Below, in pieces: positions 1-41,707 of a DNA stretch of 41,707 nt. Source of the stretch: Lachnospiraceae bacterium (GTDB lineage: Bacteria > Bacillota > Clostridia > Lachnospirales > Lachnospiraceae); the NCBI GenBank assembly GCA_017938145.1, contig JAGBCB010000025.1:1-41707 (forward strand), read 5' to 3'. Each line of letters starts with the position of its first letter. The stretch's first letter is position 1. The notes beneath the pieces were generated by a model. That model saw only the letters and a program-made list of their open reading frames with translations. It searched no databases and was not told the DNA's origin. The position numbers were made by a program, and so were the translations under genes.

Positions 1-51
1 ATAGTATAATCTTTAAATGTTGGCATGTCTTATTATATCACATAATAAGGC

Positions 52-89
52 AAAAGTGGAGAATGGCTGGTAACCTTCTCCACTTTTTT
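52..89. terminator. Intrinsic terminator, possibly bidirectional
   Basis: A perfect 12-bp stem (52-63 with 76-87, loop 64-75) is followed by a T-run on the plus strand (84-89). Read on the minus strand the same hairpin is followed by four T, so it may also end the opp operon transcript that arrives from the right. Nothing else is recognisable in bases 1-151. Confidence 0.75.
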
Positions 90-151
90 CTTGAAAAGAG
101 GGCATCCCTCAAGTCAATTCATGACTTTTGGGACACCCTCCACATAATATT

Positions 152-571
152 TTATACGTTATAAAACTTTGCATACCAGATAAACGTAAGGACAGCTCCG
201 ATAACAGTAAAGATAAGTCCGGTCAAAAGAATATGACTGTTGCTACGGGTTTTCGCTTCATTAAGCTTACGGGCACGGTAGTCGATGTATCTTTCCTGCT
301 TTGTTCTTCCCATGGGAATAAACGTAAGGAACGCCGTCTTCAGAACGAATCCTATACCGATAAGTGCACCCTCGCCGCTGATGTACATCATAGCCGCAAA
401 AAGCGTCATTAGTATACCTGCAACAAAGCAGGCATCTGCTATTATCCGGATATTTACCGCCACACTTTCTGTAAAAAAGCCGTTGGACCAAACTACCAGA
501 AAAGCGATAATTATCTCAATAGCAAAACAAACCGCATATTTTTTTAATGTTTCTTTACTTTCCTGTTTCAC
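152..571 (-). CDS. Small membrane protein, DUF3899-like
   Basis: 139-aa protein of unknown function. Hydrophobic segments lie at about residues 12-30, 40-62 and 113-133, with a basic stretch (GRTKQERYIDYRARK) at about 88-102 between the second and third, so it should be an integral membrane protein with a charged cytoplasmic loop. Size and layout recall the DUF3899 family, but that assignment is from memory and tentative. It starts 21 nt after the oppF stop, so it is probably the last gene of the opp operon. Its role in peptide uptake, if any, cannot be read from the sequence. Confidence 0.7.
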   Translation of the reverse strand: MKQESKETLKKYAVCFAIEIIIAFLVVWSNGFFTESVAVNIRIIADACFVAGILMTLFAAMMYISGEGALIGIGFVLKTAFLTFIPMGRTKQERYIDYRARKLNEAKTRSNSHILLTGLIFTVIGAVLTFIWYAKFYNV

Positions 572-592
572 TGCTTTTAACCATCCATCCTA

Positions 593-1834
593 TTACTTGA
601 TCTGTTTTCTGTATTTTTCTTCTTCCGCATCATTACACTGTACAAAATGTCCAGGAGTAATCTCACGGAAAGAAGGTTTATCTACGGAATAATCGTGTTC
701 TGCAATCGGATTGTAATGAATTCTTGTACGCTGCTTTTCATATACCGGGTCAGGCAACGGAATTGCAGAAAGAAGAGACTTGGTATAAGGATGCAGAGGA
801 TTCTTGAAGAGTTCGTCCGAATCCGCAAGCTCTACCATCTTACCGAAGTACATAACACCGATTCTGTCGGAGAAATACTTAACTACGGACAAGTCGTGGG
901 CAATGAACATAATAGTAAGTCCCAAGCTCTCACGAAGTTCGTTGAGCAGGTTGATTACCTGTGCCTGAATGGATACGTCAAGAGCAGAAATCGGCTCATC
1001 GGCAATAATCATTTCCGGCTGCATAACAATCGCTCTTGCGATACCGATACGCTGACGCTGACCGCCGGAGAACTCATGAGGATAACGGTCTGCATGCTCA
1101 CGCACAAGACCTACTGTCTCAAGAATCTCATAAACCTTTTCGTTGATATAATCTTTATCGGTAATACCGTTGATTACAAGACCTTCTGCGATAATATCAC
1201 GTACGGTCATACGAGGGTCCAGGGAAGCAATCGGGTCCTGGAAAATCATCTGGATTTGGGTGATGAGTTTGCTCTTCTTTGCTACACGGCAACGGGTTCT
1301 GTATTCCTTTTTCAGGGCAGCAAGCTTCACGCTGTCTGCTCCGGCTGCTTTGAACTTTTCAGCATACTCGGTTTCCAAATCTTTAAGAAGGGACTCCTGA
1401 TACTGCTTATCTACTTCCTTACTGTCGGATTTTGCATCCCTGATAAGAGCACGGTTCTGCGCAATAACAGCATCACGTTCCTCTTGAACCTTTTTAATTT
1501 CTTCCTGATAACCAGCCTTCTTTTCGGTGTTCAGAAGCTTAATCTTCTTTGCGGCATCGGCACGGGCAGCGGTAATCGCATCCTTGTAGGAGCGGGTTCC
1601 TGCTCCGATTCTCTGTCCCTTGAAATAAATGTTACCGGAAGTAATATCATACAACTTAATAATGGAACGGCCGGTTGTGGTCTTTCCGCAACCGGATTCA
1701 CCTACAAGACCAAAGGATTCACCCTTATGAATCTCAAAGCTGACATCATCAACCGCTTTCATATCTTTATGGCCTAAGCGGAAATACTGGCAAAGATGGT
1801 CTACTTTTAATAATACTTCATTATTCTTCTCCAT
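593..1834 (-). CDS. oppF: Oligopeptide ABC transporter ATPase OppF with a helical insertion
   Basis: 413-aa cytoplasmic ATPase of the Opp/Dpp family, one of two subunits that power peptide import. Walker A GESGCGKT is at about 45-52, the Q-loop region IFQDPIASLDP at 197-207, signature FSGGQRQR at 255-262, Walker B MIIADEP at 275-281 and the switch His in FIAHD at 310-314. Residues about 80-188, between the Walker A region and the Q-loop, are an extra Lys/Glu/Ala-rich helical stretch absent from typical members of about 310-330 aa. The usual C-terminal cysteine cluster of the family is nearly gone, with one Cys at 400. The start overlaps the end of oppD by 14 nt and has an AGGAGG site, which indicates translational coupling. 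Confidence 0.93.
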   Translation of the reverse strand: MEKNNEVLLKVDHLCQYFRLGHKDMKAVDDVSFEIHKGESFGLVGESGCGKTTTGRSIIKLYDITSGNIYFKGQRIGAGTRSYKDAITAARADAAKKIKLLNTEKKAGYQEEIKKVQEERDAVIAQNRALIRDAKSDSKEVDKQYQESLLKDLETEYAEKFKAAGADSVKLAALKKEYRTRCRVAKKSKLITQIQMIFQDPIASLDPRMTVRDIIAEGLVINGITDKDYINEKVYEILETVGLVREHADRYPHEFSGGQRQRIGIARAIVMQPEMIIADEPISALDVSIQAQVINLLNELRESLGLTIMFIAHDLSVVKYFSDRIGVMYFGKMVELADSDELFKNPLHPYTKSLLSAIPLPDPVYEKQRTRIHYNPIAEHDYSVDKPSFREITPGHFVQCNDAEEEKYRKQIK

Positions 1835-4055
1835 GGTTGCCTCCTCTTTCTTTCATTCGCTTAATACGTTCGGTAATAATCTTTGGAAGCTCTACCTTTG
1901 GTGCATTTGGATGCAGTAACCAGGTTGCAGCAAAGTGTGTAGGAGAAACCTCATACATCGGTGGCTGCATTTCAAAGTCAATTTCCAATGCATACTTATT
2001 TCTTTCAGCAAAAGCATCACCTACCGGCGGATAAATCATGTTCGGAGGTGTACCAGGGATTGCATCCAGCTTTTCGTTGGTATCTAAGTCAGGCATGGAA
2101 GAAAGCAAAGCCCAGGTATAAGGATGCTGAGGGTTATAGAACACCTCTTCCGCTGTACCGTATTCTACGATTTTACCTGCATACATAACCGCAATTCTGT
2201 CTGCCATATTAGCAACAACACCCAGGTCATGGGTAATGAAGATAATGGAAAGGTTACGCTCCTTCTTAAGTCTGTTAATCAGCTCAAGAATCTGTGCCTG
2301 AATGGTAACGTCAAGCGCTGTTGTAGGCTCGTCACAAATAAGAATATCCGGGTTAGCGGAAAGTGCAATGGCAATAACGATACGCTGACGCATACCGCCG
2401 GAAAACTCAAACGGATACTGTCTGTAACGCATTCTCGCTTCAGGAATACCAACTTCTTCCATGAGCTTAATTGCTCTTTCCTTTGCAATATACTTGGTAA
2501 GCTTATAAACGACCTGTGCCGCTTTTTCCTTAAGGAAATCGATAATCTCTAAACAACGCTTCTCAGCGTCAAAGCTTTCTGCTGCCGCAACATCTGCATT
2601 GAACTTGTCCATAACACGGTTAAGAACAGAAACCATAGTTTCAATCTGAACTTCCGGCTCGATGATAGACATAGGAATAACTTCCCAGTCAACGGTTTTA
2701 CCCTTTGCAAGCAATGCCTCTCTCTTTGCGGTCTGACGTTTAAAGCGTTCTTCTTCCTTCGGATTGTTCTTAAGAATGAAGAAGTACTTTTCTACTTCTC
2801 GTTCCAGTGCGCCGCCAAAGGTATAAGCAATGTTGTCCTTGATAACAGCAAGCGGGTCGATGGCAGCAAGAACACTCTTGTTTACGCTCTTACAGGCAGC
2901 ATCTGCATCTTTTTCGGAAAAGTTTCCTGCTTTGAAGAAATTAATGGCATTCTCCAATGCTGCAATAGCGTCCTTCTTGTTTGCCAAAGTATTCTTAAAA
3001 GAGTACTGCACTGCAATTTTTTCCAGCGCAATAAAGGAATTCATAAAGTTCTCGTTTAAGAACTGTAAAGCCATCTCATTGGCCTCATCCGCAGACATCT
3101 TACTTAAATCTGCATTCGGATTCTTGTATACGTAATAACCGATTCTGAAGAAATTGTACGGAGTCTGCTCTAACATTTCCTTGGCGGTTTTCTTGAGCTC
3201 CTCAAGGGCTGCAACCGTTTCGGTGGATGTTTCGTTCTTAGACGCATTGCCACCGGCAAGCTTCTTAGCAGATTCCATAACGCCTACTTTTTTCCGTTCG
3301 GCGCGCATGCAGCTATCCAAGGATACCGCATGAGCTTTCAGAGTCTCACCATAATTTGATGTGAAATATTTGTCGTTAATGTCCTTAAGCTTACGCTTGA
3401 TGAGACTAAGCTTAGCTACAACATCAACCTTCTGCTTATTTTCACTGAGGAACAGAACATCTTCGATGACAGCCATCATTTCCTCTGTAGCCGTACGGGA
3501 CTCGTTGTAGCTGTTTTCCAGCTTAATTGCCTGGATATTGAAACCGTCAAAGGTCTTGATATATTTATCAACATCTGCCGCGGAAAAACCTGCAGAAGGA
3601 TTTTCTGCAAGAGCCTTTTTCATCATATCGGAAAGCTCTGCCAGAGTTTTGTTAAAGGTTTCCCTACCCTCTTTACGGTTTGCTTTATTCTTTAAAAGCA
3701 TCGCCTCGGTAATCTGCTTACCGATTCTCATGATAGGATTTAATGCGGACAAAGGGTCCTGGAAAATCATGGCGATTTTATCGCCACGAAGCTTGTGCAT
3801 TTCCTCTTCCGGAATGCGGATAAGGTCCTGACCGTCATACAGGATTTCGCCGCCCTCGTAAATGGAGTTACCTGCGGAAATACCCATGATTGCCTTAGAG
3901 GTTACGGACTTACCGGAACCGGATTCACCAACGATGGCAAGGGTTTCACCCTTGTAAAGGTCAAAGGAAATGTCACGTACTGCCTGTACTTTTCCGCCGT
4001 CGGTACGGAAGGAAACCTTCAGATTATTTACCGATAATTTAATTTCTTTATTCAT
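1821..4055 (-). CDS. oppD: Oligopeptide ABC transporter ATPase OppD with a ~400-residue insertion
   Basis: 744-aa ATPase, more than twice the usual ~335 aa. Walker A GESGSGKS is at 43-50, the Q-loop IFQDPLSALNP at 97-107, signature FSGGMRQR at 551-558, Walker B ILICDEP at 571-577 and the switch His at 609. The core is interrupted after the Q-loop: residues about 122-525 are a helix-rich, charged segment of no family known to me, after which the normal sequence resumes (EEVGIPEA). There is no frameshift or stop, and both flanks are intact, so this is a real in-frame domain. The four C-terminal Cys that normally bind an Fe-S cluster in this family are replaced (for example GDAF where GCRF is usual). 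The gene begins 2 nt after the oppC stop, with GGAGG lying in the oppC end. Confidence 0.93.
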   Translation of the reverse strand: MNKEIKLSVNNLKVSFRTDGGKVQAVRDISFDLYKGETLAIVGESGSGKSVTSKAIMGISAGNSIYEGGEILYDGQDLIRIPEEEMHKLRGDKIAMIFQDPLSALNPIMRIGKQITEAMLLKNKANRKEGRETFNKTLAELSDMMKKALAENPSAGFSAADVDKYIKTFDGFNIQAIKLENSYNESRTATEEMMAVIEDVLFLSENKQKVDVVAKLSLIKRKLKDINDKYFTSNYGETLKAHAVSLDSCMRAERKKVGVMESAKKLAGGNASKNETSTETVAALEELKKTAKEMLEQTPYNFFRIGYYVYKNPNADLSKMSADEANEMALQFLNENFMNSFIALEKIAVQYSFKNTLANKKDAIAALENAINFFKAGNFSEKDADAACKSVNKSVLAAIDPLAVIKDNIAYTFGGALEREVEKYFFILKNNPKEEERFKRQTAKREALLAKGKTVDWEVIPMSIIEPEVQIETMVSVLNRVMDKFNADVAAAESFDAEKRCLEIIDFLKEKAAQVVYKLTKYIAKERAIKLMEEVGIPEARMRYRQYPFEFSGGMRQRIVIAIALSANPDILICDEPTTALDVTIQAQILELINRLKKERNLSIIFITHDLGVVANMADRIAVMYAGKIVEYGTAEEVFYNPQHPYTWALLSSMPDLDTNEKLDAIPGTPPNMIYPPVGDAFAERNKYALEIDFEMQPPMYEVSPTHFAATWLLHPNAPKVELPKIITERIKRMKERGGNHGEE

Positions 4056-4057
4056 AA

Positions 4058-5635
4058 TTAATCCTCCGTTCCTCTGAGCGATGGGTTAAACGCATCGCGC
4101 AATCCGTTACCGAATAAGTTAAAGCTGAGCATCAAAAGAACCAGGAACATACAAGGGAACAGTGCTACGTAGCCTGCATTTGCCGTAATGGACTGCTGTC
4201 CTGCCGCAATGAGAGTACCTACACTGGTGGTATTTCCTGCTTCCAGGTTGATAATACCCAGGTAAGAAAGGCTTGTTTCGGAATAAATCATGGCAGGAAT
4301 TACCAATGCAATTCTGGTTACGATGGTACCGAGACCATTTGGTAAAATATGCTTAAACATAATTCTTGCATCTCTGGCACCCAGAGTTCTTGCCGCTAAA
4401 ATATACTCCTGATTTTTGAAACGGTAGAACTGCATTCTGGTGGTGGCAGCCATACCGATCCATCCCGTCAGGAAGAAGGCTATAAATAAAACAAGGGTCT
4501 GGCTGGATGCACCCATATGGTACTTTAACAGCGTAATAACAATCATGGTAGGTATTGCACTCAAAACTTCAGAAATTCGTTCCATGAAAAGGTCAATCTT
4601 ACCTCCGAAGTAACCGGAAATGGAACCCCAGATAACACCTACGATAAAGTTTGCTATTGCAACAACGGTTGCGAATACAAAGGAAAATCTTGCACCGTAA
4701 GCAAGGCAGGCAAAAATATCCTTACCTGTCTGGGTAGTTCCGAACCAGAAGGTTGGCTCCTTGATGCCGTCCTTTAATACTTCATTATGCTGGTAAATAT
4801 AGTACTCGTAGTACTCAGCTCTTACTTCAATACCACCGTCTACCTTACGGCCGTAAGCATAGAAGTACTGCTTTCCGTCCTCTGTTATTCCGTTTTCTCC
4901 TTCAATTCGGAGAGAGTTGTACTCAGGAATCAGACTGCTGGTATCGCCTGCTTCGTATTTCCAGTAATTCGGAATAACCATTCCGTTTTCGTCCAGCTTT
5001 GGAACAATGACGGATGCCTTTGGATTTTCTGTTACATAGTAAATGTTAGCATCATATTTATTCTTTTCCAGAGTAGGTCTGTCTTTCAGCTTAACAACAG
5101 GATAAAGCACCTGTCTGCCGGTTTCGTTCTGATATCTCTGAATGTCGTTAAATTCTTCTTGGGAAATGGTCTTATATTTACCAAAACCTACACCGTAATA
5201 GGTGTCGTAACGATAGACATAATTACCCTCTGCATTTACGGTATACTCCCCGTGTTTGATAACCTCTCTGCCTGTTTCCACAGAAAGAGCGTAATCCTTA
5301 AGGAAGGTTACGAAATTGGTTTCCTTGTCTCTGCAACCGTCCCAAAAATCAAGACCACTGTTAACAAACAGATTGTTCTTAGGCGTTACATAGGAATACA
5401 CCATATCATAATATGCCGGCTTGAACGGAGTAAAGAAAGGAGCAAGGATGGCAAACAGTACCAATATTGCAATAACGATACCGCCAACCACCGAACCTTT
5501 ATTCTTACTGAAACGGCGGAACGCACCCTGAAAATAGCTTACCGGCTTGGTTTCCAGTTTTTTGTCATGATAGATGTCATTTTTCTTAGCAAACTGAAAT
5601 TTTTCTATCGGAATGTTATTAAAAGTATTATCCAT
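4058..5635 (-). CDS. oppC: Oligopeptide ABC transporter permease OppC with an extracytoplasmic insertion
   Basis: 525-aa inner-membrane permease; typical OppC is about 300 aa. An N-terminal cytoplasmic stretch precedes TM1 at about 48-68. The conserved FGTTQTGKDI segment that usually follows shortly after TM1 appears only at 298-307, so residues about 80-292 form an inserted, Tyr-rich region that should lie outside the cell. The remaining TM helices and the EAA coupling loop (AARTLGARD at about 414-422, contacting the ATPases) look normal. It is the third gene of the operon, 2 nt from both oppB and oppD. The insert probably meets the oversized OppA (inference). Confidence 0.92.
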   Translation of the reverse strand: MDNTFNNIPIEKFQFAKKNDIYHDKKLETKPVSYFQGAFRRFSKNKGSVVGGIVIAILVLFAILAPFFTPFKPAYYDMVYSYVTPKNNLFVNSGLDFWDGCRDKETNFVTFLKDYALSVETGREVIKHGEYTVNAEGNYVYRYDTYYGVGFGKYKTISQEEFNDIQRYQNETGRQVLYPVVKLKDRPTLEKNKYDANIYYVTENPKASVIVPKLDENGMVIPNYWKYEAGDTSSLIPEYNSLRIEGENGITEDGKQYFYAYGRKVDGGIEVRAEYYEYYIYQHNEVLKDGIKEPTFWFGTTQTGKDIFACLAYGARFSFVFATVVAIANFIVGVIWGSISGYFGGKIDLFMERISEVLSAIPTMIVITLLKYHMGASSQTLVLFIAFFLTGWIGMAATTRMQFYRFKNQEYILAARTLGARDARIMFKHILPNGLGTIVTRIALVIPAMIYSETSLSYLGIINLEAGNTTSVGTLIAAGQQSITANAGYVALFPCMFLVLLMLSFNLFGNGLRDAFNPSLRGTED

Positions 5636-5637
5636 AG

Positions 5638-6645
5638 TTATTTCGCCCCCATTCTGATTCTTGGGTCAATGAAACCGTAACTGATATCGATAACGATACC
5701 TGCTGTCAGGCCGATTAACGTGTAAAAAGCGGATAACAGCATAAAGAAGTCATAGTCCTGGAAAATAATGGAGTTGAGGTAAAGTCCGCCAACACCGTTG
5801 ATTGCAAACATCTTCTCAATAATGAGGGAGCCGGACAAAACGCCGACAAACTCACCTAAGATTGCAGGGAAGATTACGACCATGGAGTTACGCATGGCAT
5901 GACGCAACACTGCCTGTCGTTTGGTAAGACCCTTGGTTCTTGCCAACAGCATAAATTCACCGGTAAGCACCTCGGAAAGCTCCGCTCTGGTAGAACGGGC
6001 ATAGCCGGCAATGGAACCGAGACACAACGCAAATACCGCAGGAATCATGGAACGGAACACTTCCCATGTGAAGTAGTCGTCACTGGTTGACATGGTAAGC
6101 GGGAACCAGCCCAGCTTAAAGCAGAATACATACTGAAGCATCAGCGCCAATACGATGTTAGGAACGGAAATCAACAAAATAATGACGACATTGATTACCT
6201 GGTCCTGCCACTTATTCTTTTTAAGGGCAGCTAAAATACCCAAACCAAGACCGATCGGAACACCGATAATGGTGGAGTAAATATTAATCAAAATGGTAGG
6301 CGGAAGATGGTTTATAAACACCTTCCAAATATTCATGTTAAGATATTCACCATAGGTGGTGGCAATACCAAAATCACCGCTGGTTACAATTCTCTTAAGA
6401 TAGGTTCCGTACTGAAGTAAAATCGGCACACGGTCATATTCCCAAACGCCGTTAGCACCTTCTCTAATGTTGGTAATCCAGCCTCTTCCCTCCAGGGTCC
6501 TCATAACAATTTCAGGGTCCTGTCCAGGAAGAACATTGGTTGGAATCGGCAGAAGCTTGATAAGCACATAAACCATTGTGAAAATGATAAAAAATGTGCA
6601 AATCATCAATCCCAAACGCTTCATCACATATTTAAACATATACAT
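5638..6645 (-). CDS. oppB: Oligopeptide ABC transporter permease OppB
   Basis: 335-aa integral membrane permease, partner of OppC. The start at 6645 (MYMFKYVMKRLG) is chosen because GAGGAG lies 9 nt upstream; an upstream extension of the frame to 6747 lacks a ribosome site and would add non-family residues. TM1 follows directly, then an outside loop (about 35-100), then further TM helices. The EAA loop with LLARTKGLTKRQAVLRHA lies in the C-terminal part. Length is near normal for the family, unlike its neighbours. It is followed 2 nt later by oppC. Confidence 0.93.
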   Translation of the reverse strand: MYMFKYVMKRLGLMICTFFIIFTMVYVLIKLLPIPTNVLPGQDPEIVMRTLEGRGWITNIREGANGVWEYDRVPILLQYGTYLKRIVTSGDFGIATTYGEYLNMNIWKVFINHLPPTILINIYSTIIGVPIGLGLGILAALKKNKWQDQVINVVIILLISVPNIVLALMLQYVFCFKLGWFPLTMSTSDDYFTWEVFRSMIPAVFALCLGSIAGYARSTRAELSEVLTGEFMLLARTKGLTKRQAVLRHAMRNSMVVIFPAILGEFVGVLSGSLIIEKMFAINGVGGLYLNSIIFQDYDFFMLLSAFYTLIGLTAGIVIDISYGFIDPRIRMGAK

Positions 6646-6850
6646 AGGCTTTTTCTCCTCTGTCTTGTAATTTTCCAATTCATATTGTTCGAGCCACAAA
6701 AACAGTTGCCTGCATGGCTCTGCACAAAAAAAGTTACACCCCGTCAAAACTCACACATAAAACATCTTGTTTTTATCAAATTTCTCGTATTCTAATTATT
6801 GCAATTATGAAAATTACCGGTTAGCTTATTATTTTTAATGTCAAATAAAC

Positions 6851-6889
6851 CGCAAACCAGCGGTGAACGATAGTCCACCGCCGTTTGCG
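6851..6889 (-). other. Intercistronic stem-loop between oppA and oppB
   Basis: Arms CGCAAAC (6851-6857) and GTTTGCG (6883-6889) continue across a small internal loop into CGGTG/CACCG (6861-6865 with 6876-6880). It lies 38 nt past the oppA stop and has no proper U-tract. Such hairpins behind binding-protein genes often protect the 3' end of the abundant binding-protein mRNA or partly stop transcription, giving OppA more copies than the membrane parts (established for other ABC operons, inferred here). Confidence 0.6.
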
Positions 6890-6926
6890 TTTATCACTTA
6901 GCGTAAATTAACTATGAAATCTAAAA

Positions 6927-9656
6927 TTATTCGGACTTCATGTATTCCTTAGAAAGGTCATTGCCGTTTGCTGCAACGAAATCAGCCCATTCAGCATCGG
7001 TGTACATAACTTCCATGTATCTAAGACCACCGAAGCCCATGAAGGTATGCTCATCTTCAGAGAAGTAAGCAAACTTAGCACCGAGGAAGGAACCGCCACC
7101 GTCAGCAATAAGCATTACGGAACGGCTTTCCTTAATGGTAACTTCTTCTAAAGCGGAGAGAATCATAAGTCTTGCTTCAACAGGAGCAAAACCTTCACCC
7201 CAGTTGTAGGTCTTAGCCTGACCCTCAGTTTCAGCCAGACCGTTTAAGCAGTAGTACCAGTTCTGGATGCTCATAGTGATAGTCTCACCTGCACCTGCGT
7301 AATCACCTGCAGGCATTGTAAGAGTCATATCAATATTAGCTGTATCCCAGTACATATGGTAGTTTAAGCTATCTTCTGGGTTAACAAATGCACCAACGAT
7401 ATCGAATGGATTGAATGCATTACCGGAGAAACCATAACCGAAACCGATCTGGGTCTTACCGGTACGGAAAGCTTCTGCCCACTGGTTACCAGCGGAAGCG
7501 TCAAATACAAGCTTAATCTTGCCTTCAAGAGCAGTACCCTTTGTCAGGCCGTCAAGAACTTCCTGAAGGTAGCTGCAACGGAATCTCTGCTTATCAGTAT
7601 CAGAGGAAGAACCGTAAACAATGGTAATGTCCTTATTTGCATCATAACCATACTTTTCTGGGTCAGCAAGGAGAATGTCAATAGCTTCCTGCATCTTCTG
7701 CTTTGCAAGAGTTGGGTTATAACCGGTTAAGGAGTCGTAAGCGTCTTCAGTGGAAAGACCGGAAAGGTCACCGCCGGACCACTTGCCGTTAGCATCCTGA
7801 GTGAAGCCGTAAGCACGAAGGATACCTTCCTTAGCAACTACAGCGTTACGGTACTGACCACCGTCTTCGAGTTCAGGAGAGTTTTCAATATCATAGTAGT
7901 AAGCTACGTTAAGAAGACCAAAGCAAGGAACTGCGGAACCCGGCCAAATCTTTTCAACGATGTCGCTTCTGTTGAGTGCAAGGTTGAATGCATGACGGAA
8001 TTCCTGGATAGCAAGAATACCGTTGTTGTTTTCGCTGTTCTTAAGAGTGTTAAGATCAGAGTATAACTGCATACCGAAAGTACCGGTAGAGGTAGATGTG
8101 AAGTATACATACTTGGAGTCAAGGTAATCAGCTACGTTCTCTGTCTGGAGAGAAGCATCGTCGTAAGAACCGTTTAAGAAGCCCATCCACTTAGTGGAGA
8201 ACTCTTCAACCTTACGGCAGTTGATTGCAGTGATATTGTACTGATTCTTGTACTGTTCCATGTTCCAACCGTACCAGTTCTCGTTCTTTACGAGCTTGTA
8301 GTGGGAACCTGCTTCGAACTCAACGAGCTTGTAAGGACCCCAGCTTGCTGTTGTCTCAAGAGAAGAGTTGTAGTTGGATGTCCAAAGAGTTGCACCTGCT
8401 GCAGGAGCAATCTTGGAAGCTTCATACTTAGCCTTGTGAACTACAGGAAGGCTGGAGAAGTAGTATGGAGCCCATACGGAAAGGCTGCCGTCTTCCTTAA
8501 GGAAGGAGTATGCCTTGTCTAAGCAAAGAACGATAGCGTTCTCTTCAGGAATAGCGTAGATACCTACGTCTTCCCACTTTACTTCCTGGCCGTAACCGGA
8601 AACGTAGAAAAGAGCTTCTTTAAAGTAAGCATCCTGAGTTTCTGCATCAAGTCCTGCCCAGTCAATGCCGAATGGCATAAGAGCATAAGCAAGAAGATCC
8701 TTAGCTGCCTGCATATTCTCTGCGTTAATCAGAGTATAACCAAACTCATTTGCTTCGTCTGCGATAACAGCAAGAGCAGCTGTAGCTTCTGCTGTACCAA
8801 CATAATTAGTGATTAAGTCGGTAATAGCATAGCCTGCAAGTGTCATCTCTGTAGAGTCAACGCCCAGATAAACCTCATTACTTGTAATATCGAAGGAATA
8901 GTCAGGGGTCTCGTCTGCTCCGTAAGCCGGAACTACAGGAGCATAAATTGGAGACTTAGAGAAGAAGTATGCCTTGGAGTTCTTAATCATTAAAGTATCA
9001 TAGTAAGTATTAGCACGGAAGTTCATGAAAGTAGGATCAAGTAATTCCTTCATGGAGTACTCGAAGTCAGCAGCTGTGATAGGTGTGCCGTCATCCCACT
9101 TTAAGTCGTCACGAAGAGTAATCTTCCAAGCGTAACCGCCTTCAGCCTTCTGAGCATCAGTGTAACCCCACTTAGCATCTACACTTGAAGTAACATCTTC
9201 AAGCTTGGTAGCTGCAGAATAGTTTGTGGTGTAAGCACCAGGAACGATGCCATCCTTATTGATGGAACCGTCTGCATTGAACTTCTGATCGTTTTCGAAC
9301 TTGTAGTCGTAATCGAAGAAAGAAGATCCGATGTAGTTCATAATCTGAGTGTCGTTGTTATCCGCATAAGTGAATTCATTCCAGTTACTTGGCATTACGG
9401 ATGTTGTTGTGTTGTACTCAGCCTGCTTGATTTCAGCCGGCTTAATTGTTGGCTGCTCTTCGCCGCCACTTGGGTTTTCATCTCCGCCAACAGGAGCTGT
9501 TGTTGGAGCTGTTGTCGGAGCCGGTGTCTGGATACCGCTCGCGATACTGCCCTTTCCTTCGTCATTCTCATCCTTACCACCACATGCTGCCATGCTGAAT
9601 ACCATGGTAAGTGCAAGAACTACAGAAAGGACTTTTTTCATTTTGTTTTTGAACAT
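6927..9656 (-). CDS. oppA: Oligopeptide-binding lipoprotein OppA (oversized)
   Basis: 909-aa extracellular solute-binding protein of SBP family 5, anchored as a lipoprotein. The start at 9656 has AGGAGG 8 nt upstream. The signal peptide MFKNKMKKVLSVVLALTM ends in a lipobox with MAAC followed by GG, so the mature protein begins at Cys. A Pro/Thr/Gly-rich linker (about 32-62) follows. The family segment with LKWDDGTPITAADFEYSMKE is clear at about 180-205. Typical OppA proteins are about 540-600 aa, so some 300 residues are extra, spread through the first half (Tyr/Asp-rich). It is the first gene of the operon, with its own strong promoter (9966-9995) and a ~300-nt leader. Confidence 0.93.
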   Translation of the reverse strand: MFKNKMKKVLSVVLALTMVFSMAACGGKDENDEGKGSIASGIQTPAPTTAPTTAPVGGDENPSGGEEQPTIKPAEIKQAEYNTTTSVMPSNWNEFTYADNNDTQIMNYIGSSFFDYDYKFENDQKFNADGSINKDGIVPGAYTTNYSAATKLEDVTSSVDAKWGYTDAQKAEGGYAWKITLRDDLKWDDGTPITAADFEYSMKELLDPTFMNFRANTYYDTLMIKNSKAYFFSKSPIYAPVVPAYGADETPDYSFDITSNEVYLGVDSTEMTLAGYAITDLITNYVGTAEATAALAVIADEANEFGYTLINAENMQAAKDLLAYALMPFGIDWAGLDAETQDAYFKEALFYVSGYGQEVKWEDVGIYAIPEENAIVLCLDKAYSFLKEDGSLSVWAPYYFSSLPVVHKAKYEASKIAPAAGATLWTSNYNSSLETTASWGPYKLVEFEAGSHYKLVKNENWYGWNMEQYKNQYNITAINCRKVEEFSTKWMGFLNGSYDDASLQTENVADYLDSKYVYFTSTSTGTFGMQLYSDLNTLKNSENNNGILAIQEFRHAFNLALNRSDIVEKIWPGSAVPCFGLLNVAYYYDIENSPELEDGGQYRNAVVAKEGILRAYGFTQDANGKWSGGDLSGLSTEDAYDSLTGYNPTLAKQKMQEAIDILLADPEKYGYDANKDITIVYGSSSDTDKQRFRCSYLQEVLDGLTKGTALEGKIKLVFDASAGNQWAEAFRTGKTQIGFGYGFSGNAFNPFDIVGAFVNPEDSLNYHMYWDTANIDMTLTMPAGDYAGAGETITMSIQNWYYCLNGLAETEGQAKTYNWGEGFAPVEARLMILSALEEVTIKESRSVMLIADGGGSFLGAKFAYFSEDEHTFMGFGGLRYMEVMYTDAEWADFVAANGNDLSKEYMKSE

Positions 9657-9959
9657 ATTATTGTCCTCCTTTTTTGTTAAGCTCCTCTTCCTAATTATTC
9701 CTGTCTGCTTGTCCTGTATATACCGCTTTTTTCTTTTATGCTTTGTAGTGTGCCCATTTGTCCGCCTGTAACGAACACGATGGTTACACTTACACATTAT
9801 ACGGTTTTCATCACTGCTTTACCATGCTAACATGCTACCACAAAAGAGAAAAGCCGTATATACAAGTAAAAGCGCAGAAACTTTCTTTTACGCACTCCGT
9901 GGAAAGCCTCTTCGCTTTATTAAACAGTCAGGATAAAAATCTGATTCACTTTTCTTAAC
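9657..9959 (-). other. Long structured 5' leader of oppA
   Basis: Between the predicted transcription start near 9959 and the oppA ATG there are about 300 nt without a convincing gene. On the minus strand it holds several hairpins: GTAAAAG/CTTTTAC; a longer one pairing 9848-9860 with 9799-9810 (one bulge); and AAAGC/GCTTT near 9903-9918. I recognise no known riboswitch. No leader peptide longer than a few codons with a ribosome site is visible. Together with bases 9960-10104 (promoter and an upstream hairpin) this accounts for the only gene-free stretch over 300 nt. Confidence 0.45.
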
Positions 9960-9965
9960 AGTGAC

Positions 9966-9995
9966 ATTATAGTATTATTGTATACCTTTTGTCAA
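9966..9995 (-). promoter_or_regulatory. Sigma-A promoter of the opp operon
   Basis: On the minus strand, perfect consensus TTGACA (9995-9990) and TATAAT (9971-9966) are separated by 18 nt. This predicts strong transcription starting near 9959, consistent with an abundant binding protein. Confidence 0.85.
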
Positions 9996-10037
9996 GGAAA
10001 AATTGTCGAATATTTTCGTTGAAAGCCCTTTCAATAA

Positions 10038-10085
10038 GCCCTTTTCCGTAAAAAATGCACAATTTTAGCAAATACGGAAAAGAGC
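10038..10085 (-). terminator. Hairpin downstream of the NitT/TauT-type permease gene
   Basis: A 13-bp stem (10038-10050 with 10073-10085, one G-U pair, 22-nt loop) begins 19 nt past the stop of the permease gene. The trailing sequence on the minus strand is not a true U-run, so termination is uncertain. It may simply cap the upstream transcript. Confidence 0.4.
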
Positions 10086-10104
10086 TTGTATACATTAATA
10101 CGTT

Positions 10105-10941
10105 TTACTTTTTCTCCAGTCGGGCAATTCCATGATACAAAAGAACCGATATCACACACAAAATAAATATACTGGTAATCACAATATCCAATTTAAATAC
10201 CTGGCTGGCGTAAATAATCAGATAACCGAGTCCTGCTTTGGCGGCCAAAAATTCACCGATAATTACTCCCACCAGTGCCAAACCCAGATTGACTTTCATC
10301 AAACTGATGACCGTCGGAATGTTGCCCGGCAGAATTACCTTGGTTAAAATGTCTTTTTTTGTTCCTCCCAAAGTAGTAATCAGTTTCAGCTTATCCTCTT
10401 CCGTTCCCGCAAAGCTGTGATACAGTGTCAGCACCGTACCAAACACCGCCACCGATACCGCCGCCACAATGATTGTCTTCATATTAGCCCCCAGCCACAC
10501 AATAAACACCGGCGCCAGGGCAGATTTCGGCAAGCTGTTGAGCATCACCAGATACGGCTCAAAAATACCGGATAGTCTAGTATTCCACCAAAGCATAATC
10601 GCTATTCCGATTCCGAACACCAAAATCAAAAAAAAGCTGAAAAAGGTTTCTGCCAGAGTAATGCCGGTATGATACCAAAGACTTCCGTCCTTTGCCATAG
10701 AAACTATGGTTGCCACCACCCGGCTTGGGGAACTGAATACAAAGGCATTGATAAAACCGGCCCGCGCGCCTACTTCCCAAAATCCCAGAAACAGTATCAT
10801 AATAATCCACTGCCAGCTGCGGATTACCCTTGCTTCCTTTTTACACCCCTGTAAGTATTCTTTCTGAGCCGAAGAAATTTCTGCTGTTTCTCCGGTTCTA
10901 TCCAGATTCCGGTATAACACTTCTTTAGACTTCATCAGCAT
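10105..10941 (-). CDS. ABC transporter permease, NitT/TauT (SsuC/TauC) family
   Basis: 278-aa inner-membrane permease of the family that imports nitrate, sulfonates, taurine, or pyrimidine/thiamine precursors. A 40-residue hydrophilic N-terminus precedes about six TM helices. The EAA loop with TTLGGTKKDILTKVILPGNIPTV (split over about 193-215) is a clear family feature. It starts at 10941 with AGGAG 10 nt upstream and overlaps the ATPase gene by 17 nt, so the two are coupled. No periplasmic-type binding protein gene lies on either side. The substrate cannot be told from sequence. Confidence 0.9.
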   Translation of the reverse strand: MLMKSKEVLYRNLDRTGETAEISSAQKEYLQGCKKEARVIRSWQWIIMILFLGFWEVGARAGFINAFVFSSPSRVVATIVSMAKDGSLWYHTGITLAETFFSFFLILVFGIGIAIMLWWNTRLSGIFEPYLVMLNSLPKSALAPVFIVWLGANMKTIIVAAVSVAVFGTVLTLYHSFAGTEEDKLKLITTLGGTKKDILTKVILPGNIPTVISLMKVNLGLALVGVIIGEFLAAKAGLGYLIIYASQVFKLDIVITSIFILCVISVLLYHGIARLEKK

Positions 10942-11710
10942 AATCCATCAGCTCCTTCCATATTTTTTGATAATAGGATGCAAACTCTCTGGCACTTCTT
11001 CCTTCGGAAGGTTTTGACGGTTTGCTTCCATCCTCCATGGTAAGCTTAATTTTCACTTCTTTTTTGATACGTCCCGGTCTTTTTGTCAACACAATGATAC
11101 GCTCCGACATACTGATGGCCTCCGCAATATCATGGGTAATCAGAACTGCGGTTTTTCCCTCTTTTTTAAGAATAGTAGTTATGTCGTCTGCCACACTGAG
11201 TCTGGTCTGATAGTCCAGGGCCGAAAACGGTTCATCAAGAAGCAAAAGCTCCGGTTCCATTACCAAAGTCCGGATTAATGCCGCTCTCTGCTTCATACCC
11301 CCGGAAAGTTCTGCCGGTTTCACATTCCTAAACTCATACAACCCATACTGTTTCAGCATTTTTTCTGCCAATGCCAGTTTTTCCCTTGTTTTACATTGAT
11401 TGATTTCCAACCCCAGGCAGATGTTTTCCTCCGTGGTCCGCCATGGCAGCAGGTGGTCTTTCTGCAACATGTAACCAATTTTGTCTCGATGCTCCTGCAC
11501 CGGTGTTCCTTCTATGGTAATACTGCCCTCTCTGAACGGCAGCAGTCCCGCAATCAAATTCAGCAATGTGGACTTACCGCATCCGCTTGGTCCCACAATT
11601 GCCAGAAACTCTCCTTTTTTTACGCTTAAATCGATACCAGAGAGCGCCTTTGTTTCGCCCGCTTTTGTGTGATAGGAGTAATCCAGTCCCGAAATCTCCA
11701 AAAACTCCAT
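10925..11710 (-). CDS. ABC transporter ATPase, NitT/TauT (SsuB/TauB) family
   Basis: 261-aa ATPase that pairs with the permease just downstream. Walker A GPSGCGKST is at about 42-50, the Q-loop in MLQKDHLLPWRT near 81-92, signature LSGGMKQR near 134-141, Walker B LLLLDEP near 154-160 and switch His in ITHD near 190. The gene is the first of a two-gene operon. The binding subunit is missing from the neighbourhood, so it must be encoded elsewhere or shared with another system. Confidence 0.9.
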   Translation of the reverse strand: MEFLEISGLDYSYHTKAGETKALSGIDLSVKKGEFLAIVGPSGCGKSTLLNLIAGLLPFREGSITIEGTPVQEHRDKIGYMLQKDHLLPWRTTEENICLGLEINQCKTREKLALAEKMLKQYGLYEFRNVKPAELSGGMKQRAALIRTLVMEPELLLLDEPFSALDYQTRLSVADDITTILKKEGKTAVLITHDIAEAISMSERIIVLTKRPGRIKKEVKIKLTMEDGSKPSKPSEGRSAREFASYYQKIWKELMDYADEV

Positions 11711-11803
11711 ACTCTCATTTCCCTTTCCCTCTGATACAATAAATATATGTTGGAATAATTAAAAGGTGCGGAGCATATTTTTTATTTGTGACAGAAAAAC
11801 GTC

Positions 11804-11832
11804 TTGACTTTTTGCCGATTTAGTTGCATAAT
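11804..11832 (+). promoter_or_regulatory. Promoter of the tRNA-Pro/tRNA-Thr unit
   Basis: TTGACT (11804-11809) and CATAAT (11827-11832) are separated by 17 nt. This puts the start near 11839, about 24 nt before the mature tRNA-Pro 5' end. Confidence 0.65.
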
Positions 11833-11862
11833 ATCATAGTCGGTTAACACCACACTACATAT

Positions 11863-11936
11863 CGAGGCGTGGCTCAGTTTGGTAGAGCGCTGCGTTCGGG
11901 ACGCAGAGGCCGCGTGTTCGAATCACGTCGCCTCGA
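11863..11936 (+). tRNA. tRNA-Pro (anticodon CGG)
   Basis: A full cloverleaf is visible. The acceptor stem CGAGGCG/CGCCTCG begins with the C1-G72 pair typical of bacterial tRNA-Pro. The D arm is GCTC/GAGC, the anticodon stem CTGCG/CGCAG with loop TTCGGGA, and the T arm GCGTG/CACGT with TTCGAAT. The discriminator is A and CCA is not encoded. It reads CCG codons. Confidence 0.97.
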
Positions 11937-11957
11937 TTTATTTGTTTATGAAAAGTG

Positions 11958-11982
11958 AAAAACTCGTGCAAACGGGTTTTTT
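11958..11982 (+). terminator. Terminator between the two tRNA genes
   Basis: The stem AAAACTCGT (11959-11967) pairs with ACGGGTTTT (11972-11980, one G-U) around a GCAA tetraloop, followed by more T. It should end much of the tRNA-Pro transcript. tRNA-Thr then depends on read-through or on a promoter I could not identify. Confidence 0.7.
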
Positions 11983-12001
11983 CTCTTATATAGACAAAAT
12001 T

Positions 12002-12074
12002 GCTGAAATAGCTCAGTCGGTAGAGCACTTCACTCGTAATGAAGGGGTCGTGGGTTCAAGTCCCATTTTCAGCT
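12002..12074 (+). tRNA. tRNA-Thr (anticodon CGT)
   Basis: The cloverleaf has a perfect acceptor stem GCTGAAA/TTTCAGC, D arm GCTC/GAGC, anticodon stem CTTCA/TGAAG with loop CTCGTAA, and T arm GTGGG/CCCAT with loop TTCAAGT. The discriminator is T and CCA is not encoded. It reads ACG codons. The AT-rich PemK-like gene begins 87 nt downstream, a common place for acquired DNA. Confidence 0.97.
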
Positions 12075-12161
12075 TTATATTATTATTTTTATATTTTCAA
12101 TCTATCTTTTATACGCGAATATTTCCCAAAAATCAACACCAATTTAATTAAGGAGAAACGA

Positions 12162-12722
12162 ATGATAAATCCTCGCTATTCTGCATTGTTTGAAAAATTA
12201 AATGATGCTTTAGAAAAATTACATTCAATAAAATCGGACAATCCAAATATTGATCTTGATTGTCTTAACTGGTTTGTTGAACATGTAACCAAAAATTATC
12301 ATATTTTTAAATCAAAAAAATCAAAAGAACAACTAGATACGGAATTGAACAAAAAGCCTCGCGGTCACGTCTACTGGGTAGAGTTTGGAATAAACATTGG
12401 TAGCGAATTTAGTAACCCACATTATGCAGTTGTTGTCAAAGAATCAAAGTATACATCGGTTGTAGTTCCACTTACTTCAAAAAAAGCTGATATTCCTATG
12501 TGGATTCAAGAAGACGATGCCATTATTCCCATTGGAAACGTCTCCGGATTCGAAACCAATGACACTGAATGTTATGCCTGCATTTCTTTTATCCGTTCTG
12601 TAAGCAAACGTCGATTAAGTTCAAAAGTTAATGGAAAGTTTTTAAAATTAAAACTAAATTCACGACAAATGGATAAAATAGATCAAGTAATAAACAATCG
12701 GTTTACTTCCGTTCCTCATTGA
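12162..12722 (+). CDS. Orphan PemK/MazF-family toxin-like protein
   Basis: 186-aa protein. The start at 12162 has AGGAG 6 nt upstream; a longer frame from 12039 would begin inside tRNA-Thr and is rejected. Residues 1-65 are a helical, charged extension. From about 67 the MazF/PemK fold pattern begins: RGHVYWVEFG, then the NPHYAVVV strand, then VVPLTSKK near 101-108 and a C-terminal FIRSVSKRRL. Members usually are mRNA endoribonucleases paired with a small antitoxin. None is seen upstream or downstream, so it may be orphan, self-restrained by its N-terminus, or no longer toxic. The gene is clearly more AT-rich than its neighbours, which suggests transfer next to the tRNA. Confidence 0.8.
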   Translation: MINPRYSALFEKLNDALEKLHSIKSDNPNIDLDCLNWFVEHVTKNYHIFKSKKSKEQLDTELNKKPRGHVYWVEFGINIGSEFSNPHYAVVVKESKYTSVVVPLTSKKADIPMWIQEDDAIIPIGNVSGFETNDTECYACISFIRSVSKRRLSSKVNGKFLKLKLNSRQMDKIDQVINNRFTSVPH

Positions 12723-12805
12723 CAACATCTATTTTCTGTGATACACTTATATTAGGTTAAACACCGTGAGGATTGTTTTAACATTCGGCTATACGCCAGA
12801 GGATT

Positions 12806-12836
12806 AAAAAAGCAGGTCGCATGACCTGCTTTTTTT
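12806..12836. terminator. Bidirectional terminator between the PemK-like gene and degV
   Basis: A 13-bp stem (12806-12818 with 12823-12835), GCAT loop, with A-run and T-run on opposite sides so it works in both directions between convergent genes. Confidence 0.9.
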
Positions 12837-12848
12837 GCTTATTCGCAC

Positions 12849-13682
12849 TTAATAACTCACAATAATTCCGCCTTCGTTGGCATACAGTGTAGATACCCCT
12901 GCTGCATTTACAATAATGCAGTCTTTAAACGGCAGTCGCTTTAAAATCTCGTTTTTCACCCATTCGGCACGCTCCCTGTTATTGCAATGGGTAATACCAA
13001 GAATCTTGTGTGCCACATCCTTGGCATCCTTCTCGATATGCTCAATCATCCGCATCAAAGCCTTGTTGTGGCCCCGCACCTGATCGATTTTAATAATTTC
13101 ACCATCGTCTGCAGCCATTACCGGCCGGATATTCAGCACATTGCAAATGGTAAAGGTAACCCGGCTGAGTCTTCCGTTTTTACGAAGATTCTCCAAAGAT
13201 TCCAACACAAACTTGGTTTCCATATTATCACGGAATTCCGTAATCTTTTCTTTTACCGTTGCAAAATCCAATCCTTTTTCCTTTAATTCCCGAAGTTTAA
13301 CCGCAAGAAGCATTTGTCCGCAGGAAGCCGACCGGGAATCTACAATTTCAATCTTAGCCTCCGGGTGTTCTTCCAGATACATCTCCTTTGCCACCACTGC
13401 GCTGTTATAAGAGCCACTGAGTCGTGAAGAAAGGGTAACTACATAGCACTCCTCCTGGCCTTCAAACTCCTGCATGTAACGTTCCGGTGATGGGCAGGCA
13501 GACTTCGGACACTCCGGACTGGCCTTCATCTTAGCAATAAACTCCTTCTGGTTAAAAGTATCGTCATCTACAAAATCTTCGCCATCAATGGTTAACGTTA
13601 ACGGAACAAGGCTCACTAAACCGGCTTGTTTCATTTCATCAGTAATATCGGTACAACTATCCCCTATAATCTTGTACGACAT
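12849..13682 (-). CDS. DegV family protein (fatty-acid-binding FakB type)
   Basis: 277-aa DegV-fold protein. Family members bind a fatty acid and present it to the FakA kinase for phospholipid synthesis. The N-terminal GDSCTDI motif, the LSSRLSGSYNSA segment and the LENLRKNGRLSR segment are typical. The start at 13682 is preferred over a TTG at 13697 because GGAGG sits 5 nt upstream of the ATG. It is a single-gene unit with its own promoter candidate at 13751-13779. No fakA gene is in the window, so the partner must be elsewhere. Confidence 0.92.
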   Translation of the reverse strand: MSYKIIGDSCTDITDEMKQAGLVSLVPLTLTIDGEDFVDDDTFNQKEFIAKMKASPECPKSACPSPERYMQEFEGQEECYVVTLSSRLSGSYNSAVVAKEMYLEEHPEAKIEIVDSRSASCGQMLLAVKLRELKEKGLDFATVKEKITEFRDNMETKFVLESLENLRKNGRLSRVTFTICNVLNIRPVMAADDGEIIKIDQVRGHNKALMRMIEHIEKDAKDVAHKILGITHCNNRERAEWVKNEILKRLPFKDCIIVNAAGVSTLYANEGGIIVSY

Positions 13683-13750
13683 ATTAGCCTCCGTCAAAAA
13701 TAGTTTTGTTCTTCTTTTAACATGGTTTTAAAAACCACATTTCCAAGTAC

Positions 13751-13779
13751 ATAATAACACAACTGTTTTTATTTGAAAA
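13751..13779 (-). promoter_or_regulatory. Candidate promoter of the degV-family gene
   Basis: On the minus strand TTTTCA (13779-13774), 17-nt spacer, TATTAT (13756-13751). The -10 is good and the -35 weak. It lies about 70 nt upstream of the start codon. Confidence 0.45.
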
Positions 13780-13823
13780 GGGGGCACTTGAAAACTTTAT
13801 ACTTTTTTTATCGCCTCAAAATC

Positions 13824-13875
13824 AAAAATTCCGACGCAGTTCTTCTCCCAGGTTGGGAACTGCGTCGGAATTTTT
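13824..13875 (-). terminator. Strong terminator of htpG
   Basis: A perfect 19-bp stem pairs 13824-13842 with 13857-13875 around a 14-nt loop, and a T-rich tail follows on the minus strand. It begins 14 nt past the htpG stop. Confidence 0.9.
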
Positions 13876-13888
13876 TAATTTTATAATT

Positions 13889-15793
13889 TTAACGTGTCAA
13901 CAATAACATAATTTCATTGGAACGCTCTACAAACTTTGTCATAGCTTCCGGCTCTAACGGCTTGTGAGCAAGCATAGCCAAGTCATATAATTGTTCGCAA
14001 AGCATGTTTGCATGTTCGCTTTCCTTATTCTCGCCAAGGTACTTCACCAGAGGATGATTTGCGTTTAATACCAGCTTTTCACCACCGGCAAACATGTCGT
14101 CACCCATACCGGTCATGCGGTACATCTTCATCATATCCTGCATTCTGCGGCTTTCCTCGGAAAGGGTAATCATGGCAGAAACCTTTTCACTCTTAATCTT
14201 TTCTACCTTAACCTCTAACTTTTCCTTGCCAAGGGCCTTCTTAAAGAGTTCGGACAGCTCGTTATTTAATGCTTCTAAATCGTCGCCGCCCTCGGTAAAG
14301 GTATCGGTTAAGTCCGCATCAATACGCTGGAACTTCACATCCTTATTCTCGTACTCCAACTGGGTAATAAACGGCTGGTCGATGTTGTGGGTCATAATCA
14401 GGGCATCAATACCGTTTTCCTTAAACATATTGATGTACTGGCTCTGCTGCTTTTCATCGGTCACATAGTAAACGGTGTCCTTCTTAGCAGCTGCTTCGGT
14501 GTATTCCGGCAGAGTTACATACTTACCTTCCAAGTTCTTGAAGATGATAAAATCCTTCATCTTTTCACGGAACTTTTCATCCTTTAAGCAGCCGAACTTG
14601 ATGAATGGGCAGATGTCATCCCAGAATTTTTCGTACTCTTCCCGGTCTACCTTATACATGCCGGAAAGCTTGTCTGCCACTTTCTTGGTAATGTAGTCGG
14701 AAATTTTCTTGACAAAACCGTCGTTTTGCAGGGCACTTCTGGAGACATTAAGCGGAAGGTCCGGACAGTCGATTACACCCTTTAAGAGCATTAAGAATTC
14801 CGGAATTACTTCCTTGATGTTGTCGGCAATAAATACCTGGTTACTGTAAAGCTTGATGGTACCTTCTAAGCTATCATATTCGGTGTTTAACTTAGGGAAG
14901 TACAAAATACCCTTTAAGTTAAACGGATAGTCCATATTTAAGTGAATCCAGAACAGCGGCTCCTTGAAGTCCATGAATACGTCACGGTAGAATTTCTTGT
15001 ATTCCTCCTCGGTGCACTCGTTCGGATGCTTGTTCCACAACGGATTTGGAGTATTTAACGGTTCCGGCTTCTTCTCCTCTTTTTCTTCGGAAGCTTCCAC
15101 AGCTTCACCGTCCACTACCTCTGCGTCGATTACCTTATCCTCTGCCTCTTCTTCCTTTGTAGCTGCATTTAAGAAGTAAATCGGAATCGGCATAAAGGAA
15201 CAGTACTTTTCAATAACTTCCTTGGCACGGTACTCGTTGGAGAATTCAAAGCTGTCCTCATTTAAGTAAAGCTTGATGGTGGTTCCGCGAACCTCTCTGT
15301 CGCCCTCACCCATCTCAAATTCCATGCCGCCCTCGGATTCCCAATGCACCGGTGCTGCATCCTTCTTGTAAGACAGGGTATCAATGGTAACCTTGTCCGC
15401 TACCATGAATGCGGAGTAAAAGCCCAGACCGAAATGACCGATAATCTGGTCTTCATTTGCCTTGTCTTTATACTTCTCTAAGAAATCCTTTGCGCCGGAA
15501 AACGCAATCTGGTTGATGTACTCGTTAACTTCGTCGGAAGTCATACCGATACCGTTATCGATAAAAGTAAGACTCTTTTCGTCGGAATTTACGATAACCT
15601 GAATCTTGTATTCGTTATCCTCAGGAACCTCTGCTTCACCAATCATTTCAAGCTTTTTCAGCTTGGTGATTGCATCACAGCCGTTGGAAATTAACTCACG
15701 GAAAAATATGTCATGGTCGGAATACAACCACTTTTTAATAATAGGGAAAATATTTTCGGAATTGATGGAAAGATTTCCTTTCATTGTACTCAT
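13889..15793 (-). CDS. htpG: Chaperone HtpG (Hsp90)
   Basis: 634-aa ATP-dependent chaperone, cytoplasmic dimer. The N-terminal GHKL ATPase motifs are present: ELISNGCDAI (near 33-42), DNGIGM (near 79-84) and GHFGLGFYSAFMVADKV (near 119-135). An acidic linker rich in Glu/Ala (about 215-250) joins to the middle domain, and the C-terminal dimerisation domain is complete. The start at 15793 has AAAGGAG 9 nt upstream. A consensus promoter (15828-15856) and a perfect CIRCE element (15865-15891) lie upstream, so HrcA heat-shock control is likely. This differs from Bacillus subtilis, where htpG is not in the HrcA regulon. Confidence 0.98.
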   Translation of the reverse strand: MSTMKGNLSINSENIFPIIKKWLYSDHDIFFRELISNGCDAITKLKKLEMIGEAEVPEDNEYKIQVIVNSDEKSLTFIDNGIGMTSDEVNEYINQIAFSGAKDFLEKYKDKANEDQIIGHFGLGFYSAFMVADKVTIDTLSYKKDAAPVHWESEGGMEFEMGEGDREVRGTTIKLYLNEDSFEFSNEYRAKEVIEKYCSFMPIPIYFLNAATKEEEAEDKVIDAEVVDGEAVEASEEKEEKKPEPLNTPNPLWNKHPNECTEEEYKKFYRDVFMDFKEPLFWIHLNMDYPFNLKGILYFPKLNTEYDSLEGTIKLYSNQVFIADNIKEVIPEFLMLLKGVIDCPDLPLNVSRSALQNDGFVKKISDYITKKVADKLSGMYKVDREEYEKFWDDICPFIKFGCLKDEKFREKMKDFIIFKNLEGKYVTLPEYTEAAAKKDTVYYVTDEKQQSQYINMFKENGIDALIMTHNIDQPFITQLEYENKDVKFQRIDADLTDTFTEGGDDLEALNNELSELFKKALGKEKLEVKVEKIKSEKVSAMITLSEESRRMQDMMKMYRMTGMGDDMFAGGEKLVLNANHPLVKYLGENKESEHANMLCEQLYDLAMLAHKPLEPEAMTKFVERSNEIMLLLTR

Positions 15794-15827
15794 AGTATAT
15801 TACTCCTTTCAAATCTCGATGTAATAT

Positions 15828-15856
15828 ACTATACCCCCGAAAAATAGAAAAGTCAA
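15828..15856 (-). promoter_or_regulatory. Sigma-A promoter of htpG
   Basis: On the minus strand TTGACT (15856-15851), a 17-nt spacer and TATAGT (15833-15828). The start is predicted near 15821, leaving a short leader of about 27 nt. Confidence 0.8.
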
Positions 15857-15864
15857 GAAAAATA

Positions 15865-15891
15865 TTAGCACTCACGCTCAATGAGTGCTAA
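15865..15891. promoter_or_regulatory. CIRCE operator (HrcA binding site)
   Basis: A perfect match to the consensus TTAGCACTC-N9-GAGTGCTAA. It sits 8 nt upstream of the htpG -35 box rather than between promoter and start codon. Confidence 0.95.
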
Positions 15892-15932
15892 TTTAATAAA
15901 TTCTTTATTTTTCATTCCCTGTGGAACCTGCT

Positions 15933-16424
15933 TTATTCTTCCTCTACCGCCAGCTCCATAGCCTTCATAAGTTGCTGTACTTCTACATCCCAGGCCTCGT
16001 CTAAAGACTTATCCAAAGTAAAGGTATTTCTTGCGGTACCGGTAATAATACGACCTGTGCCATGTTCAAACCGCATCTGCAAAAACAGAGACGGAGAATC
16101 CTCGCCTACGTTCACCTGCCTTCTGGCAAGCAGTTGTGCGGTGTCATTTTTGCTTAAAAGCAAAGTAAATGAAAATGCCAAAGGTGTCCGCTTACCTTTT
16201 ACCAGTTCAAACACAAAAGGCTTTACTTCTCCCCAGTAAGTATACTCTTCTGTATGCCTTTCCTGTTCTTCGGCATTAAAATATTCAGGGAATAATCTTC
16301 CTTGAAACCGATATTCCATTCCCGTTCGCAGGAAACCTTCCTTAAGCAAAAAGCCATCAAAATTCTCTCCTTTTAAAAACTTTCCCATAAACCGGTTCAT
16401 TTCCAGTATCTTTAAAGAAATCAA
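15933..16424 (-). CDS. DUF5721-like protein
   Basis: 163-aa soluble protein of unknown function. The pattern MISLKI...FMGKFLKGENFDGFLL at the start, YWGEVKPFVFELVKGKRTPLAF in the middle (about 62-84) and NTFTLDKSLDEAWD near the end (about 133-146) fits my memory of the Lachnospiraceae DUF5721 family. No membrane segment or catalytic motif is seen. Translation most likely begins at a TTG codon at 16424, because GAGGAGGAG lies just upstream and the resulting N-terminus matches the family; the first ATG (16400) has no such site. The gene precedes htpG by 140 nt and follows the toxin gene by 26 nt. Confidence 0.75.
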   Translation of the reverse strand: MISLKILEMNRFMGKFLKGENFDGFLLKEGFLRTGMEYRFQGRLFPEYFNAEEQERHTEEYTYWGEVKPFVFELVKGKRTPLAFSFTLLLSKNDTAQLLARRQVNVGEDSPSLFLQMRFEHGTGRIITGTARNTFTLDKSLDEAWDVEVQQLMKAMELAVEEE

Positions 16425-16450
16425 CGCTATCTCCTCCTCATAACATATAA

Positions 16451-16918
16451 TTAAATCTCTTTATCCAATAGTTCAATAATTTTATCAATATCAGGTGTGT
16501 ATAAATTCCTATTACCCTTTTCATAATTATCCAGATAATTTTGACACGCTGTTATAATTTCTTTTTCATTATCATCGATATGTTTCTTTACTCCAAGCAA
16601 AAATTCGTTTTTATCATAATAATACGGGTTAATATATTTATCAATAATCGGAAATAACTTTATGTAAAATATACCATGATGAAATCCGGGCTTTGTTCTA
16701 TTGTTTGGAGGTAAAGGGAAATAATTTTTTCTATCTTCAGATGCTTTGATATTAGATTTGATCGGAACAATAAATTTTCTCTTTTTTCCTTGATATTTCA
16801 AAGATAAAACCAAGACACAGGGTCTACCCGCTTCACTTACTAATAGCTGGCGGTTTTCATTTGCGCCATGTTTTTCGCATGACTCGAAAAACTCTGATGT
16901 AACTTTTACTAACTGCAT
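16451..16918 (-). CDS. Type III toxin candidate, ToxN/AbiQ/CptN/TenpN-like endoribonuclease
   Basis: 155-aa protein. An N-terminal strand MQLVKVTSEFF is followed by RPCVLVLSLKYQGKKRKFIVPIKSN (split, about 32-56), then HHGIFYIKLFPIID at about 80-93 and a C-terminal helix with KHIDDNEKEIITACQNYLDNY (split, about 112-132). This order of strands and the PI(K/R)SN-type segment resemble the ToxN/AbiQ superfamily, whose members are RNases held inactive by a repeat RNA. What makes the call strong is the context: just upstream lie an intrinsic terminator, two tandem repeats and a consensus promoter, the exact plan of type III systems. AGGAG is 5 nt from the ATG, right behind the terminator, so the toxin is made from read-through. 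The gene is AT-rich against its neighbours. I rely on pattern resemblance, not on an alignment. Confidence 0.8.
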   Translation of the reverse strand: MQLVKVTSEFFESCEKHGANENRQLLVSEAGRPCVLVLSLKYQGKKRKFIVPIKSNIKASEDRKNYFPLPPNNRTKPGFHHGIFYIKLFPIIDKYINPYYYDKNEFLLGVKKHIDDNEKEIITACQNYLDNYEKGNRNLYTPDIDKIIELLDKEI

Positions 16919-16931
16919 TCCTTCTCCTTTG

Positions 16932-16963
16932 AAAAAGAATAGCTCCTATTTAAGGAGCTATTC
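16932..16963 (-). terminator. Terminator between antitoxin repeats and toxin gene
   Basis: A perfect 10-bp stem GAATAGCTCC/GGAGCTATTC with 7-nt loop and a five-T tract on the minus strand. The toxin ribosome site follows within 10 nt. In type III systems such a leaky terminator sets the excess of antitoxin RNA over toxin mRNA. Confidence 0.92.
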
Positions 16964-17017
16964 ACATACAACTAACTGTTGAACGATATTCTACGTTGAG
17001 TTCCCGTCGTTCACGGA
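16964..17017 (-). repeat. Antitoxin repeat 2 (54 nt)
   Basis: Second copy of the tandem repeat, 9 nt longer than the first through an extra block (GAACTCAAC) after the shared CGACGG-type segment. It abuts the terminator. Confidence 0.85.
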
Positions 17018-17021
17018 GAAC

Positions 17022-17066
17022 ATATACAACTAACTGTTGAATGAAATTCTGTCCGTCATTCGCGGA
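17022..17066 (-). repeat. Antitoxin repeat 1 (45 nt)
   Basis: First copy of the tandem repeat. Its last 18 nt are identical to those of repeat 2, and the first 14 differ by two substitutions. Four nt (GTTC) separate the two copies. Confidence 0.85.
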
Positions 17067-17086
17067 AAGCATTCCTGCTCATGTAT

Positions 17087-17115
17087 AGTATATACTTTTT
17101 TATTAAAAAAATCAA
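17087..17115 (-). promoter_or_regulatory. Promoter of the type III toxin-antitoxin locus
   Basis: On the minus strand TTGATT (17115-17110), a 17-nt spacer and TATACT (17092-17087). It begins 17 nt after the end of the traX-like gene and places the start at about 17080, directly before the repeats. Confidence 0.8.
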
Positions 17116-17131
17116 CCGTTTTTTTCTTCTG

Positions 17132-17887
17132 CTACAGCATCTTTGCCAACACGCCAAGCAAACAATACGCTACCGGGAATGCAAAATAAAATACCAATCG
17201 GACAGCCTTGCCTGTTTTTCCCTGTTCTCCGTTATAAAGCCAGGTAAACAAAACACTCAGGGCAGGAACAAATTCCAAACCGGTGGTACGTCTTGTAAAC
17301 AAAAGATACAGTGCCGCTACGGAAACCAGGGAAAACATTTTGTTTCCGTAAAACAGATACAGCGTAATTACCATCAGTACACCGATACTGCTCTGCTCCG
17401 TTTTTAATAAAATGGATAAAAACGCCGCAAACAGATACACACCCAAAGTGGATATGGTGTTTCCCATGGTACCCACTGCCACCTTTTTACCGATGGCGTC
17501 CACTGCCATAATAACTCCAAGGGCAATGCATAAAGTAAAGAAATAATTTTGGTTTAAGCCCCAGCTTTTCCATTCCGAAAGACCAAAGGTTGCCATATCC
17601 ATCGGAATTTCCACAATCAGCGCCGTAGCCAGCAAACGAAGCAATAGCTTCTTTCTGTCAGCAGTCTTTTTTGCCGCTTCCACCAAAAGAAATGCCGCCA
17701 GCGGAAACGCTGACAGATAAATCAGGTAACCCATGTTATAGGTCAGGGTAAGTGCTTTTGGCAGCTGCTCTCCCGCAAGAATAGCCTCCTCGTGCAAAGA
17801 ATATATCAACTGCTGCATGTAAATGCCAAGTATCATCAATCCGATACAAATACATTTTAAATGAAATGAATTCAACTCTTTTTTCAT
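17132..17887 (-). CDS. TraX family membrane protein
   Basis: 251-aa integral membrane protein with about eight hydrophobic helices. It fits the TraX family, named after the F-plasmid protein that N-acetylates pilin. Family-like segments are FPLAAFLLVEAAKK (about 61-74) and LLATALIVEIPMDMATFG (about 85-102). Chromosomal members are common in Firmicutes and their substrate is not established. It starts 22 nt after the GlgX-like gene and is probably cotranscribed with it. It shows no sign of belonging to a conjugative element here. Confidence 0.85.
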   Translation of the reverse strand: MKKELNSFHLKCICIGLMILGIYMQQLIYSLHEEAILAGEQLPKALTLTYNMGYLIYLSAFPLAAFLLVEAAKKTADRKKLLLRLLATALIVEIPMDMATFGLSEWKSWGLNQNYFFTLCIALGVIMAVDAIGKKVAVGTMGNTISTLGVYLFAAFLSILLKTEQSSIGVLMVITLYLFYGNKMFSLVSVAALYLLFTRRTTGLEFVPALSVLFTWLYNGEQGKTGKAVRLVFYFAFPVAYCLLGVLAKML

Positions 17888-17909
17888 ATGTGTTTCACCT
17901 AAATTATAA

Positions 17910-19850
17910 TTATTTTACCGCTTTTTTCTTTGTCACAGCCACCGGCACGGATTTTAAGAGCACTACACTTCTTGCCTCCAGTTCCATGCTCTTTCCGTCA
18001 AACAGGATATCCTTTTTCAGACTCTTTCCGGCAGAGGTATCAAAAACAACCTCCCAGGTAACGCCCTCCATTTTTGGAATCTCGAATTCGTGCTTTTCCC
18101 AGTGCATATTGAACATGACATAGAAATTGTCTTCAAAGGAGCGGTCTGCACGTCTTACGTAGCTTCCGCAGTAAAGATATGCTGCCAAACGATTGTAGGA
18201 ACTGTAATCCACCTGCCACGGGCTTGTACCATGAATGGAAATTTCAGGCCATCCGCAGCCGATAAAATCAGTTTCCCGTAACATTCTCTCCATAGTGAAC
18301 ACCGGATGTTCCTTACGGAGAGTCAGAAGGAACTTAACAAATTCCACCAGCTCTTTATTTTTTCTTACCAGGCTCCAGTCCAGCCAGGAGATTTCATTAT
18401 CCTGGCAATACGCATTGTTATTGCCCTGCTTGGTTCTGCCGAATTCATCTCCGGCAAGCAACATCGGGGTTCCCTGGGAAAGGAGTGTTACCGCCAGGGC
18501 ATTCTTCATCATACGCAGACGCAGTGCCCGTACCTTTTTACTCTTGGTTGCCCCTTCTTCGCCGCAGTTCCAGCTGAAATTGTATTCGGAGCCGTCTTTC
18601 CCGTTTTCGCCGTTAGCTTCATTGTGACGCACATCATAGGAATATAAGTCCGCCAGGGTAAAACCGTTATGGTCCGCAATATAATGCACCCTTGCCGCTT
18701 CTTCCCTGCGTTCTTTCATATAGTAGGTTAATGCCGGCACCATACCTTCATCACCCTTTATAAACTTACGCATTTCCATGCAGAAATTCTCTCTGTACTC
18801 AAGCAAACGGTTCGGATATTGATTCTTTAACCATTCCGGCACTTCGGAAATCAGGAATGCCGTACTCTTCAAATAGGCATCTCCAGCCACCAGATTTACC
18901 GGCAGCTGCTGTTCGCTGATGTGAAAACCATCCACGCCGTAGGTTCTTACCCAGTGGCGCAGGCAGTCCAACATAAAGCTCTGGCTCACATTACCCCGGA
19001 ACATCATTTCCAGATATACATCAATGCCCGCTGCGTGCAGCTTGTCCACCATCTGCTTAAATTCCTGACATGCTTTTTCTTTATTTGCCGCATACGCCGT
19101 CTTTGGCGCAAAGTAAAAGGCATCTGCATATCCCCAGTAGTTTACCTTAACTGCAGGCTTTTCCTCTGCCGGAAGACTTTCCTTGTTTCCCTTAGTGCCC
19201 GCTTTAGACACCTTTGCTTCCTTCTGGCCCTGATATACTCTTACCGGTGCACCAATAACCGGACCTGTTGTCTTTTTATGGGAAGACTCCAGTTCATCAA
19301 ATTCCACAACCGGAAGCAAAAGAACTGCATTGACACCCAGTTCCTTCAAATACGGAATTTTCTCAGTCAGTCCGGCATAGGTGCCTTTTTTTCTTACACC
19401 GGATGCATTGCCCTTGGTAAATCCACGGACATGAAGTTTATAAAGAACCAAATCAGAAAGCGCATGACGCTTATAAACTACTGTTTCTTCTGCGGGTACA
19501 TATACTTCTGCCCGGACATAGTCCGGCTGTACTCCAAACGTTTCCCTGCCGTTTATTTTTGCCGCATACGGGTCACAAAAATAAGTTTCTCCTGTCTGAT
19601 ACAGATATTCATACTCCGTGGTTCCGGACTTCTTCGGAAGCTTTACTGCCACCGTAAAAATACCTAAGGCAGAGGCTTCCATAGGGATAACCTCTGCCGG
19701 ATCTGTTTCACCTTTTTTAAATAATACTAAATTACAGGAGGAACTTCCGGGCATGGAAACAGCAAAATTAAACATATCGTTTTGAAGTGATACACCAAGC
19801 GGCATATCCTTTCCCTGCTTTACCACAAATCCCTTGTTTTCCTTTTCCAT
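17910..19850 (-). CDS. GlgX-like GH13 protein, probably inactive
   Basis: 646 aa. An N-terminal CBM48-like domain (about 15-115) is followed by a GH13 barrel and a C-terminal beta domain, as in isoamylase/GlgX debranching enzymes. Region IV (GFTLADLYSY...RHNEANGE) and the GTPMLLAGDEFGRTKQGNNN block (split, 460-479) are very GlgX-like. The catalytic motifs are not: region I reads LEMMFRGN (280-287) instead of DVVYNH; region II reads GFHIS (308-312), putting Ser at the nucleophile Asp; region IV has DHNG (393-396) where AHDG carries the stabilising Asp. Only the acid/base Glu (LISEVP, Glu336) remains. The protein may bind glucan without cutting it. A Lys-rich insertion lies near 205-232. RBS GAGG is 5 nt from the start. 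Confidence 0.85.
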   Translation of the reverse strand: MEKENKGFVVKQGKDMPLGVSLQNDMFNFAVSMPGSSSCNLVLFKKGETDPAEVIPMEASALGIFTVAVKLPKKSGTTEYEYLYQTGETYFCDPYAAKINGRETFGVQPDYVRAEVYVPAEETVVYKRHALSDLVLYKLHVRGFTKGNASGVRKKGTYAGLTEKIPYLKELGVNAVLLLPVVEFDELESSHKKTTGPVIGAPVRVYQGQKEAKVSKAGTKGNKESLPAEEKPAVKVNYWGYADAFYFAPKTAYAANKEKACQEFKQMVDKLHAAGIDVYLEMMFRGNVSQSFMLDCLRHWVRTYGVDGFHISEQQLPVNLVAGDAYLKSTAFLISEVPEWLKNQYPNRLLEYRENFCMEMRKFIKGDEGMVPALTYYMKERREEAARVHYIADHNGFTLADLYSYDVRHNEANGENGKDGSEYNFSWNCGEEGATKSKKVRALRLRMMKNALAVTLLSQGTPMLLAGDEFGRTKQGNNNAYCQDNEISWLDWSLVRKNKELVEFVKFLLTLRKEHPVFTMERMLRETDFIGCGWPEISIHGTSPWQVDYSSYNRLAAYLYCGSYVRRADRSFEDNFYVMFNMHWEKHEFEIPKMEGVTWEVVFDTSAGKSLKKDILFDGKSMELEARSVVLLKSVPVAVTKKKAVK

Positions 19851-19890
19851 TCAAACCTCGTTTCCAAGAACATATATAGTTCTCTTATTC

Positions 19891-21546
19891 TTACTCTTCT
19901 TCTGCTTCTAAGTCGTCTCCCACATTGTCGATTGCAGTAAGAACGGTTCTCTTACGAGCCATTTCATCGCTTTCCAGATATTCATCGTAAGTGGTTGTCT
20001 TATCAATGAGACTGCCGCCCGGTACAATTTCCATAATACGGTTTGCGGTTGTCTGGATAAACTGATGGTCCAGAGCAGTAAATAAAATCACGCCCGGGAA
20101 CTTAATTAAGCCGTTATTTAAGGCAGTGATGGATTCCATGTCCAGATGGTTGGTAGGTTCATCCATAACAAGCACGTTGGAGCCCATAATCATCATCTTG
20201 GAAAGCATTACTCTTACCTTTTCACCACCGGATAATACGTTAACCTTCTTAACGCCTTCTTCACCTGCAAAGAGCATTCTGCCAAGGAAGCCGCGGACAT
20301 AGGTCACATCCTTTTCCGGAGAGAATGGCATTAAGAAATCCACGATGGTTTCATCCACGGAAAACATCTGGGTGTTATCCTTCGGGAAGTACGCCTGGGA
20401 AGTAGTAATGCCCCACTTGTAGGTACCGGAATCCGGCTCCATTTCGCCCATTAAAATTTTAAATAATGTAGTTGCAGCCAGTGTGTTGCCGCCTACAAAT
20501 GCAATCTTATCGTCACGGTTTACAATAAAGGAAATGTTGTCTAATACTTTTACACCATTGATTGTCTTGGAAAGATTGGTAACAGTAAGTACTTCGTTAC
20601 CGATTTCTCTTGCCGGACGGAAGTCGATATAAGGATATTTTCTGGAAGATGGACGAATATCATCCAACTCAATTTTTTCCAGTGCTCTCTTACGGGAGGT
20701 TGCCTGCTTGGATTTGGAAGCGTTAGCAGAGAATCTCTGGATAAATTCCTGTAATTCCTTAATCTTTTCTTCCTTCTTCTTATTTGCTTCCTTCATCTGC
20801 TTTACCATTAACTGGCTGGATTCGTACCAGAAGTCATAATTACCGGCATACAGCTGAATCTTAGCATAGTCAATATCTGCAATATGAGTGCAGACCTTAT
20901 TTAAGAAATAACGGTCGTGGGATACCACGATAACGGTATTTTCAAAGTTGATTAAGAACTCCTCTAACCAACGGATAGCTTCTAAGTCTAAGTGGTTGGT
21001 AGGCTCGTCCAGGAGCAGAATGTCAGGATTACCGAACAATGCCTGGGCAAGTAATACCTTCACCTTCTGGGCACCGTTTAAATCAGCCATCTGATAGTAG
21101 TGATATTCCGGTTCAATACCAAGACCGTTAAGTAATGTCGCTGCATCGGATTCTGCTTCCCATCCGTTTAAATCAGCAAATTCTGCTTCTAACTCGCTGG
21201 CTCTGTTACCGTCTTCCTCAGTGAAATCTTCCTTTGCGTAGATTTCATCCTTTTCCTTCATGATATCGTAAAGTCTCTGGTTACCCATGATTACGGTATC
21301 CAGTACGTTGTACGCATCGTACTTAAAGTGGTCCTGCTGTAAAAAGGAAAGTCTCTGGCCCGGTGTGATTACTACTTCACCCTTACTTGGTTCCAGCTGG
21401 CCGTTTAAAATCTTTAAAAAAGTAGACTTTCCGGCACCGTTAGCACCGATTAAGCCATAACAGTTGCCTTCGGTAAATTTAATGTTAACATCCTCAAACA
21501 ATGCGCGCTTTCCAAGACGCAGTGTTACATTACATGCCTGTATCAT
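19891..21546 (-). CDS. ABC-F family ATPase (YkpA/YbiT-like)
   Basis: 551-aa soluble twin-ATPase protein without membrane part; ABC-F proteins act on ribosomes. NBD1 has Walker A GANGAGKS (34-41), a LNGAQ signature (156-160), Walker B LLLDEP (177-182) and His in VSHDR (208-212). A charged helical linker (about 243-300) follows. NBD2 keeps LSGGEK (438-443) and Walker B VMDEP (460-464), but its Walker A reads GGNTLAATT (352-360) without the invariant Lys, and its switch region reads TALDH without the usual SHD. LNGAQKVKV and length point to the YkpA/YbiT branch, which is not primarily a drug-resistance branch. GGAGG precedes the ATG. Confidence 0.92.
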   Translation of the reverse strand: MIQACNVTLRLGKRALFEDVNIKFTEGNCYGLIGANGAGKSTFLKILNGQLEPSKGEVVITPGQRLSFLQQDHFKYDAYNVLDTVIMGNQRLYDIMKEKDEIYAKEDFTEEDGNRASELEAEFADLNGWEAESDAATLLNGLGIEPEYHYYQMADLNGAQKVKVLLAQALFGNPDILLLDEPTNHLDLEAIRWLEEFLINFENTVIVVSHDRYFLNKVCTHIADIDYAKIQLYAGNYDFWYESSQLMVKQMKEANKKKEEKIKELQEFIQRFSANASKSKQATSRKRALEKIELDDIRPSSRKYPYIDFRPAREIGNEVLTVTNLSKTINGVKVLDNISFIVNRDDKIAFVGGNTLAATTLFKILMGEMEPDSGTYKWGITTSQAYFPKDNTQMFSVDETIVDFLMPFSPEKDVTYVRGFLGRMLFAGEEGVKKVNVLSGGEKVRVMLSKMMIMGSNVLVMDEPTNHLDMESITALNNGLIKFPGVILFTALDHQFIQTTANRIMEIVPGGSLIDKTTTYDEYLESDEMARKRTVLTAIDNVGDDLEAEEE

Positions 21547-21596
21547 AGTATTCCTCCGTTAATCTTATCATTTCTATTTATTTAACCCAAATATTT

Positions 21597-21625
21597 ATAT
21601 TATCTTATATTTTCCATTTTGTAAA
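21597..21625 (-). promoter_or_regulatory. Candidate promoter of the ABC-F gene
   Basis: On the minus strand TTTACA (21625-21620), 17-nt spacer, TAATAT (21602-21597), just behind the end of the NlpC/P60 gene. The -10 is only fair. Confidence 0.4.
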
Positions 21626-21629
21626 GCCC

Positions 21630-23165
21630 CTACCACGGGGAACGCATCTGATACCTCTTATCTACAATAAGCTCATTTAATGTTTTCGGATGAATAATTA
21701 CTTTTCCGTTTCTTACATTGGATTCACTGACCAGCATGGTAGCATCGTCAATCCATTCATAGAAGAAAATAATATGTTCACCCGGCCATACCAGTATATC
21801 CATCTGCTCCAGATTTCTTACATCGGACACCTTGGAACCAAGGCAGGACAATGCGCCGGTATTTTTTTTGGAAGGAAGACAAAATACCGCGCTGACATAG
21901 CCGGAACAATCCAACCCCGCTGTCATGTACTTATAGTTTCCTTTGGGTTCTATATTACCTGCCACATACTTGTTATCAACGACCTGTTGAAAGGTTTTAC
22001 CGCCAAATCCAACATCCAGTGCATAAAAACCGCCCCAGCAGTACGGAATTCCTGTGATTTCCACACTCCAGGAGGATTTATCCGCATTTTCCGCTTTCCA
22101 AAACGCAATTTCCCTTGGAAGGACCACTCCTTTTTCCGACTTGGAAGTAAGGGTATGCGTTTTCTTTAACGTCCATTTATATTCTGCCATTGCATCCGCG
22201 CGCTGCCGTGTTTCTTCCCTGGACATGGTAATTTCTTCTGTGCAGGCAAGACCGGAGCGTATTCTGGAACGTACATCGGAAGCATATTTGTTTTCTAATG
22301 CGGCGGCCGCCTCAGAAAACACTGACAAGTCCGATATTACGCTTTCTTTTAAAGCAATCTTTCGAACTTCTACAGTTTCTTCTGTCGGAATCAGCAAATA
22401 AATATTTCCGTTGTCCATCACATGGACATATTGCCCTGGAAGATACACACATTCCTGCGTCGGCAAAATATAGCTTCCTTTCAGCACTCCTTCTGCCGTA
22501 ACAGCCCGCAGGGTCATTTCGCCGGCAAGAACAGAACAATTGTCAACCAATGTTGTATGTACCGAATAAACCGTACCGTCTTCATCCGTGCCGATATATT
22601 CTGCATAATCAAAACCGGCTGCGTCAATATTTGGAATATGTTCCGCTTCTGCCATGTTCAGTTTTCCGCTCTGACATTCTACCGGAATTTGCTTTCCACC
22701 ATAAGTCAGAACCGCGATTCCGTCTTTTATTTTTACAAGATTTTTTACATAATCCTTTGCCAAATCTATTTTTTGGCGCACTAAAAGCTCTCCCTGCTTT
22801 GTATAAATCTGCAGTTCACATAATATATCATCATATATGTACAAATTGTTTTCATCACTGATAATGCACGCCGGAAGTGCAGCTGCAGAAAGAGGAATCT
22901 CTTTCCGGCTGTTCTTTTTTACTTCTAACACAGCGTTACCGTAAGACTTTAAGAGATATATCGTTTCATCCTCTTCCACCCAGAAACCGTCGGTGTAGCC
23001 CAGAGCATATTCTCCGGAATCTTCCGCAACACTGCTGTTTACGGAACACACGATGCACTCTCTCCGATTTTCAATTTCTTTGGTCAGACCGATATTTTTT
23101 CCGCCAAACAAAGAAATTGACACCATGGAAGAGATCAGCATGATACATTGCAAGCTTTTAAACAT
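21630..23165 (-). CDS. Exported NlpC/P60-type cysteine hydrolase with N-terminal beta-rich domain
   Basis: 511 aa from the ATG at 23165 (a GTG two codons earlier is possible; AGAGG fits the ATG better). The N-terminus has a hydrophobic signal segment ending near FGG (about 22). Residues about 55-285 show repeated strand patterns (DGFWVEEDETIYLL, SDENNLYIYDD, MDNGNIYLLIP) that suggest a beta-propeller-like domain. The C-terminal part fits NlpC/P60: GIPYCWGG, then DCSGYV with the catalytic Cys near 420, and EHIIFF with the His near 464. Such enzymes cut peptidoglycan peptides. The arrangement, propeller before a peptidase, is not the usual SH3 or LysM combination. It starts 17 nt after glnN and is likely cotranscribed. 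Confidence 0.8.
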   Translation of the reverse strand: MFKSLQCIMLISSMVSISLFGGKNIGLTKEIENRRECIVCSVNSSVAEDSGEYALGYTDGFWVEEDETIYLLKSYGNAVLEVKKNSRKEIPLSAAALPACIISDENNLYIYDDILCELQIYTKQGELLVRQKIDLAKDYVKNLVKIKDGIAVLTYGGKQIPVECQSGKLNMAEAEHIPNIDAAGFDYAEYIGTDEDGTVYSVHTTLVDNCSVLAGEMTLRAVTAEGVLKGSYILPTQECVYLPGQYVHVMDNGNIYLLIPTEETVEVRKIALKESVISDLSVFSEAAAALENKYASDVRSRIRSGLACTEEITMSREETRQRADAMAEYKWTLKKTHTLTSKSEKGVVLPREIAFWKAENADKSSWSVEITGIPYCWGGFYALDVGFGGKTFQQVVDNKYVAGNIEPKGNYKYMTAGLDCSGYVSAVFCLPSKKNTGALSCLGSKVSDVRNLEQMDILVWPGEHIIFFYEWIDDATMLVSESNVRNGKVIIHPKTLNELIVDKRYQMRSPW

Positions 23166-23182
23166 ATCCACCTCTAAACAAG

Positions 23183-25297
23183 TTATACCTCAAATACCAA
23201 ATCACCATAGGTTGGAACCGGCCAGAATTTTTTATCCACAATCTTTTCCAGTGCATCTACCGGAACACGCAGTGCTTCCATGGCAGGAACAACGTTTTCA
23301 CGGTAAGCCTCTGCCTTTTTCTTGGCATCCTTGATGACCAGGCAGGCCTGTCTTGCTTCTCTTAACCGCTCCTTGGCATTTTCTGTTTCTGCCAACAGTT
23401 CGGATATCCGGGTAAGGAGTTTTTCCTGTACGGAGAAATTAGCTGTCGGAACCGCAGCACGCACGGAATTAATGGAATTTGCCACTTCCGTCGCATAGCT
23501 GATTACCGCAGGAATATACATTCTTCTTACCATATCCAGCATGGTTTTTGCCTCGATGTTGATGGTCTTTGCATAATTTTCATAGTTCATTTCAGCACGG
23601 GCTTCCAGCTCAACACGGCTGAATACCTTGTGCTTTGTAAATACTTCTATTGTTTTATCATATAACAGGGCCTTGGTTGCACCTACAATGGATGCTTCAT
23701 TCGGAAGGCCTCTTCTCTCGGCTTCTTTCGTCCACTCTTCAGAATAGCCGTCGCCGTTGAAAATAATTCTTTCGTGGGCGGTTAATTCTCTCTGTAACAG
23801 CTTCTTTAAGGCTGTTTCAAATTCTGCAGCCGGAACCCGTTCCAATTCATCGGAAAACTGACTTAGCGTATCTGCAATAATTGTATTCAAAATAGTGTTT
23901 GGACCCGCTACGGACATGGAAGAGCCAAGCATACGGAATTCAAACTTATTTCCGGTAAAAGCAAACGGAGAAGTACGGTTTCTGTCGGTGGCATCCTTAC
24001 GGATTTCCGGCAGGGTATGTACACCGATGTTCATATAAACCTTCTGCTTGCAGTCCTTAGCTTCACCGGTTTCAATAATCTGGCGGACAATATCCTCCAA
24101 CTGCTCTCCAAGGAAAATGGAGATAATGGCAGGAGGTGCCTCGTGACCGCCCAGTCTGTGGTCATTACCCGGATTGGATGCAGAATAACGGAGCAATGTT
24201 GCATGCTCGTCCACCGCCTTAATAACTGCGGTAATAAAAAGTAAAAACTCTAAATTTTCATTCGGATGTTTGCCCGGGCTTAACAGGTTCTTTCCTGTAT
24301 TTGTTACGATGGACCAGTTGTTGTGCTTACCGGAACCGTGAAGATGCTTAAACGGTTTTTCATGAAGCAGACACTCCAGATTATGACGCTTTGCCACCTT
24401 CTTCATAACCTCCATTACCAACTGGTTATGGTCTACGGAAATATTGGCTGTGGAGTAAATCGGAGCCAGCTCATGCTGCGCCGGAGCAGCCTCGTTATGC
24501 TGTGTTTTTGCCAGTACGCCCAGCTTCCACAGTTCATAGTTTAACTCCTTCATATAGGCCGCAACTCTCTCTTTTAATGCACCGAAATAATGGTCATCCA
24601 TTTCGGAGCCCTTCGGAGGCTTTGCTCCAAACAGGGTACGGCCGGTAAAAATCAGGTCTTCTCTCTGTAAATACTTATCCCTGTCAATTAAGAAATATTC
24701 CTGTTCCGGTCCGACAGAGCAGGATACATTGGTAACCTCATCATGACCGAACAATTTTAAAATACGGGTAGCTTCTCTGTCAATAGCCTCCATGGACCGG
24801 AGCAACGGAGTCTTTTTATCCAAAGCTTCACCGGTGTAAGAACAAAAGGCAGTCGGAATACACAGAGTAACGCCGGCAGCGTCCTCTTTTACAAAGGCAG
24901 GGGAAGTACAATCCCAGGTAGTATAACCTCTTGCTTCGCAGGTAGCACGAAGTCCGCCGGACGGGAAGGAAGAAGCATCAGGTTCACCTTTAATAAGCTC
25001 TTTACCGGAAAACTCCAGTAAAACCTTTCCTTCGTCGGCAGGAGTAATAAAGGCATCATGCTTTTCCGCAGTAATACCGGTCATTGGCTGGAACCAGTGG
25101 GTATAGTGGGTAGCTCCCTTTTCAATTGCCCAGTCCTTAATAGCCGCAGCAACCACATCAGCAATCTGAGGATCCAGTTCCTCTCCGTTTTCCATAGTCT
25201 TCTTTAACGCCTTATAGGTTGCCTCCGGAAGACGCTCTTTCATTACCGCATCATTAAATACATCACTACCAAAAAAATCTGTTACTCTCTCTGCCAT
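23183..25297 (-). CDS. glnN: Glutamine synthetase type III
   Basis: 704-aa cytoplasmic enzyme making glutamine from glutamate, ammonia and ATP. Length and motifs are those of [24 protein letters not shown] (about 111-129), GPEQEYFL (about 198-205), [16 protein letters not shown] (about 264-279), [20 protein letters not shown] (about 307-326) and [16 protein letters not shown] (about 434-449). All look intact. GSIII is frequent in Bacteroidetes and Clostridia. It leads a unit with the NlpC/P60 gene. A hairpin at 25342-25373 lies in its upstream region. Confidence 0.97.
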
Positions 25298-25341
25298 ACA
25301 ATAGCCTACCTTTCTGCGCTTTGTCCTTCATCTCATACAGT

Positions 25342-25373
25342 AAAAGGTGCCCTAAACTTCCATTTAGAACACC
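25342..25373 (-). terminator. Terminator or attenuator between mscS and glnN
   Basis: The hairpin GGTG-(2)-CTAAA / TTTAG-(2)-CACC (25346-25373) is followed by TTTT on the minus strand. It should end the transcript from mscS. An AT-rich TATAAT-like region lies upstream of it (about 25385-25405), so if glnN starts there the hairpin would be in its leader. Confidence 0.6.
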
Positions 25374-25471
25374 CCTACTAAAATTGATATTATATTATCA
25401 CATTTTTTTTGAAAAGAAAAGTATTTTCTGCGCAGTTATTTATCACAGTTTCTTATCTTTTTCATTATTTC

Positions 25472-26284
25472 TTACTGATTCTGCATATGCACGTCTAACT
25501 GATTGAAAGGAATTTCAATGTTATTTGCATCAAATGCTTCCTTCACCTGTTCCATCATTGCCCACTTTACAGTCCAGTAATCCGCATTATTACACCATAC
25601 GCGGAAACCGAAATCGATGGAGCTTGCGCCAAACTCATTGATGAAAACTGTAACCGGATGCTCTTCATCCTTTAAGGTTAATTCATGTCTTTCACCAACC
25701 TGCTGAAGTAAATTCTTAACCAGCTTTAAGTCACTGTCGTAAGAAACACCGAATACTAAATCTACACGGCGGAATTCTTCGCGGGAGTAGTTTGTAATGT
25801 TGCCGTTAGCTAATGCGCCGTTTGGAATAATAACCACCTTGTTATCTGTAGTAATTAACTTTGTGCAAAGAATTTCAATACTTGTTACGGTACCGTCTTC
25901 GCCACATGCACTGATGTACTCACCAACCTTAAACGGCTTTAAGATAAGAATCAGTACGCCGCCGGCAAGGTTGGATAAGCTGCCCTGCAGAGCAAGACCT
26001 ACGGTAACGCCGGCAGATGCAAACAGAGCTGCAAGGCCGGTGGTTGCAATACCTAAGTAGCTGATAATGATAAATACTAAAACTACAAATAATACAATTT
26101 TAAGTGCGGATTTTAAGAAAGACTGCACACCTGCATCCAGGTTAGCCTTTCCCATTGCTTTTTCTGTCAGACCAAGTATAAACTTAATAAGTTTGTTACC
26201 AAGCCAGAAAATAACAAGTGCGATTAAAATTTTGATAAGTGCCGGAATTAATGTTGCTGTGCAAAATGCCCAAAATGCTTCCAT
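25472..26284 (-). CDS. mscS: Small-conductance mechanosensitive channel, MscS family
   Basis: 270-aa membrane channel that opens under osmotic down-shock. Three N-terminal TM helices (about 10-32, 57-79, 83-112) include a Gly/Ala-rich pore helix with FASAGVTVGLALQGSLSNLAGG (split, 88-109). The beta domain follows with the VVIIPNGALANGNITNYS segment (about 149-166), a hallmark of the family. Length matches minimal MscS. Its AGGAGG lies in the end of glgB and only 3 nt separate the genes, so it is cotranscribed with glgB. Confidence 0.93.
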   Translation of the reverse strand: MEAFWAFCTATLIPALIKILIALVIFWLGNKLIKFILGLTEKAMGKANLDAGVQSFLKSALKIVLFVVLVFIIISYLGIATTGLAALFASAGVTVGLALQGSLSNLAGGVLILILKPFKVGEYISACGEDGTVTSIEILCTKLITTDNKVVIIPNGALANGNITNYSREEFRRVDLVFGVSYDSDLKLVKNLLQQVGERHELTLKDEEHPVTVFINEFGASSIDFGFRVWCNNADYWTVKWAMMEQVKEAFDANNIEIPFNQLDVHMQNQ

Positions 26285-26287
26285 TTC

Positions 26288-28558
26288 TTATGCCTCCTTG
26301 GTTTTCTTTGTGTTTTTCTTTGTTGTCTTCTTTTCTGCAGGTAATTCCTGCTTAATACGGAATACCGCAGTACCCAGCGGAGCAAGCTTCATTTCGATGG
26401 AGCACTCTCTGCCGTCGCACGGTTCGTCGGTTGCCACAATCTGCTTGGAGTTCACCATGCCGGTGCCGCCGTACTTTTCGGAATCACTGTTGAAAATTTC
26501 TTTATATTTTCCCGGAACAGGCACTGCCTGGCGGAAATTTTCGTAAGCAACCGGTGTAAAGTTGCAAACAAACAACAACATATCATTGTTATCCTTTGCT
26601 CTTCTTACAAAGGAAACAATACTTCTGTCTGCATCCATGCAGCTCATCCATTCAAATCCGTTTGGATTGAAATCCTGCTCATACAGAGAAGGTTCTGTCT
26701 TGTACAGCTTGTTCATATCCTTGCTGAACTTATGGAACTGCTGGTGCTTTTCGTACTCGGAAAGCAGATGCCAGTCAAGGCCTCTTGCCTCACTCCATTC
26801 GGAGAACTGGGCAAATTCCTGACCCATAAATAAGAACTTCTTACCCGGGTGACCGGTCATAAACATCATGGCAGTACGCAGGTTTGCAAACTTCTGCTCA
26901 TATTCGCCCGGCATCTTATTTACTAAAGAGCCCTTACCATGCACTACTTCGTCATGGGAGAATACCAACAGGAACTTTTCGCTGTAAGCATACATCATAC
27001 TGAAGGTAATGCAGCCGTGGCAGTGCTTACGGAACAGAGGATCTGTCTTCATGTAGGTAAGGAAATCATTCATCCATCCCATGTTCCACTTCATGGTAAA
27101 CCCAAGACCGCCGTCTTCCACAGGTCCGGATACCATTGGCCATGCAGTGGATTCCTCCGCAATCATTAAGACATTCTTATTGCGTTTTGCCATCATGGAA
27201 TTCAAATGCTTTAATAATTCGATAGCTTCTAAGTTTTCTTTGCCGCCGTATTTGTTGGCTACCCATTCGCCATCGTTTTTACCGTAATCAAGGTACAGCA
27301 TGGATGCCACTGCGTCCATACGGATACCGTCGGCATGGTACTGCTCTACCCAGTACAGGGCGTTGGCAATCAGGAAATTGGAAACCTGTGGTCTTCCGTA
27401 GTTGAAGATTAAAGTGCCCCAGTGAGGATGCTCACCCTGACGCTTGTCCTGATGCTCATACAGGCAGGTGCCATCAAAGCAAGCAAGTCCGAAGGCATCC
27501 TTCGGGAAGTGTGCCGGTACCCAGTCTAAAATAACGCCGATACCCTTCTGGTGCATATAGTCCATGAAGTACATGAAATCTTTCGGTGTTCCGTAACGGG
27601 AAGTAGGCGCATAATAACCGGTTACCTGATAGCCCCAGGAACCGTCAAACGGATGCTCCATAACCGGAAGCAGTTCGATATGGGTGTAACCCATTTCCTG
27701 AACGTACTTAGCAAGCTCCGGAGCAATTTCACGGTAGTTGTAGAACAGTCTGCCATCTTCTTCCTCATTCGGCTTCTTCCAGGAACCGAGATGCACTTCA
27801 TAAATGTTTACCGGACCGTCCAGCGGATTGTTCTTCTTTCTGGCGGACATGTATTCCTTGTCGTTCCACTCAAAGCCGGATAAATCAGCCACAACGGAGG
27901 CATTGTCCGGACGCATCTGGGAACTGAAGCCGTAAGGGTCTGCCTTTAATACGTTGGCACCGCCCTTGATGCGGATTTCGTATTTATAAATATCTCCTTC
28001 TTTTACACCCGGAATAAACAGGGCAAAAATACCGGAGTCCTTCTGCATTTCCATAAGGTGGCGTCTGCCGTCCCATAAGTTGAAGTCACCAACAACGCTG
28101 ACCTTCTGGGCATTTGGTGCCCATACGGCAAATTCCACACCCTCTACGCTGCCGATTTTTTTCTTGTGTGCACCAAGCACTTTATAAATATTGTAGTTGA
28201 TACCCTGGGCAAACAACTCCAGTTCTTCGTCCGGAAGAACCGGAAGGAACGCATAGGCGTCTTCCTGCTCCCATACGGTACCGTCTTCATTTGTAATTTC
28301 ATAAGTGTACTTAAAAATCTTGTCCTTGTTTACAAGAACGCCAAAGAACCCGGTGTCGTCCAGACGTTCCATTTCGTAAACTTCCTTGGAACGCTTTACT
28401 TTCACAGAAACACTCTTTGCGCCCGGATACATACAACAAATCTGTACACCGTTTTCTGTCACGCGCGGTCCAAGAATCTGAAATGGGTATTTGGTATCTG
28501 CATAAACAACAGCCTCCACCTTTTCCCAATCCATTTGTGCATTTAAAAGATTTTGCAT
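26288..28558 (-). CDS. glgB: 1,4-alpha-glucan branching enzyme
   Basis: 756-aa cytoplasmic enzyme that introduces alpha-1,6 branches in glycogen. It has an N1-like domain (about 1-115), CBM48 (about 140-225) and a GH13 barrel with intact catalytic residues: DWVPAHF (345-351), GIRMDAVAS with nucleophile Asp415, IAEEST with Glu468, and FSHDEVVHG for the stabiliser. The C-terminal beta domain ends in a Lys/Thr-rich tail. Length is near the usual 730. It sits between the DUF624 gene and mscS. No glgA, glgC or glgP gene is in the window. GGAGG lies upstream of the ATG. Confidence 0.97.
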   Translation of the reverse strand: MQNLLNAQMDWEKVEAVVYADTKYPFQILGPRVTENGVQICCMYPGAKSVSVKVKRSKEVYEMERLDDTGFFGVLVNKDKIFKYTYEITNEDGTVWEQEDAYAFLPVLPDEELELFAQGINYNIYKVLGAHKKKIGSVEGVEFAVWAPNAQKVSVVGDFNLWDGRRHLMEMQKDSGIFALFIPGVKEGDIYKYEIRIKGGANVLKADPYGFSSQMRPDNASVVADLSGFEWNDKEYMSARKKNNPLDGPVNIYEVHLGSWKKPNEEEDGRLFYNYREIAPELAKYVQEMGYTHIELLPVMEHPFDGSWGYQVTGYYAPTSRYGTPKDFMYFMDYMHQKGIGVILDWVPAHFPKDAFGLACFDGTCLYEHQDKRQGEHPHWGTLIFNYGRPQVSNFLIANALYWVEQYHADGIRMDAVASMLYLDYGKNDGEWVANKYGGKENLEAIELLKHLNSMMAKRNKNVLMIAEESTAWPMVSGPVEDGGLGFTMKWNMGWMNDFLTYMKTDPLFRKHCHGCITFSMMYAYSEKFLLVFSHDEVVHGKGSLVNKMPGEYEQKFANLRTAMMFMTGHPGKKFLFMGQEFAQFSEWSEARGLDWHLLSEYEKHQQFHKFSKDMNKLYKTEPSLYEQDFNPNGFEWMSCMDADRSIVSFVRRAKDNNDMLLFVCNFTPVAYENFRQAVPVPGKYKEIFNSDSEKYGGTGMVNSKQIVATDEPCDGRECSIEMKLAPLGTAVFRIKQELPAEKKTTKKNTKKTKEA

Positions 28559-28588
28559 ATTACATACCTCCTCTTTCTCTTACGGATT

Positions 28589-29341
28589 TTAATCTAAGTA
28601 CCATTCGTCCTTTTCCTGTCCGATTTCATCTCCGAATTCATCTACCTGCACTTCTTCTTTTTCCGGCATATAGCGCTTAAATACCGGTTCTATCAGAAAA
28701 GATGCAATTAAAGTCGCCACCGCAGGCAGGAAAAACATACCCGGAAGCAAAATGTAGCTGCCCAGTACCACTCCTACCAGAAGAACAATCAGTAAAATTG
28801 TGGTAAGCAAATGTCTTGCCCCCATAATAAAAGCGGTTTTTAGTATTCCGCTAAGCTTCATGTCAAAACGGGAAAGAAGCGGGCAGACATATACATACAT
28901 CGCAGCAAACAAAAGCGTAATTACAATAAACACGCCGAAATACAGACTTCCCGATGATTTTCCCGCCTCCATCAGTCCTAAGGTATACTGAAAATCAATG
29001 TATAATACTCCGATTAACACCAAGGCAATTAAAGTAAGTATAACACCCTGCTTCAGGTTTCGGATAAAAGAGCGGAAAAATTCTTTAATTGCATAGCTTC
29101 TTTCTTTACGCACGGACTTAACAACAGCATAATACAACGCCGTAGTTGCCGGCACAATAGGAAGTATTGTTAAAAATGTCAGAATCAGGAACAGCATATT
29201 TTCTGTTTTGGCAATCCAGGTAATAGTAAGTATCGGCAATGGCACGCAAAGCAACAGCCAGATAGAATTTAATACCAGGATATCAAATGCCTTTCCCATA
29301 AAACTAAAAAACTTGTTGTCCGGATTTAACCAGTTACTCAT
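28589..29341 (-). CDS. DUF624 (YesL-like) membrane protein
   Basis: 250-aa integral membrane protein with about six helices. The N-terminal pattern FFSFMGKAFDILVLNSIWLL (split, about 11-30), with PATTALYYAV (about 64-73), is characteristic of the DUF624/YesL family, often found in carbohydrate-use operons of Firmicutes. The function is unknown. An acidic C-terminal tail (EKEEVQVDEFGDEIG, about 226-240) should be cytoplasmic. The start overlaps the manA stop by 4 nt and the end lies 30 nt before glgB. Confidence 0.85.
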   Translation of the reverse strand: MSNWLNPDNKFFSFMGKAFDILVLNSIWLLLCVPLPILTITWIAKTENMLFLILTFLTILPIVPATTALYYAVVKSVRKERSYAIKEFFRSFIRNLKQGVILTLIALVLIGVLYIDFQYTLGLMEAGKSSGSLYFGVFIVITLLFAAMYVYVCPLLSRFDMKLSGILKTAFIMGARHLLTTILLIVLLVGVVLGSYILLPGMFFLPAVATLIASFLIEPVFKRYMPEKEEVQVDEFGDEIGQEKDEWYLD

Positions 29342-30288
29342 ACGTTATTTTCTCCTCTCGTAAAAGATGTCATAAGCTCCATCTCTCCCGAAAGCTTATA
29401 TGCTCCATAACCCGTTGGCAAAATAAAGTGGTCACCCTTTTTTACCGGTGTTCCGTCGACAAATCCGTTGCCTGCGATAACACTGAACAACTGATAAGCT
29501 CCGTCCATGGAAAGCTCTGCCTCTCCCTTTAAGCAGATTTTCTTAACGGTATAAAACGGACAGGAAACCATGGTCTGTACCCTGGCATCCCCCACTGTAT
29601 CAAATTTATTTTCTGCCGTTCTGTCCTGATGTGGACATTCAATCACATCAATGCTTTTTTCGATATGTAATTCTCGCGGCTTACCGTTCTGGAGACGGCC
29701 GTAATCGTAAAGGCGATAGGTAATATCGCTGCTTTGCTGGGTTTCCAGAATAAGGGTACCGGCTTTAATGGCATGTACCGTACCCGGCTCAATTTGGAAG
29801 AAATCTCCCTTTTTGATTGGACGCACAGAAATGAGCTCATTCCAGCGGTTTTCTTCTATCATCTGACGGAGTTCCTGCTTATCCTTTGCATTGTGACCGA
29901 TAACAATGGTAGCGTCTGCATCACAATCCAGGATATACCAGCATTCGGTTTTGCCCAAAGAACCGTTTTCATTAACCTTTGCATAAGCATCATCCGGATG
30001 TACCTGAATGGATAAATCCGCCTTTGCATCGATAATCTTTACCAGCAAAGGAAATACCTCTTCTTTGCTGTTGCCGAATAATTCTCTGTGTTCTTTGTAC
30101 AGGGTGCTCAAGGTAACACCGTCATAAGTTCCGCCGGAAATAATGCCGTCACCGTTTGCATGGGCACTGATTGCCCAACATTCTCCCGTATTATCGCCCG
30201 GAATGTCATAGCCGTATTCTGCAGCCATCCGGTTGCCGCCCCAAATCATCTGTTTGAAAACCGGCTGTAAAAATAAAATCTCTCTCAA
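29338..30288 (-). CDS. manA: Mannose-6-phosphate isomerase, class I
   Basis: About 316-aa cytoplasmic zinc enzyme converting mannose 6-phosphate to fructose 6-phosphate. N-terminal LFLQPVFKQMIWGGN is typical. Zinc ligands are visible: Gln and His in SIQVHPDD (about 93-100), Glu in KTECWYIL (about 113-120) and His in PGTVHAI (about 168-174). The start is probably a TTG at 30288 with AGGA 9 nt upstream; it gives the usual N-terminus and length. A GTG further upstream at 30339 would add 17 residues not seen in the family. It overlaps the DUF624 gene by 4 nt. Confidence 0.92.
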   Translation of the reverse strand: MREILFLQPVFKQMIWGGNRMAAEYGYDIPGDNTGECWAISAHANGDGIISGGTYDGVTLSTLYKEHRELFGNSKEEVFPLLVKIIDAKADLSIQVHPDDAYAKVNENGSLGKTECWYILDCDADATIVIGHNAKDKQELRQMIEENRWNELISVRPIKKGDFFQIEPGTVHAIKAGTLILETQQSSDITYRLYDYGRLQNGKPRELHIEKSIDVIECPHQDRTAENKFDTVGDARVQTMVSCPFYTVKKICLKGEAELSMDGAYQLFSVIAGNGFVDGTPVKKGDHFILPTGYGAYKLSGEMELMTSFTRGENNV

Positions 30289-30342
30289 GATAGTTTGTCC
30301 TGACCTTTCTGCATTAATTATCAACTTACAGTATAGCACATT

Positions 30343-32127
30343 TTATTCGTACTGTGAAGTATACAATCCATAATAAAATCCTTTTTTTGCAATCAGTTCT
30401 TCATGATTGCCCCGTTCTACAATCTGTCCGTTATCCACCACAAGGATTACATCGGCATGCTGGATAGTGGATAAACGATGGGCAATAATAAAGCAGGTTT
30501 TACCTTCCATCAGCTTTTCCATCGCCTGCTGGATGCGGATTTCCGTGCGGGTATCCACGTTGGAGGTTGCCTCATCCAAAATCAGCATTTTGGAATCCAG
30601 AAGCATTGCTCTTGCGATGGTAAGCAACTGTTTCTGTCCCTTGGAAATGTTTACGCCGTCTTCCGTCAGAATGGTGTTGTATCCATCCGGCAAACGTCGG
30701 ATATAGGAGTGGATGTGGGCCGCCTTTGCTGCCTCCACCACTTCTTCCATGGTAGCATCTTCTCTTCCGTAAGCAATATTTTCAAAGATGGTTCCGCCAA
30801 ATACCCAGGTATCTTGAAGTACCATGGCATATGCCCGGCGTAAATCATCCCTTTTAATTTCCCGGTTTTCTTTTCCGTCAATGCGGATTTCACCCTTTTG
30901 CGGGTCGTAAAAACGCATTAACAGGTTAATCAGTGTGGTTTTTCCCGCACCGGTAGGGCCTACAACTGCAATGAGTTTTCCTGGCTCCACATCCAAGGAA
31001 AAGTCTTTTAAAATAGGTGTGTTTTCATCATAACCAAAGGACACATCCTTAATTTCCACTCTTCCTTCTACCCGGTCTAAATCTACGGCACCGTAAACAT
31101 CTGCCACTTCTTCCTCTTCATTTAACACGCGGAACACACGCTCTGCCGCTGCCAGGGCAGACTGGATTTCACCTGCAATATTGGCCACCTCGTTAATCGG
31201 TCCGGAAAACTTTCTGGAATACTGTACAAAGGAGGAAATATTACCGATGGACAGCGTTCCCTTTAAGTAAAGCAACGCACCGAATACGGTTACCAAGGTT
31301 AAAGACAGGTTGTTGATAAAGTTAACGGTAGGACCCATAGTTGCATTCATGTAATCCGCATCGTAATAAGCATCCATGGCAGCCTTGTTTACGTCATAAA
31401 ACCGCTGTTCCATGACTTCTTCCCTGGCATATGCCTGAATGACCTTCTGTCCGGTAATCATCTCTTCCACAAAGCCATTCATTTCACCCAGCTTTGCCGA
31501 ACGCTTGGCATATCTCGGTCTGGTACGCTTTGTCATATATCTGGTGTACAGAATGGACATCGGAATGGTAACTAACATAACCACCACTAGGGATGGGGCA
31601 ATAATCACCATCATGATAAAGGAACCGGTTACGGTTACCACACTGGCACAAATCTGCACTACGTCATTGGACAAAGAGGTATTAATTACATCAATGTCAT
31701 AAGAAATACGGCTGATAATATCTCCGGACATGTGGGTATCAAAATAGCCAACCGGAAGTTCCATCAGCTTATTAAAAACATCCTGACGCATTTTCCGTAC
31801 GGTTTTCTGGGTAATGGTGCGCATCAAAAGTGCCAGTCCATAGGACAACGCAGAAGAAGCTGCATAGAAAATTACCATCCAGCCCGCATAATAAAACACG
31901 GTATCAAAGTCCACCTGTCCGATGCCCACAATGGCATCGATTGCCTTACCGGAAAGCATCGGGCCTACCAGAGCCAGACCGTTTCCGGCAAAGGTTAACA
32001 GTACGGCGGAGAACAACAGCCATTTATATAATTTTAAATAGTTCCAGAGCCCCCGAAGTGCTTTCTTCGGGTCTCTTGCCCGCTCATATTTTTTAGAAGC
32101 GGGAGTTTTTGGTCCCGGTGCTGCCAT
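30343..32127 (-). CDS. Heterodimeric ABC exporter subunit (consensus ATPase side)
   Basis: 594 aa from the ATG at 32127, preceded by GGAG; a GTG at 32139 is less likely. Six TM helices (about 35-320) are followed by an ATPase domain: Walker A GPTGAGKTT, Walker B MLILDEATS with the catalytic Glu, and switch His in FIIAHRLST. The signature is unusual, ISKGQKQ instead of SGGQ. Together with the partner encoded just upstream (1-nt gap) this makes an exporter of the BmrCD/TM287-288 kind with one active and one degenerate site. The substrate is unknown; drugs, lipids or peptides are possible. Confidence 0.93.
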   Translation of the reverse strand: MAAPGPKTPASKKYERARDPKKALRGLWNYLKLYKWLLFSAVLLTFAGNGLALVGPMLSGKAIDAIVGIGQVDFDTVFYYAGWMVIFYAASSALSYGLALLMRTITQKTVRKMRQDVFNKLMELPVGYFDTHMSGDIISRISYDIDVINTSLSNDVVQICASVVTVTGSFIMMVIIAPSLVVVMLVTIPMSILYTRYMTKRTRPRYAKRSAKLGEMNGFVEEMITGQKVIQAYAREEVMEQRFYDVNKAAMDAYYDADYMNATMGPTVNFINNLSLTLVTVFGALLYLKGTLSIGNISSFVQYSRKFSGPINEVANIAGEIQSALAAAERVFRVLNEEEEVADVYGAVDLDRVEGRVEIKDVSFGYDENTPILKDFSLDVEPGKLIAVVGPTGAGKTTLINLLMRFYDPQKGEIRIDGKENREIKRDDLRRAYAMVLQDTWVFGGTIFENIAYGREDATMEEVVEAAKAAHIHSYIRRLPDGYNTILTEDGVNISKGQKQLLTIARAMLLDSKMLILDEATSNVDTRTEIRIQQAMEKLMEGKTCFIIAHRLSTIQHADVILVVDNGQIVERGNHEELIAKKGFYYGLYTSQYE

Positions 32128-32128
32128 A

Positions 32129-33880
32129 CTACACTCCACCTCCGTTCTGTTCGTCCAGATTGAGTCCCATCTGTGACTTATATATTTCCCGGTAGGTTTC
32201 GCAGGTAACCATCAATTCTTCGTGACTGCCCTGACCGATGACCTTGCCGTCATCCAGCACAAGAATCAGGTCGGACTGCATAACGGAACTGATTCTCTGG
32301 GCAATGGTTACCGTAGTAACTCCCTGTTTATTCTCACGGATCTGCTTTCTGATATAAGCGTCCGTTTTATAATCCAGGGCTGAAGAGGCATCATCCAGCA
32401 AAAGGAACTCACTGTCTCCTGCCAAAGCTCTTGCCACCAGCATTCTCTGCTTCTGTCCGCCGGAGAAGTCAGCACCTTTAATGGCCGCCACATGACTAAG
32501 ACCTCCCTCTTTTTCCATGATAAACTCATAGGCCTTTGCCTGCTTTGCCGCTTCTATAATACGCTCCTCCGAAAGTTCTCTCCCGAAGCTGATATTTTCC
32601 CGTACCGTATCGTGGAATACCACATCGTTTTGGAATGCCGCGCCAAACTTTTTTCGAAGTTCCTTAAGCGGATAAGTCTTTATATTTTTTCCGTCAATAT
32701 ATATTTCGCCTTCCGTTACATCATAAAAACGCATCAGAAGATTCAATAACGTTGTTTTTCCGGAGCCTGTAGCACCGATAATACCAAGGTTTTCTCCCTG
32801 CTTTAAGGAAAAATTCACGTTTTCCAGACATAGTTTCTCCATGTCATCCTGATAGCTGAAGGAAACATTTCTAAACTCCAGACGGTTGTTGTTTGCCGAA
32901 CCCAGCAGATTTTCTATCTGCAGGTTATCTTCCGCATCAAGTACCGTTCCCACGCGTTCAGAGGAAGCCAGTGCTTTGGAAAACATAACAAAAATACGGT
33001 TAATTGCAATTACCGCATTGGAAATCATGGTAAAGTAAGTAAGAAATGCAACGATTTTACCCGCCTGGGTAAGACCGGCATTAACACGGTATGCACCCAC
33101 AATTACTACCAGAGTGAGACCCATATTTAAAAAAAAGTTTATGAGAGGGCTGGATGCCGCCATAACGCCGGAGGCCAGCAGCTCCTTATCGGAGACCTCC
33201 ACGTTTGCCCCTTCAAAACGCTTTTTTTCGTATTCCTTTTTGGAGAGCGCCTTAATCACACGGATACCGGCCACGTCTTCACGTAAGGTTCTGACCATAA
33301 CATCGATGGCCTGCTGCACCTTACCGTACAGTGGAATACCCTTCTTGGAAATAATTACGATGACCGCCACAATAAATGGCATAGTTCCTGCCAAAACCAG
33401 TGTAAGAACCGGGTCAAGCGTAGCGGTAATTACCAGGCCTCCTAAAATAATCATAGGGGCACGGACTCCCATACGCTGCATCATATTAATGGCATGATGG
33501 ATATTATAAGTATCCGTCGTCATTCTGGAAATCAGGGAAGGAATGCCCACCTTATCCGTTTGCTTACCGGACAGGTGCAGGATTTTTTGGAATAAGTCAT
33601 TACGTAAAACGAAAATTGTATTTTTAGAAACCTCTGCCGCTTTACGGTTGGCAAAAACGTTAAAGGTTCTTGCAAGCACTGCCATAAGAAGCATCATAAA
33701 ACTCCAGAAAATCATGCTTCTCATACTTCCGGACAGTTTAGTTTCCGGTATGACATTGTCTAAAATATGTGCCAGTATCCAAGGCATAAACAACTCTGCC
33801 ACAGTACCGCCCACCTTAACCAGCAGACCGAACAGCATGCGCCCGTAATACGGTTTTAAATACTTAAAAATCAGTTTCAT
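32129..33880 (-). CDS. Heterodimeric ABC exporter subunit (degenerate ATPase side)
   Basis: 583-aa half-transporter with six TM helices and an ATPase domain. Walker A GATGSGKTT is intact and the signature FSGGQKQR is canonical. Walker B is LLLDDAS, with Asp for the catalytic Glu, and the switch region is TIAQRIS, with Gln for His. These two changes mark the degenerate site of heterodimeric exporters; its good signature completes the active site of the partner. The SD GGAGAGG lies between the ATG and the U-tract of the upstream terminator (33894-33925), leaving no space for a separate promoter. Confidence 0.93.
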   Translation of the reverse strand: MKLIFKYLKPYYGRMLFGLLVKVGGTVAELFMPWILAHILDNVIPETKLSGSMRSMIFWSFMMLLMAVLARTFNVFANRKAAEVSKNTIFVLRNDLFQKILHLSGKQTDKVGIPSLISRMTTDTYNIHHAINMMQRMGVRAPMIILGGLVITATLDPVLTLVLAGTMPFIVAVIVIISKKGIPLYGKVQQAIDVMVRTLREDVAGIRVIKALSKKEYEKKRFEGANVEVSDKELLASGVMAASSPLINFFLNMGLTLVVIVGAYRVNAGLTQAGKIVAFLTYFTMISNAVIAINRIFVMFSKALASSERVGTVLDAEDNLQIENLLGSANNNRLEFRNVSFSYQDDMEKLCLENVNFSLKQGENLGIIGATGSGKTTLLNLLMRFYDVTEGEIYIDGKNIKTYPLKELRKKFGAAFQNDVVFHDTVRENISFGRELSEERIIEAAKQAKAYEFIMEKEGGLSHVAAIKGADFSGGQKQRMLVARALAGDSEFLLLDDASSALDYKTDAYIRKQIRENKQGVTTVTIAQRISSVMQSDLILVLDDGKVIGQGSHEELMVTCETYREIYKSQMGLNLDEQNGGGV

Positions 33881-33893
33881 ACTATCCTCTCCG

Positions 33894-33925
33894 AAAAAAA
33901 GCCCACCGACAAGCCGGTGGGCTTT
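33894..33925 (-). terminator. Terminator between the DUF1508 gene and the ABC exporter
   Basis: An 11-bp stem (33898-33908 with 33915-33925), 6-nt loop, followed on the minus strand by seven T (33900-33894). It lies 11 nt past the DUF1508 stop and ends 13 nt before the exporter start codon. Confidence 0.92.
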
Positions 33926-33936
33926 CTAAGTTTTTA

Positions 33937-34308
33937 TTACTCTTCTACTACGATTTCAGCATCTGCTGCATTCTTCTTAACGGATTCGATACCGTTTTCG
34001 CAGCTTGCCATGGATGTGTAACCTTCGGAAACAGCGATAACCTGACCGTTAGTAGCCTTTAAGCGGAATCTGAATTCGCCAGCCTTATCCTTGTATACTT
34101 CGAACTTAGGATTCTTAGCTACTGCGTAACCAGCTTCTGTCTGATCTTCTACGTTAGCTACAGGAGCGTTCTTCTGTACGCTTGCGATACCGTTCTTGCA
34201 TGCTGCTAAAGTTGTGTAAACTTCGGAAGTAGCGATAACCTGACCGTTACCTGCCTTTAAATTGAACTTAACACCTGTGTTTGTTTTCTTAATAGCAAAC
34301 TTTCCCAT
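33937..34308 (-). CDS. DUF1508 (YegP-like) two-repeat protein
   Basis: 123-aa small protein made of two repeats of about 50 aa (about 3-55 and 67-118), each with F.....G.FRFRLKA.NGQVIA.SE.Y....C.NGI.SV. The DUF1508/YegP fold is a small beta-sheet domain of unknown function. The ATG at 34308 has GGAGG 8 nt upstream; an ATG at 34323 is rejected because it overlaps this site. It is transcribed from 34350-34378, divergent from the LysR gene, and ends at a strong terminator. Confidence 0.9.
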   Translation of the reverse strand: MGKFAIKKTNTGVKFNLKAGNGQVIATSEVYTTLAACKNGIASVQKNAPVANVEDQTEAGYAVAKNPKFEVYKDKAGEFRFRLKATNGQVIAVSEGYTSMASCENGIESVKKNAADAEIVVEE

Positions 34309-34344
34309 GATAGTAACCTCCATATGTACTCATTAGTTTTTATA

Positions 34345-34378
34345 GTACTATAGTACAACATTTTTTGGATAAATACAA
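34345..34378 (-). promoter_or_regulatory. Promoter of the DUF1508 gene with a palindrome over the -10
   Basis: On the minus strand TTGTAT (34378-34373), 17-nt spacer, TACTAT (34355-34350). A perfect 12-bp palindrome, GTACTATAGTAC (34345-34356), covers the -10 box and could be an operator. Confidence 0.55.
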
Positions 34379-34399
34379 GGAATTTTTCTTTTTTTTCAC

Positions 34400-34428
34400 T
34401 TGCTTTTTCTATATTGTTCTGTTATAAT
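34400..34428 (+). promoter_or_regulatory. Promoter of the LysR gene
   Basis: TTGCTT (34400-34405), 17-nt spacer, perfect TATAAT (34423-34428). The start is predicted near 34435, about 50 nt before the ATG. Confidence 0.75.
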
Positions 34429-34483
34429 CAAATTGCATAGTACATATTCGTATTATAACTCTTAATTATACCAAGGAGCAGCC

Positions 34484-35440
34484 ATGGAAGCAGAAACCGC
34501 ATTATCGTCCTATCATATTTTTAACGCAGTAGCAGAAGCGGGCAATCTTTCCAAGGCCGCAAAAACACTGTATATCAGCCAGCCGGCCATCAGCCGTGCG
34601 GTCAGCAAGTTAGAACAAAATCTCAGTGTTAAGCTGTTCATCCGCGGTTCCCGCGGTGTCCGTCTTACCGAAGAAGGCGAGCTTTTATACCGTCATACAA
34701 AAACCGCCTTCGACTCCCTCCGCCAAGGCGAAGAAGACTTACGCCGTCTCACCGGTCTTGGTGCAGGCACCCTGCGTATCGGAGTCAGCACCACCCTTTG
34801 CAAGCATATTCTTATGCCGTACCTCAAGCAGTTCATCGAGGCATATCCAAATATCCAAATTACTATCCGGTGTCACTCTTCCAAAGAAACACTGGAACTT
34901 TTAGAACAAGGAAAACTCGACATAGGTCTGGTCAGCCGGGTAGAATCCATCCATTCGTTAGAATTCCTTCCCGTCACAGAAATCGAACCGATTTTTGCAG
35001 CTACCGAAGCCTATTTAAAAAATGTAACCCTCCAAAAGCAGAACGACGCTCCCTCGGCAAAAAACCGCCGTTCTGCAGCAAAAAAAGCATCCGGCGCCCC
35101 GCTTTCTTATTTCAAAAACGGAACTCTGATGCTTCCCGATACATCCCATTCCTCCAGAGCTTATGCAGAGGACTACTTAAACAACCATCAAATCGAAACC
35201 GGCCAGATTTTAGATGTAAACAGCACAGACCTGCTGATTGATTTCGCAAAAATCGGACTCGGCATCGGATATGTCATCAAAGAATTTGTTCAAACCGAGC
35301 TTGATGCCAAAACACTGATTGAACTTCCGCTTTCTGAAAAACCGGAAAAGCACACCATCGGATTTGCCTATAAAAAGACCCATTTACAGTCCGGTTCTAT
35401 CCAAAAATTTATTGAGTTTTACAAAGGAGATTCCAAATGA
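34484..35440 (+). CDS. LysR family transcriptional regulator
   Basis: 318-aa DNA-binding regulator. The N-terminal winged helix (about 8-68) shows the family pattern HIFNAVAEAGNLSKAAKTLY...SQPAISRAVSKLE. The C-terminal effector domain begins near 95 (TLRIGVSTTL). A short basic insertion (about 187-207, KNRRSAAKKAS) sits in the effector domain. AAGGAG precedes the ATG. The 4-nt overlap with the next gene suggests they are made together. Divergence from the DUF1508 gene makes that gene, or its own operon, the likely target. Confidence 0.93.
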   Translation: MEAETALSSYHIFNAVAEAGNLSKAAKTLYISQPAISRAVSKLEQNLSVKLFIRGSRGVRLTEEGELLYRHTKTAFDSLRQGEEDLRRLTGLGAGTLRIGVSTTLCKHILMPYLKQFIEAYPNIQITIRCHSSKETLELLEQGKLDIGLVSRVESIHSLEFLPVTEIEPIFAATEAYLKNVTLQKQNDAPSAKNRRSAAKKASGAPLSYFKNGTLMLPDTSHSSRAYAEDYLNNHQIETGQILDVNSTDLLIDFAKIGLGIGYVIKEFVQTELDAKTLIELPLSEKPEKHTIGFAYKKTHLQSGSIQKFIEFYKGDSK

Positions 35441-36381
35441 ACACCGGAATAAATTTTAAAAGACTAAAAAGAAAATTAAAGAAAAAGCTATACCACTTTC
35501 TCGTGGCAGTAAACGACTTTGATTTTGGCAGACTCCGTCCGGCATGCTATCTGCTGCTTATTGCAGGTATCCTGCTTGCCTGGGCAAAGCTTCCTACCAA
35601 AGAAGTCACCAATGCCACCGGCGCACAAATCCTTGCAGGCGCACAAACCTCTGCAGGAATCCGCACTGCGGTAACGGAGCAAACCGGCAGTCCGGTAGAT
35701 GTCGTGGCTCTGTTTTTAACGAAAGATGCTTCTTGGCAAACCCTTTCCGGTACACAGACCGAAGAAACCCTGTACAGCTTCTATCTTACCGGCAAAGAAC
35801 TCTCCTACCTGGCAGAAGGAGCCGTTACCACCGTAACAAAAGAAAACAGTCTGTATCTCGACGGTTTAAATTTTACCTATCACAAAAACAGACTGCCGTT
35901 TAACCGTGTTACCGCACTTTCCACTGCCTCCGGCACGGAAGTTTCGGCAAACACACTGTATCACGTGGTCAGTACAGAAGACATTTTCGCCCTGTTCCAT
36001 TACATCTCCTACCGTTCCATCGGTATCATGGATGTATATCCAAAAGATGCATCAGGCGCTCTTCTTTCCGACTATCAAAAAATTATTTTAACAGAAACAG
36101 GTGCACCGCTTACCATACAATCCGCACGTACTATGCCTGTATCCGTAAGTGCAAACGGATCCGTTGTTACCACTCAAAGCGGATTTAATTTAATTCAGCT
36201 GATAAAAGAACCAAACCGTATCACTATTTGTGTTGTGGCACTGTTTATTGCCCTGCTGGCTCTTATCTGGTACATCGTACCAAGAATGAACCGCATCCGC
36301 GTATGGTTCCGCATTTACCGTATCCGCAGCAGAAAGCGCAGTTCCCGCACCCTGCTCTACGGACTCCGAAAACGCTTTTAA
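35437..36381 (+). CDS. Membrane-anchored 5'-nucleotidase C-terminal-domain-like protein
   Basis: 314 aa. A Lys/Arg-rich N-terminus is followed by TM1 (about 35-51), an outside domain, TM2 (about 262-282) and a very basic cytoplasmic tail (about 284-314). The outside part, about 113-215, resembles the C-terminal substrate-binding domain of UshA-type 5'-nucleotidases: FYLTGKELSYLAEGAV, LDGLNFTYHKN, a strand pair with NRVTALSTASGTEVSANTLY (split) and HVVSTEDIFALF. The metallophosphatase domain that normally precedes it is absent. It may bind nucleotides, sense them or help another protein. It overlaps the LysR gene by 4 nt. Confidence 0.7.
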   Translation: MNTGINFKRLKRKLKKKLYHFLVAVNDFDFGRLRPACYLLLIAGILLAWAKLPTKEVTNATGAQILAGAQTSAGIRTAVTEQTGSPVDVVALFLTKDASWQTLSGTQTEETLYSFYLTGKELSYLAEGAVTTVTKENSLYLDGLNFTYHKNRLPFNRVTALSTASGTEVSANTLYHVVSTEDIFALFHYISYRSIGIMDVYPKDASGALLSDYQKIILTETGAPLTIQSARTMPVSVSANGSVVTTQSGFNLIQLIKEPNRITICVVALFIALLALIWYIVPRMNRIRVWFRIYRIRSRKRSSRTLLYGLRKRF

Positions 36382-36434
36382 AAGCCTAATCGCTTTTTAC
36401 CCATAAAATTCTCGTTACATCCTTCCTAAACGTA

Positions 36435-36464
36435 AGAAAACCGCAGATTTCTCTGCGGTTTTCT
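36435..36464. terminator. Bidirectional terminator between convergent genes
   Basis: A perfect 13-bp stem AGAAAACCGCAGA (36435-36447) with its complement (36452-36464) and TTTC loop, located between the 5'-nucleotidase-like gene (+) and the J-domain gene (-). Confidence 0.88.
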
Positions 36465-36481
36465 GCATTTTATTCACTTAA

Positions 36482-37198
36482 TCAACAGCACGGACATATC
36501 AACTGGTAAAACAGCGCTTCCAAGCAGCAACAGCAGCAATTATCCATGCCGCCGGTTGTTCTGCCGTAGGAACTTCCTCTCTGGGTATACCAGGTTTCTC
36601 CGGATTGCAGACTGCGAAGCAGATTCTGATATACATAATTATCCGGTTCCAGCTGGACTGCCCTCCCGGCATGCTCCTGCGCCGTAATGTTGTTTCCGGT
36701 ACCCGCATTGGCCTGGGCACTGTAATAATACCATTTTGCATTTCGTTCAGCTTCCGGCACATTGCCCAGCACGTTCAGTGCTTCCCGGTAGTAACCGTTA
36801 CGTAAATAATTTCCGGCAGCCTGCATTAACGTAGATTCCTGAGTCTGCTGGCGGTTCTGATACTGCCCACCATAACCGCCGAATCCAAAGCCGCCAAAGA
36901 AATCTTCAAAGCCGCCATAGGACTGCTGATAACTACCCTGGCCGCCCTGCTGATAGTTTCCCTGCCCGTAAGAGCTGCCGGGACCATAGGAGGTTCTGCT
37001 GCCACCATGCTCCTTTTCATCCACAATCTGCTGATATGCCGCCTGGATTACTTTAAATTTAGCCTCTGCCTGGTCCTTGTTCGGATTATTCACATTAGCA
37101 TCCGGATGATAAATCCGGCTCAGCTTACGATATGCTTTTTTTACTTCATCCATACTTGCCGTTTCGGAAACACCAAGTATCTGATACGGATTTCTCAT
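36482..37198 (-). CDS. J-domain protein with poly-cysteine C-terminus
   Basis: 238 aa. A J domain (about 3-62) has the HPD motif at 31-33, the contact that stimulates DnaK. A Gly/Gln/Ser/Tyr-rich linker (about 64-118) with FGGFGFGG follows, then two TPR-like helical repeats (about 122-195). The end is CCCCC followed 11 residues later by CPCC, a dense cysteine cluster that could bind metal or lie at the membrane. It lacks the zinc-finger and C-terminal domains of true DnaJ. The start overlaps the DUF5685-like gene by 4 nt. Confidence 0.9.
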
Positions 37199-38031
37199 TC
37201 TTTCTCTACCTTTTCCCTCTTTGCTTTTATTTTTTCAAACTTTCCCCAGACACCAGCATACAGGATATTTCTCAAAATTTCAAGATTTTCCACTAACGGA
37301 AGTCTTTCAAAATGCTCTGCCGCACCGGCTGCCATCATATTCAGACTGTGTTCTGCAAGGTCTGCATTTTTTGTCTGCCCCCGGGTAAGTAAAAACGGAT
37401 TATAATTTCCCTTTTTTACATCCTTTTCCATATCTTCATAGGCATCCATCAAGTAAACGAACTTGCCCAGGTAGAAGCCCAGTCCACTAAGGTCTGCCTT
37501 CCATTCATCTTCCCTCCAGCAAAACAGTTCCGCCAGCATTTCGCCGGTAAGACCCGCAGCCACGTCCAGATTTGTCTCCCTCTTTTCCTCGCAGGCATGA
37601 AGTTTTTCGATATACTGTTCTACCGCTCTGGTTTGCCTTGGATATTCTTTTGCAATACGCATTCTTGCCCGTCGGATAGCCGCAGCCGCCAAAGCCGCAC
37701 CGGCATTTCTATCGTCCTTCCAATCATCAAGCAGGTTATCATAGCACAACAGCAAATTCATTTTTGCCGCATACTGTGTAGCCGCACTTTTGATATACTC
37801 ATGCTTTTTCACCGGATGGGCCACGCACCGGCACTCTCCTGTTTCCTGTTCACAGTCATACAAGTCATCCAGAAGCATGGCAAGAAAGGTCATATCGTAA
37901 GAAAGACTGAGCCTTGCCTTCTGGCCTGCCACCTCTTTTAAGACATGACAAAGGCCGCAATAATATGCCCGATATCTTTTCCACTCTTTAATTTTCAGTT
38001 CATCCTGATTTACCGTAATGTAACCAAACAT
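37195..38031 (-). CDS. DUF5685-like protein, possibly isoprenoid-synthase fold
   Basis: 278-aa all-helical protein. Cys motifs YCGLC (24-28) and ECRC (66-69) lie near the start. Two Asp-rich helices stand out: [11 protein letters not shown] (97-107) and [20 protein letters not shown] (split, 194-213). The second resembles the DVGED...R.YLP motif of squalene/phytoene synthases, and the first a DDxxD motif. The function is unknown; the DUF5685 name is from memory. It is the middle gene of a three-gene unit with the J protein (4-nt overlap) and the zinc-ribbon membrane protein (12-nt gap). Confidence 0.8.
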
Positions 38032-38043
38032 AAATCCTAATTC

Positions 38044-38448
38044 CTATCTGCTGTTCTTTATAAACTCTGTACCGCACCGTCTGCAGGTAATTGCCACCTT
38101 GCCCTTTCCCCTCGGAATACGGATTTTCTGCTTACACTGCGGGCACTTATAAATATGGTGTGTCTTGCTTTGTTGTATATAAGATTTTTGTTTTTTAAAG
38201 AAATCCTTTACTTTATTTACATATCTGTAATACGTACAGTTTTCCTGATACCGCTTCTGTACATTTCTGGAAAACATACGGAAATATCCCCATAACAAAA
38301 GCAGTAACGCCATGGTATTAAACACCGGACCTGCCACAAACCAGGATAACAAAAGGCAAACCACTGCTGTCCACATCAAAAACTGGCCAAGTCCGTCCAT
38401 TCCGTATCTTCCGGCCATAAACCGCTGCAATCTTTCTCTGAATCTCAT
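38044..38448 (-). CDS. Membrane protein with C-terminal zinc ribbon
   Basis: 134 aa. Two TM segments (about 22-39 and 43-58) form a hairpin, followed by a basic stretch and a zinc ribbon with CPQC (102-105) and CRRC (122-125). Both ends should be cytoplasmic. I do not recognise the family by name. It is the first gene of the unit with the DUF5685-like and J-domain genes, under the promoter at 38495-38523; GGAGG lies 10 nt upstream of the ATG. Confidence 0.82.
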   Translation of the reverse strand: MRFRERLQRFMAGRYGMDGLGQFLMWTAVVCLLLSWFVAGPVFNTMALLLLLWGYFRMFSRNVQKRYQENCTYYRYVNKVKDFFKKQKSYIQQSKTHHIYKCPQCKQKIRIPRGKGKVAITCRRCGTEFIKNSR

Positions 38449-38494
38449 CTGAATTCTTCCTCCAAAATACTATTCCGGTAATTTTATACTGCCT

Positions 38495-38523
38495 ATCATA
38501 CCTTGTTTTTTCCCATATTTCAA
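38495..38523 (-). promoter_or_regulatory. Promoter of the zinc-ribbon/DUF5685-like/J-domain operon
   Basis: On the minus strand TTGAAA (38523-38518), a 17-nt spacer and TATGAT (38500-38495), each one base off consensus. Confidence 0.72.
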
Positions 38524-38555
38524 TGAAAGAACGATTAAAATCATTAAAAATTCAT

Positions 38556-38581
38556 AAAAGGAGCTGACGAATCAGCTCCTT
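38556..38581 (-). terminator. Terminator of the M23 peptidase gene
   Basis: A 10-bp stem (38558-38567 with 38572-38581) closed by a TTCG tetraloop on the minus strand and followed by TTTT. It starts 4 nt past the stop codon. Confidence 0.88.
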
Positions 38582-38585
38582 CTTG

Positions 38586-39971
38586 TTATTGCCAGTCTGA
38601 ATAATCAATATACAACAACGGATCCATAGAAACGCCATTTATCCACACACCGAAATGCAGGTGCGGTCCGGAGGAATATCCGGTGGAGCCGGCTTCCATA
38701 ATTTCTTCTCCCCGTTCTACGTACTGGCCTTCCTTTACATAAATTTTGTACGCATGCAGATATCTGGTGACCAAGCCGTTACCATGGTCTATGTAAATAT
38801 AATTACCGCCGGAACGGGAATACCCGGTTTCGATAACAGTGCCCGCCAGTGCCGCCACAACGCCACGGTTTGCACGGGAAAGATTACCTACACCGATATC
38901 AATGCCCTGGTGGAAGGTAGATGCCCCGTTTACCGGTGCATTTCTGTAACCATAGTCCGATGTAATTCTTCCGGACATTGGCACCGGCCACAGCATATTT
39001 TCGAGATTTTGGTTGTTTTTCAGTTCTGCTTCCGCCTGCCTGCGGAGTTCTTCTTCCCGCTTTTTGCGTTCTTCTTCCTCCGCAATTTTCCGTAGTTCTT
39101 CTTCTCTACGCTTACGTTCTTCCTCTTCCCGGCGTTTCCGCTCTTCTTCCTCACGGCGGAGACGTTCTTCCTCTTCCTTACGCTTACGTTCTTCCTCCGC
39201 AATACGCTCTGCCTCTAACCGCTCCAGTTCTTCAATATCGGCACCCATGGTAACAATTTCGTCCCAGTAGGTAAAGAGCATTTCTTCATCTACACCGATG
39301 GACGCAGCCAAAGCCTCCAACTCGTTTGCCTTTGCCTGAATCAGTTCATCTAACTGCGCCAGCTCAAACTCACGGGTTTCTTTGATGGCATTAAATTCTT
39401 CCAGTTGGGCAATCAAAAGCGCTTCGGTATTTTGCACCTGCAGCTTTGTGGCATTGTAACGCTCCAACAGACCGTTGTCATACTCCGTAATAGCCGCACG
39501 GTACTCCATTTCGTTTAACATATCGGTCAAGGAACCTTTGCCAAACAACACATCCAAAAAGCTTGTTTCCCCGTTCTCGTACAAATACTTGATACGCTTT
39601 TTCATCGTATCGTACTGCTCTGCCTCCTGGTTTTTGACCTGGGCAAGCAGTTCCTGGGTTTCTTTTAACTTTTCCTCATGTTCAGCAATGTCGGCTTCCA
39701 GTTCCTCGATACTGTACATCAGTTCCATGTACTGCTTGTCCATGTTTTCGATGTAAGCATTCATATCTTCTGTTTGCTGATATAAGCCTTCCAGCTTTGC
39801 CTCAAGCTCTGCCCTCTCTTTTTCTAACTGCTCCTTTGCAGCCTTCGCAGCGTCAATCTCATCCTGGTAAGACTCGGTGGTATCCGCGTTTGCAAAGTAA
39901 GAGGTTCCGGCTAAAACGCCAAGCCCCAGCATAAAACATATGCAAAATATAACTACTAATTTTTTTCTCAT
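38586..39971 (-). CDS. Secreted M23 (LytM/EnvC-like) peptidoglycan endopeptidase with coiled coil
   Basis: 461 aa from the ATG at 39971, preceded by GAGGA (a TTG at 39983 overlaps that site). An N-terminal signal peptide ends near residue 29. Residues about 35-225 form a long coiled coil of the EnvC/PcsB type. Residues about 246-316 are an almost pure Glu/Arg/Lys tract, probably a single stiff alpha helix. The C-terminal M23 domain has its zinc ligands: His and Asp in HQGID (354-358), and HLHF (437-440). It should cut peptidoglycan cross-links, or activate amidases, at division. The SH3 lipoprotein gene lies 40 nt upstream and is probably in the same transcript. Confidence 0.94.
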   Translation of the reverse strand: MRKKLVVIFCICFMLGLGVLAGTSYFANADTTESYQDEIDAAKAAKEQLEKERAELEAKLEGLYQQTEDMNAYIENMDKQYMELMYSIEELEADIAEHEEKLKETQELLAQVKNQEAEQYDTMKKRIKYLYENGETSFLDVLFGKGSLTDMLNEMEYRAAITEYDNGLLERYNATKLQVQNTEALLIAQLEEFNAIKETREFELAQLDELIQAKANELEALAASIGVDEEMLFTYWDEIVTMGADIEELERLEAERIAEEERKRKEEEERLRREEEERKRREEEERKRREEELRKIAEEEERKKREEELRRQAEAELKNNQNLENMLWPVPMSGRITSDYGYRNAPVNGASTFHQGIDIGVGNLSRANRGVVAALAGTVIETGYSRSGGNYIYIDHGNGLVTRYLHAYKIYVKEGQYVERGEEIMEAGSTGYSSGPHLHFGVWINGVSMDPLLYIDYSDWQ

Positions 39972-40011
39972 GTTTTTCCTCAAAACTGTATTTGACTTAT
40001 TTCGGCAAGCA

Positions 40012-41598
40012 TCAAGGAGTCGGGATAACCGGTGCCTCCAGTACCGCTTCCATCAGATAAACCGGGGTTTCCCGGACATAACCCGTATATACTTCTCCGT
40101 CAATGACTACAGCCAGTTCAAACCACTTTTCCTGTAAATTCTGACCGGAAACTTCCCGGATAATCCATACAAAATCACCCATAGACAAGGAAACAAGCTC
40201 GCCCGCATTATCTCTAATGTAGCTTCCTGTTGCCGAAGCTATATTTCTCAGACGTACTTTTTCTTCTACAATCTGTGCCGCAACCGGCGCATCATTACTT
40301 GCTAAAAGTTTTACATTATCGTTTGTTACATATCCGTAGATTACTGCACCGTTTTGCTTTACCGCAATACGGTACCAGATAGTATCACCTGCATTACTCT
40401 GGTTAATGACAATAACCGGCGCATTCTTTGGCAGCTTTGCAATCACCGCTGCATCTGACGCAAAATCCTCTTTTAATTCTGCCATATCTTTTTGAATCTC
40501 TGCCGCATAGAGGAAGAACGCCTGATCATCCACTACTTCTTCCATAGAAATCGGTTCTGACAGATTCACCGTTGGTTCCGGTACCGGTGTTGCTGCCGGT
40601 GACACCGTCGGAGTTGGTGTTGCCGTTGCTATCGGCGTTTCTGTATATTCCGAGTAATCTACTGCTATATAGTTACTGTTCACATAACCGGAAAGTTCTT
40701 TTTCATCCTTTGTGAAAGATACCTGATACCAATATGTACCACTTTCTACCTGCTTTGCAGACAGAATGGTTACTTTTGTATTTTTGACGATTGCCGCCAC
40801 TACATCATATGACGCACCTGCATCCTTTCTGACATTTAATTCCTCAGAAACCACTATTCCGGTACGCGGAAACGTGCCATTTACCACATTTTCTATGGTG
40901 TCACCGACAGGCGCTTCTGTTGGCGTCGCCGTTGGCTTTGGTGTTGCTGTCGGTAAAGGTGTTGGCGTTGCTACCGGCGTTTCTGTATGTTCCGAATAAT
41001 CTACTGCTACATATTTACTGTTTACATAACCGGTCTGTTCTACCCCATCTTTTGTAAAGGATACCTGATACCAGTATGTACCACTTTCTACCTGCTTTGC
41101 GGAAAGAATGTTTACTCTCGCATTTTTTACCAGCATCGTTACTACATCATAAGAAGCTCCCGCGTCCTTTCTGACATTTAAACCGTCGGAGACTACAGTT
41201 CCGGTACGTGGAAATGTACCATTTACCACATTTTCTATTGTATCACCGACCGGTATCGGAATTGGTGTTGCTGTCGGCGTAGGTGTTGCCGTTGGCTTTG
41301 GTGTGGCTGTTGGCTCCGGTGTGGCCGTTGGCTCCGGTGTAGCCGTTGGTTCCGGTTCTGCTGTTGGTTCCGGTGCGACCGTCGGCTCCGGTACAACCGT
41401 TGGCTCTAATGTAACTGTCGGCGTCGGTGTTGCCTCTATTGTTGTAGCCGGAGTCGGCCTTTCCGTTGGAGAGGAACCTGTATTGTCTTTAGAACCCGCA
41501 CATCCTCCCAAAGCAGCTGTAAGTAACAAAAATATTGTTATGTTAATTATTTTTCTTTTCATATTTTCTTGTATGATTATTAAGAAGCTTATAATCAT
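40012..41598 (-). CDS. SH3-repeat lipoprotein with Pro/Thr-rich stalk
   Basis: 528 aa. A signal peptide ends in a lipobox LGGC (30-33), so it is membrane-anchored outside. A stalk of TPEP/TATP repeats (about 45-116) precedes two nearly identical bacterial SH3 modules (117-200 and 231-314) split by another Pro/Thr stretch, then two more divergent SH3-like domains (about 360-430 and 440-515). Such domains bind peptidoglycan. The start at 41598 has AAAGGA 4 nt upstream; an in-frame ATG at 41562 would give a more typical signal peptide but has a weak site. It probably works with the M23 peptidase. Confidence 0.85.
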   Translation of the reverse strand: MIISFLIIIQENMKRKIINITIFLLLTAALGGCAGSKDNTGSSPTERPTPATTIEATPTPTVTLEPTVVPEPTVAPEPTAEPEPTATPEPTATPEPTATPKPTATPTPTATPIPIPVGDTIENVVNGTFPRTGTVVSDGLNVRKDAGASYDVVTMLVKNARVNILSAKQVESGTYWYQVSFTKDGVEQTGYVNSKYVAVDYSEHTETPVATPTPLPTATPKPTATPTEAPVGDTIENVVNGTFPRTGIVVSEELNVRKDAGASYDVVAAIVKNTKVTILSAKQVESGTYWYQVSFTKDEKELSGYVNSNYIAVDYSEYTETPIATATPTPTVSPAATPVPEPTVNLSEPISMEEVVDDQAFFLYAAEIQKDMAELKEDFASDAAVIAKLPKNAPVIVINQSNAGDTIWYRIAVKQNGAVIYGYVTNDNVKLLASNDAPVAAQIVEEKVRLRNIASATGSYIRDNAGELVSLSMGDFVWIIREVSGQNLQEKWFELAVVIDGEVYTGYVRETPVYLMEAVLEAPVIPTP

Positions 41599-41707
41599 AC
41601 GTTCCTTTCTTTTTATACTGTGCCATAATACATTCAGATGCTGTGGACTTTTTATTTTTTCCTGTAGCTTTGACTACTTTAAAGGAGTGTATTGCCGCTA
41701 CATTATC

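Follow-up and report, generated by a model that had tools for sequence, protein, structure and literature searches.

A candidate type III toxin-antitoxin clade with a leader of short and long pseudoknot units

The stretch of DNA analyzed here, a contig of 41,707 nucleotides from a Lachnospiraceae bacterium (referred to below as the window), carries a locus that is very probably a type III toxin-antitoxin (TA) system. It would represent an unnamed relative of the TenpIN and CptIN groups, a clade in which the antitoxin leader is usually composed of one short and one long pseudoknot.

The cassette and its chromosomal setting

All of the parts listed in the preliminary description, namely, a promoter, two repeats, a terminator, a ribosome-binding site and a gene for a protein of 155 amino acids, were found on the minus strand where it had placed them (Table 1). 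Its proposal of a type III TA plan was also borne out, with leader repeats and a terminator upstream of the toxin gene, and the same plan recurs at homologous toxins. The two repeats start 58 nt apart, and their final 18 nt (TTCAACAGTTAGTTGTAT) are identical. Taken alone, the promoter match is weak; it scored 9 out of 12 in a promoter scan, in which 13 promoter-like sites were found in 2.5 kb versus 7.2 expected. The sister locus L006 has identical promoter hexamers and the same 17-nt spacing, with a different spacer sequence.

Table 1. Features of the candidate type III TA cassette and its neighbors in the window
Feature	Position	Strand	Basis or details
DUF5721 protein, downstream neighbor, host gene	15933..16424	-	Found in G001 and G002, where the cassette is missing
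Type III toxin, 155 aa, predicted ToxN-fold endoribonuclease	16451..16918	-	ATG at 16918; profile and structure comparison
Ribosome-binding site AAGGAG	16924..16929	-	Read from sequence
Intrinsic terminator, between antitoxin and toxin	16937..16963	-	Perfect 10-bp stem and T-tract
Antitoxin unit 2, long form	16964..17021	-	Family pattern and covariation of the A-rich long form
Unit 2, stem 1 (S1)	17021-17018 and 17016-17014 with 17006-17000	-	7 bp, bulged U at 17017; L1 at 17013
Unit 2, stem 2 (S2)	17012-17007 with 16986-16981	-	GAACGA/TCGTTC
Unit 2, loop L2	16999-16987	-	13 nt; 17 nt counted from CGG; 3' tail 16980-16964
Antitoxin unit 1, short form	17022..17068	-	Family pattern and covariation of the short form
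Unit 1, stem 1 (S1)	17066-17063 with 17055-17052	-	4 bp; L1 at 17062
Unit 1, stem 2 (S2)	17061-17056 with 17044-17039	-	GAATGA/TCATTC
Unit 1, loop L2	17051-17045	-	7 nt; 8 nt counted from CGG; 3' tail 17038-17022
Promoter TTGATT-N17-TATACT	17087..17115	-	Sequence; hexamers and spacing also in sister locus L006
TraX-family membrane protein, upstream neighbor, host gene	17132..17887	-	Adjoins DUF5721 without the cassette in G001

As had been claimed, the cassette is AT-rich, with a G+C content of 31% versus 43% for the window, and it is inserted between ordinary chromosomal genes; neither an integrase nor a target-site duplication was noticed incidentally. In G001, a genome of the same genus, traX and the DUF5721 gene are about 30 nt apart, forming a clean empty junction from which the cassette is missing. 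At the corresponding site of G002, neither the cassette nor traX is found, and the DUF5721 gene is present. The toxin was not found in G001, G002 or G003, the three other genomes of the genus that were searched. DUF5721 and TraX were also considered as components of the system and rejected, since both exist without the cassette in G001, as does DUF5721 in G002.

The genome bin of the window (G000) holds a 71% copy of the locus on contig C60. Positions 16 to 26583 of this contig are colinear with positions 603 to 27436 of the window (about 27 kb), with 67 to 85% DNA identity. In view of this colinearity, a paralogue within the same genome was rejected; the copy more likely represents the same site in a sister species, the bin being probably mixed, than a large duplication. 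The bin also contains a ToxN-family toxin (L146, G000:C66:66009-66506) that scores 148.8 bits against PF13958 and has a short leader of its own.

The toxin and its relatives

The window toxin scored 30.3 bits against the NCBIfam CptIN model (NF047359) and, slightly lower, 27.7 bits against the TenpIN model (NF047358), both with a cut-off of 90; against Pfam and PADLOC, it gave nothing usable. The only match in a sequence search of the PDB was a capsid protein (E value of 0.024), which we took as chance; with a family profile as the query, CptN was the sole match (E value of 0.31). When 35 family members were scanned at an E value of up to 0.01, the TenpIN model matched all 35 (best E value of 3.7e-13, the comparison with the curated TenpIN cut-off being shown for the window toxin only), the CptIN model matched 8, and Pfam ToxN (PF13958) matched none. 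The PADLOC AbiQ model matched 2 of the 35, and 31 fell in phrog_8049, a family without function. Among the libraries used, NCBIfam places the family only below its cut-off and PHROGs only in a functionless family. The profile matches anticipated for the 155-aa protein were found in part, as weak similarities to CptIN and TenpIN below the cut-off, and failed for Pfam ToxN. Its earlier assignment to the ToxN superfamily agrees with structure prediction, in which the toxin model matches the fold of five solved type III toxins.

In a phylogenetic tree, the family is placed beside TenpN, the nearest toxin group, on a joint side of 45 rows with a moderate to weak support of 85/65. The split of the family from TenpN has a support of 59/0, with only three TenpN rows and long branches, and the program warned that long branches meet. 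The family branches separately from CptN (94/97) and from ToxN (99/99); the latter branch and the missing Pfam ToxN match among the 35 members set it apart from ToxIN/AbiQ (PF13958). The tree omits broken or partial toxins, the CptN rows L110, L114, L117, L121 and L124, the ToxN rows L139 and L140, and the family rows L129, L131 and L132; the structure alignment A4 omits L054, L056 and L063 of A3. The family also resembles TenpIN in a VP-x-RSN segment, which is present in the TenpIN loci L127 and L137 and reads RHN in L136 and KSN in the window, and in the long A-rich crossing loop of its units, as seen by eye. The CptI-like class suggested by the preliminary description is not upheld by the low CptIN score, by the 8 versus 35 members matched by the two models or by the position in the tree. 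These comparisons point to an unnamed type III TA clade near TenpIN, whose border with TenpN is uncertain.

A scan of the genome collection with the single protein as the query found no relative, and a scan with an alignment succeeded. Family members occur in Lachnospiraceae, other Clostridia, Collinsella and its relatives, Paenibacillus, Enterococcus faecalis plasmids and viral contigs. In phage records, no toxin match was found at an E value of up to 0.1. A relative on an Apilactobacillus plasmid (L009) had no repeats in the stretch examined and was excluded after alignment A1. In eight loci (L019, L021, L038, L057, L066, L067, L070 and L081), the toxin frame is interrupted or has no obvious start and the upstream antitoxin units are kept; the interruptions may instead be assembly errors.

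Short and long antitoxin units

By eye, the units follow the pattern CCG-N-[6 nt]-CGG, then a loop ending in AGAATA, and then the complement of the 6 nt; the loop of unit 1 of the window ends in AGAATT instead. We searched for this pattern in 68 family leaders from bacteria, plasmids and viral contigs, namely, those of the window, L006, L003, L007 and L008 and of 63 collection loci. At least two matches were found in 58 of them, versus 0.33 leaders on average and 2 at most out of the 68 over 60 rounds of dinucleotide shuffling (an earlier set of 20 rounds gave a mean of 0.40). For the 300-nt leader of the window, two matches arose in 6 of 2,000 dinucleotide shuffles. With a loop-tail filter that counts only matches ending in AGAATA, AGAGTA, AGAATT or AAAATA, at least two units remained in 57 of the 68 leaders. 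Conserved repeats upstream of homologous toxins, on which the preliminary description had staked its proposal, are therefore present.

The crossing loop, counted from CGG, was 8 to 11 nt long in short units and 16 to 23 nt long in long units, "short" meaning a loop of up to 11 nt, a boundary that was set after the data had been seen. The 57 leaders comprised 50 with a short-long order, 3 short-long-long, 2 long-short-long, 1 short-short (L037, whose toxin frame is open) and 1 long-long (L055), so that the short unit came first in 54. The two exceptions L037 and L055 mean that a leader does not strictly need both forms. The loop lengths of one locus were 7 nt or more apart in 55 of the 57 loci, or in 40 of 42 distinct leader sets.

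The other 11 leaders had one long unit (4 leaders), one short unit (2 leaders) or none (5 leaders). A second unit with a mismatch or an altered first loop is visible by eye in L020, L051, L065 and L075. The loops of L054 and L063 exceed the rule, with large extra hairpins in a crossing loop of 27 to 49 nt. L044, L056 and L061 lie near contig edges, and L019 has a broken toxin and one long unit. At L060 (2184-2633), the toxin frame is open and intact, and no antitoxin unit could be recognized in the 330 nt upstream. No unit was found in the available upstream stretch of L061 either; its positions 1 to 138, directly upstream of the toxin, resemble by eye what we take to be the 3' end of a group II intron.

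The extra length of unit 2 of the window comes from a longer stem 1 (GUUC-U-CCG with CGG-GAAC, with a bulged U) and a loop of 13 nt versus 7 nt. Across the family, the long form has a bulged and longer first stem together with either additional A-rich loop sequence or an inserted hairpin. In the long units with a loop of 19 to 23 nt, which most relatives have, the additional nucleotides look like a small hairpin (for example, GCC-GCAA-GGC) placed ahead of the common AGAAUA; its pairs were counted for the 21-nt class. Directly after stem 2, a tail of the form A-NN-UGUA or near it was present in 56 of 59 short units and 50 of 66 long units, and the window and L006 have extra bases there.

Pairing was examined with units located by flanking anchors only, blind to stem 2; of 136 anchored stretches, 127 were used, and the 9 that lacked a stem-1 anchor were set aside. 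A perfect 6-bp stem 2 was found in 81 of 84 distinct cases, versus 13.4% for wrongly assigned partners. The three imperfect units were one from L007/L008, which was mis-anchored, and those of L051 and L065, which have a real mismatch.

Paired changes were then counted in three loop classes. Alignment A5 held 37 of 39 distinct short units (L2 of 8 nt; L064 and L067 dropped), A6 held 20 of 21 hairpin-long units (L2 of 21 nt; L067 dropped), and A7 held 13 of 14 A-rich long units (L2 of 17 nt; one L008 unit dropped). These units had been chosen by stem 2 and a 3-bp core of stem 1, where pairing is by construction. In the short form, 8 of 11 pairs change on both sides. Its stem 1 has 4 bp, and the fourth pair, which was not a selection criterion, forms in 34 of 37 units and changes on both sides; a fifth pair was rejected, as it forms in only 6 of 37. 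In the hairpin-long form, 6 of 15 pairs change on both sides, including two of the three pairs of the inserted hairpin, and the outer pairs of stem 1 vary on one side only. In the A-rich long form, 7 of 13 pairs change on both sides, including three outer stem-1 pairs outside the selection, and the outermost pair fails in 4 of 13 units. When the partners were shifted by one to three columns, the paired cells dropped from 92 to 100% to 23 to 56% in the three sets. Pair-type counts showed a modest excess, shuffles being as high in 10 of 500 rounds for the short form and 24 of 500 for the hairpin-long form, and no excess for the A-rich long units, where this was so in 312 of 500; many of the rows are related, so that these shuffle counts overstate independence.

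The earlier proposal that the repeats form pseudoknots is thus supported by the stem-2 pairing and by covariation in both forms, and each repeat is, as read from its predicted pairs, an H-type pseudoknot. The difference between 45 and 54 nt had been suspected to mark a variant or decoy. This explanation does not fit the conserved short and long pairs, whose stems are kept in both forms; on the evidence of these alignments, the difference is that of a conserved two-form putative antitoxin, and the long unit is a short unit with a spacer that would fit its longer stem 1, not a damaged copy.

Known type III systems were used as controls. CptIN toxins above the cut-off were found in 42 of 299 family genomes, and 30 of their leaders were examined. 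Of these, 22 could be scored in register, with picks chosen by eye, and the loop difference was 0 to 3 nt in 20 of the 22; the larger difference in L109 and L110 reflects register ambiguities. Eight were unscored: L101 and L125 had no units, L117 was masked, L114 ran off the end of its contig, and L103, L104, L121 and L122 each gave a single sensible pick (an alternative in L104, with a 25-nt loop, had a low score). The TenpI leaders L127 and L136 have equal units, those of L137 look equal by eye, and the unit lengths of ToxI leaders look alike by eye. Published ToxI units have one length per system, 34 to 36 nt (PMC5086642). The family therefore differs from CptIN (Eubacterium rectale, PDB 4RMO), for which equal tandem units of about 45 nt are expected, and from TenpIN, whose units are of like length and match the Rfam family 6A RNA (RF02925) in two of three tested leaders. 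The 6A RNA model matched all three repeats of L127 and both repeats of L136 with 62.7 to 68.3 bits (gathering threshold of 41.2). The TenpI leader of L137 reached only 27 bits, and that of L081 had no match at gathering. The hits suggest that the antitoxin repeat of TenpI is probably what Rfam lists as 6A RNA. No Rfam family matched the window leader at an E value of up to 1, nor four other family leaders at gathering.

On a viral contig (L081; IMGVR_UViG_3300031867_000008, 140,956 bases), three consecutive type III TA loci occupy positions 2805 to 5069. The first has a short-long-long leader and an interrupted toxin, the CptIN locus (124.6 bits) has two 48-nt units that are 75% alike, and the TenpIN locus (152.2 bits) has two identical 51-nt units. 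A similar promoter stretch lies ahead of each.

A working model and its alternatives

According to the layout of the cassette, a single promoter would drive the leader RNA and, by read-through of a leaky terminator, also the mRNA of the toxin. In the leader, a short and a long H-type pseudoknot would form, as supported by covariation. The toxin, with its predicted ToxN fold and the endoribonuclease activity expected from the superfamily, would cut the leader in the single-stranded tail after each knot, where the A-NN-UGUA or near form is conserved, and it would then be caged in an inactive toxin-RNA ring as in ToxIN and CptIN. In the crystal structure of CptIN, this is a 2:2 ring with H-type pseudoknots whose first loop is a single nucleotide and whose second loop is long (PMC4627078). 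The two forms of the family would share their knot geometry, a longer stem 1 going with a longer groove-crossing loop. Because each transcript carries one short and one long unit, an asymmetric ring is the simplest model, and the two forms would most likely occupy nonequivalent positions in the complex. Whether the antitoxin is obligatorily two-part, with noninterchangeable short and long knots and one of each per transcript in an asymmetric toxin ring, is a reading that we hold tentatively, with somewhat less than even confidence.

Only one form, probably the long unit adjacent to the terminator, might act as the antitoxin; the short unit would then be a decaying copy or serve as a spacer or 5' cap. 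The reduced leader of L019 keeps a single long unit, though with a broken toxin, and a single CptI repeat rescues fully in the E. rectale system (PMC4627078). We nevertheless regard a one-form antitoxin as unlikely, given that the short unit leads in 54 of the 57 multi-unit leaders, that stem 2 and a 4-bp stem 1 are retained across the 37 distinct short units, with the fourth pair in 34, and that L037 combines an open toxin frame with a leader of short units only, two in number. Less probable still is a regulatory long unit, in which toxin binding would alter termination or stability and set the antitoxin-to-toxin ratio while the short unit served as the antitoxin. The position of the long unit, which is last and beside the terminator in the 50 short-long leaders (as seen by eye in the window and in other leaders that were read), would suit such a role, but inspection of the window by eye revealed no alternative pairing of the long unit with the terminator, L007 and L008 have a long unit also in first place, and the CptI and TenpI leaders examined do without such an element. 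That the locus is no TA system, and its structured leader regulates a harmless RNase-like protein, is very improbable. The scores of the window protein below the curated family cut-offs could be taken in this sense, but its fold match to five solved type III toxins and the type III layout argue against it, as do the several loci with an interrupted toxin and a kept leader, which are expected of a toxic product, assembly errors being possible.

The cassette had also been called a likely anti-phage element. In the phage and plasmid experiments of the E. rectale CptIN report (PMC4627078), that system stabilized a plasmid and gave no protection against over 200 coliphages in Escherichia coli; for this reason, an anti-phage role should not be assumed here.

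In the literature searched for unequal type III antitoxin units, no report was found, which is not proof of absence, and a conserved antitoxin of two unlike pseudoknots was not found described there. A table of gut microbiota loci gives a single unit length per locus in the rows covered (PMC6315513), and the rule by which type III systems were discovered required a tandem repeat array (PMC5086642). The present class may escape repeat-based searches. If the antitoxin is indeed two-part, searches demanding near-identical tandem repeats would overlook such loci, and its ring would depart from those known to date, which are built of identical units. The family allows the need for identical parts in a toxin-RNA ring to be tested, and it also allows the coevolution of RNA and toxin to be studied with two unlike RNAs.
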